Shown here: positions 1 to 64,000 of the stretch, piece by piece
Numbering within the stretch: position 1 is the stretch's first letter
Layout: each line of letters opens with the position of its first letter
Source: Rhodohalobacter barkolensis
GTDB taxonomy: Bacteria; Bacteroidota; Rhodothermia; Balneolales; Balneolaceae
Reading direction: 5' to 3'
NCBI RefSeq assembly: GCF_002834295.1
Contig: NZ_PISP01000004.1
Location: 1-64,000 of the forward strand
DNA length: 64,000 nucleotides
Program-made: the position numbers and the translations under genes
The notes under the pieces: generated by a model
The model's database searches: none
The model's input: the letters and a program-made list of their open reading frames with translations, nothing else
Told to the model about the DNA's origin: nothing

Positions 1-2
1 CT

Positions 3-1190
3 TTAGTCAAGTATTTTAGTTACTACTCCGGCGCCTACGGTACGGCCACCCTCTCGGATCGCAAATCTCAACCCTGATTCCATCGCTACCGGCTGAATCA
101 ACTTCACATTCAGCTTCACGTTGTCGCCAGGCATGACCATCTCCACTCCGTCAGGAAGCTCACACGCTCCGGTTACATCCGTTGTACGGAAATAGAACTG
201 CGGACGGTATCCCTTGAAGAATGGAGTATGTCGTCCACCTTCATCCTTGCTCAGTACGTATACCTCACACTCAAACTCTTTGTGTGGAGTAATCGAACCG
301 GGCTTGCAAAGAACCATTCCGCGCTCGAGCTGTTCCTTGTTAATTCCACGAAGCAGAATACCGGCGTTGTCTCCGGCCTCTCCTCTGTCAAGCAGGCGAC
401 GGAACATTTCAATTCCGGTAACCACACTCTTCATCGGCTGCTCTACAATTCCTACAATCTCAATCTCGTCGTTCAGCTCCACAACCCCACGCTCAATACG
501 TCCGGTTGCTACTGTACCACGACCTGTAATGGAAAATACATCCTCAACAGGCATCAAAAATGGTTTGTCTACATCTCGCTCCGGTGTTGGGATCGTGTCA
601 TCCACAGCATCCATCAGCTCCACAATCTTCTCTTCCCACTCCGACTCGCCGTTCAGCGCGCCAAGGGCACTTCCCTGAATCACAGGAATGTTGTCCCCGT
701 CAAATTCATAGGATGACAAGAGTTCACGAACTTCAAGCTCTACCAGCTCCAGAAGTTCTTCGTCGTCCACCAGGTCTACCTTGTTCATAAAGACAACAAT
801 CTGTGGTACACCTACCTGACGGGCAAGCAGAATGTGCTCGCGGGTCTGTGGCATCGGACCGTCGGTAGCGGCAACCACCAAAATCGCTCCGTCCATCTGA
901 GCCGCTCCGGTCACCATGTTCTTCACATAGTCGGCGTGACCCGGGCAATCTACGTGAGCGTAGTGACGATCTTCGGTTTCATACTCCACGTGAGCCGTCG
1001 CAATGGTAATCCCACGCTCGCGCTCCTCAGGTGCATTGTCAATATCCGCAAACTGCTTGGCAACTCCACCGTAGGTCTTCGCCATTACCGTGGTAATCGC
1101 TGCCGTTAATGTCGTCTTACCGTGATCTACGTGACCAATCGTCCCTATGTTTACGTGCGGCTTACTCCGCTCAAACTTCTCTTTTGCCAT
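3..1190 (-). CDS. tuf: Elongation factor Tu
   Basis: GTPase that delivers aminoacyl-tRNA to the ribosomal A site in the cytoplasm. At 395 residues it has the family's usual length. The G domain shows GHVDHGKT (about residues 19-26), DCPGH (81-85) and NKVD (136-139), followed by the two beta-barrel domains, ending [10 protein letters not shown]. The ATG at 1190 gives the standard N-terminus [12 protein letters not shown]. The stop codon is at 3-5, so the gene is complete. It lies 50 bases after tRNA-Thr(GGT) and is almost certainly co-transcribed with the four tRNA genes, as in the tufB operon of other bacteria. No Shine-Dalgarno sequence is visible. Confidence 0.99.
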
Positions 1191-1240
1191 GGTAAAAAAG
1201 ATTATTTATGATTTATTTTTCTTGAACATTCAACCTGAAG

Positions 1241-1312
<72 letters not shown>

Positions 1313-1323
1313 TTTTTTCAGAG

Positions 1324-1396
1324 AGCGGGCGACCGGAGTCGAACCGGCAACATTCACCTTGGAAGGGTGATGCTCTACCAATTGAGCTACGCCCGC
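1324..1396 (-). tRNA. tRNA-Gly (anticodon TCC)
   Basis: Minus-strand cloverleaf with acceptor stem GCGGGCG/CGCCCGC, anticodon stem TCACC/GGTGA, loop CTTCCAA (anticodon TCC, reads GGA/GGG), and T-loop GTTCGACTC. Third of four tandem tRNAs in the order Thr-Tyr-Gly-Thr. Confidence 0.97.
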
Positions 1397-1401
1397 AAAA
1401 G

Positions 1402-1484
1402 TGGGGGGAGCAGGATTCGAACCTGCGAAGTCTTACGACAACAGATTTACAGTCTGCCCCAGTTGGCCACTTTGGTATCCCCCC
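1402..1484 (-). tRNA. tRNA-Tyr (anticodon GTA)
   Basis: Minus-strand class II tRNA of 83 nt with a long variable arm, as expected for bacterial tRNA-Tyr. Acceptor stem GGGGGGA/TCCCCCC, anticodon loop CTGTAAA (anticodon GTA), T-arm GGTTCGAATCC. No CCA encoded. Confidence 0.97.
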
Positions 1485-1505
1485 TCACAAAATAGGCTCC
1501 CAAAG

Positions 1506-1577
1506 AGCCAGTGACCGGATTCGAACCGATGACCGGCTGTTTACAAAACAGCTGCTCTACCCCTGAGCTACACTGGC
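1506..1577 (-). tRNA. tRNA-Thr (anticodon TGT)
   Basis: Minus-strand cloverleaf with acceptor stem GCCAGTG/CACTGGC, anticodon stem GCTGT/ACAGC, loop TTTGTAA (anticodon TGT, reads ACA), T-arm GGTTCGAATCC. It is the first gene of the tRNA-tuf unit. The unit's promoter should lie in 1578-1730, where I see AT-rich sequence but no convincing consensus. Confidence 0.97.
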
Positions 1578-1729
1578 TGGTCAAATTTTCAATATGTATA
1601 TGAGAGCCGATACAACTACAGAGATCACTCTTCTGAAACCCTCAATTTCTTTTTAAAGATGGAAATCACTTCCCACCCGCGAAAGACTTAAAAGCTAAAA
1701 ACATCTCTGATATTAATCAACCCTTTCTG

Positions 1730-2380
1730 TTAATTTTTTTTAGCCTTTCTACTTTTACTCTTAAGTCGTCTTTTAAAGATAATTCTGCCGGCCACAGCAA
1801 GTATAATAATTACTAAAATCACCCTGCCGTAAATATTTAAATAGTGGCCGATGATTTGCCAATTCTCATGCACGACCCAACCCATCAATAGCAGCAAAAA
1901 GTTCCAAATCAACGAGCTTCCCGTTGAGCTCAACAAAGTTGTACTAACTTTTGTTTTTGACACACCGGAAGCCAACGATATCACAGATCTGGTCCCGGCC
2001 AAAAATCGGTTTGCAAAAACAACCCCCTGCCCCCATCGCTGCATCCATCTCTTTACTTTATCGTAATACTTTACATCTACGATTCGCATCAACCAAAACC
2101 TGCTCCTTTGCTCTTCAATTTTATGACCAAAATGTGCACCGATCATATACATAGTCATAAAACCCACAACTGAAGCAACTGTAGTTATTATAAGCAGAGG
2201 GAAAAATCCAACAACCTGCTCTGCCGCCAGATACCCTCCAAATGCAACCAACAGGTCACCCGGAATAGGAGGCAAAACATTCTCAACATAGGCTACCACT
2301 GCAAAAACCAGGTAAATCTCTGCCGGAGAGAGTGTAATTACCCAATCTACAATTTGATTTATATAGAGTTCGAATACCAT
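1730..2380 (-). CDS. DedA/VTT-domain membrane protein
   Basis: Inner-membrane protein of the DedA (SNARE-associated, VTT) family, whose members act as lipid scramblases or flippases, including for undecaprenyl phosphate. Of 216 residues, about 20-60 hold the hallmark YVENVLPPIPGDLLVAFGG with its PPIPGD motif. The middle has NRFLAGTRSVISLASG, matching the conserved R-x-G-R/T-R segment. Several hydrophobic helices follow, and the C-terminus is strongly basic (KRRLKSKSRKAKK). It is the last gene of the minus-strand operon, 11 bases after ispF. The substrate is not visible from sequence. The family is clear, the function is inferred. Confidence 0.9.
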   Translation of the reverse strand: MVFELYINQIVDWVITLSPAEIYLVFAVVAYVENVLPPIPGDLLVAFGGYLAAEQVVGFFPLLIITTVASVVGFMTMYMIGAHFGHKIEEQRSRFWLMRIVDVKYYDKVKRWMQRWGQGVVFANRFLAGTRSVISLASGVSKTKVSTTLLSSTGSSLIWNFLLLLMGWVVHENWQIIGHYLNIYGRVILVIIILAVAGRIIFKRRLKSKSRKAKKN

Positions 2381-2391
2381 ATCAAATTGTA

Positions 2392-2871
2392 CTAATCCCT
2401 TTTCACAAGCACTACCGATTGAACAGCAATCCCTTCTCCTCTTCCCACAAATCCCATTTTCTCTCCTGTCGTTGCTTTAATGGATACCAGATCTTCATTA
2501 CACTTCAATACACTCGAAATGTTCTTAGCCATATCCGGTATAAACGGATTCAACTTGGGCGCTTCTGCAATAATTGTAGCGTCTAAATTTGATAAAGAGT
2601 AACCTTTACCCAATACCATATCGTAGGCTTTTTCCAGCAACCCTAAGCTATCCGCACCTTTATATTCAGGATCCGTATCCGGAAAATGCACTCCTATATC
2701 ACCCAATGCCAATGCACCCAACAGGGCATCTGTAATGGCGTGCAATAGAACATCTGCGTCTGAATGACCTTTTAATTTTTTTTGAAAAGGAATCTTAACT
2801 CCGCCCAATACCAGTTCTTCTCCTGCCTCAAAGGCATGAACGTCGTATCCATATCCAATTCTTATATCCAT
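2392..2871 (-). CDS. ispF: 2-C-methyl-D-erythritol 2,4-cyclodiphosphate synthase
   Basis: Cytoplasmic MEP-pathway enzyme that cyclises CDP-methylerythritol 2-phosphate to methylerythritol 2,4-cyclodiphosphate with release of CMP. The 159 residues match the family length. Visible motifs are GYDVHAF (metal-binding Asp10 and His12), GHSDADVLLHAITDALLGA, GDIGVHFPDTDPEYK, and the C-terminal GFVGRGEGIAVQS. It starts one base after the end of ispD, so the two consecutive enzymes of isoprenoid synthesis are probably translationally coupled. Confidence 0.98.
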   Translation of the reverse strand: MDIRIGYGYDVHAFEAGEELVLGGVKIPFQKKLKGHSDADVLLHAITDALLGALALGDIGVHFPDTDPEYKGADSLGLLEKAYDMVLGKGYSLSNLDATIIAEAPKLNPFIPDMAKNISSVLKCNEDLVSIKATTGEKMGFVGRGEGIAVQSVVLVKRD

Positions 2872-2872
2872 C

Positions 2873-3577
2873 TTATCTTCCTGAAAGCATTATGTTTGCC
2901 AGCCGCAAATCCAACGGAAAGGTAATCTTAAAATTATCTCCATCCCCCTCAACAACCAACACTCTGCCTCCGATCCTTTCAACCAGGGAAGAGTCGTCCG
3001 TTCCTTTAACTCCAGATTCAGCTGCGTTTTGATAAGCTTTCATCAACACTTCCTTTTTAAAGATTTGTGGAGTTTGAGCAAGCCAAACCTTACTTCGATC
3101 CGGTGTTCTCTCTATAAGATTGTCACTGCCGATTTCCTTGATCGTATCTTTAGCAGGAACGGCTAAAACAACTCCATCAACGTCTTCTGAATCCAGCTTT
3201 ACTAAACAATTCTCTATTTGAGTTTTCTTTACAAATGGACGGACAGCGTCATGAATCGCCACAAAATCGGTCGACCCGGATGCAGAATGAAGGGCGTTCA
3301 TTACAGAATTCTGCCGCTCATCCCCACCTCGAATTACTTTTACGGATTGAGTATTAAAAACAGCATCTGCAATTTCTCGAGTTTGATCCAAGTATTGGTC
3401 AGATGTAGAAATTACAATCTCTCTGAGTTGATTTATGTCCCTGAACTTCAATAATGTATGCTCAAGAATTGTTTTACCGGCAATAGTCAGGTACGGTTTA
3501 GGAATATCTTCCCCAAGCCTGCTCCCCGACCCTGCTGCCGGCACTACAAGTGTCAAATGTTTTGAATCGAGCCCCAA
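2873..3577 (-). CDS. ispD: 2-C-methyl-D-erythritol 4-phosphate cytidylyltransferase
   Basis: Transfers CMP from CTP to methylerythritol 4-phosphate in the MEP isoprenoid pathway. 234 residues. The nucleotidyltransferase signature VPAAGSGSRLGEDIPKPYL lies near residues 12-31, followed by RGGDERQNSVMNAL and VAIHDAVRPFV, then DRSKVWLAQTPQ, all typical of IspD. The reading frame opens with TTG at 3577 (MGLDSKHL), because no in-frame ATG precedes the conserved strand. It lies 4 bases after queA and 1 base before ispF, in one operon. Confidence 0.97.
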   Translation of the reverse strand: MGLDSKHLTLVVPAAGSGSRLGEDIPKPYLTIAGKTILEHTLLKFRDINQLREIVISTSDQYLDQTREIADAVFNTQSVKVIRGGDERQNSVMNALHSASGSTDFVAIHDAVRPFVKKTQIENCLVKLDSEDVDGVVLAVPAKDTIKEIGSDNLIERTPDRSKVWLAQTPQIFKKEVLMKAYQNAAESGVKGTDDSSLVERIGGRVLVVEGDGDNFKITFPLDLRLANIMLSGR

Positions 3578-3581
3578 AACA

Positions 3582-4628
3582 TTAAAGTATTAACATCGCA
3601 TCCCCAAAAGAGAAGAACCGGTAATCATTTGCTACGGCTTCTTTGTAAGCTTTTTTAACAAATTCGAAACCACCGAATGCAGATGCCAGCATCAATAATG
3701 TAGATTCAGGTCTGTGGAAATTTGTAATAACCCCTTCAGTAATTTTGAACTCGTAATCAGGATAGATGAACTTATCAGTCCAGCCTGTTCCGGGCTTAGA
3801 CATGCCGCTCGCCATCACGCTTGTTTCGATAACCCGAACTGCAGATGTGCCGCAGGCAATAACCCTGTTCTTTTTACTCTTCAAAGCTTCATTTATCCTG
3901 TCGGATGATTCCTGGGATATAAAAAAGTTCTCAGAATCCATTCAATGCTTGGTTAAATCTTCCACTTCCACATTTCGGAATGTACCCCAGCCGATATGCA
4001 AAGTAACAGGAACAAAGTCTACGCCTTTTTTCTCGAGCTTTTCAACAAGTTCCGGAGTAAAATGCATGCCGGCTGTAGGTGCAGCAACCGCACCGCGCTC
4101 TTTAGCAAAAATGGTTTGATACTTCTCTTTATCACTCTCTTTTGGCTCTCTTTCGATGTATGGAGGAAGAGGCATATCACCTATTTCATCCAAACGATCG
4201 TAGAGATCCTGGTTGGGACCATCATAAAGGAATCGGATAGTTCGGCCACGTGAAGTGGTGTTATCTACCACCTCTGCGATCAGATCTTCACCGAAATAGA
4301 GCTTATTTCCAATTCTGATCTTACGAGCCGGCTCAACCAATACATCCCAGAGCATATTTTCGGGCATTAACTCCCTTAATAGAAACACTTCAATATCGGC
4401 ATCTGTTTTTTCCTTTTTGCCTTTGAGCTTAGCCGGAAAAACTTTCGTATTGTTGTAAACAACAACATCGCCTTTTTTCAAATATTTGTGGATATCAGAA
4501 AACGTCTCGTGCTTGATTGATTCATCCTCTCTGTTCAGAACCATTAATTTTGAAGAATCTCTTGGATCAAGTGGCTCTTCAGGTACATTAAAATCTTCGA
4601 TTTCAAATTTGAAATCCGTAAGTTTCAT
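3582..4628 (-). pseudogene. queA: S-adenosylmethionine:tRNA ribosyltransferase-isomerase, interrupted by an in-frame UGA
   Basis: QueA makes epoxyqueuosine in tRNA from preQ1-tRNA and SAM. The first reading frame gives 228 residues from the ATG at 4628 (a TTG at 4634 is also possible) with [41 protein letters not shown] and [18 protein letters not shown]. It then meets TGA at 3944-3942, and the next codon in the same frame is ATG, opening 119 residues that contain NRVIACGTSAVRVIET, GVITNFHRPESTLLMLASAFGG and the normal C-terminus. Together they equal one full QueA of about 348 residues with nothing lost but one codon. The possibilities are a nonsense mutation or base error (AGA or CGA to TGA), UGA readthrough, or two coupled half-proteins. 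It is the first gene of queA-ispD-ispF-dedA. Confidence 0.9.
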
Positions 4629-4680
4629 TTTCAAAACGGTAGGAATTTTTTGTTAATAAATTCATTATTATTGAAGCTTT

Positions 4681-4712
4681 CAAATATAGGCTGTTTTGTT
4701 TCATTTAACAAA
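4681..4712 (-). promoter_or_regulatory. Bacteroidota-type promoter for the queA operon
   Basis: On the minus strand a TTTG box (4712-4709) is separated by 20 bases from TATATTTG (4688-4681), an exact match to the TTTG-N19/20-TAnnTTTG consensus of the Bacteroidota housekeeping sigma factor. It ends about 50 bases before the queA ATG. Inferred from consensus only. Confidence 0.6.
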
Positions 4713-4862
4713 TAGGCCTGGAATGAGTCTACAATTTTAGAGCGAAAAGCAGCCTGTTTTATTTTTTTCATTTTTATTTACTAACTGCTGCCGTTTCTGT
4801 ATAATTAATTATGCTTGCGATCGTTTATCGGTTTAATCACTTTCTCAGATTAATTGACTGCC

Positions 4863-5348
4863 ATGAAATTTTTTACCACACTGATTCTGATATTTACGTT
4901 TACGGCCCTGGTTGCTGAAGCACAACTCAGAGAAGATCTTCGTTTTCAACCGGAGGAGTACACAGGGACAGTGACTCACACACAAAACGGCTCTTCCCTG
5001 GGTAACTGGATGAATATGCTAAATATGACTATGAGTCACTCCTACAGTATGTCATTCACCAATTTTGGCGGTCAAACTCAAAACCTGAATGCCTATACTA
5101 ATTCCATGTTTTTTGATGTGAGTGACAAACTGGATGCTCAATTGAACGTTTCACTTCTTCACTCCCCATTTGGCAACAGTTTTATGAATAATGACAACCT
5201 GGGTACTCAGATCATTATTGACAGTGCACGAATTGATTACAAGTTTTCAGAGAACACCCGAATTTCTCTTGAATTCTCTCAAAACCCATACCGCAACTCG
5301 TTCGGCAATTACTATTCTCCATTTAGCAGAAGACCTATCGGTTACTAA
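4863..5348 (+). CDS. Hypothetical secreted, probably envelope protein
   Basis: I do not recognise a named family. From the ATG at 4863 (a TTG nine bases upstream is less likely) the 161-residue product opens with a clear signal peptide, MKFFTTLILIFTFTALVAEAQ, cleaved near AEA-Q. The mature part is rich in Asn, Ser, Phe and Met, with alternating hydrophobic and polar residues (SHSYSMSFTNFGGQTQ, YKFSENTRISLEFSQNPY) that suggest beta strands, as in small outer-membrane-associated proteins. It lies 9 bases before a LytR_C protein and in an apparent operon with rsfS. No function can be assigned. Confidence 0.75.
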   Translation: MKFFTTLILIFTFTALVAEAQLREDLRFQPEEYTGTVTHTQNGSSLGNWMNMLNMTMSHSYSMSFTNFGGQTQNLNAYTNSMFFDVSDKLDAQLNVSLLHSPFGNSFMNNDNLGTQIIIDSARIDYKFSENTRISLEFSQNPYRNSFGNYYSPFSRRPIGY

Positions 5349-5357
5349 TTACGGTTC

Positions 5358-5813
5358 ATGAATCAGGAAAACCGAAGCGAACAGACCAATAATTTAATTC
5401 TAAATGCCGTAATTGGGTTCTTAAGTGTCCTCTTATTGATTCTGCTTTTTGCTTTGGGAACCCGGTTACTCTATCCCCGTATTGTTAATGAACGGGCGGT
5501 ACAAGATCCCGCACTTATCAGTACAGTAATTCAGATGGAAGTTTTAAACGGAGTTGGAATTCCGGGACTTGCCAATCAATTTACCGGTACTCTCAGAAAC
5601 TTTGGGTTTGATGTGGTTGAAACAGGAAACTTTGATCATTTCGAAGTACCTAACACGCTTGTAATTTCACGAAACGGACAAATTGAAAATGCACGCAGGG
5701 TAGCAAGGGCTATTGGCGTTCAGGATCAATTTATTCTACGAGAAGAATCTCCCGAATATTATCTTGATGTAACACTGATCATTGGATCAGATTTTGAAAA
5801 ACTAAATTTATAA
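5358..5813 (+). CDS. LytR C-terminal domain protein
   Basis: A 151-residue protein with a short cytoplasmic N-terminus, one membrane segment (about residues 15-35, LNAVIGFLSVLLLILLFALG) and an extracytoplasmic domain. EVLNGVGIPGLANQFTGTLR marks the start of the LytR_C fold found at the end of LytR-CpsA-Psr proteins but also alone. The catalytic LCP domain is absent, so it is not itself a cell-wall polymer transferase. It sits between a secreted protein and rsfS with 9-10 base gaps, indicating one operon. The exact role is unknown. Confidence 0.85.
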   Translation: MNQENRSEQTNNLILNAVIGFLSVLLLILLFALGTRLLYPRIVNERAVQDPALISTVIQMEVLNGVGIPGLANQFTGTLRNFGFDVVETGNFDHFEVPNTLVISRNGQIENARRVARAIGVQDQFILREESPEYYLDVTLIIGSDFEKLNL

Positions 5814-5823
5814 TCATACGCCT

Positions 5824-6240
5824 ATGACAGATACCACAGAATCAACAAAATCACAATTCACAAAGCCGAAAACTGAGAAACCGTACGATACGTCTAAACT
5901 TATCGATGCCATCACGGAAGGGTTACTCGAAAAAAAAGCTAAGGATATTGTCTTACTCGACGTACGGGAACTGACAACTTTGGCAGACTATTTTGTTGTA
6001 TGCCACGGAACCTCCGACACTCAAATCAGAGCGCTTGCAAACAGTGTGGAGAAAAAAGTGAAAGAAGAACTCGGAGAGAATGTATGGCAGCAGGAAGGAA
6101 AAGATTCTAGACGCTGGGTGATCCTGGACTACGTGAATGTAGTAGTACATATCTTTACCGAAGAGAAACGGGATTACTATGGTATCGAAAGAATGTGGAA
6201 TGATGCAAAAGTCACTCAGATTGAGGATACTGTATCATAA
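5824..6240 (+). CDS. rsfS: Ribosomal silencing factor RsfS
   Basis: RsfS (Iojap/YbeB family) binds ribosomal protein uL14 and blocks joining of the 30S and 50S subunits when nutrients are scarce. 138 residues. The core carries DIVLLDVRELTTLADYFVVCHGTSDTQ, WQQEGKDSRRWVILDYVNVVVHIF and YYGIERMWNDAK, all hallmark segments. The N-terminus has about 20 extra charged residues. It lies 10 bases after the LytR_C gene and 64 bases before the large sensor kinase. Confidence 0.97.
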   Translation: MTDTTESTKSQFTKPKTEKPYDTSKLIDAITEGLLEKKAKDIVLLDVRELTTLADYFVVCHGTSDTQIRALANSVEKKVKEELGENVWQQEGKDSRRWVILDYVNVVVHIFTEEKRDYYGIERMWNDAKVTQIEDTVS

Positions 6241-6304
6241 TCGCTTTGCATAATGCCAGAACATTAGGCCGAGCAGTATATGAACTGATTAATATCCCAT
6301 AAAT

Positions 6305-9300
6305 TTGAGCAGCCAAAAAAAATACTTCCTGAAGTTCAGCTTATTTAGCTTTGTACTTCTACTTGCATTTTTAGTTCTGTTCGAAGTGACTCTATGGCCG
6401 GGTCAAACCATTCAAGAGGATGAACTTACCGATCAAATCCAACTCAGTTTAGATCAGGCAGAGCAACATTTTGACAATACCTATCGGGAGTTCCGGAACC
6501 GCTCTGATGAACTTTACAGTGAAATTTCCCAGCTCCCCTTAACCGAACAAAATAAACCGGCCATCTTTAACCGGTTGAAAAGTCACACATTTTGGGGTTC
6601 TGCACTTCATAAAGAGAATGACAAATGGGTTTGGGATGGATTTAGCTTAACGCCATCCCCTACACTAACAAACGGAACATCTGATTCACTTTTGGTAACA
6701 TTGCTCAAACGAAACAATGTTGTGTACCTGTTTGGGCAAAGGGCATTTTCTGTTAACGAGGGCAGATACCTACTTCTCACTGCCGAAAAAATTGAACAAA
6801 CCACAAACCTGCCTTTTGCTGATAAAGTATCTTATCACCTTTCAGATTCGCCGGAATTAGAGAATAATTTTCCGGTAACTTTTAATTTTTTCTCCCCATT
6901 TCCTGATCATCTTCCCTACATAAACCTGGCTACGGAAATGTCTGATTCTGTAGGTACCGTCTATGCGAACCCTGCTGACTACGGCAATTACCGGCAGAAT
7001 TTGACTGAGAATCTAACTGAATGGAGAGCTTCGATCCTTCTGCTATTAGCTCTTTCGCTGGTCATGGTATTCACCGCATTCTGTATCCATTCAAACAGAC
7101 TTGCAATCATCCGCATTCTTATTCTGCTACCCCTTCTGCTTTGGATTCTGTTTTTTGAGTTCAATCTTCTTTCCGATTGGATCTATCCGGAGTTATTGCC
7201 AAAGCTTTGGCAGGCCGATTCCTATCGAATACTGGCTGAATATATAGTGCATGCCTTTTTTCTGTCTCTGACGCTGATCCCGCTATCTCGATACGTTTTA
7301 TTAACAAATATAAAATCGAGCGAGGATTCGCATTTAAAAACGCTGTTGCTGGCTTCACTTTTTGGCGCGGGGTCAGCCGTGCTTATTCTTTTTTTATTCG
7401 ATCAAACCGAAAAGGTTCTTATTGAAACGCCTCTTTCACTACTTGACCTGGAACTGGCTCCGGAGATTTCCGTATTTATATTCTATATCTCATCTGCCAT
7501 TTTCTTTACGGCAATATCCGGCATAATAATCAGCGCCGGACTTTACCTCTATCGTTTTGAAGTGGATAAATCTGTCGTTATTGGAACCACTTCCCTTTTT
7601 AGTTTCCTGCTTTTCTATTTTTTACTTGATCTTCTGTTAGATTTGCAATCACTATTTACACCCATTTTTATAGCCGGATTTGTGCTCTTTATCACTCTGC
7701 TTTTCCTGATTCATTTCATTCATGAGCGAACCGATCATTTCCTCGACATGTCCGGATTCAGAAAAGTGTTGCTATCTGTTTTTTTGATAACAGCTACATT
7801 CTATTTCTTAATATGGAGTTCATCCAGTAGGATATTGGATCGGCAGCTGACCGAATCTGCAAATAATTTTGCAAATGAAGAGATCGCCAATACTCAGGAA
7901 ATACTTGAAATACTCCTCTCTGATCTGGAAAGCTCTCTGATCTTTCTTACATCAGAAGATATTGCCGAACGCAGGGCTATACTTCAGGCACAATTTCAGC
8001 GTGCCATTCAAAACAGTATCCGTCCGGAGTGGAGGGAACACTCATTTGAAATTCAACTTCTCACTACGGATGGAAATCTAATCAGCGATTATTCAACCAA
8101 TCTTGATTCACCGGGTTGGCGATCTCTGGTCAATATGACGTTAATGAGAACTTCTTACGAAGGAGAACAACTTCGGAGGGTAACAAATCAACCTATCATA
8201 TGGAGCAACCGACCCACAGATCTTGGAGAAGAATTTATCTCATTCTACCGCGGTTGGATCCCCATTTACGATGAGGTCAGTTCTAATGAAATCATCGCAT
8301 GGATTTTTGCAGCTGCATATCTCGAGCGTCCAGATTTTAACCGGCCGATGAGAGCCGTTTTATCCGCCGATACTGAACAGAATTGGAAACAGAGTCTCTA
8401 TATTGCCGAATTTATTGATGGTAAGGTTAATCGTACTGCAATGGAGGGAATTTACGATAATCAGCCACAGTATAACCGTTTACCCACGAGAGAAGCTGAA
8501 ATCTCAAATCGTGACTCTGTGGCCTTCATTACCAATGTAACCCCACAGGGACAGTTTCGCGAAATCTTAATCAAACAGAATGACAACACGGTTATTAAAG
8601 CCAGCTCTCCCTTGCCCGGTTTCAATCAGCATTTGTTTTCATTCTTCAGATATCAGATCGTTTTGATCTTTTTTGGACTCTTCTTATTTGCAATTTTCTC
8701 TACTGTAGGGTTTAGAATTTTCAGGCTTTTTGGACAGAGTCGAAAGTTTAAGCACCGGCTTCTGGACGGACTTACTTTAGCAACCATCTTATTTTTGACT
8801 GTTTTAATTTTTGCAACCCAGCATTCTGTAAGCCTGCAAAATGAGAAGAATGTTGAACGGGAATTGATTACTAAACTAAATAGCCTCGGGGAATCCATGC
8901 GGGGAGAATTTCAGGAGTCGAGATCCAGAAATTCGCGTCTGGCTGAGTTTGCATCACCCCTTAATGTAGATGCTATTCTTTACAGCCAGGCCAATGTATT
9001 AGATTCTACAACACCTCAAATTTTTCAGCAGTATGTGATCCCTCGAACGATGCCATTTGATGTCTTCGATTTTTTATACAACAGAGAACGGAGACACTAT
9101 ACGACCACTACAGAAGTAGCCAATCAACAACTTTTAATTGGCTACCGAACTCTTTTAGATGAAGATAATCAGCCGGCAGGTGCTGTAGCCATTCCAACAT
9201 TTGTAGAGTCTCCGGTTTACAGGGAACAGCTTTTAGAAGCTACAAGCTCACTATTCGTGATCTATTTAGCCATCTTTGGAGTCTTTATCATCGGTACTGT

Positions 9301-10159
9301 AATCTTATCAAATCGCCTGACCAAACCACTTCAAATTATTCAGGGTGGTTTGAATAAAATTTCAAGAGGTGAAATGAATACCCGGGTAGCCGTAACCGGC
9401 AAAGATGAGATTGGCACGTTAGCTAAAGCATATAATGAAATGGCCGAACGGCTTGAAACAGCCCGAAAAGAGCTTGTCAAAGCCGAACGCGAAGCCGCCT
9501 GGAAAGAGATGGCCCAGCAGGTTGCTCATGAGATTAAAAATCCGCTCACTCCGATGAAACTTAATCTCCAGCACCTTCAGCAGAGATTGGAAGCTAATCC
9601 TGAAAATGTGATGGAGCTGAAGCCTGTCATCGAAAAAACAGCCCGGAATATTATAGAGCAGATTGAATCATTAAATAAAATTGCATCAGACTTTTCCAAG
9701 TTTGCCAAACCCGTACAGGATCCATTTGAACCGGTTGACCTGAAAAAACTATTAGCCTCCATTGTTGAACTCTACAGTCATGATGAATCTGTTAAAATCG
9801 AACATGAATTAAATGGTAGTGATTTAATCATTAGCGGAGTAGAAGGTGAACTTCGAAGGGTTTTCGTCAACTTGGTTAAAAATGGAATTGAAGCACACTC
9901 AAATGGTCATGCCAAAATTCAGATCAGTGCAAATAAAATGAATCGATTCATCAAAGTTCAGATTTCTGACAACGGGGAAGGCATTGACCTTGAAGACCGA
10001 GACCGAATATTTGTGCCCAACTTTTCTACGAAATCGAGCGGAACGGGACTCGGTTTAGCAATTACCAAAAAAATTGTTGAAGCCCATAAAGGGGACATCA
10101 CTTTTGATTCTGAGTCGGGCAAAGGCACAACATTCACCCTTACTTTTCCCGCATATTAA
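6305..10159 (+). CDS. Very large NtrY-like sensor histidine kinase
   Basis: Membrane sensor kinase of 1284 residues, about twice a typical kinase. The start is TTG at 6305. A first membrane segment (about 8-27) is followed by an extracytoplasmic domain to about 235, then a block of roughly seven membrane helices (about 240-500), a second extracytoplasmic domain (about 505-780), one helix, a third region, and a final helix near 980. The cytoplasmic part has HAMP (about 1002-1055), a HisKA H-box AHEIKNPLTPMKLNLQ (His1075) and HATPase_c with DNGEGI and GTGLGLAITKKIVEAH. The kinase core resembles NtrY. No response regulator is adjacent, so the partner is unknown. It may be co-transcribed with rsfS. 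Confidence 0.9.
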   Translation: MSSQKKYFLKFSLFSFVLLLAFLVLFEVTLWPGQTIQEDELTDQIQLSLDQAEQHFDNTYREFRNRSDELYSEISQLPLTEQNKPAIFNRLKSHTFWGSALHKENDKWVWDGFSLTPSPTLTNGTSDSLLVTLLKRNNVVYLFGQRAFSVNEGRYLLLTAEKIEQTTNLPFADKVSYHLSDSPELENNFPVTFNFFSPFPDHLPYINLATEMSDSVGTVYANPADYGNYRQNLTENLTEWRASILLLLALSLVMVFTAFCIHSNRLAIIRILILLPLLLWILFFEFNLLSDWIYPELLPKLWQADSYRILAEYIVHAFFLSLTLIPLSRYVLLTNIKSSEDSHLKTLLLASLFGAGSAVLILFLFDQTEKVLIETPLSLLDLELAPEISVFIFYISSAIFFTAISGIIISAGLYLYRFEVDKSVVIGTTSLFSFLLFYFLLDLLLDLQSLFTPIFIAGFVLFITLLFLIHFIHERTDHFLDMSGFRKVLLSVFLITATFYFLIWSSSSRILDRQLTESANNFANEEIANTQEILEILLSDLESSLIFLTSEDIAERRAILQAQFQRAIQNSIRPEWREHSFEIQLLTTDGNLISDYSTNLDSPGWRSLVNMTLMRTSYEGEQLRRVTNQPIIWSNRPTDLGEEFISFYRGWIPIYDEVSSNEIIAWIFAAAYLERPDFNRPMRAVLSADTEQNWKQSLYIAEFIDGKVNRTAMEGIYDNQPQYNRLPTREAEISNRDSVAFITNVTPQGQFREILIKQNDNTVIKASSPLPGFNQHLFSFFRYQIVLIFFGLFLFAIFSTVGFRIFRLFGQSRKFKHRLLDGLTLATILFLTVLIFATQHSVSLQNEKNVERELITKLNSLGESMRGEFQESRSRNSRLAEFASPLNVDAILYSQANVLDSTTPQIFQQYVIPRTMPFDVFDFLYNRERRHYTTTTEVANQQLLIGYRTLLDEDNQPAGAVAIPTFVESPVYREQLLEATSSLFVIYLAIFGVFIIGTVILSNRLTKPLQIIQGGLNKISRGEMNTRVAVTGKDEIGTLAKAYNEMAERLETARKELVKAEREAAWKEMAQQVAHEIKNPLTPMKLNLQHLQQRLEANPENVMELKPVIEKTARNIIEQIESLNKIASDFSKFAKPVQDPFEPVDLKKLLASIVELYSHDESVKIEHELNGSDLIISGVEGELRRVFVNLVKNGIEAHSNGHAKIQISANKMNRFIKVQISDNGEGIDLEDRDRIFVPNFSTKSSGTGLGLAITKKIVEAHKGDITFDSESGKGTTFTLTFPAY

Positions 10160-10232
10160 TATCGTTGACTTTCGGGCGATCAAAAAGTAACAACTCTCTC
10201 TAAATCTTCGTACCATTTGCCCTCTCAAATTA

Positions 10233-11606
10233 ATGGATACGAATCAACCAACATATCGAACAGACATACGCCAGGAGCTTTCGTCTTTGCTAAAAATTGG
10301 TGTGCCTGTCATCATCACACAGCTTCTTCAAATGAGCATGAGTTTTGTGGATACCGTGATGGCAGGACGACTCTCTCCGGAAGATCTTGCCGCTGTTGCC
10401 GTAGGGTCCAGTACCTTAATGCCATTTGTTGTTCTCTGTCTTGGCTGCATGATGGCGGTCACTCCCATCGTTGCACAAAATGTTGGCGGACGTAATTTTA
10501 AGCTGATCGGCAAAAATGCCAGGCAGGTTCTCTGGCTGAGCCTGATCCTGGCTATTCCCAGCTTTTTCCTTTTGCGAAATCTTGATTTTATTCTCGTATT
10601 AATTGGTATCACGGATGAAATTATCCCCATCGCATCCGGTTATCTGAAAGCGATCGCCTGGGGAATTTTTCCTGCTTATGCGTTTGGAGCTCTCAGGTAT
10701 TTTAATGAAGGGTTAAGTGTAACCCGTCCGGCCATGTTTATTGCCGTAATCGGACTGTTGGTTAACATTCCGGCAAACTATGTGCTGATGTTTGGAAAAT
10801 TCGGCTTCCCTCAGCTTGGAGCGATAGGAACCGGCTACGCTTCGGCCATTGTTTTTACAGTCATGTTCATCGCCATGTTGTGGTTTACTGTAGGGTTTGA
10901 AGCGTACAAACGGTTCGATATTTTCGGCAAGTTCCGCTGGCCTGAAAAGAAATATTTGAAAGAGCTCCTCAGCATTGGAGTCCCCATCGGTATCAGTTCA
11001 ACGATGGAGGTCACCATGTTTGCTGTGGTGAGCCTGTTGGTTGGAACCATCAGTACGGTAGCCGTTGCCGGACACCAGGTGGCGATCAATTTTGCCTCCA
11101 TGACCTTTATGATACCCTTCGGACTTTCCGTTGCTATCTCGGCAAGAGTCGGCCAGTCCATTGGACGAAAACGTCCCAATGAAGCGCGATTCAGAGGATA
11201 TGTTGGAGTGGGGCTGGCCAGTACTATTATGGCATTCACTGCCATGACTATGTTTCTGTTTCCGGAATATATTACCGGAATCTACACCGATGACAGAGCT
11301 GTAACAGATGTTGCCGTTCAGCTACTCTTTATGGCGGCCATTTTTCAGTTGTCGGATGGACTACAGGTAAGCGGTTTTGGAGCACTGCGCGGTTTAAAAG
11401 ATACCAAAGTGCCTATGTATGTCAATTTAATTGCATACTGGGTAATCGGTATTCCACTAGCATACTATCTCGGATTTATTGCAGAGTACGGCGCCCAAGG
11501 ACTGTGGGGAGGCTTGATTGCCGGACTAACCGTGGCTGGAATTTTGCACAACATCCGTTTCTACAGAAAGACAAAGGCGTTGGAAAACAGTGCAGTTAAA
11601 ATCTAA
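10233..11606 (+). CDS. MATE family efflux transporter
   Basis: A 457-residue inner-membrane protein with about 12 hydrophobic segments, which is the MATE length and topology. The N-terminal half shows IGVPVIITQLLQMSMSFVDTVMAG, the classic MATE start, and the second half repeats it as SIGVPIGISSTMEVTMFAVV. Family members export cationic drugs, dyes or metabolites in exchange for Na+ or H+. The substrate cannot be read here. The gene stands alone and converges with the downstream minus-strand gene, overlapping it by 11 bases at the 3' ends. Confidence 0.95.
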   Translation: MDTNQPTYRTDIRQELSSLLKIGVPVIITQLLQMSMSFVDTVMAGRLSPEDLAAVAVGSSTLMPFVVLCLGCMMAVTPIVAQNVGGRNFKLIGKNARQVLWLSLILAIPSFFLLRNLDFILVLIGITDEIIPIASGYLKAIAWGIFPAYAFGALRYFNEGLSVTRPAMFIAVIGLLVNIPANYVLMFGKFGFPQLGAIGTGYASAIVFTVMFIAMLWFTVGFEAYKRFDIFGKFRWPEKKYLKELLSIGVPIGISSTMEVTMFAVVSLLVGTISTVAVAGHQVAINFASMTFMIPFGLSVAISARVGQSIGRKRPNEARFRGYVGVGLASTIMAFTAMTMFLFPEYITGIYTDDRAVTDVAVQLLFMAAIFQLSDGLQVSGFGALRGLKDTKVPMYVNLIAYWVIGIPLAYYLGFIAEYGAQGLWGGLIAGLTVAGILHNIRFYRKTKALENSAVKI

Positions 11607-12255
11607 CCGGAGAGAATCCACCGGTAAGATTAAACTGTAAACCAAACATTACTGCCGGTCTTCCCAATACCCCCATTTCATCTAGCCCGGGGAACCAGTA
11701 ATACCTGCCACCTGCGTTGGTAAAAAGAGATACCCTCTCGGTAAAGTGATAGATCGCTCCAAATTCTGTTGTGGCAGTCACTCCCGGAAAAAATTGTGTG
11801 CTTACATTATCAAAAATACCACGTCCGGCCACACCAAAACCCGGTGATATTCTAAAATAGATCTCCAACTTTGTACTTCCGGATAAATTGGTGAACTCTG
11901 ATATCGAAAAATTTCGGCCAACGTTAAGGGCGCCAATCAGCAGATTATCATCTCGGAATTCGGAATTGCCAGCCTCATAATAGGCTGAAAGGGAAAAGCC
12001 GAGATCGGCACGCGCTCCCGGCTGTCTGTATATTGATTCAAAACCCAACATTCCCTTCCCTATAACCAAACCATTCAGTGAATGATAATTTCCACGATCA
12101 GTCATTTGATAAGCCTGTACACCTGCTGCCGGACTAAGGATGATTGATTCTTCTGATTTTTCATCATCTGCGTGGTCTGACTGACTCTGCGCTGTACCCG
12201 CAAACGGTAAGACGGAAATCAACAAAATAAAAAGTGTGAGGAATCGGATTTTCAT
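11596..12255 (-). CDS. Hypothetical outer-membrane beta-barrel-like protein
   Basis: No named family recognised. The ATG at 12255 gives MKIRFLTLFILLISVLPFAG, a signal peptide cleaved near GTAQS; GTG at 12270 and ATG at 12261 are alternative starts. After an acidic linker (HADDEKSEES), the 200-residue mature part shows alternating aromatic strands and ends in a phenylalanine-type beta signal (GGFSPVRF), as expected for a small outer-membrane barrel. It ends 11 bases inside the 3' end of the MATE gene on the other strand. Its role is unknown. Confidence 0.75.
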   Translation of the reverse strand: MKIRFLTLFILLISVLPFAGTAQSQSDHADDEKSEESIILSPAAGVQAYQMTDRGNYHSLNGLVIGKGMLGFESIYRQPGARADLGFSLSAYYEAGNSEFRDDNLLIGALNVGRNFSISEFTNLSGSTKLEIYFRISPGFGVAGRGIFDNVSTQFFPGVTATTEFGAIYHFTERVSLFTNAGGRYYWFPGLDEMGVLGRPAVMFGLQFNLTGGFSPVRF

Positions 12256-12404
12256 AATCATACACTCCACATTTTTTTCTACTGATTATAACAATTTAAA
12301 ATAGTGATTTTACAAATTTCAAACATCACATGGTGATGCGAGTGAACGAATTACACACGGCATCAGGTTGATAGTACTAACACGATTCCATAAAAACTCA
12401 CTGT

Positions 12405-13502
12405 ATGTCTGCTTACATCCAAACTATTCAAACCGCAGTACCACAATTTTCTTATCAGCAAAATGAACTGCGAGATAGGATGAAAGAGATTGTGCCTGGC
12501 AGTGAGCGGGATGAACGGATCATTCATCACATCTACAGTCGGTCAGGCATCAGCACACGTTACTCTGTTGTAGACGATTTCCGCAAAACGGCGAATCACC
12601 GGCTTTTTTTTAATGGTCAGGGAGCATCTCCCGGTACTGCCAGCCGAAATGACACTTACACTCGTGAAGGACGAAAACTGTTTATTGAAGTCGCTCATAA
12701 ACTTTTAGATCAATCAGAATTTGATGCAGACGACATTACACATCTGATCACCGTATCCTGCACCGGATTCTACGCGCCTGGACCGGATTATGACATCATT
12801 AAATCGTTAGGATTGTCCCCAAAAACAGAGAGATACCATCTTGGTTTTATGGGCTGTTATGCCGCAATTCCTGCTCTTAAAATGGCTGATCAGTTCTGTC
12901 AGGCAAATCCTGAGGCTAACGTAATGGTTGTTTCTGTAGAACTCTGTACACTACATTTTCAAGCCAATCCCAAAATGGATGATCTGCTATCGGCCTCCGT
13001 ATTTGCAGACGGAGGGGCCGGAGCGATTGTAAGTAGCCGTAAACCTGAAAATACTGCATATCAAGTCGACGGTTTTGCTTCTGCAGTCACTGAAAAGGGC
13101 AAAGAGGATATGGCGTGGTCTATTGGCGACACAGGATTTAATATGGTTCTTTCAAGCTACATTCCGGACCTTTTGGAGGAAGGACTGCATCCCTTTTTAG
13201 ACCCGGTTCTTGAGCAATACGAATTAACTCTAAGTGATATCGACTTGTGGGGAGTTCATCCGGGCGGGCGAGCCATTTTGGACAAAGTTGAAAAAACTTT
13301 TTCACTGCCGTCTGACTCACTTGCAGCATCCAGAAACGTGCTGTCTAATTATGGAAATATGAGCAGTGCTACGGTTCTCTATGTACTAAAAGAGCTTCTG
13401 GATCAGAACTTGGAAGCTAAAAACCAACGGACATTGGCAATGGCCTTTGGTCCGGGCTTAACGCTTGAGTCCGCACTCCTTACAAAAGTTACCAGCCACT
13501 GA
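12405..13502 (+). CDS. Type III polyketide synthase (chalcone synthase-like)
   Basis: Homodimeric ketosynthase that extends an acyl-CoA starter with malonyl-CoA and cyclises the product. 365 residues. The catalytic triad is in place: Cys119 in VSCTGFYAPGPDYD, His285 in LWGVHPGGRAI and Asn318 in SNYGNMSSATV. A second family segment is HLGFMGCYAAIPALK. The stop TGA at 13500-13502 overlaps the ATG of the methyltransferase, and that gene overlaps the FAD monooxygenase by 4 bases, so the three are translationally coupled. Synthase-methyltransferase-monooxygenase is the layout of srsABC in Streptomyces griseus, which makes methylated phenolic lipids. That product class is inferred. The starter unit cannot be read from sequence. 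Confidence 0.95.
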   Translation: MSAYIQTIQTAVPQFSYQQNELRDRMKEIVPGSERDERIIHHIYSRSGISTRYSVVDDFRKTANHRLFFNGQGASPGTASRNDTYTREGRKLFIEVAHKLLDQSEFDADDITHLITVSCTGFYAPGPDYDIIKSLGLSPKTERYHLGFMGCYAAIPALKMADQFCQANPEANVMVVSVELCTLHFQANPKMDDLLSASVFADGGAGAIVSSRKPENTAYQVDGFASAVTEKGKEDMAWSIGDTGFNMVLSSYIPDLLEEGLHPFLDPVLEQYELTLSDIDLWGVHPGGRAILDKVEKTFSLPSDSLAASRNVLSNYGNMSSATVLYVLKELLDQNLEAKNQRTLAMAFGPGLTLESALLTKVTSH

Positions 13503-14206
13503 TGCCAATTTTTCTAAAGCATCGAAATGAACAATTAACCGAGTGGATGGATCACCCGGACTGCGATAAGCAACTGCTTTTCAATACCTATCGCCAATTT
13601 GGCCCCTTGAACCGATTACTGTCCGGTTGGAAAGATATTTTTTACTCCTTCCTGAAACCGGTAATTCAGGATATTGACGGCACGACAACAGTCCTTGATA
13701 TCGGGTGTGGCGGAGGTGATGTAATCTGGTTTCTAAATCAACTCTGCAAAGAAGAGAATCTTGATGTTCAATTTACAGGTATCGATCCGGACTCCAGAGC
13801 GCATGAATATTCAAAAAAGATGGACTGGGATGATAATATTCAGCTATTGTCAGCTCGAACAGATACGCTGATTCAGAATGGAGAATCTTATGATATCGTT
13901 ATCTCAAACCATTTGATGCATCATTTGAGTATTGATGAGCTAGTCAACATTAGCCGAGACGCAGAAAAATTAAGCCACCGTCTCGTGATATTTAACGACA
14001 TTGAACGAAGTGATATAGGCTATGGACTGTTCTCAATCTCAGCCCCCTTGATATTCCGTAACAGTTTTATCAGCCGGGATGGAAAACTATCTATTCGCCG
14101 AAGTTTCAGAAAAAGCGAACTGCAGTCAATTTTACCCGAGCCCTGGAAAGTGGAAAGAAAGTTCCCATTTCGTTTACTGGCAATGGTTCAAACAAGTACT
14201 GAATGA
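13502..14206 (+). CDS. SAM-dependent methyltransferase of the polyketide operon
   Basis: Class I methyltransferase of 234 residues. Motif I is VLDIGCGGGDVIWFL (about residues 61-75), the acidic end of strand 2 is FTGIDPDS, and motif IV is YDIVISNHLMHHL. It starts inside the stop codon of the type III polyketide synthase and ends over the start of the FAD monooxygenase. By analogy with SrsB it probably methylates the resorcinolic or pyrone ring made by the synthase. Whether it is a C- or O-methyltransferase cannot be told. Not enough divergence is visible to suggest a UbiE/menaquinone role. Confidence 0.9.
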   Translation: MPIFLKHRNEQLTEWMDHPDCDKQLLFNTYRQFGPLNRLLSGWKDIFYSFLKPVIQDIDGTTTVLDIGCGGGDVIWFLNQLCKEENLDVQFTGIDPDSRAHEYSKKMDWDDNIQLLSARTDTLIQNGESYDIVISNHLMHHLSIDELVNISRDAEKLSHRLVIFNDIERSDIGYGLFSISAPLIFRNSFISRDGKLSIRRSFRKSELQSILPEPWKVERKFPFRLLAMVQTSTE

Positions 14207-15363
14207 GTAATTCTGAATTAGATATTGTAATTGTCGGTGGCGGACCGGTAGGTCTTTATCTTGCCGGTAGACTGCTACAAAGTGGTTTTCATTGTAAAGT
14301 ATTGGAAAAGAGATCCACCATTGATCACCATTCTAAATCTCTCGGCATCCACCCTGTTTCTCTCGATATTTTTGATAAAGCAGGAATCTCAAAATCTTTT
14401 CTTGAGCATGGGCTGAAAATTAAATCAGGTGTTGCTTTCTGGAACCGGGAGGAAATTGGAGAGGTCTCATTTGAATATTGTCCTCCGCCTCACAATTACA
14501 TCTTAGCCATTCCGCAGTGGAAGACGGAAGAAATATTGGAGGAATGGATCAGGAGTCTCAATGAAGAGTGCCTCATCCGAGGTGCCGATGTTAAACAGGT
14601 CAATCAAGACCGGTATAGGGTTGAAGTTGATTACCTTAAGAATGGCGAAACCAACAAAATAACAGCTTCTTACGTGATCGGCTGTGACGGTATTCAAAGC
14701 CACACCCGGAAAAGTGCTCAAATTCCTTTTGAGGGCAGTTCCTATCCGGATACATACATCATGGGCGATTTTGACGATAATACCGATTTTGGCGAAAAAG
14801 CTGCCGTCTATCTCCACAAAGGCGGACTGGTTGAATCTTTTCCTCTTCCAAACGGACATCGTCGCTGGGTTGTGAAAACCGATCGGTACATTGAAACGTC
14901 GAATCCGGATCTGATCACTGAGCTTGTTTTTAAACGAACCGGTTTTCACTTATCCGAAACAGATCATTATATGTTGAGCAGCTTTGGCGTACAGCATCTT
15001 TTAGCCAAATCCTTTCATAAAAACAGGATACTTCTTGCCGGCGACGCTGCGCATGTTGTCAGCCCAATTGGCGGGCAAGGAATGAACCTGGGCTGGCTCG
15101 ATGCAGAGGAGTGTCTGAACACACTCATGAAAATAAAGAAGCAACCTGTAAAAAAAGAGTTTTTCTTAAATCAATATTCTGATACTCAGCGTAAAATTGC
15201 TAAACAGGTTGCCAAGCGAGCCGAAATGAATATGCATCTTGGCCGTGCGGAAACAAAAAACCTGTCTTACAAAACCGGGATGAATTTGATAATCAACTCT
15301 CCTTTTAATCGGCTATTGGCCAATTTATTCACAATGAGGGGTTTAGGGAGATGGCCAATCTGA
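14203..15363 (+). CDS. FAD-dependent aromatic monooxygenase of the polyketide operon
   Basis: Flavoprotein hydroxylase of the UbiH/p-hydroxybenzoate hydroxylase group, 386 residues. The N-terminal Rossmann motif is VIVGGGPVGLYLAGRLLQSG (about residues 7-26). The mid-protein DG motif is VIGCDGIQSHTRK, and the FAD-ribityl motif is ILLAGDAAHVVSPIGGQGMN (about 276-295). It overlaps the methyltransferase by 4 bases (ATGA). As third gene after a type III polyketide synthase it probably hydroxylates the aromatic lipid towards a hydroquinone or quinone, as SrsC does. That step is inferred. It converges with the next gene with a 4-base gap. Confidence 0.93.
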   Translation: MSNSELDIVIVGGGPVGLYLAGRLLQSGFHCKVLEKRSTIDHHSKSLGIHPVSLDIFDKAGISKSFLEHGLKIKSGVAFWNREEIGEVSFEYCPPPHNYILAIPQWKTEEILEEWIRSLNEECLIRGADVKQVNQDRYRVEVDYLKNGETNKITASYVIGCDGIQSHTRKSAQIPFEGSSYPDTYIMGDFDDNTDFGEKAAVYLHKGGLVESFPLPNGHRRWVVKTDRYIETSNPDLITELVFKRTGFHLSETDHYMLSSFGVQHLLAKSFHKNRILLAGDAAHVVSPIGGQGMNLGWLDAEECLNTLMKIKKQPVKKEFFLNQYSDTQRKIAKQVAKRAEMNMHLGRAETKNLSYKTGMNLIINSPFNRLLANLFTMRGLGRWPI

Positions 15364-15367
15364 TTTA

Positions 15368-16540
15368 TTAAACGGGAAACGTGATTCTAAATCTTGTTCC
15401 CTCAGTACTTTCGGTATTGACTGTTGCCTTCAATTTTTTCAATAGTTCTTCAACAATCCACATTCCAATCGACTCTCTCTTTTCAAACTGGAAATCTTCC
15501 GGTAATCCGACACCATTATCAGACACTTCGAGGAGTGCTTCACCATTCAGTTTCTTTAAGGTTATCTCAATTTGCCCCTCTCCATCATCTTCAATAAAGG
15601 CATGTTTGTAGATATTGATTAGAAGCTCATTCAGAATCAGACCGCAAAGGAGTGCCTGATCTTGCCTTACTTCAATTTTTTCGCTCTTCAGTTCGAGTTT
15701 AACATTGTATAGAATAGAACTCATCGTCTCTTCTATCGTCTGCGATAGCTGCTTCAGATATTTTCCAAGTTCGACTCTGTTGCTCAGATTTTTCTCACTA
15801 AGCATTTCGTGAAGCTTTGCCATCGAACGAATTCTGTGGCCAACATCATCCAAAACATCTTTTGCCTTGCTCTTTTCAAGATCCAACGACTCGTTCTCAA
15901 CAATTGAAAGAATTACCTGTAGGTTATTTTTGATTCGATGATGAATCTCGGCGATCAAGGTGTCCTTCTGTTTCAATCGTTCATGGAGTCTGTCGATGAG
16001 CCGGGTCCGTTCAATTGCACACGTAACATGAGAGGCCAATGCCTGCATCACAGGGATATCCCGGGATGTAAATTCATGATTATCCCGGCGGTTCAGTGCC
16101 TGCATCACCCCAATCACTTTGTTCTCACGGTTTATTAAAGGCACGCAGATAATATTCCGTGTTTTAAAACCTTCGGCCAGTTCACCGTAAAAATGTTCGG
16201 ATTCGGCGGGGTTATTCGTCAGATAAGGCCTTTTTTGCGATACAACCCATCCCGCAATCCCCTGATCTTTTGGAATGCGTTTTCCTGCAATATCATATTT
16301 TACCGGACCGGTTGGCATACTTACGTGCAACTCTCCGGTTTCCTTATCTTCCAGAATAAGGGTGCTTGCCTCTGAATTCATGACAAGCCGAATAGCCTCC
16401 ATACTTTCAATCAAGACCGATTTAAACTCTTTGGTTTGATTGATCCCTTCTATCGTATCAAGTAACAGACGCAGGTTTTTATCCGGCAGTTCCTGCAAAC
16501 CGTCATCCGGATTGATATTGCTTAGTTCTGAAGATTCCAT
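15368..16540 (-). CDS. Soluble GAF-HisKA_2 sensor histidine kinase (first of a pair)
   Basis: Cytoplasmic kinase of 390 residues without membrane segments. The GAF domain spans about residues 25-180, with IAGKRIPKDQGIAGWVV and ICVPLINRENKVIGVMQALN. A HisKA_2 dimerisation domain follows with the phosphoacceptor motif EIHHRIKNNLQVI (near 200), then HATPase_c with GLILNELLINIYKHAF and DNGVGLPEDF. It is a close paralogue of the kinase at 16664-17839, which lies upstream in the same orientation. No response regulator is nearby. The GAF ligand is unknown. The start ATG at 16540 is well placed. Confidence 0.93.
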   Translation of the reverse strand: MESSELSNINPDDGLQELPDKNLRLLLDTIEGINQTKEFKSVLIESMEAIRLVMNSEASTLILEDKETGELHVSMPTGPVKYDIAGKRIPKDQGIAGWVVSQKRPYLTNNPAESEHFYGELAEGFKTRNIICVPLINRENKVIGVMQALNRRDNHEFTSRDIPVMQALASHVTCAIERTRLIDRLHERLKQKDTLIAEIHHRIKNNLQVILSIVENESLDLEKSKAKDVLDDVGHRIRSMAKLHEMLSEKNLSNRVELGKYLKQLSQTIEETMSSILYNVKLELKSEKIEVRQDQALLCGLILNELLINIYKHAFIEDDGEGQIEITLKKLNGEALLEVSDNGVGLPEDFQFEKRESIGMWIVEELLKKLKATVNTESTEGTRFRITFPV

Positions 16541-16598
16541 AGTAACCTGAATTAATTTATCTCTTTAATGTATAATTAATTTTCAGGATAAAGGCTAA

Positions 16599-16617
16599 CC
16601 CTTAATAATATTAAGGG
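16599..16617. promoter_or_regulatory. Perfect inverted repeat between the two GAF kinases
   Basis: CCCTTAAT and ATTAAGGG flank a 3-base centre, giving an exact 8-bp inverted repeat 59 bases upstream of the kinase start at 16540. There is no following U-tract, so a terminator is unlikely. It could be an operator or simply a hairpin. Confidence 0.3.
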
Positions 16618-16663
16618 GAAGGATTATAATACTCAGTAATAAACCGTGTTGTAAAAATCTCTT

Positions 16664-17839
16664 CTATGATTTAAATGTAATGGTAAATCTAGCTCCCGGG
16701 TCATTTAAAATGGTCATCTCAGCGTTCAACTTTTGAAGCAGTTCGTGTACAATCCACATACCGATGTTTTGCTTCGACTCTAGGGTGAAGTTGTCGGGCA
16801 GTCCTATACCATTATCGGCTACACTTAAAATAGCCAGCCCCTCATCATTCGCTACATTGACTTCTATTTTATTCACATTCTTTGTCCCCTCGATGTAGGC
16901 ATGTTTGTATACATTTATGAGAAGCTCGTTTAGAATCAGCCCGCAAAGAAGTGCTTTTGTTTGAGAGATCTTAAACTGACTGCCTGATACATCTACATCA
17001 ATATCCAGCTGGTGGAAACTCATGGAATCTTCAATTTTATCAACCAGGTTTTTGATGTAAGAGTGCAGATCGATATTCTCATTTACTTTTTTCTCTACCA
17101 GCATGTCGTGCAACTTAGACATCGACTTCATTCTGACCTCAACCTTTTTAAACAGGTCTTTAGCCTTCTGATCGGAAATTTCTTTGGTGTCTTTTTGTAT
17201 CTGGTCTGAAAGTGCTTGCAGGTTATTTTTTACCCGGTGATGTATCTCTGCAATCATTACATCTTTTTGATGAATGGTTTCCCGCATCGCATCAATTTTT
17301 CTGGTTCTCTCAATTGCTATGGTGATATGAGTAGCCAGTGCCTCAAAAACCGGCACATCCTCTTCATGATACTCTTCATTATTCCTTCGGTTTAAGGCCT
17401 GAATAACCCCCACAACCTCATCATTACGGTTGATCAGCGGAACGCATATCAAATTTGTAGTTGTAAAATTCTCAACCAAATCACCATAGAAATAGTCCGA
17501 CTTGGTCACATCATTGGTGAAATAAGGTTTTTTATTTTCCAACACCCAACCGGCAATTCCCTTCTCTTTTGGGATACTTTTTCCGGCTACCTCATTTTTG
17601 GCCGGCCCGGTTGGAACACTTATGAAGAGCTCACCCTTTTCATCATCTACAAGCAGCAGTGAACTGGCTTCAGAGTTCATCACCAATCTGGTTGCCTCCA
17701 TACTTTCGAACAACACAGTTTTAAACTCATTTGTATTGTTGATCCCCTCCAGGGTTTCAAGTATAAGTGAGAGATTCTCTTTCTCTAAGTTGTCGTGAAC
17801 ATTCTCACTTTTATCATCTTTATTTTTACCCTTACTCAT
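16664..17839 (-). CDS. Soluble GAF-HisKA_2 sensor histidine kinase (second of a pair)
   Basis: 391 residues from the ATG at 17839 (MSKGKNKDDKSEN). A GTG at 17902 would add 21 residues not shared with the paralogue, so I prefer the ATG. The domain order equals that of its neighbour: GAF (about 30-180; IPKEKGIAGWVLEN, LICVPLINRNDEVVGVIQAL), HisKA_2 (EIHHRVKNNLQAL) and HATPase_c (LLCGLILNELLINVYKHAY, DNGIGLPDNF, NIGMWIVHELL). The two proteins match along their full length, so this is a tandem duplication that has diverged. The gap between them is 123 bases. The partner regulator is not in this window. Confidence 0.93.
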   Translation of the reverse strand: MSKGKNKDDKSENVHDNLEKENLSLILETLEGINNTNEFKTVLFESMEATRLVMNSEASSLLLVDDEKGELFISVPTGPAKNEVAGKSIPKEKGIAGWVLENKKPYFTNDVTKSDYFYGDLVENFTTTNLICVPLINRNDEVVGVIQALNRRNNEEYHEEDVPVFEALATHITIAIERTRKIDAMRETIHQKDVMIAEIHHRVKNNLQALSDQIQKDTKEISDQKAKDLFKKVEVRMKSMSKLHDMLVEKKVNENIDLHSYIKNLVDKIEDSMSFHQLDIDVDVSGSQFKISQTKALLCGLILNELLINVYKHAYIEGTKNVNKIEVNVANDEGLAILSVADNGIGLPDNFTLESKQNIGMWIVHELLQKLNAEMTILNDPGARFTITFKS

Positions 17840-17965
17840 ATTTATTTCAACTATATGTTCCAATTGAGATACATCAAGCACAATTAACAAATTAATAAGC
17901 ACTTTTACATCAAAAAAACAAAACCAACTTAGTTAATACTCCATTCTAAGTCCAAAAAAACGGGA

Positions 17966-19288
17966 TTATGAACTATCCCATTTTAGACTCTTGCCAAAAA
18001 GTATAAATCCGATTGCAAAAAACAGCAACACAAATCCATAGTAATTGTGTGTAACTGCATCCCAAGGTGAAATGGCAAATGTAGCACTGAGCAGTAGTGC
18101 CTGGTTACCGTAAGGAATAAAACTCTGAGCAGAGCAGGCAAAAATGTCTAATAAACTGGCAGTTCGTCTGGGAGAAATGTTATGCTTTTCGGCGATAGAT
18201 TTACTTATTTCACCGGTTACAACAATGGAGACCGTATTATTGGCAATGCAGATATCTGTAATAAATACAAGCCACCCTATCGCCAGTTGTTGAGCCCTGT
18301 TACCCTTTCTGGAAGCTTTTTCGGCCATCCGGGTAATCACACCGGAAATCCACTGTAATCCACCCTGCTGTTTGATAAACTCTCCCAAGCCTCCCACAAA
18401 CATGGCTAGAATCATGATACCATGCATATCCGCAAAACCGGATGCAATATCTCCTCCCAATGCCGATAGTTCATACCCTGATAAAAGCATACCCTGAAAG
18501 GCTGCCATTAAAACCCCCAGAATCAAAACCAGAAACACATTCATCCCTGCAACAGCCAAAATAAGAATGGCCAGGTACGGAATGGTAGCCAGCCATTGCG
18601 GGGGTTCATTGGATACAGTTCCGGCATCAGTTGCCAAAACAACTAACAGTAAAGCTTTGATGATTGCAGCCGGCAGGGCAATTTTAATATTCTCCCGGAA
18701 TTTGTCCTTCATCGGAACACCTTGAGTTCGAGTAGCTGCAATCGTTGTATCAGAAATAATGGAAAGATTGTCACCGAACATGGCCCCGCCAAACAGTGCA
18801 CCTGCAATCAGCGCCGGGTCGGTTCCCGTTTGATCGGCAAAACCAACTGCCACCGGCGCAAGTGCGCCAATGGTTCCCACGGAGGTTCCCATAGCCAGGG
18901 AAACCAATGCCGCAATGATGAAGAGCCCCGGAAGAACAAAACCGGCAGGGATCAGCTGGAGTCCTGCATTGACCACGGCATCTACGCCGCCGGTTGCAGA
19001 AGCTACACTCGAAAACGCACCTGCAAGCAGAAAAATCAAGCACATCGTAATAATATTGCTATTGCCGATTCCTTTTACAAGAAGTGCTATCGACTCGGTT
19101 AGTTTCCCTCTGTGAAGCCATGCGGCAAGGATTAATGAAGGGATAATGGCCACGTGACCGGGAAGCTGCTGAAAGGCCCGTTCAACGCCCTGAGCCTGTA
19201 ATATCAAGCCGGAGCCCAAAAACAATACGATAAAGAGTAGAAATGGAAGGAGTGAGAGCTGTGCCGTGCGAGTATTAAATGATTTCAT
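17966..19288 (-). CDS. Na+/H+ antiporter, NhaC family
   Basis: Inner-membrane transporter of 440 residues from the ATG at 19288 (MKSFNTRTAQLSLLPF). A GTG at 19327 lies inside a strong terminator hairpin and is rejected. About 11-12 hydrophobic helices are visible. Conserved NhaC/ArsB-superfamily segments are VSLAMGTSVGTIGALAPVAVG, GALFGGAMFGDNLSIISDTTIAATRTQG and FACSAQSFIPYGNQ. It probably exchanges Na+ for H+; organic-anion exchange is known for some relatives. Its ATG follows the U-tract of the aconitase terminator by only a few bases, so expression may depend on readthrough. Confidence 0.92.
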   Translation of the reverse strand: MKSFNTRTAQLSLLPFLLFIVLFLGSGLILQAQGVERAFQQLPGHVAIIPSLILAAWLHRGKLTESIALLVKGIGNSNIITMCLIFLLAGAFSSVASATGGVDAVVNAGLQLIPAGFVLPGLFIIAALVSLAMGTSVGTIGALAPVAVGFADQTGTDPALIAGALFGGAMFGDNLSIISDTTIAATRTQGVPMKDKFRENIKIALPAAIIKALLLVVLATDAGTVSNEPPQWLATIPYLAILILAVAGMNVFLVLILGVLMAAFQGMLLSGYELSALGGDIASGFADMHGIMILAMFVGGLGEFIKQQGGLQWISGVITRMAEKASRKGNRAQQLAIGWLVFITDICIANNTVSIVVTGEISKSIAEKHNISPRRTASLLDIFACSAQSFIPYGNQALLLSATFAISPWDAVTHNYYGFVLLFFAIGFILFGKSLKWDSS

Positions 19289-19290
19289 GG

Positions 19291-19336
19291 GATGAAAATA
19301 AAAAACCTCCGCGGTTTTTAACACCACGGAGGTTTT
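19291..19336 (-). terminator. Rho-independent terminator after aconitase
   Basis: On the minus strand AAAACCTCCG (19336-19327) pairs with CGGAGGTTTT (19311-19302) as a 10-bp stem, followed by TTATTTT. It lies 41 bases after the acnA stop. A second exact palindrome, TTGAATCCG/CGGATTCAA at 19347-19366, sits between the stop and this hairpin. Confidence 0.85.
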
Positions 19337-19377
19337 AAAATATTAGTTGAATCCGAGCGGATTCAAACAGTCAGAAT

Positions 19378-22098
19378 TTAGCTGTTCTGTTTTTTATCCT
19401 CTTCCACATAGTCGCGAAGTACTTTGTGGAGGATTCCGCCATTTCGGTAGTAATCTACCTCAATCGGAGTATCAATTCGGCAATCGGTCATAAACTCGAT
19501 CACCTCACCATTATCTTTGGTGGCCGTTACTTTGATCTCATCGCGGGCTTTTACGTTGTCATCCACTTGAATATCAAACGTTTCGGTTCCATCCAATCCA
19601 AGTGAATCGGCACTGTCACCCTCTTTGAACTGAAGCGGCAACACGCCCATCTGGATCAGGTTTGAACGGTGAATACGCTCATAAGAAACCGCAATGACCG
19701 ATTTCACTCCAAGAAGGTTGGTTCCTTTTGCAGCCCAGTCGCGTGAAGAACCCGTACCGTACTGAGTTCCCGCCAACGCTACCAGCGGTGTACCGGACTC
19801 TTTATATTTCATGGATGCTTCATAAATCGTTGTGATCTCATCATCCGGGAAATACTTAGTAAAACCACCCTCTTTTCCGGGGGCAAGCTGATTCTTGAAC
19901 CGGACGTTGGCAAAGGTTCCGCGCGTCATTACACGATCGTTACCACGTCGGGATCCGTACGAGTTGAAGTCTTTCTCTTCCACTCCATTTTCGATCAGAT
20001 ACTTACCTGCAGGACTCTCTTTTTTGATGTTCCCGGCAGGAGAAATGTGATCGGTAGTAATAGAGTCACCCACTTTCACCAATACTTTAGCACCTTTAAT
20101 CGGCTTGATCGGCTCGGTTTCTTCACCCATTCCAAGGAAGAAAGGTGGTTCCTGAATGTAGGTAGAATCTTCTTTCCACTCATACAGATCTCCTCCGCCC
20201 ACAGGAATTTTATCCCATGTTTCGGACTCAAAAATGTCGCCATACATTTTCTCAAAAAGCTCCGGACGAATAGCCTGGTCGAGGAACTCCTTAATTTCAG
20301 CAGATGTAGGCCAGATCTCTTTCAGATAAACATCGTTTCCATCTTTATCTTTTCCGATGGGCTCGTGTTCGAGGTCAATATCTACAGTACCTGCAAGAGC
20401 ATATGCTACAACCAGTGGCGGTGATGCCAAGTAGTTTGCTTTCACCCATGGGTGGATTCGTCCCTCAAAGTTTCGGTTTCCGGAAAGAACACCGGCAGCA
20501 ATCAAATCGCCCTCCTTAATGGCTCTTTCAACAGCTTCGGGAAGCGGACCTGAGTTTCCGATACAGGTTGTACATCCGTAACCCACCAGATTAAAACCAA
20601 GATTATCCATGTACTCTGTCAGTCCGGCTTCTTTCAGGTATTCGGTTACCACTCTTGAACCGGGGGCCAGAGATGTCTTCACATATGCCGGAACTTTGAG
20701 TCCTTTTTCATACGCTTTCTTCGCAACAATACCTGCACCCAGCATTACACTTGGATTCGACGTATTAGTACAGGAAGTGATAGCTGCGATCACTACATCG
20801 CCATGCTTCATTTCAATTTCCTGTCCATTTCTGTAGGTACCCTTATTGGCCAGTTTTTCCTGAGTGAGATTGAAACCCATCGTTGGATTATCGCTGGTCA
20901 ACGAATTCTCAAAGGCCTTCTTCATATTGCTCAACTTGATTCGGTCGTGAGGCAGTTTTGGCCCTGCAAGTGAGGTTTCAACTGTACCCAGATCCAACTC
21001 AAGTGTGGAGGTAAATTCCGGATCAGGCGTATCATCTGTTCTGAAAAGTCCCTGCTCTTTGGTGTAAGCTTCAACCAATTTCACGAGCTCGTCCGAACGG
21101 CCGGTTCTGCTCATATAACGGAGTGACTCCTCATCAACCGGGAAGAAGCCCATTGTTGCTCCGTATTCGGGAGACATATTCGCAATAGTGGCTCGATCCG
21201 GCAGACTCATATTGCTGATTCCGTCACCGTAAAATTCTACAAACTTACCAACTACGCCATGCTGACGAAGCATTTGAGTAACCGTAAGTGTTAAATCCGT
21301 TGCGGTAATTCCCTCGCGAAGCTTGCCGGTCAATTTCATACCCACAACTTCGGGAACCAGCATGGAGATTGGCTGCCCCAACATAGCTGCTTCTGCTTCA
21401 ATACCGCCAACACCCCAGCCAAGAATTCCAAGACCGTTGATCATGGTTGTGTGAGAGTCGGTTCCCACCAAAGTATCCGGATAAGCTACCGTTGAACCAT
21501 CATCTTCTTTTCGGGTAAATACTCCTTTTGCGAGGTATTCCAGATTTACCTGGTGAACAATTCCGCGTCCAGGAGGAACCACACGGAAATTATCGAACGC
21601 CTCTTTACCCCACTTCAAAAATTCATACCGCTCACGGTTACGCTCCATCTCTTTCTCAACGTTGAACATAAACGCGTACTCCTGTCCAAACATATCCACC
21701 TGAACGGAGTGGTCAATCACCAAATCAACCGGTACCTGCGGGTTGATGGAGGTTGGATTTCCACCCATTCTTTCCATGGCAGAACGGAGAGCCGCAAGGT
21801 CAACAACAGCCGGTACTCCGGTAAAATCCTGCAGAACTACACGTGATGGCTTAAAAGGAATTTCTCCGGAAGGGCTTTTGGCATTATAGTTTGCCAGCAG
21901 TTTAATATCGTCTTCAGTAATTGCAAAGCCATCGTACTCTCTCAAAACAGCTTCGAGCAAAATTTTTATGGTAAACGGAAGCTTACTGATGTTTCCATAA
22001 CCAAGCTCTCCGAGTTTTTTCAGGCTATAGAGATGCGCCTCACCTGAACCCGTGTTAAACGGAATCTTGGTATTTTTGATTGGGTTGTCAGTTGTCAT
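19378..22098 (-). CDS. acnA: Aconitate hydratase, AcnA/IRP1 type
   Basis: TCA-cycle enzyme that isomerises citrate and isocitrate using a [4Fe-4S] cluster. The 906 residues are the usual AcnA length. Cluster ligands are the cysteine of [12 protein letters not shown] and the two of [14 protein letters not shown]. The substrate-binding segment [22 protein letters not shown] and the swivel-domain [17 protein letters not shown] are both intact. The start ATG at 22098 gives [11 protein letters not shown]. It is transcribed alone, ending at two consecutive hairpins. The divergent 256 bases to the next gene hold no clear promoter consensus. Confidence 0.98.
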
Positions 22099-22354
22099 AA
22101 ATCCTCTGTGCTTTCAAGATGTTAAAAGTCCTACTTGTCTTATCATCTTAAAATATGGTTTTTTTGAGATAATATCTTTGCCAAATCCCGATGGGAGATC
22201 TCCTGAAATATGTAAGTTTAAAAATTATTGTAACCCATAACCTTTATGTTTAAACTTGTTCAGCTGATTGACGATAACTTCAGTTGTACCCAAACATTTA
22301 ATTGAGAAATTCAAAAATCTGACGACTAATAACCCATATATCTACAGACCTTAA

Positions 22355-23815
22355 ATGCTTTTTCTGAATTATCAGGCTGATAAATTTTTGACTCTTACCA
22401 CACTCCTACTGCTTTTCCTGCTCAACTCAACGGTCTTTGCTCAATCTGAAACTGACTCCATCAGCACCTACTCTCAGATAAGATCAAACAATAATGGAGA
22501 TGGCCAACCCGATTTGTTTGGCAAAAAAGTTATTACAACCGGAATTGCTAATTCTCCCAGTGGCGTATTTCATGAGCAGTATTTGCAAATGTTCATTCAG
22601 GATGATTCTTCCGGAATTTCCATTTTCTCTTACAATATTGATGATCCAATTGTACCCGGCGATAGCCTCGTTGTTTGGGGAGCCGTCGACTCCTATAACG
22701 GTTTGGTTGAAGTGGAGGCTGACTCCTACCGTGTATATCAGAACCGATCTGTTCCAAGACCGATAAATTTAACGGATCTGATCTCCAACCCTGCAGATTA
22801 TTTGGGCGTGCTTGCCAAAGGAGATGGTGTTATCACAGAGAAAGGAAGTACCTATAATGGTAAATACGTTATCATTTCGCCGGATGAAAGCCCTGACAGC
22901 ATCATGGTTTATGTTTCAAACTTTCACGTCAGCTTCTCCGAGTTCAATTTTGATATTCTAAGTGTAGGAGATGAAATTGCAGTACAGGGTGTGATTACTG
23001 AGTACAATCCGGAATTTCCCGGGCAAAAAAATTACAAGCTCTTTCTTAGAACTCCTCAAGATTTATCTTACATCGGATTACCGGCATACTATAAAAATTT
23101 GATTTTTTGGAGCATAATCGGATTAATCATCATTGCATTAATCTGGTACCTGATTTTACGTTACCGTGTGGAATCCAAAACAAAAGAGATTCGATTTTCA
23201 CTTCAACAGAAAGAGCTCCTGTTAAAAGAGATTCACCACAGGGTAAAAAACTCACTTTCTATTGTTTCAGGTCTGTTGGAGATCCAGTCCTCGAGTGCGG
23301 AAAATGAGGAGACCATCAGAATGCTGCAAAACAGCCAAACCCGCATTCAGTCTATTGCCCTCATTCACGACAAACTTTATAAAACAGAGTCCCTTTCCGA
23401 CATCGATCTTGACGTCTATATCAAAGATCTTGTTGAGTCTGTTCACAGAACATTTACCGAACTGAATGATAGTGTATCTCTCTTTTTTGACCTCGACCCT
23501 GTTCAAATCGATTCATCCCGGGTAATCTACTGTGGCCTATTGATCAACGAGCTGGTTGTAAACTCTTTTAAACACGCTTTCAACGGCAACAGCGACGGGA
23601 AACTTAGTGTGACTTTAAAAAAGAACAAGAATCATACTGTATTGACTGTATCAGACAACGGCCCCGGCCTGCCACACAATTTCAATCCCAATCACGAACA
23701 TGGACTGGGCTCTATGCTGATCAACTCATTTGCTGAAAACCTCAATGCTGAGATCAAGATTTCGGAACCCGAAGAAGGCGGCGCCTCCTTCAGCTTCACT
23801 TTTCCGGATTTATAA
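22355..23815 (+). CDS. OB-fold sensor HisKA_2 histidine kinase
   Basis: Membrane kinase of 486 residues. A signal peptide (about 1-29, ending VFAQ) leads to an extracytoplasmic region to about residue 245. This region reads as two tandem OB-fold-like barrels: KKVITTGIANSP...GDSLVVWGAVDSYNG and a second with GDEIAVQGVITEYNPEF. One membrane helix (about 249-268, IFWSIIGLIIIALIWYLIL) follows, then HisKA_2 with EIHHRVKNSLSIV (His294/295) and HATPase_c with YCGLLINELVVNSFKHAF and DNGPGLPHNF. No regulator gene is adjacent. The OB-fold assignment rests on strand pattern and is less sure than the kinase call. Confidence 0.9.
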   Translation: MLFLNYQADKFLTLTTLLLLFLLNSTVFAQSETDSISTYSQIRSNNNGDGQPDLFGKKVITTGIANSPSGVFHEQYLQMFIQDDSSGISIFSYNIDDPIVPGDSLVVWGAVDSYNGLVEVEADSYRVYQNRSVPRPINLTDLISNPADYLGVLAKGDGVITEKGSTYNGKYVIISPDESPDSIMVYVSNFHVSFSEFNFDILSVGDEIAVQGVITEYNPEFPGQKNYKLFLRTPQDLSYIGLPAYYKNLIFWSIIGLIIIALIWYLILRYRVESKTKEIRFSLQQKELLLKEIHHRVKNSLSIVSGLLEIQSSSAENEETIRMLQNSQTRIQSIALIHDKLYKTESLSDIDLDVYIKDLVESVHRTFTELNDSVSLFFDLDPVQIDSSRVIYCGLLINELVVNSFKHAFNGNSDGKLSVTLKKNKNHTVLTVSDNGPGLPHNFNPNHEHGLGSMLINSFAENLNAEIKISEPEEGGASFSFTFPDL

Positions 23816-23906
23816 TCGGAAAACCGAACCGCTCTAAATTTCTTTTAAGGATTTTACAACTCACTCGGATATATTCGCTTAACCCTTAATCAATATTTCC
23901 GAATAG

Positions 23907-26489
23907 ATGATCCGAGCATTTACTACACTGTCTCTCCTTTTTACATTTCTATTTATTCATACGACTCAGGCCCAGGTTCAATCTCCAAACAGTCCTTACA
24001 TGGAAGGCTATCTGAAGTGGGATGCCGGTAACTACATTGGAGCTATTGAGGATTTCCTGGAGATCCTGAACGGACCGGATGCAGATCTCTATTTCGATGA
24101 CATCGCCAAGCTGACGGGTGAAATCTATAAAGTAGATGAAATCACTGAGGACGGACGAAGTCCGGTTTTCAGCCCGGATAACACCCATTTTATGTGGAAC
24201 GACCTAACGGGTGACGGTCCTGTAATGAAAATTGGTAAAATCACAGAATCGGGAGTGGAACATCTTCACACTGTTGAGGGTTCTGACCTGCAATTTTCTC
24301 CTGATGGCAGGCACACCATATTTTTCGGGACGGAAGCCACTCAAAAACTGGAGCAGCTTCAGGAGGAGTTATCAGAAGCTTTTAATGCCAGGGATCGGGC
24401 CGCAATCAATCGCCTGCGCGGAGAGATGCAATACGAAGCATTGCTGAATACATCTCTGTATATTTTTGATCTTCAATCCGGTTCAACAGAAAAGCTCGAC
24501 ACCGGAAACCTTCTGGTTCGAACCCCAGCTTTTGATGAAAACGGCACTGTTTGGTTTGCCGGCTCTGATCCCAATCAACCGGACCGGAGTGATATTTACA
24601 CTCTAAATCTGACTGATGGATCACTGAATCAAATCACAAAAGATCCCGGATTTTACGATGCGCCAATGTCTGTACCCGGAAGCGATCGTGTCATTTTCAA
24701 CTCCTACTCCTCATCACCTTTTCCATCACCCGCAAATAGCGAACGAAACAGTTACGATATAGAAGACGGAATTGTCCTTTTCAGTCAGGAACAAGGTGAG
24801 ATTCAAAAATGGAACGGTCAGGCTCCGATTCTTTCAAAAAACGGAAATCGATTGGCCTTTATGACTATCCAAGATGATGAAACTAAAATTCACAGCGTAA
24901 ACTTAAACGACAGTTCACTCGAAGCTGTTGAGTTCGTCTCGTCAACCGATCCGATTCAGAATCCTGCGCTCTCACCGGACGGCAGTAAGCTGGCTTACAT
25001 GCTAAGAGAAGGAATCAGCTGGGATCTCCACATGGTTCACACTTCCGACGGCACACTTGAGCGCCTCTCTTATGATATTCAGCATGAACTCTTTCCACAC
25101 TTTTTGAACGATGAGAAAGTTTTGGGCATGATGGGTGAATCCCGCCATCGCCGATCACATATTTATGATGTGAACACAAAAGATTTTTACAGGCTGTTCC
25201 ATAACAACAGCATCCGAACCGTATCGATGGAGAATGAGTGGGAACCCAGTCCCGACGGCACCAAACTGCTGGTTATTGCTCAGCGCGGTGGTGATACCAT
25301 CGCTCCGGAACAGGGAGTATTCCTCGTCCGCATTGGGGATAAAATCTCTAAACAGACTCTGATCGATCGTCTTCAGGCTAACCTGAAAAGTGAACAGGAA
25401 CTGCTGGCCAAGGCAGAGAAAATGTTTGAACCGATTCACAACTCGGTTAAAGATCTGACAGAGCAGATCAACCTGACGCGAATCTATCACTATCAAAAAG
25501 ATCTTTATGATTTTGGATCGAAGCATATCAGTCAGCCCGGCAATCAAAAAGCGATCGACTACATTTACGAAACGCTGGAATCTTTCGGTTACGAACCGGA
25601 ACTGCAGTGGTTCAATCCGTCCGGCGATATTGAAACAGCCAATGTTGTGGCGCGCCTTGAGGGAACCGAGCATCCTGAAGTGGTTTACGTTTTAAGTTCT
25701 CACTTCGACTCGGTTCAGCATAGTCCCGGCGCAGACGACAACACTTCCGGAACAGCTGTTCTGTTGGAAGCCGCCCGTGTTCTCGCAAATAACCCGCAGC
25801 CTGCAACTATTATATTTGCTTCATTAACAGCTGAGGAATCCGGCCTGCTTGGGGCCCGTGAGTTTGTTCGCGTCGCTGAAGAGGAAGATCTTTGGGCACA
25901 CGGAGTGGTAAATAACGACATGATGGGTTGGACCCGCCATCACCGCCTCGACAACACCATCCGGTTTTCAAATCACGGTATCAAAGATGTGCAGCATTCC
26001 GGTGCTATTCTTTTTACAGATTTGATCACCTACGATTCGCGCTACTATCGTTTCACTGATGCGCACGCATTCTTTGATGCATTTGGTGATGTACTTGGAG
26101 GAATCGGATCCTACCCTATTCTTGGAAACCCAAATTACCATCAAACCACCGACCAGCTTGAGACGATCAATCACCGACTGGTTCAGGAGGTCTCCCGATC
26201 GACAACTGCTACGCTGATGATGTTGGCCAATGCACCATCAAAAGTAACCGGTTTGGACGTGTTGGATCTGGGAGGCAATCAAACCGATGTAAGGTGGAAT
26301 GCATCTCCGGAAAGCGATATCGAGAACTATATTGTTGGATATACCGATCAGATGGGCAACTCCCATGAGCAAACTGTTAGCGGAACTGAGACTTCACTGA
26401 ATCGTGCAGACCTGACCAAACCGGTAACCGTCGTAGCAGTAAATAGCCGCGGTATTCAGGGCTGGGACCCGACGGTTTGGGAGGAGTAA
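23907..26489 (+). CDS. Secreted M28 metallopeptidase with N-terminal beta-propeller
   Basis: 860 residues with a signal peptide ending TTQAQ. Residues about 70-500 contain repeated TolB/WD40-like blades (FSPDNTHFMWND, FSPDGRHTIFFG, LSPDGSKLAYML). A linker is followed by the M28 zinc peptidase (about 540-775): HFDS with His599, PGADDNTSG with Asp610, TAEESG with Glu643/Glu644, NNDMMGWT, and HQTTDQLETI with the last metal His. A short fibronectin-like end (about 785-855) closes the protein. All metal ligands of an aminopeptidase-like M28 enzyme seem present. It probably degrades peptides outside the inner membrane. The propeller may gate substrates. Confidence 0.93.
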   Translation: MIRAFTTLSLLFTFLFIHTTQAQVQSPNSPYMEGYLKWDAGNYIGAIEDFLEILNGPDADLYFDDIAKLTGEIYKVDEITEDGRSPVFSPDNTHFMWNDLTGDGPVMKIGKITESGVEHLHTVEGSDLQFSPDGRHTIFFGTEATQKLEQLQEELSEAFNARDRAAINRLRGEMQYEALLNTSLYIFDLQSGSTEKLDTGNLLVRTPAFDENGTVWFAGSDPNQPDRSDIYTLNLTDGSLNQITKDPGFYDAPMSVPGSDRVIFNSYSSSPFPSPANSERNSYDIEDGIVLFSQEQGEIQKWNGQAPILSKNGNRLAFMTIQDDETKIHSVNLNDSSLEAVEFVSSTDPIQNPALSPDGSKLAYMLREGISWDLHMVHTSDGTLERLSYDIQHELFPHFLNDEKVLGMMGESRHRRSHIYDVNTKDFYRLFHNNSIRTVSMENEWEPSPDGTKLLVIAQRGGDTIAPEQGVFLVRIGDKISKQTLIDRLQANLKSEQELLAKAEKMFEPIHNSVKDLTEQINLTRIYHYQKDLYDFGSKHISQPGNQKAIDYIYETLESFGYEPELQWFNPSGDIETANVVARLEGTEHPEVVYVLSSHFDSVQHSPGADDNTSGTAVLLEAARVLANNPQPATIIFASLTAEESGLLGAREFVRVAEEEDLWAHGVVNNDMMGWTRHHRLDNTIRFSNHGIKDVQHSGAILFTDLITYDSRYYRFTDAHAFFDAFGDVLGGIGSYPILGNPNYHQTTDQLETINHRLVQEVSRSTTATLMMLANAPSKVTGLDVLDLGGNQTDVRWNASPESDIENYIVGYTDQMGNSHEQTVSGTETSLNRADLTKPVTVVAVNSRGIQGWDPTVWEE

Positions 26490-26532
26490 ACAGAAATAAA
26501 GTTTCTGAATGTTTTTTTTGAATCAATTCAGT

Positions 26533-26564
26533 ATTGCAATACACAATAAATCCCTTTATCTTTT
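26533..26564 (+). promoter_or_regulatory. Candidate promoter for rplM-rpsI
   Basis: ATTG (26533-26536), 20 bases, then TATCTTTT (26557-26564). Each box is one base from the Bacteroidota consensus TTTG/TAnnTTTG. It lies 38 bases before the chosen rplM start. Consensus-based only. Confidence 0.4.
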
Positions 26565-26602
26565 TCAACTTTCCAATTTTGCAAGAAAACAAAGAGAATA
26601 TC

Positions 26603-27046
26603 GTGAATACGATCAGTAACAAAACATACAACGCAACATCAGCCACTGTAGACAAAAAGTGGGTAATTATTGATGCAGAAGATCAACCGTTAGGCCGTTT
26701 ATCGTCCAAGGTTGCAACTATCCTTCGTGGAAAACACAAACCGGAATTTACACCGCATGCAGATACCGGCGACAATGTGATCGTCATCAATGCAGAGAAG
26801 GTTCAACTGACCGGTAAAAAACTGACAAACAAGAAATACTTTAAGCACACAGGCTACATCGGTTCTGAAACTTTTACTTCTGCCCTCGATTTGCAGAAGA
26901 AAGATCCGTCATCCCTGATCACTATTGCCGTGAAAGGAATGCTGCCTAAAAATAAGCTTAGCCGACAGATCATGAAGAATCTGCGGGTATATGCTGGGTC
27001 AGTTCATCCACATACTGCACAACAACCGGAAATTTTAGAGATCTAA
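26603..27046 (+). CDS. rplM: 50S ribosomal protein L13 (uL13)
   Basis: Early-assembly protein of the large ribosomal subunit. From GTG at 26603 the 147 residues begin MNTISNKTYNATSATVDKKW, matching the pattern of Bacteroidota L13 (about 'M-D-T-L-S-x-K-T'). The longer frame from a TTG at 26534 adds 23 unrelated residues. Family motifs are WVIIDAEDQPLGRLSSKVA, LRGKHKPEFTPHADTGDNV and VKGMLPKNKLSRQIMKNLRVYAG. It is followed after 9 bases by rpsI, the standard L13-S9 operon. Confidence 0.98.
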   Translation: MNTISNKTYNATSATVDKKWVIIDAEDQPLGRLSSKVATILRGKHKPEFTPHADTGDNVIVINAEKVQLTGKKLTNKKYFKHTGYIGSETFTSALDLQKKDPSSLITIAVKGMLPKNKLSRQIMKNLRVYAGSVHPHTAQQPEILEI

Positions 27047-27055
27047 ATTCTCATA

Positions 27056-27442
27056 ATGGCACAAGAAAATTACATCGGACGTCGTAAAACGTCCACAGCT
27101 CGTTTATACATCAAAGAAGGAAGTGGAAACTTTATCGTGAATGGTAAAACCATTGATGAGCACTTCAATACTCAGGCAAGAATTAACATTGCCCGTCTCC
27201 CAATCGAAGTTACTGAACTTGATGGCAAGTACGACATCAAAGTAACTGTAAAAGGCGGCGGAGTTACAGGTCATGCCGGTGCAATATCTTTAGCACTTGC
27301 ACGTGCACTCGACGATCTGAATGAAGGTGTTCACGGAGTATTGAAAGAGCACGGACTTCTCACAAGAGACGACAGAATGGTAGAACGTAAAAAATACGGT
27401 CAGCCAAAAGCTCGTAAGAAATTCCAGTTCTCTAAACGATAA
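27056..27442 (+). CDS. rpsI: 30S ribosomal protein S9 (uS9)
   Basis: Small-subunit protein whose C-terminal tail reaches the P-site tRNA. 128 residues, ATG at 27056. Motifs: IGRRKTSTARLYIKEGSG, VTVKGGGVTGHAGAISLALARAL, and the conserved basic tail ARKKFQFSKR with its terminal SKR. Second gene of rplM-rpsI. The following 230 bases up to rpsB hold a small hairpin (CCGAT/ATCGG, about 27600-27615). A ribosomal-protein leader is possible there but not shown. Confidence 0.99.
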   Translation: MAQENYIGRRKTSTARLYIKEGSGNFIVNGKTIDEHFNTQARINIARLPIEVTELDGKYDIKVTVKGGGVTGHAGAISLALARALDDLNEGVHGVLKEHGLLTRDDRMVERKKYGQPKARKKFQFSKR

Positions 27443-27672
27443 GAGATCCAAGCTTCAGGTTGCAAGTTTCAGGTTTTCAATGAACCACTTGCCCCTGCTT
27501 CAGATTCTTACTTAAGAAACTTTTTAACTCTCAATCAGGCTTCGGCAAAAAGCCGGAAAACTGAAATACACATACACAGCGACCCTTCGCCGAGTGTTCC
27601 GATAACTAAATCGGGATTAGCGCCTTGGGAATGACCTGTGTAGAGGAAAAACTCAAAACAGACATACAAATC

Positions 27673-28635
27673 ATGCCTAAAGCAGCAAACGTAGAAGAAC
27701 TATTAAAATCAGGTGCGCATTTTGGTCACCTGACCCGCCGTTGGAATCCAAAGATGAAAGAATTCATCTTTATGCAGAGAAACGGCATTCACATCATCGA
27801 CCTCAAGAAATCTCAAAAATATCTCCAGGAAGCACTTGATGAGGTTACCAAACTTGCCCGTGCCGGCAAAACGATTCTCTTTGTAGGTACCAAAAAGCAG
27901 GCTCAGGAGATTGTTAAAACAGAAGCTATCCGTTGTGGAATGCCTTTTGTAACTCACAGATGGCTTGGCGGTATGCTTACGAACTTTAGCACCGTTCGTA
28001 AAAGCATCTCCCGTATGGAAGAGATTGAAAAAATGAAGAAAGACGGTACGTTCGAAGAATTGACCAAGAAAGAGGGATTGATGCTCGACAGAGAGCGTGA
28101 AAAGCTTGAACTCACACTTGGCGGTATTGCGAACATGACACGTATACCCGGTGCCATTTTTGTTGTTGATACTATTAAAGAACACATCGCGATTAATGAA
28201 GCTGTGAAGCTAAATATCCCGATCATCTCTATGGTTGATACAAACAGTGACCCGGATATTCCGGATCATATCATTCCGGCAAATGACGACTCTGCACGAA
28301 CCATTCAATTGGTTACAGCTCAAATCGCTGACGCTATTATTGAAGGAAATGCTGAAAGAGAAGCGATCAAAGAAGAAGAGTTGATGGAAGAAGCCGCGGC
28401 TGAAGCTAAAAAAGATACAGGCTCGGACGAAGAAGAAGAGAAGAAAGAAGTTAAAGCCGGAAAAACTACGAAGCGAAGAAAAAGACGGCGAAAGGCTTCA
28501 GACTCCGACAGCAGTGATCAAGCAGAAGAAAGTGCAAAAGATCAAGCTGATGAGAGCGCCACAGATAAAGATGATGATGATGATAAGAAGAAAAAAGAGA
28601 AAGAATCTGAGTCTGACAAATCTGACAAAGAGTAA
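27673..28635 (+). CDS. rpsB: 30S ribosomal protein S2 (uS2) with long charged C-terminal extension
   Basis: Small-subunit protein S2. The ATG at 27673 gives MPKAANVEELLKSGAHFGHL, the conserved start; a reading frame from 27625 adds 16 unrelated residues. Body motifs: RWNPKMKEFIFMQRNGIHIIDL, FVGTKKQA, RWLGGMLTNF and IPANDDSARTI. The S2 fold ends near residue 230. About 90 further residues are nearly all Glu, Lys, Asp, Ser and Ala, with a basic KRRKRRRK cluster (about 267-274) and an acidic D/S/E/K tail to residue 320. Most bacterial S2 proteins stop near 230-260. It is followed by tsf after 27 bases, the normal rpsB-tsf pair. Confidence 0.98.
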   Translation: MPKAANVEELLKSGAHFGHLTRRWNPKMKEFIFMQRNGIHIIDLKKSQKYLQEALDEVTKLARAGKTILFVGTKKQAQEIVKTEAIRCGMPFVTHRWLGGMLTNFSTVRKSISRMEEIEKMKKDGTFEELTKKEGLMLDREREKLELTLGGIANMTRIPGAIFVVDTIKEHIAINEAVKLNIPIISMVDTNSDPDIPDHIIPANDDSARTIQLVTAQIADAIIEGNAEREAIKEEELMEEAAAEAKKDTGSDEEEEKKEVKAGKTTKRRKRRRKASDSDSSDQAEESAKDQADESATDKDDDDDKKKKEKESESDKSDKE

Positions 28636-28662
28636 ACCTGAACTGAAAATTTTTCTAAACTC

Positions 28663-29493
28663 ATGAGCATTAGTGCAAAAGATGTAAAAAAACTTCGCGA
28701 CGTTACCGGAGCGGGTATGATGGACTGTAAAAAAGCCCTAAGCGAAGCTGATGGCGATATGGATAAAGCCATTGAAATTCTCCGTAAAAAAGGACAAAAA
28801 GTTTCTGAAAAACGAGCTGAAAGAGATGCAAACGAAGGATTGATCCTGACTCGAATCAGCGACGATCATAAAAAAGCTTCCGCTATCGAAATCAACTGCG
28901 AAACCGACTTTGTTGCCCGTAACGATGATTTCCAGAAGCAAGCCAATACTTTCCTTGATGCAGCCTTCGATAATGATATTGAAAGCGCAGAAGACTTAAT
29001 GAAAGTTGAGGTTGATGGCTTATCTGTTGAAAAACACCTGGAACAAATGGTTGGTAAAATCGGCGAGAAAATTGAGATCGCCCGTGTAGTTCTGGTTAAA
29101 ACAGAAGGAACACTGGTTGATTACATCCATCCCGGAAACCAGCTTGGTGTACTCGTAGATTTTGACGGCGACCTATCTGACGACACCGTAGGAAAAGATG
29201 TGGCTATGCAAATTGCCGCAATGAATCCGCTTGCCGCTACACGTGATGGCGTAGACGCATCCGTTGTTGAGAAAGAGCTTGAGATTGCTAAAGAGCAGTT
29301 GATCAACGAAGGAAAGCCTGAGGAGATCGCTGAAAAAGCTGCGAAAGGAAAACTCCGACGTTTTTACGAAGAGCGCGTTCTTCACGAACAGAAATTCGTT
29401 AAAGACAACGGTATTACCGTTAAAGAGTATCTGGAGCAGAATGATGCTCCACTCGTCAAATCATTCTATCGAATGCAACTTGGCGAAGCTTAA
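28663..29493 (+). CDS. tsf: Elongation factor Ts
   Basis: Nucleotide-exchange factor for EF-Tu. 276 residues. The N-terminal UBA-like domain shows VKKLRDVTGAGMMDCKKAL and the TDFVARN motif occurs as INCETDFVARNDDF. The dimerisation-core end is LRRFYEERVLHEQKFVKDN. Its partner tuf is at the other end of the window. Co-transcribed with rpsB and closed by a terminator 12 bases after the stop. Confidence 0.99.
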   Translation: MSISAKDVKKLRDVTGAGMMDCKKALSEADGDMDKAIEILRKKGQKVSEKRAERDANEGLILTRISDDHKKASAIEINCETDFVARNDDFQKQANTFLDAAFDNDIESAEDLMKVEVDGLSVEKHLEQMVGKIGEKIEIARVVLVKTEGTLVDYIHPGNQLGVLVDFDGDLSDDTVGKDVAMQIAAMNPLAATRDGVDASVVEKELEIAKEQLINEGKPEEIAEKAAKGKLRRFYEERVLHEQKFVKDNGITVKEYLEQNDAPLVKSFYRMQLGEA

Positions 29494-29504
29494 ATTTTTA
29501 TCTT

Positions 29505-29541
29505 CAAAAAAGGCTACCTTTAAAACGGTGGCCTTTTTTAT
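29505..29541 (+). terminator. Rho-independent terminator after rpsB-tsf
   Basis: AAAAAAGGCTACC pairs with GGTGGCCTTTTTT (one T-G wobble) around a short loop, leaving a run of T. It lies directly after the tsf stop and 28 bases before pyrH. Confidence 0.85.
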
Positions 29542-29568
29542 ATCTACGAACTTCTAATCAAATAACCA

Positions 29569-30291
29569 GTGGCAAATCAATATAAAAGAATACTTCTCAA
29601 GCTAAGCGGTGAAGCACTTTTAGGAGAGCAAGGACACGGTATCGATGCAGATATCCTAACGCAATACGCAGATGAGGTAAAAGCAGTTCAGGAAGAGGGT
29701 GTTGAAGTTTCCGTTGTAATTGGCGGTGGAAATATATTCCGTGGCGTAAAAGGAGCCACCGAAGGAATGGACCGCGTGCAGGGCGATTATATGGGTATGC
29801 TTGCAACCATGATCAACAGCATGGCTTTTCAGGATGCCTTGGAAAGAAAAGGCGTACACACCCGGCTGATGAGCGCCATTCGTATGGAAGAAATTGCCGA
29901 ACCCTACATCAGACGTCGGGCCATTCGTCACCTCGAAAAAGGACGTGTAGTCATCTTCGGTGCCGGCACAGGAAATCCTTACTTCACTACAGACACAGCC
30001 GCCTCGCTTCGAGCCATTGAGATCGAAGCCGACGTTATTTTAAAAGGCACCCGTGTAAATGGCATCTACGACTCCGATCCCGAAAAAAATAGTAATGCCG
30101 TTAAATTTGATACCATTACCGGGGATGAAATTCTAAAAAGAAGACTGAACGTAATGGATCTTACTGCCTTCACTCTTTGCCGCGATAATGAGACGCCCAT
30201 CATCGTATTTAATATGAATGAGAAAGGGAATCTCAAAAAAGTTGTCTGCTCAGAAGAATCTGTAGGCACAACAGTTGTTTGGGATGAATAA
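29569..30291 (+). CDS. pyrH: UMP kinase
   Basis: Phosphorylates UMP to UDP with ATP in pyrimidine synthesis; hexameric and cytoplasmic. 240 residues of the amino-acid-kinase fold. GTG start at 29569 ([19 protein letters not shown]). Motifs: [49 protein letters not shown] and DLTAFTLC. The order rpsB-tsf-pyrH-frr is the common bacterial one, here with a terminator between tsf and pyrH. Confidence 0.98.
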
Positions 30292-30388
30292 CCATTTTAT
30301 TAAATTCAAGCCTTGCAATAAAAGTCGCTGATTTTGATCCGGATAGTTCATTTCAGCATATCTTTTCAATTAATTTGTACAGACTGCC

Positions 30389-30958
30389 ATGATACCAGAA
30401 GAAATTCAGTTAATTATCGATGACGCCGAAGAAAAAATGAAAGAAGCTGCGGGCTTTTGTAAAAAGGAGCTCTCGCATATTCGTGCCGGTAAAGCTACCA
30501 CTTCACTTTTAGACGGAATTAAGGTGAACTATTACGGTTCTCAAACACCCCTTAATCAGCTGGCTTCTGTTGCAGCTCCCGAGGCACGATTGTTGGTTGT
30601 TCAGCCTTTTGACAAATCGGCCATGGAAGATATAGAGAAGGCAATTATGTCGTCCGGATTGGGCTTAAACCCAAATAATGACGGTTCGATCATTCGTATT
30701 CCTCTGCCAATGCTGTCGGAAGAGCGCAGGATAGAACTCGTAAAACATGCAAAGGAAGTTGGCGAAAAAGCACGAATCAGTATTCGAAATACTCGGCGTG
30801 ACGCCAATGACGAAGTGAAGAAAACTGTGCAGGACGAATCACTTCCCGAAGACAGCAGATTCGAAGCCGAAGAAGAGATTCAAAAGCTGACAGATAAATT
30901 TATTGGTCTGGTCGATGAAATGCTCGAGACCAAAGAAAAAGAGATCATGACTGTTTAA
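30389..30958 (+). CDS. frr: Ribosome recycling factor
   Basis: With EF-G it splits post-termination ribosomes. 189 residues. Characteristic stretches are LSHIRAGKATTSLLDGIKV, YYGSQTPLNQLASVAAPEAR, LNPNNDGSIIRIPLPMLSEER and ARISIRNTRRDANDEVK. A 97-base gap separates it from pyrH, and a long hairpin terminator follows the stop by about 20 bases. Confidence 0.99.
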   Translation: MIPEEIQLIIDDAEEKMKEAAGFCKKELSHIRAGKATTSLLDGIKVNYYGSQTPLNQLASVAAPEARLLVVQPFDKSAMEDIEKAIMSSGLGLNPNNDGSIIRIPLPMLSEERRIELVKHAKEVGEKARISIRNTRRDANDEVKKTVQDESLPEDSRFEAEEEIQKLTDKFIGLVDEMLETKEKEIMTV

Positions 30959-30977
30959 CATCTCGAAACTTTTCCTG

Positions 30978-31043
30978 AAACATGGTATTTCATCTTTACT
31001 CCTTATTCGGAATAAAGATGGTTTAAATACCATGTTTTTTTAT
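30978..31043 (+). terminator. Strong rho-independent terminator after frr
   Basis: AAACATGGTATTT pairs with AAATACCATGTTT, and an inner stem CATCTTTA/TAAAGATG continues it above a small bulge, followed by seven T. It separates frr from smc. Confidence 0.9.
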
Positions 31044-31076
31044 TTTTTGCCGTTCCCTTTTTATACATTTTAAAGC

Positions 31077-34000
31077 ATGTACATTTCTGATTTAGAACTT
31101 CACGGGTTTAAAAGTTTTGCGCATAAAACGCATGTTAAGTTCGACAGTGGCATTACAGCAATTGTTGGACCGAACGGGTGCGGAAAATCCAATATTGTAG
31201 ACGCCCTCCGTTGGGTGTTAGGTGAACAACGCCCTACCCTTCTCCGCTCCAGTGCCATGAGTAACGTGATTTTCAATGGTACTGCTAAGAAGAAAGCCCT
31301 GGGAATGGCCGATGTTTCTCTCACCTTTGTCAACAACAAGGGGATTCTCCCGGTTGAATACAGTGAGTTGACCATTACCCGCAGACTCTATCGCTCAGGC
31401 GACAGTGAATACCTGATCAATAACACTCCCTGCCGATTAAAGGATATCATGGAGCTCTTTATGGATACCGGAATGAGTTCCGACGCCTATTCCGTGATTG
31501 AGCTTAAAATGGTGGAGGAGATTCTCAACGACCGTAACAACGACCGCCGTCGGCTTTTTGAAGAAGCGGCCGGAGTTACCCGTTATAAAGATCAGCGTAA
31601 AAAAACGTTCAGAAAGCTGGATGAGACCCTGAAAGATCTCCAGCGACTCGAGGACATTTTAGTTGAGGTGAGAAAAAAAGCCCGGTCCCTTGAGATTCAG
31701 GCAGATAAAGCAGCAAAAGCCAAAGCGTATCAAAAAGAGCTGAAGACTTTGGATCAAGGGTACACGCTGCATCAGTACAATGCCGTAAAAAAGGAGCTGG
31801 AACCGCTCCAGGAGCGAATTGACAATGCCGATAAAGAGAAAAAGGAGATCGCTCAAAAAGTTGAAGAGCTTGAAAGTAACGAGGAAAAAGCCCGTAATCA
31901 CCTTTTAGAGAAAGAGAGAAATCAATCGGAAGCTCAGCGTCGGGTAAGTCAGCTGCATTCATCCATCAGGGAAATGGAGACCAACCTTCGTATTACAAAA
32001 GAAAAAATTGTGAACGAAGAAGGAGTTATTGAGCAGCATCAAAACGACATCAAACAGAGCAGTAAAGATCTTACTGAACTGGAACAGCTTAAAAAGGAGA
32101 GCATCAACAAGCTTGAGAACTTTTCTGATGAAAAAGAGAAGTCTGAGCAAAGTCTGAAGGGCTCTAAAGAGCGATTCAATGAAGTTCAGCAGAAATTTAC
32201 CAAGGTGCGGCACGAACTCTATGAGCTGGAAATTGAACTCAGTGATGTTAATAAGAAACTCTCCGGACTTCAATCTAACCGCATCAAGCTTGAGTCTAAA
32301 CTGGAAAACAGTGAGGATGATCAGCTTAGGATCGACCGCGATATTGAAGATCTTGAAGATGAAATTATCAATGCAAAAGGTGAACTGAACCTGGTTAAGA
32401 AGAAGCTTGATGAAACCAATAAAGAGCTTGAAAATAAAGAAGCTCTTTTAAGTAGCACCGTTGATAAACGCAAAGAGCTTGAGGAGAAACGGGAAAAACT
32501 CCGGGAATCCATTCGTTCACTTAAAAGCCGAAGGGATGCCGTTCAATCCGAAATTTCCTTAATGGAGAGCCTTGCCGAATCGAACGACGCCCTGCCTGCT
32601 TCGATCTCCTACTTAACAGAAAATCATGCGGATGCATTTTCCATTTTGCAGCCGGTAGGTGAAGTTCTGAACACTTCTGAGGATACAGCCCCAGCCCTTG
32701 AAATGGCGCTGGGTGAGGCAATCAACTTTATGATTGTTCAATCTATGGACGATGCCATTCGCGCATCGAAAATTCTAAAAGAGAATAAGAAAGGCCGGGC
32801 AACATTCATTCCGTTAAATGAATTGAAGAGTAGCTACCCGGTTCAGGAGCAATCGATCTACAACAAGATACGTTGCGAATCGAAGTACGATAATATCGCC
32901 CGCCTTCTGCTCGGGTCAACTCACATTGTGAAGACTATTGAACAGGCATCATCAGCTTTAAAAAGTGGCGCTTCAGCAGCAGTTACTACTGATGGAGATT
33001 TGATCACGTCAGATCAGTTTTTGAAAAGCGGCAGTAAAAACAAGCAGGCCGGTGTTCGGCTTGGATTGAAGGATAAGCTCGACAAGCTTACGGATAAGCT
33101 GAATGAGACATCCGCTTCTCTTTCAAATGAGGAAGAAGAACTGGGTGAACTGAATAAAGAGCTTGATCAGCTGAATGCCGAAGCGATTCGCCGAAATATT
33201 AAAGAGATTCAGAAGTCCTTACGGAATCTCGAACAGCAGTCGAGTCGCTGGCAGTCGAACATTCAGGTGTATGAAAAGAATGTTAACGAGCTAAAAAACC
33301 GAAAGACGAACTTACAGTCCAACCTGGATTCGGCCCAGGAAGAGCTCGACTCACTGCACCCTAAACAGAAAGAGCTGCAACAGAAAATTACAGAACTGAG
33401 CAAACAGCAAAATCAGAAGAAGGATGTTCTCCAAAAGCTGGAAGACGAGCGTGCGATTGCCCAAAACCGCTATAATGATGCACAGCTCAAGCATCAGGAT
33501 GTGAAGAATAAAGCTCAAAACCTTGAACGGGATATCGAACGTGCCGAAACAGGCATCAAAAATATCAAAACCCGTCTAAGTTCACGTAAAGAGCTGATGG
33601 CTGAAAGCAAGGAGAAGATTGAGAAGTATAAATACGCCATAGAACAGACCGAAAAGCAGCTCTCGATTAAGAAAGAGAATAAAGAGGAAGCGGATCAGAA
33701 ACTTGCCGCTGCCGAGGAGGCAAGCAGCCGGCAACGCGGTATCATCAACGAAATTGAGAAAGAGTTAAAGGAGCTTCGCCGACGCAAAGAGGTTAATCTC
33801 GAGCTTGTTCACCATCTATCCATGGCGCACGAAAAGCTGGAGATGAAATCTCAGGCGCTTTCTGATCACATTTGGGAAACATATGGAATTTTGATGGATC
33901 AGGTGGAAGAAACCCTGCCTGAAGAGATGCCGGCCGAGGATGCAAAGGAGCGGATCGCCTGGCTGAAGCAGAAGCTGAATCGAATCGGGGATGTGAACCC

Positions 34001-34598
34001 GCTGGCGATCGAGGAGTTCAAAGAGGAGAAAGAGCGGCTCGATTTCTACGAAGAACAGATCGAGGATCTCCAGAAAGCTGAGGTTGAAATGCGTGAAACC
34101 ATTGATGAGATCAATCAAACCGCTACCCAGCGATTTAATGAGACATTTGAAAAGATCCGGTCTAATTTTAAGAACGTGTTTAACACACTCTTCCACGAAG
34201 ATGATTACTGTGATCTTCTGATTGAAGACGATGCCGAGGATCCGCTGGAGGCCAAAATTGATATCAAGGCAAATCCAAAAGGAAAACGCCCATCGAGTAT
34301 CAATCAGCTTTCGGGAGGCGAGAAAACACTTACAGCTATTGCGTTGCTATTTGCGATTTATCTCGTAAAGCCGTCTCCATTTTGTGTGTTGGATGAGGTA
34401 GACGCTCCATTGGATGATGCAAACATTGAGCGATTCTCAGCAATGATTAAAAAATTCAGCCACGATACTCAGTTTATCATCATTACGCACAACAAGAAGA
34501 CCATGTCGAAAGCGGAAATGATGTACGGCGTTACTATGCCGGAAACCGGTGTGAGCCGATTGGTTGGTGTAAAACTGGATGAAGTGGCAACGGCTTAA
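31077..34598 (+). CDS. smc: Chromosome segregation protein SMC
   Basis: SMC ATPase that loops and compacts DNA, usually with ScpA and ScpB. 1173 residues. Walker A is GPNGCGKS (31-38). A long coiled coil (about 170-500) leads to the hinge (about 505-660; ILQPVGEVLNTSED, GRATFIPLNEL, VRLGLKDKL). A return coil runs to about 1010. The C-terminal head carries the signature LSGGEKTLTAIALLFA (near 1079) and Walker B CVLDEVDAPLDDAN (near 1105). No scpA or scpB is in the window. The gene overlaps nothing and is followed after 3 bases by mnmD. Confidence 0.98.
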   Translation: MYISDLELHGFKSFAHKTHVKFDSGITAIVGPNGCGKSNIVDALRWVLGEQRPTLLRSSAMSNVIFNGTAKKKALGMADVSLTFVNNKGILPVEYSELTITRRLYRSGDSEYLINNTPCRLKDIMELFMDTGMSSDAYSVIELKMVEEILNDRNNDRRRLFEEAAGVTRYKDQRKKTFRKLDETLKDLQRLEDILVEVRKKARSLEIQADKAAKAKAYQKELKTLDQGYTLHQYNAVKKELEPLQERIDNADKEKKEIAQKVEELESNEEKARNHLLEKERNQSEAQRRVSQLHSSIREMETNLRITKEKIVNEEGVIEQHQNDIKQSSKDLTELEQLKKESINKLENFSDEKEKSEQSLKGSKERFNEVQQKFTKVRHELYELEIELSDVNKKLSGLQSNRIKLESKLENSEDDQLRIDRDIEDLEDEIINAKGELNLVKKKLDETNKELENKEALLSSTVDKRKELEEKREKLRESIRSLKSRRDAVQSEISLMESLAESNDALPASISYLTENHADAFSILQPVGEVLNTSEDTAPALEMALGEAINFMIVQSMDDAIRASKILKENKKGRATFIPLNELKSSYPVQEQSIYNKIRCESKYDNIARLLLGSTHIVKTIEQASSALKSGASAAVTTDGDLITSDQFLKSGSKNKQAGVRLGLKDKLDKLTDKLNETSASLSNEEEELGELNKELDQLNAEAIRRNIKEIQKSLRNLEQQSSRWQSNIQVYEKNVNELKNRKTNLQSNLDSAQEELDSLHPKQKELQQKITELSKQQNQKKDVLQKLEDERAIAQNRYNDAQLKHQDVKNKAQNLERDIERAETGIKNIKTRLSSRKELMAESKEKIEKYKYAIEQTEKQLSIKKENKEEADQKLAAAEEASSRQRGIINEIEKELKELRRRKEVNLELVHHLSMAHEKLEMKSQALSDHIWETYGILMDQVEETLPEEMPAEDAKERIAWLKQKLNRIGDVNPLAIEEFKEEKERLDFYEEQIEDLQKAEVEMRETIDEINQTATQRFNETFEKIRSNFKNVFNTLFHEDDYCDLLIEDDAEDPLEAKIDIKANPKGKRPSSINQLSGGEKTLTAIALLFAIYLVKPSPFCVLDEVDAPLDDANIERFSAMIKKFSHDTQFIIITHNKKTMSKAEMMYGVTMPETGVSRLVGVKLDEVATA

Positions 34599-34601
34599 GC
34601 G

Positions 34602-35378
34602 ATGAGTCCCGAAGATCAAAAACCGACAATATCGGAAACCAAAGACGGTTCAACCACACTTTACTCTCCTGTTTTTGATCAGTACTATCACAACCCAAAC
34701 GGTGCCGTCTCTGAAAGTAAAATCGTGTTTTTTGAAACCTCGGGACTTCTTCAGTCACTTCAGAACAGAGACCATTTCGCTATCTTTGAAATGGGTTTTG
34801 GTACCGGGCTTAACTTTATCCTTCTGAAAGATTATTTAGACAAGTTGGATCATCCGCCAATTGTGGATTTCTATTCAGTTGAAGCCTTTCCCGTTGATCC
34901 CGATACAGCTTCTCAATTTGATTTTGGTGAGGAGTTGAATCAGCAGCATCCGGGAGAACTTCTGCGTTCGATTTTTTCGGATGCTAAACCGGGAACCAAT
35001 AGTTTTCAAATATCGAAATATCTGACGCTGAATCTGTTTATCGGTACATTTGATGAATCTCCTAAGCCCGACCAACCCATCGACTACTTTTTTCACGATC
35101 CCTTTTCTCCTGATGTGAATGCAGAGCTGTGGACACCGGATGTTTTTCGAAAATTGAAGGCATATGCTGACAAGTCAGCCGTCCTCGCCACCTACTGCGC
35201 AGCTTCTTCAGCAAGAGCCGCAATGGCCGTAGCCGGCTGGAAACTTTCGCGCGCACCGGGAGCGCTGGGTAAACGGGAAATGACTCTGGCATCGATCGAT
35301 GAAAAGAACCTTGGCAGTTTAAAAAGAGTTAATGAACTAAGATTAATCGAACGATATCAAAAAGGCGATTTTGATTAA
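34602..35378 (+). CDS. mnmD: tRNA U34 methyltransferase, MnmC-N/MnmD-like
   Basis: Stand-alone SAM-dependent methyltransferase of the MnmC N-terminal (formerly DUF752) family, which makes 5-methylaminomethyl-(2-thio)uridine at tRNA position 34. 258 residues. The start of the family is YSPVFDQYYHNPNGAVSES. The SAM motif is FEMGFGTGLNFILLKDYL, and the family segment YFFHDPFSPDVNAELWTPDVF follows. The FAD oxidoreductase half of E. coli MnmC is absent, as in other organisms with MnmD. It follows smc by 3 bases. Confidence 0.9.
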   Translation: MSPEDQKPTISETKDGSTTLYSPVFDQYYHNPNGAVSESKIVFFETSGLLQSLQNRDHFAIFEMGFGTGLNFILLKDYLDKLDHPPIVDFYSVEAFPVDPDTASQFDFGEELNQQHPGELLRSIFSDAKPGTNSFQISKYLTLNLFIGTFDESPKPDQPIDYFFHDPFSPDVNAELWTPDVFRKLKAYADKSAVLATYCAASSARAAMAVAGWKLSRAPGALGKREMTLASIDEKNLGSLKRVNELRLIERYQKGDFD

Positions 35379-35410
35379 GCTCCGTCTTTTATAATCAGTC
35401 CAAACCATTG

Positions 35411-36598
35411 ATGATGCAAGAATTTGATAAACTGGCACAATCTCTTCAGCCCCACTATTCCCATTTTAATGTAGCCAACCGGTTGCTTTTCACAGGCCAC
35501 TCCCATCAGGCCTGGCCCGATGTTGCATTTGACGGAGTGAGGGAGTATATGCAGATTGCAGCTGATCAAGTAGATACAAAATGGGCCACTGCTTTCGAGA
35601 AAACGGAAGTTTTGCGCTCTTACCTTCGAAAATATTATGACGATCCGACCGGGAAATATTGCCGCGAACAGAATACGCATGTGTTGATGATCTCCTGGTT
35701 ATCATCCCTTGACTTGAAGAATAAACCAAAAATCATCACAACTACCGGTGAGTTTCATTCCATGTATCGTCAACTGCGCCGATACCGGGAAGAGGGTTAT
35801 GAAATTGTCTTTCTGCCACACGAAGATGACGATCAACTACTTGCCTCTGTAAAAGAAGAGCTAGACGATCGGACAGCCGCTGTGATGTTATCGAGAATCT
35901 ATTTCGAAACTTCGGAAGTCAACACAAAACTACCTGAAATTGCGGCTGCAACAAAAGAAGCCGGAGTTCCCCTCCTAATCGACGACTACCACGGAACCAA
36001 TGTAGTGCCACTCTCTATTGCCGATGAAGGCTTAGAGCACTGCTACATCCTCATTGGAGGCTACAAGTATCTGCAGTGGGGTGAAGCAAACTGCTTTTTG
36101 AGATATCCGGCAGATTGTTCACTCAGACCTGCAGTTACCGGATGGTTTGCCTCATTTGATACGCTGGATGAACCGAGAGACGACCAACCGGTTTCATTTG
36201 ATGATGGGGACCAAAAATTCGCGACCGGCACCTACGACCCAGTCTCCCAATTTCGAGCAGCAGCGGTTGCGAATTTCTTCCAAAAGATGGGGCTTTCTCC
36301 TGAAGTACTTCAGAAACAGTATTCAAGTCAGGTTTCTTACCTGCGTAATTTATTTAATGAACAAGGTTTTTCACCAGAATTAATTACACACGCCAATACT
36401 CGTGCTATTGAGGAAACCGGCGGATTTCTAGCTTTGGAATCCCCTCACGCCAGGGAGATAAGAGCCAGACTTCTTGAACAAGGGGTTTTCACTGATGCCA
36501 GAGGAGATATCATACGATTTGGCCCTGCCCCCTACACCACTTCCGGGCAGTGTGAGCAGGCGATACAAAAACTTAAGGAAGTTGTTCGGGAGCTGTGA
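35411..36598 (+). CDS. PLP-dependent class V aminotransferase/kynureninase-like enzyme
   Basis: 395 residues from the ATG at 35411 (a TTG directly before is less likely). Fold type I PLP enzyme: LLIDDYHGTN provides the cofactor-binding Asp, and ILIGGYKYLQWGEANCF carries the probable Schiff-base lysine. The N-terminus FNVANRLLFTGHSHQAWPDV resembles kynureninase. The substrate cannot be read; kynureninase is one option, but no other tryptophan-degradation gene is near. It lies 32 bases after mnmD and is convergent, with no gap, with the next gene. Confidence 0.85.
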   Translation: MMQEFDKLAQSLQPHYSHFNVANRLLFTGHSHQAWPDVAFDGVREYMQIAADQVDTKWATAFEKTEVLRSYLRKYYDDPTGKYCREQNTHVLMISWLSSLDLKNKPKIITTTGEFHSMYRQLRRYREEGYEIVFLPHEDDDQLLASVKEELDDRTAAVMLSRIYFETSEVNTKLPEIAAATKEAGVPLLIDDYHGTNVVPLSIADEGLEHCYILIGGYKYLQWGEANCFLRYPADCSLRPAVTGWFASFDTLDEPRDDQPVSFDDGDQKFATGTYDPVSQFRAAAVANFFQKMGLSPEVLQKQYSSQVSYLRNLFNEQGFSPELITHANTRAIEETGGFLALESPHAREIRARLLEQGVFTDARGDIIRFGPAPYTTSGQCEQAIQKLKEVVREL

Positions 36599-37276
36599 TT
36601 ATAGTGAACCCGACATCTCACCGATTCGTTGAATGGCAAAAATCATGTAGCCAATAATGGAGGCCGCAAAGCCGGTCAGAACGGCATAGAGAACATATCC
36701 TACAATAAATGTGGATAGAATGCGGATCCAGACCAAAAAGGAAGAGCTTAAAATGTACGACTTATAAAGCCAAAGAGTTGGAATGGCAATGGCTAAAGCA
36801 GGTAGCGTTGCATTGGCAAAAGGATCTATCAAGCTCACGCCGGAAAATGCCCAGAATGGTATCAGCAGCAGTTGAAATAACATGGTTGCTCCAATTGCGT
36901 AACTGTTCATTATCAGTAAGCTGAAAAATCCGGTAATATAATCCCTGAAAAAGAAAAGACCCGCTATAGAAAGCATAGGTACCAGTAACAGTGAGGCTGA
37001 AAGAGGTAAGAATTGGGTAGTTGACCGAACTGTACTCACCTGGATCCACTCCGCAATTTCTCGCATCTGATCGTTCTCGGCTTCAAATTCACCAAGAGCC
37101 GGCTCAAAAGAGAAGTCTACAACGAGAGTATTAACCAACGTAATCGCTATTGCACCAATAATCAGAAAAAGAAACGGATGTGTGTAATTTCTGTCTTCAC
37201 TCTCTAAAAACTGATCAATTACATTCCTGGGATGCTGCAGAAGTTCTCTGAATGTTTGGATAAATGTTTGAACCAT
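36599..37276 (-). CDS. Hypothetical multi-pass membrane protein
   Basis: 225 residues. A soluble N-terminus (ELLQHPRNVIDQFLESEDRNYTHP) is followed by about five membrane helices (LFLIIGAIAITLVNTLVV, LLVPMLSIAGLFFF, FSLLIMNSYAIGATMLF, ALAIAIPTLWLY, FIVGYVLYAVLTGFAASIIG). The pattern recalls Yip1/DUF3667-type small membrane proteins, but I do not recognise a precise family. It ends one base after the stop of the aminotransferase on the other strand. No function assigned. Confidence 0.8.
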   Translation of the reverse strand: MVQTFIQTFRELLQHPRNVIDQFLESEDRNYTHPFLFLIIGAIAITLVNTLVVDFSFEPALGEFEAENDQMREIAEWIQVSTVRSTTQFLPLSASLLLVPMLSIAGLFFFRDYITGFFSLLIMNSYAIGATMLFQLLLIPFWAFSGVSLIDPFANATLPALAIAIPTLWLYKSYILSSSFLVWIRILSTFIVGYVLYAVLTGFAASIIGYMIFAIQRIGEMSGSL

Positions 37277-37453
37277 AGATACCGTTTCTTGTCATTTCTT
37301 ACTCGACATCTTCAAAACCGCCGTCAATGCCGCTATTTTGAGACTTAATATAAGATCTTTGGATAGAATGTTTTTTATGAATGGAACTGTTTTTTAATAA
37401 AAAGCTTTTTATATTTAGAGTCTGTAAAGAATTCAATAAACATAATTACACGT

Positions 37454-37648
37454 ATGATCGGAGTAAAAGTAAAAGATAACGAAAGCATTGACCGCGCGAT
37501 TAATCGCTTCAAGAAAATGGTAACCCGCTCAAGAGTATTGAACGAATACAAAGAGCGTCAGCAGTACACTAAGCCATCTGAAGAGCGACGTGAAGCTCTT
37601 AAAAAGAGCATTCGGGAAGAGAGAAGACGTCAAAGAGACAATTACTAA
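37454..37648 (+). CDS. rpsU: 30S ribosomal protein S21 (bS21)
   Basis: 64-residue small-subunit protein near the anti-Shine-Dalgarno end of 16S rRNA. Typical start MIGVKVKDNESIDRAINRFK and basic C-terminus REERRRQRDNY. The stop region contains AGACAA/TTGTCT followed by five T, a weak terminator candidate. In organisms with few Shine-Dalgarno sites this protein has been proposed to occlude the 16S tail; whether that applies here is inference. Confidence 0.97.
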   Translation: MIGVKVKDNESIDRAINRFKKMVTRSRVLNEYKERQQYTKPSEERREALKKSIREERRRQRDNY

Positions 37649-37670
37649 AAACGTTGTCTTTTTCAGGCTG

Positions 37671-39017
37671 CTATTTTAGAGCCTTCATCAAATGATCCGC
37701 GGGGTTTAAAGTCATATTATATGTACCCGCGGTATCGCTGATTGGCAGAACAGCATTTTTAAAACCCATCTTTTCTGCCTCATTTAAGCGCTGTTTTAAG
37801 AATGGCACTCTTCTCACTTCACCGCCAAGTCCTACTTCACCTATATAGAGTGATTTTTCGGGGACCGGTTCGTCTTTTAAACTTGAGGCCAGAGCAGCAA
37901 CAACAGCTAAATCTGCGGCAGTGTCGTTAATTTTCAGTCCTCCCGCCACATTCAGGTAAACATCTTGTCCGGCAAAACTCATGGCAGCCCGTTTCTCAAG
38001 CACGGCTATGAGAAGCGATAATCTGCGCTGATCGAACCCGCTTGCCGTACGCTGAGGAGTACTGTAATTACTCGGGGTTACCAAAGCCTGTATTTCAATT
38101 AAAATCGGGCGAGATCCCTCCATTACACACGTAACACAATTTCCACTAACGGTGCTGTTCATCTCTGCCAAAAAGAGATCCGAAGGGTTATTCACCTCAT
38201 GTAAACCGGTATCGCGCATCTCAAAAACTCCCACTTCGTTCGCAGGTCCAAACCGATTTTTCACACCTCTCAATAGTCGATGAAGCTGACTTTGATCCCC
38301 CTCGAAATGGAGAACTGTATCAACCATATGCTCCAGTATCCTGGGACCGGCAATATCTCCTTCCTTGGTCACATGACCGATCATCAGCGTAGTAATTCCT
38401 TCTTTCTTTGCGATCTGCTGAAACATAGCCGAACACTCCCTGATCTGCTGCACACTCCCGGGAAGGCTGCTTAGCTCTGAACTGAATACCGTTTGAATGG
38501 AATCGACAACCAGGAGGTCGGGTTTGATTTTACGCGCCTGGGATATCACATTTTGCACATCTGTGTTATTATAGATGAGCAAATTCTCGCCATTCATACC
38601 AATTCTGTCTGCCCTCTGTTTGATCTGCGATGCAGACTCCTCCCCGGCAATGTAAAGTATTTTCAAATTTGGACATTTCTGAGCCACCTGAAGCATCAGG
38701 GTACTTTTCCCAATTCCGGGATCTCCTCCTAATAGTAAAAATGAGCCATCAATCAGCCCCCCGCCCAATACTCGGTCAAATTCCGAAAGATTTGTACTAA
38801 TCTTCTCATCTTTGGATTGTTTAACATCTTTCAGTGCTACGGCATCCGACTCATCACTGTTCGAAATATCAACTTTATGTTTTTTCGAACTTTTCTTTTT
38901 CTCACTTATTTTTTCTTCAAAGGTATGCCATTCTCCACACGCCGGACACAAACCAAGCCATTTCGGTGAAACATGTCCACATGCTGAACATTCATATTGA
39001 ATTTTAGGTTTTGCCAT
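37671..39017 (-). CDS. radA: DNA repair protein RadA/Sms
   Basis: RecA-like ATPase that promotes branch migration in recombinational repair. 448 residues. An N-terminal C4 zinc finger (CSACGHVSPKWLGLCPACGEW), Walker A GGDPGIGKSTLML (about 97-109), the RadA-specific KNRFG motif in LRGVKNRFGPANEVG (about 254-268), and a C-terminal Lon-like domain without a protease dyad (VYLNVAGGLKINDTAADLA) are all visible. Its start overlaps the end of the flippase-like gene by 14 bases, so the two are coupled. Confidence 0.98.
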   Translation of the reverse strand: MAKPKIQYECSACGHVSPKWLGLCPACGEWHTFEEKISEKKKSSKKHKVDISNSDESDAVALKDVKQSKDEKISTNLSEFDRVLGGGLIDGSFLLLGGDPGIGKSTLMLQVAQKCPNLKILYIAGEESASQIKQRADRIGMNGENLLIYNNTDVQNVISQARKIKPDLLVVDSIQTVFSSELSSLPGSVQQIRECSAMFQQIAKKEGITTLMIGHVTKEGDIAGPRILEHMVDTVLHFEGDQSQLHRLLRGVKNRFGPANEVGVFEMRDTGLHEVNNPSDLFLAEMNSTVSGNCVTCVMEGSRPILIEIQALVTPSNYSTPQRTASGFDQRRLSLLIAVLEKRAAMSFAGQDVYLNVAGGLKINDTAADLAVVAALASSLKDEPVPEKSLYIGEVGLGGEVRRVPFLKQRLNEAEKMGFKNAVLPISDTAGTYNMTLNPADHLMKALK

Positions 39018-40086
39018 GCTCTGCAGTCTTATCAGATTCTTGATTAATATCTTCCAGTTTTTCAGTAACTGAGGTATTCACATACCAGAGCATGGCAACA
39101 ATACCAAGCCCGATACTGAAATAGTAGGTTATTAATCGCCAAACGAACACAGCCAATCCGATAAACGCGGTTCGGTCAATCAATGGCCCCAAAAATACAG
39201 CGAATAAGCCTTCCACCCCTCCTGATCCACCCGGTGTTGGAATAATCAGAAATGCCAGATTCATTGCCAGACTTCTCAAAACGAGCAGCACTTCCTGAGC
39301 CGGAAGTAAACTCAGAACAACAATTACCGGAAGTGCCACACGGCAAAGCCAGCTGAGGGTAGACAATAAGAACGCCTTCACAACAAAACTAATCGGCTTC
39401 TGCCTGAGCTCTCTTGAATAATCGACCATGTTATCCGCTTCCGCATTCACTTTATCTGCAAACTTTCGTAATAGCGGGAGCCTGAATACAACCTCAATCA
39501 TTCGCTTCATCGCTTTCGGGTTGATCAGTAAACCGTAGGCAAGCAGACCTCCATAGATCAAAAGTCCTGCATAAATCACAAACATTGTAATATTGCCAAC
39601 CATGCCGGTTTCATCCGGAATCACGTTAAAATAGATACTGGAGACCAACAAAATTGGAACCGCTAATGCATACCAAAATTGATCGAGCAGCACTCCATAA
39701 AGAACGATGGCTGAGGATTTCCCCAGCTTGATTCCCTCTTTAGTCATTGCATAAGTCGCCACCGGAGCGCCTCCAATAGTGGAAGGGGTTATTGCCGATG
39801 CAAAATCCCATGTTAAAGCAATTCGAATGGATGCCATCCAGTTGATGGTCTTATCTGCTAAAAACCGAATCTTCGCAGCAAAAAAATAGACCTTTAAAAA
39901 AGTAACTCCAATTGCGACAAAAATACCGGGCAGACGTTTTGGAGCCAGATGTTCTAAAATACCCGGTTTGTAAGTCAGATAGATCACAATCCCCATACTG
40001 ATGAGACTCAATGCTATGGAGAGAGCCATATACCTAAAGGAAATTAATGACCCATTTTTTTCAGTATGTACATCGGAATCAGGCAA
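39004..40086 (-). CDS. Lysylphosphatidylglycerol synthase TM region/AglD-like flippase-domain protein
   Basis: 360 residues with about eight membrane helices of the UPF0104 family (the membrane part of MprF; AglD relatives). Family signatures: TPSTIGGAPVATYAM near 95-110, and the C-terminal IPTPGGSGGVEGLFAVFLGPLI near 290-310. The soluble lysyl-transfer domain of MprF is absent, so it cannot aminoacylate lipids itself. A lipid- or glycan-flipping role is inferred from the family. Coupled with radA by a 14-base overlap. Confidence 0.88.
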   Translation of the reverse strand: MPDSDVHTEKNGSLISFRYMALSIALSLISMGIVIYLTYKPGILEHLAPKRLPGIFVAIGVTFLKVYFFAAKIRFLADKTINWMASIRIALTWDFASAITPSTIGGAPVATYAMTKEGIKLGKSSAIVLYGVLLDQFWYALAVPILLVSSIYFNVIPDETGMVGNITMFVIYAGLLIYGGLLAYGLLINPKAMKRMIEVVFRLPLLRKFADKVNAEADNMVDYSRELRQKPISFVVKAFLLSTLSWLCRVALPVIVVLSLLPAQEVLLVLRSLAMNLAFLIIPTPGGSGGVEGLFAVFLGPLIDRTAFIGLAVFVWRLITYYFSIGLGIVAMLWYVNTSVTEKLEDINQESDKTAEHGKT

Positions 40087-40151
40087 TATAGAAGTGTTTC
40101 TTGGCAGAGCTTAGTTCAAAACCTTTTTTTTAAACTCTCAAAACAAATAGT

Positions 40152-40187
40152 AAAGCCATACAGATCTACTCTGTATGGCTTTTTTTA
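40152..40187 (-). terminator. Terminator hairpin after the class I aldolase
   Basis: A perfect 12-bp stem AAAGCCATACAG/CTGTATGGCTTT with a 7-base loop, 14 bases after the aldolase stop. The cleanest T-run is on the plus strand, while on the minus strand the tail is only T-rich, so direction is uncertain. The aldolase is the only gene ending here. Confidence 0.65.
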
Positions 40188-40200
40188 TAAAAATAGGAAA

Positions 40201-41277
<1,077 letters not shown>

Positions 41278-41472
41278 TGATCTTTACTCCCGTTAATTTG
41301 TTGAAATTATTTTTATGCAGTCATTAATATACATGTTCATTTATCAAATGGCTATTGATCTGAGCGGATTCCCGCCCATGAAAGCGCTTTGTTTTCTATT
41401 AATTTGTGATCAAAGGTGAGATACATTTAAAAAACCTGTATTTTGTGCATCTCTATTTTAAATACCCCAACT

Positions 41473-42462
41473 ATGAAGATTGATCAGATAGATTTAGGAA
41501 ACCGCCCATTACTGCTTGCACCCATGGAGGATGTAACCGATTCTCCTTTCAGACAAATATGTCGCAGAAAGGGAGCGGATATCGTTTACACAGAATTCAT
41601 CAGCTCTGAAGCGATTATTCGCGATTCAGACATTGCCCAGCACAAAATGGATTTCGCAGAAATGGAGCGTCCCTTTGGAATTCAGATTTTTGGCGGACGA
41701 GAAGAAGCCATGGAAGGTGCCACAAAAGTGGCGGTTGCCAACAACCCGGATGTTGTAGACATCAACTTTGGCTGCCCGGTCTATAAGATCGTAAAAAAAG
41801 GCGCCGGAGCCGGCTGCTTGAAAGATCTCGACATGATGGAGCGCATGACCGGAACTGTGGTTGATGCGGCCGGAGACTATCCTGTAACCGTTAAAACAAG
41901 ACTGGGTTGGGATGATCAGTCCATTCGTATTCAGGAAGTCGCCTTGATGCTTCAAAGTGTAGGCGTGAAAGCTCTCACCGTTCATGCGCGTACTCGCAGC
42001 CAAAAGTACAAAGGTGATGCCCGTTGGGATTACCTGAAAAAGCTGACCGACACGCCCGGACTGGAAATCCCGATCATTGGCAATGGGGATGTCACCTCAC
42101 CCGAACTGGCTAAAAAAATGTTTGATGAAACCGGCGTAGACGGTGTGATGATTGGTCGCGGTGCCATCGGAAACCCCTGGATTTTTGAACAGACGCGCCA
42201 CTACTTCGGAACCGGAGAATTGCTGCCTGACCCAACCATCCAAGAGAGGCTTGAACTCTGTGCGGAACAGTTGCGGCTTTCTGTCGATCACCACGGTGAG
42301 CGTTACGGCGTCATCATCATGAAAAAGCATTACGGGCAATATCTGAAAGGAATTCGAAACGGGAAAAAGCTTCGGGGTGAAATCATGAATGAGAAAGAGA
42401 TGAAGCCTATCCTGGAACTGCTCCTGAACTTCAAAGAGGAAAAGCTTTACGCTGTAGCGTAA
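41473..42462 (+). CDS. dusB: tRNA-dihydrouridine synthase
   Basis: FMN enzyme that reduces uridines in the tRNA D-loop. 329 residues from the ATG at 41473 (MKIDQIDLGNRPLLLAPMEDV); a frame from 41443 adds 10 unrelated residues. FMN-binding start LAPMEDVTDSPFRQICRRKG, NFGCPVYKIVKKGAGAGCL with the catalytic Cys of the Dus family, VKTRLGWDD, ALTVHARTRSQ and GVMIGRGAIGNPWIF. The helical tRNA-binding end follows. It converges with the next gene, one base between stops. Confidence 0.96.
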   Translation: MKIDQIDLGNRPLLLAPMEDVTDSPFRQICRRKGADIVYTEFISSEAIIRDSDIAQHKMDFAEMERPFGIQIFGGREEAMEGATKVAVANNPDVVDINFGCPVYKIVKKGAGAGCLKDLDMMERMTGTVVDAAGDYPVTVKTRLGWDDQSIRIQEVALMLQSVGVKALTVHARTRSQKYKGDARWDYLKKLTDTPGLEIPIIGNGDVTSPELAKKMFDETGVDGVMIGRGAIGNPWIFEQTRHYFGTGELLPDPTIQERLELCAEQLRLSVDHHGERYGVIIMKKHYGQYLKGIRNGKKLRGEIMNEKEMKPILELLLNFKEEKLYAVA

Positions 42463-42463
42463 T

Positions 42464-42934
42464 TCAAAGTATCTCTAACATGAGATAAGCGATCAGTAAA
42501 CCTGCCAGACTTCCTCCAAAACCAATCGCAAGGTTTTGCAGATACCTCCCACGGCTTGATGGTCTCCAGCTTTCATCAGTATGCCTGTAGAGAGACGCAT
42601 ATAAAATACCCGGCCACCAAAAGCCAAATCCCGTAATAAGATCAAAAATGCGTTCAATAAATATATCTGTTGGGATATTTAGCCACGCCCTGTACCAATA
42701 AACAGCAGCGCAGATCAGGGATGTCAAAAAGATGATTCCACCATCAAAAAGCTTCGTTTTCTTTTCAATCTCTCTATCTGCCTTAATCATACCCACTACA
42801 GAAAAAAGAAGGGCTCCTACAATTCCTGCAAGAGCCCATTCATGATAGTATACAGATTCGGAAAGAACGATTATCCCTATCAGGACAAACGATATCAAAA
42901 AGTTGGTTCGATATGTCCAGAATTCCCGAAGCAT
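42464..42934 (-). CDS. Hypothetical small membrane protein
   Basis: 156 residues, four or five hydrophobic segments (LISFVLIGIIVLSESVYYH, LAGIVGALLFSVVGMI, GIIFLTSLICAAVYWY, LAIGFGGSLAGLLIAYLML). The basic N-terminus MLREFWTYRTN suggests insertion without a cleaved signal. I recognise no family. It lies 57 bases downstream of the S9 peptidase stop in the same orientation and may share its transcript. Confidence 0.75.
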   Translation of the reverse strand: MLREFWTYRTNFLISFVLIGIIVLSESVYYHEWALAGIVGALLFSVVGMIKADREIEKKTKLFDGGIIFLTSLICAAVYWYRAWLNIPTDIFIERIFDLITGFGFWWPGILYASLYRHTDESWRPSSRGRYLQNLAIGFGGSLAGLLIAYLMLEIL

Positions 42935-42991
42935 CTAATAAATTACCTCACCTGACAACAAAAATTGTCAGGCGGATTGATAAATTTTTTG

Positions 42992-45010
42992 CTACTCCTC
43001 TTCAGAGCTGTCTTCCTCTTTTTTCTCCCGTTCCCAAGGTTCCCAATCCAGGCCAAGTGTATATTTTTGTACCCAGCGAATCTCCTCTATATCCCGTGTC
43101 CTTTGGTTTCGGGGTTCACGAAATCCATGTCCTTCCCGTTGAAATTCAATATAGCGGGTGTCCACTTTACCGATATCTTTCAGGTACGTGAAGAAGATCA
43201 AACTCTGCTGAGGCGTATCCACCCGGTCACGATTTCCATGCAGAAATAGCGTTGGTGTCGATACTTTATCGGCATGCATGGCTGCTGAACGATTCCGATA
43301 TTCTTCCGGATTGGTCCATGGTTCCCCGCCAATGTACCAAAGTCTTACGTCGTGATTGAAACCCATTGCGTATTCAGATGTCCAGTCAAACACACCTGCA
43401 CCAAGTGACGCCGCTTTGAAGCGATCCGTTTTGGTGATGGTGGTTCCACCGAGTATTCCACCATAACTCCAGCCGCGAACGGCCATTTTATCCTCATCAA
43501 TCCAGCTATTTTCGATCAGCATATCCACTCCGCTCATCAAATCTTCGTAGTCACCGTCACCAATGTCGTTCATATTTCCTCGCAGGAATTCATCCCCGTA
43601 AGCTGTACTTCCACGAACGTTCGGAGCCAGCTGAACATAGCCCAAACCGGCCCAGACATGATATTGCGGGCTGAATGAATTTCGAAATACGCCGGCAGGT
43701 CCGCCATGAATATGGAGCAAAAACGGAGCAGAACTATCCTGATCAAGCTCCTGAGGCGTGTACTTCAGTCCTTCAATTTCCAGGCCGTCATTACTTTCCC
43801 ACTGAACCACTTCGTAATCTGCCAGAATCAGGCTGTCGCGAACAAATGGATTCAAGTCCGTCAGGCGAACCGGATCGTCGAGATTTTCCAATGACGCTGC
43901 ATAAAGATCGCGAGGTGTCTGCACATTTTCGTATGTGAACAGCACGTGATCTCTGTTCCTGTTCATATCAACAATTGAAATCGAGCCCTCCCGATCGGTA
44001 TGCTGTGTAACATTACCTGTCTGAAGATCCATCGAAAAGATGTTGGAATCTGTTTTGATAGAACCTGAAAAGTAGATCTTATCTCCTTCCGGTGTAATAT
44101 GTACAGAACCGATATTTCCGTTAAACTGTCCGGAGATCATTTCATGTTCTTTCGAATCTACATTCATTCTCCAGAGCTTGCTTTGCCGTAGCTCCCACTC
44201 CTCGTCGTGAGCGGCAGAATAAAGAATATGCTGATTGTCAGGGAGCCAGTTCAGACCACCCTCCGGAACTTCATTTTCCGTTAGCTGCACCGCTGTAGAA
44301 TCACCCATTTCAAGCAGATAGATCTCTGACATATACTGCTGATTTCTACGATTTTCGAATCTGGCCGTGTATACCACCCGGTTTTGATCCTGCGAAACAG
44401 AGAAGCTTCCAATCATAACATCGCCGGAGGTTATCTGAGTCTCCTCTTTTTCGTCTACATCAAACTTCCAGAGATGGTTCCAGCTCCCTTCAGTTTGCCC
44501 GTGCGGCGGCTCATCTACAAAAAGCTGGTCATACCCTGCCTTGTACTCTTTCTCCTCTTCAGAGCTTTTAGGAACATCCGATACAAAATAGATCGCCTTA
44601 CTGTCGGCGCTCCATTCATACGAACCTACACTATTTTTATGCTCAGTCAGCTGAACCGCTTCACCGCCGGTTGTAGATAAAAGGAAAAGCTGCTGTTTGT
44701 CATCCACCGATCGCTTTAATGAGATGTATTTTCCATCCGGAGAATACTTCATGTCGCTGCCACCCGCTTCACCGATATATTGGTAAACCGCACCACTATC
44801 GGCCGGAATGTAGTAGTATTTGGTTTCCCTCTTATTTTCGTCCCAGTCTAACGTAGACTTGCCGAAAATAACTGAATTCCCATCCGGTGAGATCATCGAT
44901 GAACTCAAGCGATCCATATTGAGTATATCATCGGTTGTCATTGCCCGCTTTTGAGCGAAAGTAGAAGAAACTATAAGTGTAAAAAAGAGAAAGAGAGCGA
45001 TTCTTTTCAT
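42992..45010 (-). CDS. Secreted S9 family prolyl oligopeptidase-like peptidase
   Basis: 672 residues. Signal peptide MKRIALFLFFTLIVSSTFAQ. A beta-propeller (about 30-390) carries repeated SPDG/SADS blades (ISPDGNSVIFGKS, YSPDGKYISLKR, WSADSKAIYFVS). The C-terminal alpha/beta hydrolase has the oxyanion segment HIHGGPAG, nucleophile Ser in VRGWSYGGILGG, Asp in HGNRDRVDTPQQ and His in REGHGFREPRN. All catalytic residues are present. It probably trims peptides in the periplasm or outside. A very charged tail (EREKKEEDSSEEE) closes it. Confidence 0.95.
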   Translation of the reverse strand: MKRIALFLFFTLIVSSTFAQKRAMTTDDILNMDRLSSSMISPDGNSVIFGKSTLDWDENKRETKYYYIPADSGAVYQYIGEAGGSDMKYSPDGKYISLKRSVDDKQQLFLLSTTGGEAVQLTEHKNSVGSYEWSADSKAIYFVSDVPKSSEEEKEYKAGYDQLFVDEPPHGQTEGSWNHLWKFDVDEKEETQITSGDVMIGSFSVSQDQNRVVYTARFENRRNQQYMSEIYLLEMGDSTAVQLTENEVPEGGLNWLPDNQHILYSAAHDEEWELRQSKLWRMNVDSKEHEMISGQFNGNIGSVHITPEGDKIYFSGSIKTDSNIFSMDLQTGNVTQHTDREGSISIVDMNRNRDHVLFTYENVQTPRDLYAASLENLDDPVRLTDLNPFVRDSLILADYEVVQWESNDGLEIEGLKYTPQELDQDSSAPFLLHIHGGPAGVFRNSFSPQYHVWAGLGYVQLAPNVRGSTAYGDEFLRGNMNDIGDGDYEDLMSGVDMLIENSWIDEDKMAVRGWSYGGILGGTTITKTDRFKAASLGAGVFDWTSEYAMGFNHDVRLWYIGGEPWTNPEEYRNRSAAMHADKVSTPTLFLHGNRDRVDTPQQSLIFFTYLKDIGKVDTRYIEFQREGHGFREPRNQRTRDIEEIRWVQKYTLGLDWEPWEREKKEEDSSEEE

Positions 45011-45121
45011 ATTGAGCTATTTAGATTAGAGTATTGGCTCATAATATAAGGGATGCCTTATGAAATGAAACAGCCTGATTGCAAAAGTTGGTTAATATAA
45101 TTCCTGGAGAGTCTAACTAAG

Positions 45122-45294
45122 TATTAGAAAGTCTCTCGCAGATTTTCGCGGATTATTTCGCAGAGGTTCGCAGAAGAGTATAAAAACTCTGTGTGTTTTA
45201 GAATTCCTGTTGATTTTAATCAAATATTAAAAAGTTGCTTGCAGATCTCCGCAGACAATACCGCAGGGAGTCACAAAAATTTAGTGAAAACTGA
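45122..45294. repeat. Two degenerate copies of a CGCAGA-rich dispersed repeat
   Basis: Copies at about 45122-45190 and 45225-45294 share the frame TATTA(G/A)AAAGT...GCAGAT..(T/C)CGC(G/A)GA...CGCAG..., with many mismatches. No reading frame runs through them. This begins the 45011-46286 stretch that holds no intact gene. Confidence 0.5.
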
Positions 45295-45320
45295 CTTGAT
45301 GCCAATCTATTGACTTTCTA

Positions 45321-45381
45321 TTACCGTTGACTTCAGTCAACGGGTAAAAGCGGATCCCGAATAACTCCCGGGCTTTAGCCC
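45321..45381 (+). repeat. REP-like element, type A (copy 0)
   Basis: Begins TTACCGTTGAC, an inverted repeat CCGTTGACTT/CAGTCAACGG, followed by GTAAAAGCGGA and ends in the palindrome GGGCTTTAGCCC. The stop codon of the transposase pseudogene lies inside the final palindrome. Two more A copies are at 46042 and 47389. Confidence 0.8.
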
Positions 45382-45811
45382 TTTACTAAATCCCATCCTT
45401 GTTTTTGAATAAACTCATCCACTTCCTCTCTGAAAGAGATTTTCTTATGATGTTTCTCTTGATTTTTAATGTAGTTCCGAACTGAAGCTACATGACTTTT
45501 ACTTACACTAACTGCCCAATAGTCGTCCTGCCACCTGAACTTTTCATTGATCAACTTTTGACTTTTGATCCAGTATGATGATTCACCTTTAATCAGTTGT
45601 GAGACTTTGCTTATGATTGATCTTTTCCAAGTGAAATTAAACAGTGTACATGCTCTTTATACCCATTGATACAATCAAGCCAAATTCCCTTCTCTTTGGC
45701 ATTTGCCTTGATATGTTTAAACAGCTTTTGCCTGATTTCTAAGGTGCTCAGATAAGGCCTCCTGTTTTTCGTAGTAAATACGATGTGTAACCAAACCTGT
45801 ACCCAGCTCAT
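45375..45811 (-). pseudogene. IS200/RAYT-type Y1 transposase, frameshifted
   Basis: HUH/Y1 transposase of about 145 residues split by one missing base. The first part (45811 to 45611, 66 residues) opens MSWVQVWLHIVFTTKNRRPYL and contains the HUH motif in YKEHVHCLISL. After GKDQS the frame stops. Shifting by one base near 45614 restores ISKVSQLIKGESSYWI, KFRWQDDYWAVSVSKSHV and VRNYIKNQEKHHKKISF, where YIKNQ carries the probable catalytic Tyr, ending LVKG. The gene lies between a type A and a type B palindromic element in opposite orientation, as REP-associated transposases do. As read, it should be inactive. Confidence 0.9.
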
Positions 45812-45860
45812 ACCTTTCTCCCTGTTTAAGTTGGTATTGCTAATATTGAGATCTGTTTTA

Positions 45861-45917
45861 GGCTAAAGCCCAATATTATTAGTTCTGCTCTATACCGTCA
45901 GCTAAAGCTGACGGTAA
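45861..45917 (-). repeat. REP-like element, type B (copy 1)
   Basis: GGCTAAAGCCC, about 25 bases, then the palindrome CCGTCAGCTA/AAGCTGACGG and TAAATAATTA. Read on the minus strand it has the same plan as type A. It closes the transposase unit. The second copy is at 47230. Confidence 0.8.
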
Positions 45918-46041
45918 ATAATTATACAACAGACACTCTTGCTCTTGTTTATCAGGATAGAGTAGTAACTCCTCCCTAAATGTATAATTCACAAATAAAA
46001 TTTCTGTTTGGCTAACCGAATTTTTCAGACCTCAAAAATTA

Positions 46042-46102
46042 TTACCGTTGACTTCAGTCAACGGGTAAAAGCGGAACTCAAATAATTCCCAGGCTTTAGC
46101 CC
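46042..46102 (+). repeat. REP-like element, type A (copy 1)
   Basis: TTACCGTTGACTTCAGTCAACGG, GTAAAAGCGGA, and GGCTTTAGCCC at the end; nearly identical to copy 0 over its first 33 bases. It lies 31 bases before the duplicated serS end. Confidence 0.8.
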
Positions 46103-46132
46103 TCAACTCTTCTACCTATTATATTTTATCTG

Positions 46133-46187
46133 CTTTAAATAACCTCAACAGCCATAAACGGCTGAAGTACTTCCGGTACTTTCACAT
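46133..46187 (-). repeat. Duplicated 3' end of serS
   Basis: 55 bases that match 47486-47540, the true 3' end of serS, with three differences. Read on the minus strand it encodes VKVPEVLQPFMAVEVI and a stop; serS has PFMGVEVI. Two of the three changes are synonymous. It has no start and cannot be a gene. Confidence 0.9.
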
Positions 46188-46226
46188 TTTCATTTCAAGA
46201 ATCCTGACCAATTATGATAAATATAA

Positions 46227-46257
46227 TTTGGATTCTATTTTTTTTATTGTAAATGTA
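46227..46257 (+). promoter_or_regulatory. Candidate promoter for the Cys-rich lipoprotein gene
   Basis: TTTG (46227-46230), exactly 19 bases, then TAAATGTA (46250-46257), a partial match to TAnnTTTG. It lies about 30 bases before the ATG at 46287 and outside the REP element and serS fragment. Confidence 0.4.
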
Positions 46258-46286
46258 TATCTCAACATTGATTTAAAGCTATACAC

Positions 46287-46940
46287 ATGAAAAAGTTATG
46301 CATACTATCTTTATTATTAATTTTAATAGGTTGCGATAAAAAATCTAATTTTATTTTAGATGAAACTACTGTAGAACTAACCGAGGAACAAAGTGAGATC
46401 ATTGTCAACTCCAAGGAGTTCCAAAAATTTTACAGCTTAAATCTAGAATATTTTGATCAAATTAAATCGTCATTTAGAAAAGGATACACCATTGATCAAC
46501 TTACAGAAGCAGGGATAAGATCATATAATAGAAATGATCACAAGTTATTCTATGAGATTATTTTTGATTCGCATATCAAAGGACAAGAATTTATTACTGA
46601 ACTCCAGAATGCTCGTACTCAGTTATACAAAAAATTCCCTATTTTGAATCAGGTTGAAGCCACTAAAAATACAGATTTTACAGACAGTAACATACGAGCT
46701 TTCTTTTCAAAGGTTGAAAATAGTGCTCAAAACACCAACAGTTTCATGTTAAATACTGAACCGGAAGAAGATGAAGGAGATACTCCGGTGTGTGGCTCAA
46801 GCTGGCAACAAGTAAAAGTATTAGCCTGCTCAGCAGGATGTGGTGTAGCAACAGGAGGAGTCGGGGCAGCTATATGTGGATGGGGTTGCTGGTGTATGTT
46901 GTGTACAGAAAATTCCGGATTAGCTGATATGATCTGTTAA
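46287..46940 (+). CDS. Lipoprotein with an eight-cysteine, glycine-rich C-terminal tail (bacteriocin-like candidate)
   Basis: 217 residues, family not recognised. Lipoprotein signal MKKLCILSLLLILIG with lipobox LIGC (Cys16). A charged, mostly helical middle (about 25-150) is followed by an acidic linker EPEEDEGDTP (158-167). The last 50 residues hold eight cysteines at 169, 181, 185, 197, 201, 203, 206 and 217, in Gly/Ala-rich sequence (ACSAGCGVATGGVGAAICG, WGCWC), ending on Cys. Such tails recall the halocin C8 type of Cys-rich peptide antimicrobial, where a toxin is cut from the C-terminus of a longer precursor. That is an analogy, not a match. The base composition is visibly more AT-rich than the neighbours. 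The unit is bounded by REP elements. A small membrane protein follows after 26 bases. Confidence 0.85.
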   Translation: MKKLCILSLLLILIGCDKKSNFILDETTVELTEEQSEIIVNSKEFQKFYSLNLEYFDQIKSSFRKGYTIDQLTEAGIRSYNRNDHKLFYEIIFDSHIKGQEFITELQNARTQLYKKFPILNQVEATKNTDFTDSNIRAFFSKVENSAQNTNSFMLNTEPEEDEGDTPVCGSSWQQVKVLACSAGCGVATGGVGAAICGWGCWCMLCTENSGLADMIC

Positions 46941-46966
46941 ACCTCAATAATTCAAATATCAATCTT

Positions 46967-47209
46967 ATGGAAATTTTACTCATTATTGTCGTCATTGGGA
47001 TTTTTATTTCTGCCTGGTTTTTCAAAAAAAAGCTTTCTAGAAAAAATAGCCTCATCATTTCTTTAATTGCCGGTACATTTCTAATCATATGGTTTTGGAC
47101 AATGGATGAAGGTCAATTTTTTTGGAGGCTATTAGTAACCGTTGTTGTAATTGGCGGATTAATTGAACAGACCTTTGCTATGAGAAAGAAAACTAAAATT
47201 GGCACATAG
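46967..47209 (+). CDS. Small membrane protein downstream of the Cys-rich lipoprotein (possible immunity partner)
   Basis: 80 residues, no family recognised. Three hydrophobic segments: EILLIIVVIGIFISAWFF (about 2-19), SLIISLIAGTFLIIWFW (about 28-44) and RLLVTVVVIGGLIEQTF (about 54-70), with basic loops (KKKLSRKN, RKKTK). This is the size and make-up of many bacteriocin immunity proteins, but also of countless unknown membrane proteins. It lies 26 bases after the lipoprotein stop in the same AT-rich unit and ends 21 bases before a REP element. Confidence 0.7.
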   Translation: MEILLIIVVIGIFISAWFFKKKLSRKNSLIISLIAGTFLIIWFWTMDEGQFFWRLLVTVVVIGGLIEQTFAMRKKTKIGT

Positions 47210-47229
47210 TTTATAATGATACCCGCTTT

Positions 47230-47291
47230 GGGCTAAAGCCCTTTATTATGAGTTCTCCTGTTGTTGTTCCGTCAGCTGAAGCTGACGGTAA
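47230..47291 (-). repeat. REP-like element, type B (copy 2)
   Basis: GGGCTAAAGCCC, a spacer, then CCGTCAGCTG/AAGCTGACGG and TAAATAATTA. It closes the lipoprotein unit exactly as copy 1 closes the transposase unit. Confidence 0.8.
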
Positions 47292-47388
47292 ATAATTAAG
47301 TTGCTTTAGAGTATAAAAAATCTCGCCCTGAAATTTTTAACGGATACTTTTTTCTTTTTTATTAGGGTCGAGAAGTAATTCCTAAAAA

Positions 47389-47448
47389 TTACCGTTGACT
47401 TAAGTCAACGGGAAAAGGCGGAACCAAAAAACTCTTGGGCTTTAGCCC
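47389..47448 (+). repeat. REP-like element, type A (copy 2)
   Basis: TTACCGTTGACTTAAGTCAACGG, then GAAAAGGCGGA, ending GGGCTTTAGCCC. It lies 40 bases downstream of the serS stop. The spacer before it (about 47368-47385) resembles the one at about 45955-45980, so the homology between the two regions is wider than the palindromes. Confidence 0.8.
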
Positions 47449-47487
47449 GTAACCCTTCTTTTTTGTGATATATGTGATATATCAACT

Positions 47488-48756
47488 TTAAATAACCTCA
47501 ACACCCATAAACGGCTGCAGTACTTCCGGGACTTTCACATCTCCGGACTCGGTTTGATACGTTTCAATAATTGCCGCGACTACTCTTGGCAGCGCCAGTC
47601 CTGATCCGTTCAGCGTATGAAGCATTTCGGTTTTACCTTTTTCGTTTTTGAATCGAAGCTGCATACGGCGAGCCTGGAATGAACCGAAATTAGAGCATGA
47701 ACTCACTTCCAGCCACCGTTGCTGACCGGGACTCCAAACTTCCAGATCGTACTTCTTGGTTTGAGTAAAGCCCATATCGCCGGTACACATCAGCAAAGTT
47801 CGATATGGAAGTTTAAGTTTCTGAAGCAGGGACTCAGCATACTCACGCAAAGATTCCAATTCGTTATCAGAGGTGCCCGGATGAACAATTTTTACCAGCT
47901 CGACCTTGTCAAATTGGTGCAGACGGTTCAGCCCTCGAACATCTTTACCGTAACTTCCCGCTTCGCGTCTCCAGCAGGGTGTGTATGCCGCATACCGGAT
48001 GGGCAGTTCTTCTTTTAATAAAATTTCATCCCGGTGAAAGTTGGTCACCGGTACTTCAGCCGTTGGAATCGCAAAAAATCCATCGCGAGGAATGGTGTAC
48101 ATCATATCTTCCTTGTCCGGAATCTGTCCGGTTCCGCGGGCTGAATCTTCATTCACAAAATAGGGAGCCTGAAGCTCCGTAAATCCCTGATCCACCGCTT
48201 CGTTGAGAAAGAAATTAATCAGCGCACGTTGCAGACGAGCCATCTTCCCAACATAAAAAGGAAATCCGGCACCGGTTACTTTTGATCCCCGGTCGAAATC
48301 GATCCACTTTTTCTCTTCTGCAATTTCCCAGTGGGGCAATAACCAACCCTCTTCAGCCCGGTCTCCCCAGGTTTTAAAAGTTTCATTATCATCTTCCGTC
48401 TGACCAACCGGCACAGATTCATCCGGCACATTCGGAATACTGTAGAGCAGGTCATCACGCTCTTTGGCAACGGTTGCCACTTTATCTTCAAGTTCTTTTA
48501 ATTTCTCTTTCCCATCCGAAGTTGCTTTGATGATCTCCTGAGCTTCCTCTTTCTTCCCCTGCCCCATCAGCTTGCCAATCTCTTTCGATTTGGCATTATT
48601 CTCAGCTCTAAGCTGATCGATTTCGGTTACCAGTGATCGCCACTCTTCATCTTTTTGAATCACTTTATCAACTGCAGAAGAATCTTTCTCTCCTTTGTTG
48701 ATCATTCCGGTTTTCACCAATTGTGGATTTTCTCTAATAAATGTGATATCGAGCAT
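47488..48756 (-). CDS. serS: Serine-tRNA ligase
   Basis: Class II aminoacyl-tRNA synthetase charging tRNA-Ser. 422 residues. N-terminal tRNA-binding coiled coil (about 30-100; RAENNAKSKEIGKLMGQGKKEEA). Catalytic core with motif 2 YTPCWRREAGSYGKDVRGLNR-like segment, QFDKVELVKIVHP, and motif 3 LHTLNGSGLALPRVVAAIIE. The C-terminus VLQPFMGVEVI is complete. Its last 16 codons and stop are duplicated 1.35 kb downstream. It stands alone on the minus strand. Confidence 0.98.
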   Translation of the reverse strand: MLDITFIRENPQLVKTGMINKGEKDSSAVDKVIQKDEEWRSLVTEIDQLRAENNAKSKEIGKLMGQGKKEEAQEIIKATSDGKEKLKELEDKVATVAKERDDLLYSIPNVPDESVPVGQTEDDNETFKTWGDRAEEGWLLPHWEIAEEKKWIDFDRGSKVTGAGFPFYVGKMARLQRALINFFLNEAVDQGFTELQAPYFVNEDSARGTGQIPDKEDMMYTIPRDGFFAIPTAEVPVTNFHRDEILLKEELPIRYAAYTPCWRREAGSYGKDVRGLNRLHQFDKVELVKIVHPGTSDNELESLREYAESLLQKLKLPYRTLLMCTGDMGFTQTKKYDLEVWSPGQQRWLEVSSCSNFGSFQARRMQLRFKNEKGKTEMLHTLNGSGLALPRVVAAIIETYQTESGDVKVPEVLQPFMGVEVI

Positions 48757-48956
48757 CGAAAGGAATTTAAACTGGTTCGCTATTTTAATTCAAAAGGTAA
48801 AGATACGAGTCGTTTTACAGGCATTGAAATTTTTCTACAGCTTAAATTCAAAGCTTGAATAACTTTTTACGATTATCTGGAAACAATTCATTGAATTCCT
48901 AACTAATTAAAGATATTTTCCACTCAGATTAGAAATTTTAGGTAAAACCCGCCGTT

Positions 48957-49436
48957 ATGAGTCATCAATTGGATGAAACTGATATTAAAATTTTAAACCA
49001 CCTCCAGAAACACGGACGTGCGCAGCGAAATACGATTGCAGACATCGTCCATCTGTCTGTACCCTCCGTATCAGAAAGGATGCGAAAGCTTGAGGAGAAG
49101 GGATTAATCTCAAGTTATAATGCAGTGCTCGATTCAAAAAAATTCAACTTTGATATTACTGCATTCATATTTGTGGAAGTTGATGGATCCGAACGCTACC
49201 CAAGTTTTGTGGAGCATGTATCGGAGCATCCGGAAGTTTTGGAGTGCCACTCCATTACAGGAGACGGCTCTCACATCTTGAAAGTTCGAACCAAGAATAC
49301 AGAGTCATTTGAAAAGTTTTTGTCTCTGGTTCAATCCTGGGATGGCGTAAGCAGAACCCGTTCCAACATTGTTCTCTCCAGTTTTAAAGAAACGCGTGAA
49401 CTACCCATTGAACGCACCGTTGAAACCAAAAAATAA
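48957..49436 (+). CDS. Lrp/AsnC family transcriptional regulator
   Basis: 159 residues. N-terminal winged helix (LDETDIKILNHLQKHGRAQRNTIADIVHLSVPSV in several segments, about 4-45; recognition region SVPSVSERMRKLEEKG), then a RAM ligand-binding domain (about 65-150; ITAFIFVEVDG, HPEVLECHSITGDGSHILKVR). Such proteins sense amino acids or related molecules and bind as octamers. The target is unknown. It precedes a large membrane protein by 12 bases, which may be the gene it is co-expressed with. Confidence 0.95.
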   Translation: MSHQLDETDIKILNHLQKHGRAQRNTIADIVHLSVPSVSERMRKLEEKGLISSYNAVLDSKKFNFDITAFIFVEVDGSERYPSFVEHVSEHPEVLECHSITGDGSHILKVRTKNTESFEKFLSLVQSWDGVSRTRSNIVLSSFKETRELPIERTVETKK

Positions 49437-49448
49437 CAACAGGCCATT

Positions 49449-50945
49449 TTGCTGCCACTGATTGTTGCCTTTTTTCTAACCTGGCTATCTCCCGTTCAGC
49501 AGAGTGTTGATGATCAAAATGCTGCCGAAAATGGTCTCGGCAATAGAATCGCTCTTTCTCTTGATTCATCAATTAATCCCGATCAGAAACAGCAAATACT
49601 GGATAGTGCATCTCAGATAGGGATCGACCTAATACATTTTACCCGGCCTGAGCAGTTGAATTCACTGAATGTGGATGATTTCTTCCTGATCTATCAAATA
49701 CCTTTAAATTATTCGACCGTATATGAGATTCAATCAGAATCGAGCGAAATCATCCGTCAGATTAACGAATCAATACGTGTGGTTACGGATCAGTATCCCG
49801 GAAAAGTTGCTGCGACTGGACTTCTTCGTTTTCCAAATGAAGCACACCCGCAATTCACATCAATCGCATCCCAGATAGCATCAGCGGTTCGCCAACAAAC
49901 CGACTCTCCACTTTTTTACCAATCAGCTTTACAACGTGGGTCCGCAGCTCCCGAAGGGTTCGATTTTTTTATTCAGACCTACTCTTCACTCGACGATTCA
50001 CCTATTCACAGCGCCGTCTATTTTGAGCCGGATGCCCGAAAACCTCAGGCTATCCAGATGCTTGAAAAGCTTTTTTCTGAATCCATTCAAATGGACGAAA
50101 GCGTCATTATCATTCCAGCAGATTGGTTTGTTGAGAATATCGTTGAGAATCAGGACTTCACAACAATTTTTGCAGAGTACCTGGATGGGAATTTGATCCC
50201 ATTTCCAATCCCGTACGACCCGGAAGTGCCACCGGCCATGAACTGGAATGTCATTTTTCTATTTCTCATTCTGGGGTCTGTTCTTCTTCACATGCGCTAT
50301 CAACCTGTCTACACTCAGGCGCTGCCCAGGTACTTTTTTAATCACTCTTTCTTTCTGATTGATGTGATGGAACACCGGATACGTAATGTTTTTCCGGGTA
50401 TCGTCATTTTAGTTCAGCATGCGATCATCACAGGCATCATTTTATATTTAACTGCAGACAGTCTTTTCAACAGTCACAGCCTGAATGCACTCACCCACCA
50501 TTTTCCGATTCTTTTCTGGTCAGACAACCATTTCCTCTCACTGTTTATCGTGGGATTTATAATGGTGCTTTTCATGCAGGCTCTCTCTGTATTATGGCTC
50601 CATCTGCCCAATAAAAAGCTGCAGTTTTTTAGCCAAACTTTAAACCTCTACGCCTGGCCCCTTCATATCAATTTTTTAGTAGCCACGATACTTATCGTTC
50701 TTTTTGGCCGCGACCCGAATGAATCTATGATTCTAACCTTACTGGCAATTTATCTCTTCGTATGGTTTATGAGCTTTAACATCGCAGCATTCGATGGATC
50801 AAAATTTATGGATCGCAACAGCCTGGTCTATATTTTACTCACTATTGGGCTACACACACTTCTCTTTACTTTCCTGATCTGGATTACATTTTACTCACCA
50901 TCTATCAGTGAACCTCTCCAAATGGCACTCTCGTTTAGTCATTAA
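49449..50945 (+). CDS. Hypothetical membrane protein with large extracytoplasmic domain
   Basis: 498 residues from TTG at 49449 (MLPLIVAFFLTWLSPVQQ, a signal-type start). An extracytoplasmic domain of about 240 residues (22-265; IALSLDSSINPDQKQQILDSAS, IIRQINESIRVVTDQYPGK, PDARKPQAIQMLEKLF) is followed by about six membrane helices beginning WNVIFLFLILGSVLLHM (near 268). I do not recognise the family. The first domain has an alternating alpha/beta feel, as in glycosidase- or sugar-binding folds, but this is weak. It lies 12 bases after the Lrp/AsnC regulator. Confidence 0.78.
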   Translation: MLPLIVAFFLTWLSPVQQSVDDQNAAENGLGNRIALSLDSSINPDQKQQILDSASQIGIDLIHFTRPEQLNSLNVDDFFLIYQIPLNYSTVYEIQSESSEIIRQINESIRVVTDQYPGKVAATGLLRFPNEAHPQFTSIASQIASAVRQQTDSPLFYQSALQRGSAAPEGFDFFIQTYSSLDDSPIHSAVYFEPDARKPQAIQMLEKLFSESIQMDESVIIIPADWFVENIVENQDFTTIFAEYLDGNLIPFPIPYDPEVPPAMNWNVIFLFLILGSVLLHMRYQPVYTQALPRYFFNHSFFLIDVMEHRIRNVFPGIVILVQHAIITGIILYLTADSLFNSHSLNALTHHFPILFWSDNHFLSLFIVGFIMVLFMQALSVLWLHLPNKKLQFFSQTLNLYAWPLHINFLVATILIVLFGRDPNESMILTLLAIYLFVWFMSFNIAAFDGSKFMDRNSLVYILLTIGLHTLLFTFLIWITFYSPSISEPLQMALSFSH

Positions 50946-51004
50946 GAATTGGGTGAAATTCTCATTCATCCAGAATGAGATGAAATGAGGTTTAAAGCAA
51001 GAGC

Positions 51005-52540
51005 TTAAATAATCTGCTTTCTCAATCTTGCCACAGGCAACTGAAGCTGCTCCCTGTATTTACTTACAGTTCGACGGGCTACTTTATACCCTTTCTCTTT
51101 CAATAAATTAGTCAGCGCCTGATCGCTGTAGGGTTTCTTTTTATCTTCATTATCAATGATTTCCTGAAGAACATTTTTCACTTCCCGGCTCGACACATCT
51201 TCACCGCTCTCCGTTTCCAAACCCTCACTGAAAAAGTACTTCAGCTCATAAACTCCAAAATTTGTCTGAACATACTTCCCATTCACAACTCGTGAAACCG
51301 TGGAAATATCCATCTTGATCCGGTCTGCAACATCTTTGAGGATCATCGGCTTCAGTCCGTCACCGTGTTTAAAAAAATCTTCCTGAAGAGATACAATGGT
51401 TCGCATGGTTTTCATCAGAGTATTCTGCCGCTGCAATATTGAATCGATAAACCACTGGGCTGATTCGATCTTATCCTTTATGAAATTACGAGCCTGCTTC
51501 TCTTCTTTATCCTTTTGATTTTTTTTCTTCAGATTATCCCACATCATTTTGTACTCCGGAGAAATTCGGAGGGGTGGAGTATTCCGCTGGCTCAGCTTTA
51601 TCACAAATTCTCCCTCCCCACTTTCATCATCTTTGTTGGAGGGTTCAAAATAGACTTCAAAATCCGGTTCTATGTATTGGCGGTTATCTTCATCAGGATT
51701 TGCAACTCCGCCCGGTTTAGGGTTGAGTCCCTTAATCAATTCAAAAATTTCGCGCAGCTGTTCATCATCAATATCCAGGCGCGATTTTAATTTACTGAAA
51801 TGTTTCTTTTCGAAACTCTCCCAATAATCTTCGAGCATTTCTATGGCCAGTGACCGGATTTCACTTTCTATGTCTGATGTTTTAAGCTGTACGAGCAGAC
51901 AGTCTCTTAAATCCCGGGAAGCTATGCCTACCGGATCCAGTCTCTGAATCATCTTACGTACTTTCTCAACCTGAGCCGCACTTACCAACGTACCCTGATT
52001 AAAAGCAATATTATCGATAACGGCTTCTATTTCGCGCCGGAAATATCCGTCTTTATCAAGCGATCCCAGTATCTGATCGGCTATTAACATCTCTTCATCG
52101 TCCAGGTCAAGAAGTGAAACCTGATGCTCAAGCTCTTCTAACAGGGTTTGATGGTAGGGATTTGGAAGGTCTCTCCAATCTTCATCCCCTCCCGATGATC
52201 CTGAAAATCCGGAGTAGCCGGTTCCATCATATTCGGTGTTATGCATGAAAGAATCCCAATCAATACTGTCATTTTTATCAACCGGATCTATTTCGGGTGA
52301 GTCTTCAGTTTCTTTACCTGTTTCGTCCTCTTTTTCCCAGTTTAACTCGTTCTCCTGAATCGATTCTTCCATAACCGGGTCTGCTTCTTCAAGCACCGGG
52401 TTCATTTCAATCTCTTCCTTAATACGCTGTTCCAGGCCAATGGTGGGCAGCTGAAGCAATTTCACAAACTGAATCTGCTGAGGAGACAGCTTTTGCTGCT
52501 GACTCTGCTTTTGTGATATGTTTTGACCTGTTTTAAGCAC
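51005..52540 (-). CDS. rpoN: RNA polymerase sigma-54 factor
   Basis: Alternative sigma factor requiring AAA+ activators. 511 residues. Region I is Gln/Leu-rich (SQQQKLSPQQIQFVKLLQLP, about 12-31), region II is a long acidic stretch (about 48-110), and region III ends with the helix-turn-helix MDISTVSRVVNGKYVQTNFG and the RpoN box ARRTVSKYREQL (near 490). The start is GTG at 52540, directly after the TAA of the upstream gene. No enhancer-binding protein is in the window. Confidence 0.97.
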   Translation of the reverse strand: MLKTGQNISQKQSQQQKLSPQQIQFVKLLQLPTIGLEQRIKEEIEMNPVLEEADPVMEESIQENELNWEKEDETGKETEDSPEIDPVDKNDSIDWDSFMHNTEYDGTGYSGFSGSSGGDEDWRDLPNPYHQTLLEELEHQVSLLDLDDEEMLIADQILGSLDKDGYFRREIEAVIDNIAFNQGTLVSAAQVEKVRKMIQRLDPVGIASRDLRDCLLVQLKTSDIESEIRSLAIEMLEDYWESFEKKHFSKLKSRLDIDDEQLREIFELIKGLNPKPGGVANPDEDNRQYIEPDFEVYFEPSNKDDESGEGEFVIKLSQRNTPPLRISPEYKMMWDNLKKKNQKDKEEKQARNFIKDKIESAQWFIDSILQRQNTLMKTMRTIVSLQEDFFKHGDGLKPMILKDVADRIKMDISTVSRVVNGKYVQTNFGVYELKYFFSEGLETESGEDVSSREVKNVLQEIIDNEDKKKPYSDQALTNLLKEKGYKVARRTVSKYREQLQLPVARLRKQII

Positions 52541-53116
52541 TTACTTTCTCCTTACTTCATTGCATGCCTCGATAAATTCTGAATACCATTTCTCTCCATA
52601 TCTGCGAATCAGAGAGGTTTTAAGAAAATCCGACAGGTAAATTCCCTTTTGCTCACCATTTTTGCAACCTGCTGAACACAAATCAGGAATGTATTCATAG
52701 TTGGCATAATCCATTCCGGCTATATGCTTCAAACGAACCGGGTAAAGATGGCAGCTAATCGGCTTTTCCCAATTAAATCTACCTGAATAATACGCATTTT
52801 GTATGGCACAAGTGGCAACTCCTTCATCACTTTTCTGAACAAAAATACACTCACCGGAGTCAATGCAGTTAATTTCAAATCCATTTTCAGCATCACCTAA
52901 AACGACACCCTCTTCCTCAGCCTTTGAAACGGCTACGGGATCTAACTCATCTTTTAATGTTCTGAACGCTTTTCTGAGCACCGGAATTTCATCACGGCTT
53001 ACCGGAGCACCGGCATCGCCCACCACACAGCATGCGCCTTTGCATTTACTAATATCGCAGGCAAATTTAGCTGTGGCAATATCTTCACTCAGTATAACAT
53101 CCTGTACACGTATCAT
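52541..53116 (-). CDS. DUF3109 family cysteine-rich protein
   Basis: 191 residues of a family with unknown function and conserved cysteines. Visible: FACDISKCKGACCVVGDAGAP (near 18-38), INCIDSGECIFVQ, ATCAIQNAYYSG, PISCHLYPVRL and DLCSAGCKNGE. The cysteine spacing suggests a metal or Fe-S site, as in the related CxxCxxxCC zinc/iron proteins. Its stop codon is directly followed by the GTG of rpoN, so they are coupled. It lies 26 bases after dprA. Confidence 0.9.
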   Translation of the reverse strand: MIRVQDVILSEDIATAKFACDISKCKGACCVVGDAGAPVSRDEIPVLRKAFRTLKDELDPVAVSKAEEEGVVLGDAENGFEINCIDSGECIFVQKSDEGVATCAIQNAYYSGRFNWEKPISCHLYPVRLKHIAGMDYANYEYIPDLCSAGCKNGEQKGIYLSDFLKTSLIRRYGEKWYSEFIEACNEVRRK

Positions 53117-53142
53117 ATCAATCCAATGATTTATTCAAAAAA

Positions 53143-54261
53143 CTAACAAGCTTCAAAATACTTTCCGGCCTTTTGGGTAATGGCACCCTTTAATTCAAGG
53201 GTGAGCATTTGGGGCAGCAGTTTAAAGGTTGGCTGGCCGGTTATTTCACTTATCTGATCTATATGCAAAGATTTTCCATCCAGCATCTCACAAAGTTTTG
53301 ATTCATCATCAGTAAGTGAGAGAGATCTCCAGGTTGAAACTGTTTTTTCAGAAGGCTTATTCGTATTTGTTTCAACTGAAATTTCTTCAAGAATATCATC
53401 AATATCCCTGACCAGTTTTCCCTGGCCGTTCTGGATCAGATAATTACAACCCTTACCTTTTATATAGCCTAACTGATGAGGAACCACAAAAACCTCTCGG
53501 TTTTGATCCAGCGCATACCGGGCTGTAATCATACTGCCTCCTTTCACTCCGCTTTCCACAACCAAAACGCCGTGGCTCATGCCACTGACAATTCGGTTCC
53601 GGCCGGGAAAGTTTCCAGCATCAGGTTTTGTACCCGGTGGAAATTCTGACATAATCAATCCACCTGAGTCAATTATTCTTTTCGCCAACGGTTTATTCTT
53701 CGCCGGATAGATGACATCAATTCCAGAGCCCAGCACGGCTACTGTTTTACCACCGTTTTCCACAGCGGTTTGATGGGCTTTCGCGTCCACGCCGTATGCA
53801 AGTCCGCTATTTACAGTAATCCCGTTTTGAACCAGTTTTTGCGACCAATATTCTGATTGCTTCAAACCATAACTGCCGGGATTTCGGGTCCCAACTACTG
53901 CAATTCCGGGTTCGTCCAATACGCTCAGATCTCCTTTGCACCATAAGATCAGTGGAGGATCGTAGATATGTTTTAAAAGTTTCGGGTAGTGATCATCATC
54001 AAATGCGATTAGTGTGGCAGCGATCTTTTCGGTTCTGAGCAAAATTTTATCGACGGCTTCCCAGTCATCAAACTCAGAGAGATATTTAGACACCTGTTTG
54101 CCAATACCGTCGGCTTTCAAATAGTCTCGAATATTCAGATCAAAAAGCTGATCCGCACTCTCAACTCCGGTTAGCTGCAGTAGTTTTTTAGCCCTTCCCG
54201 GCCCCATTTCCGGAACCAGACTCAGGGCTATCAATGCTCTATGATGTCTCTTCCGGCTCAA
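53143..54261 (-). CDS. dprA: DNA processing protein DprA/Smf
   Basis: Loads RecA on incoming single-stranded DNA during natural transformation. 372 residues from a TTG at 54261, which lies inside the end of obg; a TTG 27 bases later (LIALSLVPEMG) is also possible. Domains: N-terminal SAM/HhH-like (about 8-70; VPEMGPGRAKKLLQL), Rossmann (about 80-290; GIAVVGTRNPGSYGLKQSE, VNSGLAYGVDAKAHQ, VAVLGSGIDVIYP, FPGRNRIVSGMSHGVLVVE) and a C-terminal winged helix (about 310-372). Presence suggests possible competence. Overlap with obg is 23 bases. Confidence 0.95.
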   Translation of the reverse strand: MSRKRHHRALIALSLVPEMGPGRAKKLLQLTGVESADQLFDLNIRDYLKADGIGKQVSKYLSEFDDWEAVDKILLRTEKIAATLIAFDDDHYPKLLKHIYDPPLILWCKGDLSVLDEPGIAVVGTRNPGSYGLKQSEYWSQKLVQNGITVNSGLAYGVDAKAHQTAVENGGKTVAVLGSGIDVIYPAKNKPLAKRIIDSGGLIMSEFPPGTKPDAGNFPGRNRIVSGMSHGVLVVESGVKGGSMITARYALDQNREVFVVPHQLGYIKGKGCNYLIQNGQGKLVRDIDDILEEISVETNTNKPSEKTVSTWRSLSLTDDESKLCEMLDGKSLHIDQISEITGQPTFKLLPQMLTLELKGAITQKAGKYFEAC

Positions 54262-55237
54262 TTTCCTTTAATTTTTTCCAGATCATCTCTTTCAGTTCCT
54301 CGATATTGTGTCCGGTAGCCGATGAAATTTCAATAATCTCAACATCGTCACCCAACTCAACCGGTTCTTCGAGTTCGAAGCCTTCAACCAGATCCATTTT
54401 GGTTATTGCTAAAATTCTCGGTTTGTCCAACAGATCGGGCCGGTACTCCTCCAATTCATGCAACAGTGCACGGTACTCCTGTTTGATGTCGGTGTCGCAC
54501 CCCACCATAAACAGCAACACATTGTTTCTTTCAATGTGGCGTAAAAATTGAAGTCCTAAACCTTTCCCTTCGTGTGCATCTTCAATGATTCCGGGAATAT
54601 CAGCCATCACAAAACTTCTGTAATCCGGGAAAGTAACCACACCCAGGTTTGGTTCAAGAGTGGTAAACGGGTAATCGGCAATTTTAGGTTTAGCCTCAGA
54701 TAGAGCTGACAAGAGCGTGCTTTTCCCTGCGTTCGGGAATCCAACCAAACCTACATCAGCAATCAGTTTTAGTTCCAGCTCAACCGTTCTCTCTTCACCC
54801 GATTCGCCCTCCTGCGCGTGTTCAGGAGTTTGATTGGTTGCACTACGAAAGTGCCAGTTCCCCAGACCGCCTTTTCCTCCTTTTGCAATCACAATCTCTT
54901 CATCTTGATCGGTAATTTCCCCGAGCCGTTCACGAGTTTCTGCATCATAAACAACGGTTCCCAATGGAACTTCAAGAACCTCTTTTTCACCGTCCTTTCC
55001 GGTTTTCCGGGAAGTGTGTCCCCGCTCTCCATGGTCGGCCTTTACAAACTTTCTGTATCGCAGATCGAGAAGCGTATTGAGCTGGCTGTTTCCTTTCAGA
55101 ACTACATCACCGCCTTTCCCTCCGTCGCCACCATCAGGTCCGCCTTTAGGTACATACTTCTCTCTGCGGAAATGCGACATTCCCTCTCCACCGTTACCGG
55201 CTGTTACATAAATTTTTGCATAATCTGCAAATCTCAT
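54239..55237 (-). CDS. obg: GTPase Obg/CgtA
   Basis: Ribosome-associated GTPase for 50S maturation and stress response. 332 residues. The glycine-rich Obg domain (about 1-158) has GNGGEGMSHFRREKYVPKGG and GGDGGKGGDVVLKG. The G domain has G1 GFPNAGKST, G2/G3 IADYPFTTLEPNLG and ADIPGII, and NKxD as TKMD. It ends EIEPEETS, with dprA starting inside it. There is no C-terminal OCT domain. Confidence 0.97.
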   Translation of the reverse strand: MRFADYAKIYVTAGNGGEGMSHFRREKYVPKGGPDGGDGGKGGDVVLKGNSQLNTLLDLRYRKFVKADHGERGHTSRKTGKDGEKEVLEVPLGTVVYDAETRERLGEITDQDEEIVIAKGGKGGLGNWHFRSATNQTPEHAQEGESGEERTVELELKLIADVGLVGFPNAGKSTLLSALSEAKPKIADYPFTTLEPNLGVVTFPDYRSFVMADIPGIIEDAHEGKGLGLQFLRHIERNNVLLFMVGCDTDIKQEYRALLHELEEYRPDLLDKPRILAITKMDLVEGFELEEPVELGDDVEIIEISSATGHNIEELKEMIWKKLKEIEPEETS

Positions 55238-55343
55238 AGTCTGCCTTCTTCCTTCAAACTAAAAACTCTGCAATGGTCAGTAGCAGAGTTTCAGTGTGTA
55301 TTTAATTTTCTGTTTCTCTCGTCTGTTCAAAAAACGAAGTCTT

Positions 55344-56183
55344 CTATTTTTTTAGCATTCTCAAAAGCCTGGCTAACTTACTCTTTAGCTTTGTTCGTGG
55401 CACGATAAAGTCAAGGAATCCATGTTCTACCAGGTATTCTGCGGTTTGAAATCCCTCCGGCAGGTCACGACCAATCGTCTGACGAATAACCCTGGGCCCG
55501 GCGAAGCCAATCAGTGAGCCCGGTTCAGCGATATTGAAATCTCCAAGCATTGCATAACTCGCAGTTACACCTCCTGTAGTCGGGTTCGTCATCAGCGAAA
55601 TGTAGGGCACTCCTTCTTTGTCCAGCTGAGCCAGCTTCGCGGATGTTTTGGCCATCTGCATCAAACTTAAAACGCTCTCCATCATACGTGCTCCACCTGA
55701 TTGAGATATGATCACCAGTGGAAACTTTTTATCACGGGCGTGATCGATGGCCCGGCTTAATCTCTCACCTACTACAGAACCCATACTTCCCCCAATAAAA
55801 GAGAAGTCCATACAGGCAATAACAATATCCTGTTTTTTTAACTTACCGACTCCAACACGACACGCATCCGAAAGCCCCGACTTTTTCTGAGTCTGTTTAA
55901 TTCGGTCGGAATACTTTTTACGGTCTTCAAAATTCAGAGGATCCGTTGGCATAATTTCATCTGCAATCTCCTCGAACTCTCCATCATCAAAAAGAATAGA
56001 GAAATACTCTTTACTTCCAATCCGAAAGTGATACCCGCTGATCGGATCAACCCAAAGGTTCTCCTCGAGTTCACGACGATGGATGGTATCCCCTGTTTCA
56101 GGCACCTTTATCCATACGCCTTCCGGCATATCTTTCTTTTTGTCGGTCTGAATGTTTGAATCTTTTCTTTTAAACCAAGACAT
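55344..56183 (-). CDS. accD: Acetyl-CoA carboxylase carboxyltransferase beta subunit, without zinc-finger cysteines
   Basis: Half of the carboxyltransferase that makes malonyl-CoA for fatty acids (and for the type III polyketide synthase in this window). 279 residues. Crotonase-like core: [58 protein letters not shown] and [13 protein letters not shown]. The N-terminal C4 zinc finger is lost: where E. coli-type AccD has CPxC and CPxC, this protein has WIKVPETGD and [11 protein letters not shown]. No accA is nearby. The start ATG is at 56183. Confidence 0.96.
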
Positions 56184-56210
56184 AATGCAAAATTTAATTT
56201 AAGTAGCTTT

Positions 56211-56239
56211 CAAAAATAACGAATTCGTGCCGAAGCAAA
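56211..56239 (-). promoter_or_regulatory. Candidate promoter for accD
   Basis: On the minus strand TTTG (56239-56236), 17 bases, then TATTTTTG (56218-56211), an exact TAnnTTTG box at slightly short spacing. It ends 28 bases before the accD ATG. Confidence 0.35.
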
Positions 56240-56244
56240 AATCT

Positions 56245-56922
56245 TTATCCTTTAATCGGTGAATTATTTATCTGAGCCATCGTTAAATATTCCGGCTCAA
56301 AGGTTTCAACCTCTGCTTGTTTATAAAACCTTTTCATCTTTGGGTGGTTCCATGCATAAATTAAGCTAACAGCAGAAACACCTTCCAGACCGATCCATCG
56401 AACGGCTTCTCTTTCAGAATATTCCAATCGGTCCCACCCGGTTCCAATTACAATATCACCGTTAGAAATTTTTTGTGTGATTTGCTCCAGTTCCAATGCT
56501 GATGCTTCTGTGGCTTCAGCTGATGATCCTTTTATTTGCTGATAATATAGATGATTTCTGCGAGCATCAATGACAGAATGAATAATCCGGTTGTTTGAAC
56601 TTTCTGTTAGTTGGCCACAGGCAAATGATATCAATGTCGGGTAGATATATAACGGAACATCTTTACCAAACAGCAATCCTTTGATTAATGCGGCGCCGAT
56701 TCGAAGTCCGGTATACGAACCCGGACCATTACTGAATAAAACGGCATCTAAATCGTCCACATTCAAATCTGCCCGCTGTAGCAGGTCTTCAATAAATTGA
56801 ACCGTATACTCTGAGTGGACACCCCGCCCTTCAATACGCTTCTCTTTTGTACGTCCGTCTCCTGTCTGAAGGGCTACCGAACAGACCGGGGTTGAAGTTT
56901 CTATGGCTAAAAGGTTTTTCAT
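56245..56922 (-). CDS. tsaB: tRNA threonylcarbamoyladenosine biosynthesis protein TsaB
   Basis: Non-catalytic partner of TsaD in the t6A37 modification of ANN-decoding tRNAs. 225 residues of the ASKHA fold. The start MKNLLAIETSTPVCSVALQTG is the family hallmark, followed by GRGVHSEYTVQFIEDLL and FSNGPGSYTGLRIGAALIKGLLFG. It lies 19 bases after the DUF3857 gene and 61 bases before accD on the same strand. Confidence 0.95.
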   Translation of the reverse strand: MKNLLAIETSTPVCSVALQTGDGRTKEKRIEGRGVHSEYTVQFIEDLLQRADLNVDDLDAVLFSNGPGSYTGLRIGAALIKGLLFGKDVPLYIYPTLISFACGQLTESSNNRIIHSVIDARRNHLYYQQIKGSSAEATEASALELEQITQKISNGDIVIGTGWDRLEYSEREAVRWIGLEGVSAVSLIYAWNHPKMKRFYKQAEVETFEPEYLTMAQINNSPIKG

Positions 56923-56941
56923 CAGAAGGTAAAGATAACGG

Positions 56942-58945
56942 TTATCTGTCAGTTTCTATAAACCAGACTTCGTTGCTCAACCCCACCCAGCGCTCGTAAA
57001 TTCTGCGAAGCTGAGCATAATCTTGGGCAGAAAACTGTTTGCGATCAATATCCACACCAAATGAATAGTTTAATTGTTTTTGGGTAACGTCATACTCTTC
57101 CATCAGTTTAGCGCCGGGTAACTCCGTTGACTGTTCACCCTGAAGTTCCTCAGAACTCGTTCCATCAGGAAGATTAACCCGGTACTTTACAAACAGGGTT
57201 TCAGGCGCATCCAGGGTAATGGGAACGCGCCGGTTTGTGGTTTCAAAAGGATTCTGATAGAGATAACCCACCATCATTGGCTTGTACTCCAACCCTTCAG
57301 AAAAGGAGACCGCATAATTTGAAATTGCAAAATCTGCCTGAATGGTAATCAGATCCCGATTCTCGTTTTGAACTGTGATCTCGGTTTCACTCAGGTCAAC
57401 GTCCGGGTAAACATCCAGAAAAATCTTCTTAATAATTTCACTATTCGTTTCTCCCCCGGCTATGCTGCGCCTGATTTCCCGGGACGGATAGCCGGATACC
57501 TCCGCTTTCAAAACACCTGCCAAACTTCCATTGATATCAAGATCGGCCTCAATTTCAATATCCAGATTAAATCTGCTTTTCTCAGGCAGAATTTCAACCC
57601 AATCAAAAGTATTCTCTAAAAGCAGGAATCCCTGTTCGTTGTAAGCATCAACAGAAATCAGGTTGGGAAGACTGTGCGAATAGGAGGCATCCATAATGAA
57701 TGTTTCTTCCCCGATTTCGGAGAAAACCAGCATCCGGTTAAACTGGAAAAGAGAGGGATAGGATCGGTTTATCCGGCCAAACTGGCGGCCTGAAATAAAG
57801 AGTGGATATGCATCAATTCCGGCTTTTCTCAACATCCCCATCAGCAGAGTATTTATTTCAGCCTGATCGGCAGGCTCACCCTTCGCAACACGTCCCAAAT
57901 CACCCTCTGCATAAATAGAATGCACACCATCGAACTGCATATTTGAATTCACAAAATGGAAGATTGAATCCTGTAGCTCCTGCAAATTTTGAACCGACAA
58001 ATAAGGCTCCGTTAATTCATCTATAAGAGCTTTATTCTCTTCTAAACGATCAAACGGATTCGAATTTCTTCGCATTTGTGCAGCAACCAATTCCCAGCTG
58101 TTATCCAGTGGCTGACGAGGCAGACCAAATTCACTGATCTGAAATTTCAACTTCGCGCGTACATCATCAATCGAAGAAATATAACTGGTTGTGTTGATTG
58201 CCGGAATGTCTGTCACTTTCCAAACTTCGACATTTACAGGATCGGGGCGTTCGTAGGTAAATACGAAAGGTATGCTGCTGGTATCTACGTTGAACTCCTG
58301 ATAGCTCAATTCAAAATCTACATTTTGCTCAATCACATCAAACCGAAGGTAATTGGCATTTTTCAAATAGAGTGCGGTTTCCCGAACCGGAACACGGTCT
58401 GACAAGTAAAAGTCAGGAAGCTCTTCTATATATCTCCGCTCAAGAGTGTACTTATATTCTAAAATCACACCCTCCTCGATCTCCGGCATCTCAAATTCAA
58501 TTAGCCTGTACCGGCTGTTTAGCTCTACATTGCGAGTGTCATCAACATTTAACCGATAGAATTGGCCGTTCGGCTTCCAGGTAAGTCCTTCAAGATTTGT
58601 AACTCGTTCGATATTATCCGAAGCGTAGTACGGAATACCAATCAATGCAGCTTCGGTCTGCTCTATCGGATCATCTGAGTAGATTTTTATCCGGTTCAAA
58701 TAGTGAATGTAAGCCACTATGCCGCGGTCCGTTTCATCAAATTCAACAGATGCTTCTCTCAGCAAAAACTCATAGGGAGCGTTGTGCCCAGGTGCCGATT
58801 CCGACAATTCAGCCGGCAGCGATCCGAACTTTTCAAATATCATCCTCTCCTGTAAAATTTCATCGCTGTCGAACTGAGCATATCCCAAAGCAGGAAGCAA
58901 CCATAGTGTGCTTAAAAGGGCTAATTTTACAGTTTGATGAAACAT
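56942..58945 (-). CDS. Secreted DUF3857/transglutaminase-like protein with degenerate active site
   Basis: 667 residues. Signal peptide MFHQTVKLALLSTLWLLPALGYAQ. An N-terminal DUF3857-like beta domain (about 55-260; VILEYKYTLERRYIEELPDFYL) is followed by a transglutaminase-like fold (about 310-440). The core helix reads GEPADQAEINTLLMGMLRKAGIDAYPLFI, where an active family member has Cys before the helix; here it is Ala. The His position reads FNRMLVF and the Asp is in IMDAS, so Cys and His are both missing. C-terminal DUF3858-like beta domain. Probably a binding rather than catalytic protein. Confidence 0.88.
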   Translation of the reverse strand: MFHQTVKLALLSTLWLLPALGYAQFDSDEILQERMIFEKFGSLPAELSESAPGHNAPYEFLLREASVEFDETDRGIVAYIHYLNRIKIYSDDPIEQTEAALIGIPYYASDNIERVTNLEGLTWKPNGQFYRLNVDDTRNVELNSRYRLIEFEMPEIEEGVILEYKYTLERRYIEELPDFYLSDRVPVRETALYLKNANYLRFDVIEQNVDFELSYQEFNVDTSSIPFVFTYERPDPVNVEVWKVTDIPAINTTSYISSIDDVRAKLKFQISEFGLPRQPLDNSWELVAAQMRRNSNPFDRLEENKALIDELTEPYLSVQNLQELQDSIFHFVNSNMQFDGVHSIYAEGDLGRVAKGEPADQAEINTLLMGMLRKAGIDAYPLFISGRQFGRINRSYPSLFQFNRMLVFSEIGEETFIMDASYSHSLPNLISVDAYNEQGFLLLENTFDWVEILPEKSRFNLDIEIEADLDINGSLAGVLKAEVSGYPSREIRRSIAGGETNSEIIKKIFLDVYPDVDLSETEITVQNENRDLITIQADFAISNYAVSFSEGLEYKPMMVGYLYQNPFETTNRRVPITLDAPETLFVKYRVNLPDGTSSEELQGEQSTELPGAKLMEEYDVTQKQLNYSFGVDIDRKQFSAQDYAQLRRIYERWVGLSNEVWFIETDR

Positions 58946-59025
58946 TCGTTAGAGATCGTTGATCTTTTGATCTGTAAAATCACATCTCAGGAGAGGACGT
59001 TCCCGAATAGAGTGATCCATTGCAG

Positions 59026-60327
59026 TTAAGCTCGAAGCTTGTTTTCAATAAACCGGTTCCGGTTGTAAATCGCTACGGCTCTCCCGGTTAAAGATTCACC
59101 AAGATAAGGTGAGTTTTTCGACTTAGAACGGACTTCATTTTCGCTGTAAACCCACTCTTCGTCTGTGTTGAAGATTGTCAGATTTGCTTTCTCTCCCTCT
59201 TTAACCATCGGCACAGACAGGTTTAGAATGTTGCGCGGGTTGGTCACCAGCTTATCCAAAATCTGTTCCAACGTGAGTTTACCCGGTTTTAAAAGGCGCA
59301 TGTTGGTAATACTCCAAGCGGTATCCAGGCCCGTAATTCCATTGGGCGCATAGATAAACTCCACCTCTTTCTCTTCAATGGCGTGCGGCGCGTGGTCTGT
59401 ACAAATAACATCTATAGTCCCATCTTCCAGGCCTTCAATCATCGCATCTACATCATCTTGTGTTCGAAGAGGTGGATGCATTTTTACGTTCGTATCGAAA
59501 TGACGTTTGTCGATCTCCTCATCGGTCAAATCAAAATGGTGTGTGCACACCTCAGTGGTAACATTCACGCCTTCTTCTTTTGCTATTCTGACCAGATCAA
59601 CCGCCTTACGCGTACTGATATGAGCCACATGAATATGTCCGCCTGTAAATCCTGCTAACAGAATATCACGAGCAATCATGGTTTCTTCCGCAATTCCGGG
59701 TGTCCCCTCAAGTCCAAGCCGGGTTGAAACTACCCCCTCATTCATATGACCGGGACGAGAAAGCTTCAGATCTTCTTCGTGATTGATAATCGGTACGCCC
59801 AACATAGAAGAGTACTCCAACGCCACTCGCATTACCTGAGAGTTGTATACAGGGTCGCCATCATCACTAAATGCTACTGCACCGCCGGCTTTCATATCCG
59901 ACATCTCCGCGATCGACTTCCCCGCACGCTCTTTGGTTACACAGCCAATGGGGTGCACATCTACCGCTTCCTTCTCTGCTTTCTTTTTAATGAACTCCAC
60001 TACATCGCGTGTATGAGTGGCGGGTTTGGTATTGGGCATACAAGCCACTTCTGTAAATCCGCCAAAAGCGGCAGACCGGCAACCGGTTTCAATTGTCTCT
60101 TTGTGCTCAAATCCCGGCTCACGGAAATGAACATGCATGTCCATCCATCCGCCGCTTACAAATGCACCCTTTGCATCGAATACATTTTCTCCTTCTTCTG
60201 CAGAAATTTCATCTGATATCTCCGCAATGACTCCATCATTAATACGTATATCTTTTTGAGATTTACCGTCAAAACCATCTCCTACAGGTATACAGTTTTT
60301 AATAATTAAATTCGGCGTAGCGTCCAT
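59026..60327 (-). CDS. pyrC: Dihydroorotase
   Basis: Zinc amidohydrolase that cyclises carbamoyl-aspartate to dihydroorotate in pyrimidine synthesis. 433 residues of the longer (AllB-like, type I) class. Metal ligands: HVHF in GGWMDMHVHFREPGFEHKE, His in CTHHF and IHVAHIS, and Asp in ICTDHAPHAIEEK. The beta-sandwich ends AVAIYNRNRFIENKLRA. The ATG at 60327 is preceded by a consensus -7 box. Confidence 0.96.
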   Translation of the reverse strand: MDATPNLIIKNCIPVGDGFDGKSQKDIRINDGVIAEISDEISAEEGENVFDAKGAFVSGGWMDMHVHFREPGFEHKETIETGCRSAAFGGFTEVACMPNTKPATHTRDVVEFIKKKAEKEAVDVHPIGCVTKERAGKSIAEMSDMKAGGAVAFSDDGDPVYNSQVMRVALEYSSMLGVPIINHEEDLKLSRPGHMNEGVVSTRLGLEGTPGIAEETMIARDILLAGFTGGHIHVAHISTRKAVDLVRIAKEEGVNVTTEVCTHHFDLTDEEIDKRHFDTNVKMHPPLRTQDDVDAMIEGLEDGTIDVICTDHAPHAIEEKEVEFIYAPNGITGLDTAWSITNMRLLKPGKLTLEQILDKLVTNPRNILNLSVPMVKEGEKANLTIFNTDEEWVYSENEVRSKSKNSPYLGESLTGRAVAIYNRNRFIENKLRA

Positions 60328-60352
60328 ATCAAATGAGGTTTAATTTTTTGTG

Positions 60353-60360
60353 CAAATATA
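60353..60360 (-). promoter_or_regulatory. Candidate -7 promoter element for pyrC
   Basis: On the minus strand TATATTTG, an exact TAnnTTTG box, 25 bases before the pyrC ATG. No TTTG box is found at the right distance, so only half of the consensus is present. Confidence 0.35.
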
Positions 60361-60471
60361 GGCTGATTTCTGCATAATTACGATCAGATCTGTAAACTAA
60401 CTCTTTGATTGCATCGAAAAAACTTCAAAATCCCCTGATCACAATAATTAATCTTTTACCCCGCGCAGATT

Positions 60472-61062
60472 ATGCTTATCAAAAAAACGGTGCACGGCAG
60501 CCAAATCAAACCCTACCTGAAGCAGATTGGCGAACTCCGTATTAATGTATTCCGAGAGTTTCCTTACCTGTATGATGGTTCAGCCGAGTACGAGCAGGAG
60601 TATCTGAAAAAGTACATAGACTCAGATGAAAGCATTGCCGCGATGGTGCTGGATGATGACCAATTGGTAGGGGTTTCTACAGGTATTCCATTATCAGATG
60701 AATCTTATGACTTTAAAAAGCCGTTTTCAGAAAACGGATACAATTTGCAAAACATTTACTACTGCGGAGAGTCCGTTCTTTTGCCATCATACAGGGGACT
60801 TGGACTCTACAGTCACTTCTTTTCTGAGCGTGAGAATTATGCGAAGTCTTTGGATAGATTTGAGTTAATCACATTCTGCGCGGTCGATCGGGATCCAAAT
60901 CACCCTCTCCGTCCCGACAACTACACTCCATTGGATCCGGTTTGGGAAAAATACGGATATCGGAAAGCCCCTCAGCTCATAGCCCGGTTTCCATGGAAAG
61001 ACATTGATGAGACCGAAGAGACTCAAAAAGAACTAGTATTCTGGACAAAACAACTCACGTAA
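60472..61062 (+). CDS. GNAT family acetyltransferase-like protein
   Basis: 196 residues with the overall GNAT layout. An N-terminal strand and helix (LRINVFREFPYLYDG), a central strand (IAAMVLDDDQLVGVSTGIPL) and the acetyl-CoA loop region (ESVLLPSYRGLGLYSHFFSER, equivalent to R/Q-x-x-G-x-G/A) are visible. RPDNYTPLDPVWEKYGYRK is a characteristic later segment. The substrate is unknown. It stands between pyrC (divergent) and xseA (111 bases downstream). Confidence 0.85.
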   Translation: MLIKKTVHGSQIKPYLKQIGELRINVFREFPYLYDGSAEYEQEYLKKYIDSDESIAAMVLDDDQLVGVSTGIPLSDESYDFKKPFSENGYNLQNIYYCGESVLLPSYRGLGLYSHFFSERENYAKSLDRFELITFCAVDRDPNHPLRPDNYTPLDPVWEKYGYRKAPQLIARFPWKDIDETEETQKELVFWTKQLT

Positions 61063-61173
61063 AAGTTCAGATTACATTGGCATTCCGCAGCTAAATTTTG
61101 GTATAATGTGGTCTGAGTAAAAACCGAACTCACACAAACTGATTTCTGACATTCGTTTCCTGAACTACGTTTT

Positions 61174-62511
61174 ATGAAGAACCAGATTCCATTCTCTTTT
61201 GATGTACCTACCGTATCAGAAATCACCGAAAAAATTAAAGGACTGCTTGAACGAAATTTTCGCGATATCCTGGTTGAAGGTGAAATCAGCAATGTGAATC
61301 AAAGCCGCAACGGGCACTACTACTTTACGGTAAAGGATGATGATGCTCAGCTTCCCTGTGTGATCTGGAGAAGCACAGCACAGAGAATGGAAGTTGAAAT
61401 CCGGGATGGTCAGCAGGTGGTACTGGGTGGAGATCTGCAAGTTTACGCACCACACGGGCGCTACCAAATGATTGTCTCCCTGGTACAGCAAGCCGGAATC
61501 GGTAAACTTCAGCAGAAATTTGAACAACTCAAGAAAAAGCTCGAAGAAGAAGGGCTCTTCAGCGATTCCTACAAAAAATCGATTCCACCATTTCCTACTA
61601 AGATTGGTGTCATTACATCTGCAACGGGAGCTGCTTTCCACGATATAAAATCCACTTTTGAGCAGCGCTGGCCCGTAGCCACGCTATATTTGCACCACGC
61701 CAGTGTTCAGGGGCTCAATGCTGCGCCTGAACTGGTAAAAGCTATCGAATGGTTTGGTTCACAAAAAAAACCGGTAGATCTGTTGATAATCGGTCGCGGT
61801 GGTGGATCTCTCGAGGATCTCTGGCCATTCAATGAAGAAACTGTTGCACGAGCAGTATTCAACTGCCCCATACCAACCATTAGCGCAGTGGGTCACGAAG
61901 TCGATTTTAGTATCACCGACTTTGTGGCTGATGCCAGGGCTGCAACGCCAACCCAGGCTGTAGTCATCGCTGCCCCGGATATTAACGAGCTGCGCTACAT
62001 GGTAGATGATTATGCAAGTGATATGGAAACTATTCTTCAGCAAAAGATTCAAACCTATCGGGAGTATGTCTACAGACTTGCAAATTCACATGCACTGCTG
62101 GTGGTACAGGAAAAACTGAAATTTCAAAAAAACAGGGTTGATGCTCTGTTAGAACGGATGAACAGTCGGATGGATCGGGCTATATCGGAGCGGCGATCCC
62201 ATATACAACAACTGAACTCAACAGTAGAATCTTCAAACCCGAAAGTAGTTTTACAAAAATGGGGGGAGTCTGTAGCCGTACTTTCCGAGCGATTGGAAAA
62301 CCGATATGAACGCATGTTAAGTGATAAAAAATCAGCTTTGAACAAACAGCTTTCCCTGCTTGCCGAAGTAAATCCGAAGGCTCCGCTGGAACGTGGATTT
62401 ACCCGGATATTACAGGATGGAGTTTGGATCAGATCATCAAAACATTTTAAAAAATCAGCTGAAACAGAAATTGAGTGGAACGATGGATCAGCCAAAATTA
62501 AATCGGTTTGA
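61174..62511 (+). CDS. xseA: Exodeoxyribonuclease VII large subunit
   Basis: Catalytic subunit of ExoVII, which digests single-stranded DNA from both ends. 445 residues. N-terminal OB domain (about 10-110; LVEGEISNVNQSRNGHYYFT, HGRYQMIVSLV), catalytic core (about 125-330; PTKIGVITSATGAAFHDI, IIGRGGGSLEDLWPFNEE, SAVGHEVDFSITDFVADARA) with the GRGGGS and H-E-x-D motifs, then a coiled coil. The C-terminal LERGFTRIL is present. No xseB follows: an overlapping ATG after the stop opens only 25 codons. Confidence 0.96.
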   Translation: MKNQIPFSFDVPTVSEITEKIKGLLERNFRDILVEGEISNVNQSRNGHYYFTVKDDDAQLPCVIWRSTAQRMEVEIRDGQQVVLGGDLQVYAPHGRYQMIVSLVQQAGIGKLQQKFEQLKKKLEEEGLFSDSYKKSIPPFPTKIGVITSATGAAFHDIKSTFEQRWPVATLYLHHASVQGLNAAPELVKAIEWFGSQKKPVDLLIIGRGGGSLEDLWPFNEETVARAVFNCPIPTISAVGHEVDFSITDFVADARAATPTQAVVIAAPDINELRYMVDDYASDMETILQQKIQTYREYVYRLANSHALLVVQEKLKFQKNRVDALLERMNSRMDRAISERRSHIQQLNSTVESSNPKVVLQKWGESVAVLSERLENRYERMLSDKKSALNKQLSLLAEVNPKAPLERGFTRILQDGVWIRSSKHFKKSAETEIEWNDGSAKIKSV

Positions 62512-62660
62512 TGCCCTCCATTTATTCTGTTTATCTGCTTGACAATTTTAAAATTAGACTATTTCAGACCATTTACTATTTTATTTAAAATAATCTGACA
62601 GATTGAACAGTTTCAATAGAATGAAATTACCTGTTTAAAACACAAGAGCCTTCAGCATTT

Positions 62661-64000
62661 ATGAAAACACTTGTAACCGGATATAATGAAGAAGCCATAA
62701 ACATTCTGAAAAGTGCTCTTGAGAGAAGAAATCATCACGTCATTGTTGGTGAACCGGAAGAACGGTTACTCAACACGATAGAAGAGGATAATATTTCCCT
62801 CATTTTGTTAAGTGATTTTTCTGAAAAAGGCTTGCGCCTTTGCCGTCTTACAAGGGCAAGTGAGCGGGGAAAACACCGCACTGTTATAGCAGTAATCAGT
62901 AAAGAACATATGGAGCATTTACACAGGATGCTCGATGCTGAAGTGGATCAATATATTACAGAATCTCTTTTCGACGAACAGCGATTGGATGTACGCCTCG
63001 CTTTTGCGGAAAAAATGGCTCGCAATAAAGAGGAGCAGTTCCTGATTGAGCAAAAATTGCGTGAAAGCGAAGCCCGGGCTCGCAGTATTCTCCGAACAAC
63101 AGTAGATGCCATCATCACGATTGACCGACACGCCCAGATCAGAACTTTCAATAAGGCCGCAGAAGATCTGTTTCTCTACAAAGCTTCTGAAGTTATCGGC
63201 AAGAATGTAAAGCTGTTAATGCCTCAACCCTATCGCCGGGAGCACGACGACTATATCAATAATTATCACAATACCGGGCATAAAAAGATCATAGGCATTG
63301 GCCGGGAAGTGACCGGCTTACGCAAAGATGGGTCATCATTTCCAATGTATCTGGCTGTAAGTGAAGTGAATGTAAACGGCCAGCGGCTTTACACAGGTAT
63401 TGTTCGCGATATTACCGAGCAGCGCCGGCTGGAACAGGAAGTTCTGCGCATTAGTGAGCACGAACGGCATCGTATTGGCCAGGATTTACACGATGGCCTG
63501 GGACAAATGCTGACCGGCATCAGCCTGATTAACCGGAATATTGCCAATTCGCTCAGGGACGAAAATCACCCTTTGGCTGAAGAGGTAGATGACATTACCC
63601 GTTTGGTTAAAGAAGCAGATGAGTATGCCCGAAGCCTTTCCAGGGGATTGATTCCGGTAGAATTTGAAGGCCAGGGGTTGAAAGCTGCATTGGAACGAAT
63701 GATGAAAAATGCTGAGAAGCTTTTCAATATAACTTGCAAGTTGGAAGCACCCGATAATCTTCAATTCGAAGATTCCACGAATTTAACTCACCTCTATCGG
63801 GTGGTTCAAGAAGCAACCAGCAACGCCGTTAAACATGGAAATGCTTCAGAAGTTCACATCTCAATCGACAGTGATGAAGAGCGGTTGGTGATTAAAATAG
63901 AAGATAACGGAACCGGTTTTTCTGACGACTGGGAAGAGGAACGCGGTCTTGGAGTTCGAATTATGCATTTCAGATCACAGTTAATCGGGGCTAACCTTGA
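62661..64000 (+). CDS. FixL-like PAS heme sensor histidine kinase (3' end beyond the window)
   Basis: At least 446 residues, no stop before the window ends. Residues about 1-115 resemble a receiver fold (LVTGYNEEAINIL, ILLSDFSEKGLRL) but lack the usual acidic pair near the N-terminus, so probably a pseudo-receiver. The PAS domain (about 138-255) matches the FixL heme PAS: His195 in YRREHDDYINNYH and Arg215 in IIGIGREVTGLRKDG, exactly 20 apart as His200 and Arg220 are in Bradyrhizobium FixL. The kinase is HisKA_3 (EHERHRIGQDLHDGLGQ, His277), then HATPase_c (VVQEATSNAVKHGNA, EDNGTGF). So it probably senses O2 or NO via heme and pairs with a NarL-type regulator. Confidence 0.92.
   Translation, partial: MKTLVTGYNEEAINILKSALERRNHHVIVGEPEERLLNTIEEDNISLILLSDFSEKGLRLCRLTRASERGKHRTVIAVISKEHMEHLHRMLDAEVDQYITESLFDEQRLDVRLAFAEKMARNKEEQFLIEQKLRESEARARSILRTTVDAIITIDRHAQIRTFNKAAEDLFLYKASEVIGKNVKLLMPQPYRREHDDYINNYHNTGHKKIIGIGREVTGLRKDGSSFPMYLAVSEVNVNGQRLYTGIVRDITEQRRLEQEVLRISEHERHRIGQDLHDGLGQMLTGISLINRNIANSLRDENHPLAEEVDDITRLVKEADEYARSLSRGLIPVEFEGQGLKAALERMMKNAEKLFNITCKLEAPDNLQFEDSTNLTHLYRVVQEATSNAVKHGNASEVHISIDSDEERLVIKIEDNGTGFSDDWEEERGLGVRIMHFRSQLIGANL

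Follow-up and report, generated by a model that had tools for sequence, protein, structure and literature searches.

The window, the whole 64,000-nt stretch of Rhodohalobacter barkolensis DNA analysed here (contig NZ_PISP01000004.1, positions 1 to 64,000), carries three overlapping genes on its plus strand:

12405-13502, plus strand, type III polyketide synthase (PKS), 365 aa (Pfam PF00195/PF02797; best solved relatives 4b0n and PKS18)
13502, plus strand, 1-nt stop/start overlap of synthase and methyltransferase (TGATG)
13502-14206, plus strand, class I SAM methyltransferase (MT), 234 aa (PRK06202 family, NCBIfam NF004851; DIGCGGG motif)
14203-14206, plus strand, 4-nt overlap of methyltransferase and monooxygenase (ATGA)
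14203-15363, plus strand, FAD-dependent class A aromatic hydroxylase, 386 aa (PF01494, 191.6 bits)

The best Pfam E-values were 5e-28 for the N- and C-terminal Chal_sti_synt domains of the synthase, 3e-10 for the class I SAM methyltransferase and 3e-56 for FAD_binding_3. Overlaps of 1 and 4 bases between the three genes had been claimed in an earlier note on this DNA; both were found to be exact, with all three reading frames in place on the plus strand. The gene order PKS-MT-FAD was found in every relative within the taxonomic order that has an intact locus, and gaps were mostly 10 nt or less (29 of 32 PKS-MT junctions, 28 of 32 MT-FAD junctions), which indicates that the operon is not a chance arrangement. 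Promoter and terminator scans gave no excess of sites over shuffled sequences.

Alignment to reference synthases located the following residues in the first gene:

12855-12857, plus strand, codon of the catalytic Cys151 (aligns with PKS18 C175; invariant in alignment A1)
13257-13259, plus strand, codon of His285 (aligns with PKS18 H313; invariant in alignment A1)
13356-13358, plus strand, codon of Asn318 (aligns with PKS18 N346; invariant in alignment A1)
12762-12776, plus strand, Thr120 and Ala124, counterparts of the PKS18 tunnel residues T144 and A148
12945-12947, plus strand, Cys181, counterpart of the PKS18 tunnel residue C205
13116-13118, plus strand, codon of Trp238, at the position of ArsB Trp281, ArsC Gly284 and CHS Gly256

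The protein thus combines chalcone-synthase family domains with the full Cys-His-Asn triad (C151-H285-N318 by alignment to PKS18), the marks of a type III PKS. The triad had been noticed before and is borne out; nearly all relatives retain it. Among the relatives T120 and A124 were nearly invariant and C181 was invariant. The solved structures nearest to the window synthase were algal PKS1 (4b0n) and then PKS18 of Mycobacterium tuberculosis, the closest bacterial one. A profile search of the genome found a single type III PKS above cut-off; the other match was weak, below the family cut-off, and is probably a KAS III-type enzyme. Between the window and a genus-mate (G019) the synthase showed a dN of 0.11 and a dS of 2.4, and dS was saturated for the methyltransferase and the monooxygenase.

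ArsB Trp281 and ArsC Gly284 mark the site that decides between resorcinol and pyrone (PMC6274091). Trp238 was placed at this site by the spacing shared by ArsC G284-M293 and CHS G256-F265, together with THNS Tyr224, all of them residues named in that paper. The spacing argument is our own; the reference synthases compared were PKS11, CylI, PKS18, THNS, Steely1 and those of plasmid loci. Trp occupied the position in all relatives examined within the order, in Deinococcus and in most of the wider operon family. Elsewhere the residue was Trp in PKS11, Leu in CylI, PKS18 and algal PKS1, and Tyr in THNS. Trp238 counts as support without being decisive: the alkylpyrone synthase PKS11 carries Trp as well, and in CylI the residue is Leu. 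The window synthase has the aromatic residue at the ArsB-281 position and the open acyl tunnel expected of an ArsB-type alkylresorcinol synthase, a combination that is supportive and insufficient alone. As far as residues can predict a product, the PKS18-type tunnel and Trp238 favour long-chain starters and resorcinol closure. A THNS/RppA-type product is disfavoured by the residues, the THNS signature (Met at A148, Tyr at the Trp238 position) being absent.

The synthase could instead make long-chain alkyl-alpha-pyrones, which the methyltransferase would O-methylate and the flavin enzyme would hydroxylate or oxidise, so that the products would be membrane pyrones and not resorcinols or quinones. 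PKS18 is itself an alkylpyrone synthase that has its triad and the tunnel residues T144/A148/C205 in common with the window synthase, and PKS11 makes pyrones with the same Trp. However, PKS18 and algal PKS1 have Leu where the window has Trp238, a phenol is a more fitting substrate than a pyrone for a PHBH-type hydroxylase, and the planctomycete relatives in a similar operon gave resorcinols. We consider the alkylpyrone product unlikely.

The methyltransferase scored 251.8 bits against PRK06202 (NF004851), above the cut-off of 243, and also matched the class I Pfam domain Methyltransf_25. Its AF2 model (pLDDT 94.8) had a class I fold, with the plantazolicin methyltransferases, Coq5 and the aromatic C-methyltransferases CouO and NovO as neighbours in the PDB. 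The same family stands beside type III PKSs elsewhere, at 301 bits in Deinococcus and at 232 bits, slightly under the cut-off, in Paludisphaera; matches were weaker beside the PKSs of other Bacteroidota and of Alphaproteobacteria. When the synthase and methyltransferase of Gimesia were co-expressed, one methyl group was gained, probably on carbon (PMC10896814). The window methyltransferase would methylate the ring, at either carbon or oxygen.

The FAD protein combines the three motifs of class A flavoprotein aromatic hydroxylases (GxGxxG, DG and GD) with the PHBH fold of that class, and the motifs were conserved across 75 loci. Its AF2 model (pLDDT 90.4) matched PHBH, PnpA (p-nitrophenol 4-monooxygenase), OxyS and MtmOIV at a TM of about 0.8. 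Judged from the modelled fold, phenol hydroxylation is the natural inference for this protein. Outside Balneolaceae, the FAD protein at the equivalent place was only a distant relative in most Bacteroidota, and so was that of the planctomycete (30-60 bits to the family profile), so the set found in Balneolaceae, Deinococcus and Micrococcales forms a subtype of its own.

The earlier note had likened the locus to srsABC of Streptomyces griseus. The likeness held for the order of steps: in both srsABC/PkQ and the window the PKS comes first, the methyltransferase second and the flavin hydroxylase third, in a co-transcribed layout. It did not hold for the identity of the genes: SrsB is reported to be an isoprenylcysteine carboxyl methyltransferase (ICMT) (PMC6669644), a membrane enzyme, whereas the window methyltransferase is of the soluble class I PRK06202 kind. 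In the synthase tree the ICMT-adjacent synthases of Azospirillum and Phyllobacterium plasmids grouped with PKS11, far from the window clade; with PKS11 and these synthases as proxies for SrsA, the window synthase fell outside the SrsA/PKS10/PKS11 clade. A true srsABC/PkQ-type operon, orthologous gene for gene, would explain the common gene order and reaction logic, but the methyltransferase is of the wrong family and the synthase of another clade, which makes such orthology highly improbable.

The hidABC (hierridin) and planctomycete operons likewise share a type III PKS, a methyltransferase and an FAD oxidoreductase with the window. The planctomycete synthases make C15/C17 alkylresorcinols (PMC10896814). 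Here the methyltransferase is of the PRK06202 class I kind, as in the window (251.8 bits); the link was drawn through Paludisphaera, whose 232-bit match stands in for HidA. The Paludisphaera FAD protein, used as a stand-in for HidB, scored 55 bits to PF01494 against 192 for the window protein and 30 bits to the Balneolaceae-Deinococcus profile. The planctomycete operon is arranged MT-FAD-PKS, unlike the window order PKS-MT-FAD, which is found in some cyanobacteria, and the planctomycete synthase fell outside the window synthase clade. On these comparisons the nearest operons appear to be those of Deinococcus plasmids and Micrococcales, the hierridin and planctomycete operons being more distant.

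In the Deinococcus plasmid operons (L093, L094 and L106) the order was the same and homologues occupied all three positions, at about 48/40/37% identity (PKS/MT/FAD). Their synthases share a clade with the window synthase at a support of 99. The Micrococcales operons, found in Arthrobacter, Microbacterium, Agromyces, Leifsonia, Cryobacterium and Clavibacter, also had the same order, and in most loci the PKS, MT and FAD profiles matched over their full length. Unlike the Balneolaceae loci, those of Deinococcus and Micrococcales had no matching conserved MATE or aconitase neighbour, and the Deinococcus copies were plasmid-borne in the records examined whereas the Balneolaceae copy is chromosomal. 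Pairwise distances of the three proteins over 75 loci were correlated at r = 0.81-0.83 (shuffles 0.15 or less). This fits inheritance as one unit, although shared ancestry accounts for part of the correlation. No relative was found in the viral contigs searched.

Three side observations were made among these relatives. In Deinococcus radiophilus an acyl-CoA thioesterase gene lies directly upstream of the plasmid operon (L093, 5434-5859), consistent with an acyl-CoA substrate. Five verrucomicrobial loci (L123, L124, L125, L129 and L138) had close synthases (48-52%) with no matching methyltransferase adjoining, and L138 retains the FAD gene. Two loci of other Bacteroidota (L090 and L091, family f26) had synthases of a separate clade in the order FAD-MT-PKS; these have Phe at the Trp238 position and Pro/Thr at tunnel positions, and their product is probably different.

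NCBI taxonomy places Balneolaceae in the phylum Balneolota. Of 67 Balneolaceae genomes at least 90% complete, 65 had the synthase and 64 the hydroxylase (FAD) gene. The two genes were adjacent by coordinates with few exceptions. In G007 the synthase sits at the end of a contig; in G222 synthase and FAD gene are on separate contigs, and the FAD gene contains stop codons (G222:C16:6617-7696; G222:C12:311345-312490). In the order-wide set of 59 genomes, including that of the window, 56 had the synthase; of the three without it, two were metagenome-assembled genomes, 62-64% complete, and the third was a complete genome (G035). Beyond the order, in the phylum-level group searched, the synthase was patchy.

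The neighbourhood of the operon was conserved as well. Upstream of the synthase in the window lies an exporter gene, 798 nt away:

10233-11606, plus strand, MATE-family (NorM-like) exporter (PF01554, 249 bits; TIGR00797, 338 bits)

A MATE gene was found upstream on the same strand in 26 loci of the relatives. In 16 of the 26 no more than 150 nt separated its stop from the start of the synthase, which gives many relatives the appearance of a four-gene operon; the MATE gene is likely the fourth operon gene there. Between the MATE gene and the synthase, the window encodes a 224-aa protein without a Pfam match (11596-12270, minus strand); genes resembling it occurred at the same place in two relatives only (L034 and L117) among those examined. 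A large sensor kinase upstream of the MATE gene, on the same strand, is conserved across Balneolaceae. In the window it has 1284 aa (6305-10159), with a very long N-terminal region followed by HAMP-HisKA-HATPase. The conserved downstream flank, on the opposite strand, consists of GAF/HisKA_2 kinases and aconitase. Most Balneolaceae have one or two GAF-HisKA_2 kinases in this position, and the window has a tandem paralogous pair convergent with the operon (15368-16540 and 16664-17902, minus strand).

The fixed neighbours, together with a synthase tree that largely tracks taxonomy within Balneolaceae, indicate vertical inheritance. Near-universal presence at one fixed chromosomal place points to a core cell function, that is, a housekeeping role rather than an optional antibiotic-like product, so far as conservation can suggest one. 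This bears on another possible product, a small phenol or pyrone of the phloroglucinol or tetrahydroxynaphthalene type, made from a short starter or from malonyl units only, whose methylated and oxidised form would leave the cell through the MATE protein as a secreted pigment, signal or antibiotic. The exporter conserved upstream would suit such a product, and some type III PKSs of the same fold do yield small ones, but the PKS18 tunnel residues are retained, the THNS signature is lacking, and a single locus fixed in nearly every species of the family would be unusual for a secreted specialised metabolite. A small product therefore seems quite unlikely.

We favour, at a probability of roughly 55%, the reading that the operon is a core lipid-modification pathway of Balneolaceae in which an alkylresorcinol would be methylated and hydroxylated to a quinol or quinone lipid. 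What was observed is the layout of the genes, their enzyme families, the residues of the active site, and the conservation and synteny of the locus. On the rest of the pathway, namely how long the starter is, whether the ring closes to a resorcinol, where the methyl goes, whether a quinone results and what role it has in the cell, we infer the following. The synthase would take a long-chain acyl starter supplied by fatty-acid metabolism and extend it with malonyl-CoA, and the ring would be closed mainly by aldol condensation to give a 5-alkylresorcinol. The class I methyltransferase would then add a methyl group to the ring (C or O), and the PHBH-type flavin monooxygenase would hydroxylate the phenol to an alkyl-hydroquinone, which could become oxidised in the membrane to a benzoquinone. 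Transport or detoxification of the product may fall to the neighbouring MATE exporter. The precedent from planctomycetes, the Gimesia pair, would reach as far as the synthase and methyltransferase steps, the planctomycete FAD protein being only distantly related. The proposal of the earlier note is supported as to a coupled PKS/methyltransferase/monooxygenase operon with an intact triad, most plausibly for phenolic or quinone-type lipids, to the extent that sequence comparison can support a product.

Alkylquinones from an analogous three-step pathway are electron carriers, and respiratory polyketide quinones are found in Actinobacteria (PMC9927152). In the window genome MenA and MenB scored above cut-off, and a profile search for the futalosine marker PF02621 found it absent. 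A polyketide quinone as the sole quinone is ruled out by MenA and MenB; with these present there is no quinone gap to fill, so a redox role would be an additional one.

Type III PKS operons are usually regarded as patchy clusters for specialised metabolites. Among the papers listed by literature searches, none treated type III PKSs of Balneolaceae; new here are the near-universal presence in Balneolaceae, the conserved neighbourhood and the MATE gene upstream. A near-universal, syntenic family trait suggests that the product likely takes part in normal cell physiology, and routine analysis of the lipids of Balneola or Fodinibius cultures should reveal it. We tentatively suggest, as a possibility well short of an even chance, that Balneolaceae, and probably the whole order, may have a core polyketide-quinone lipid, passed on vertically, that would serve alongside menaquinone as a structural lipid or as a second redox carrier of the membrane. 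The set that would make it, of synthase, PRK06202 methyltransferase and phenol hydroxylase, would in addition have spread to Deinococcus and Micrococcales. Should the product prove to be a quinone, the range of respiratory polyketide quinones, shown to date in Actinobacteria, would grow to include a distant phylum and perhaps Deinococcus as well.
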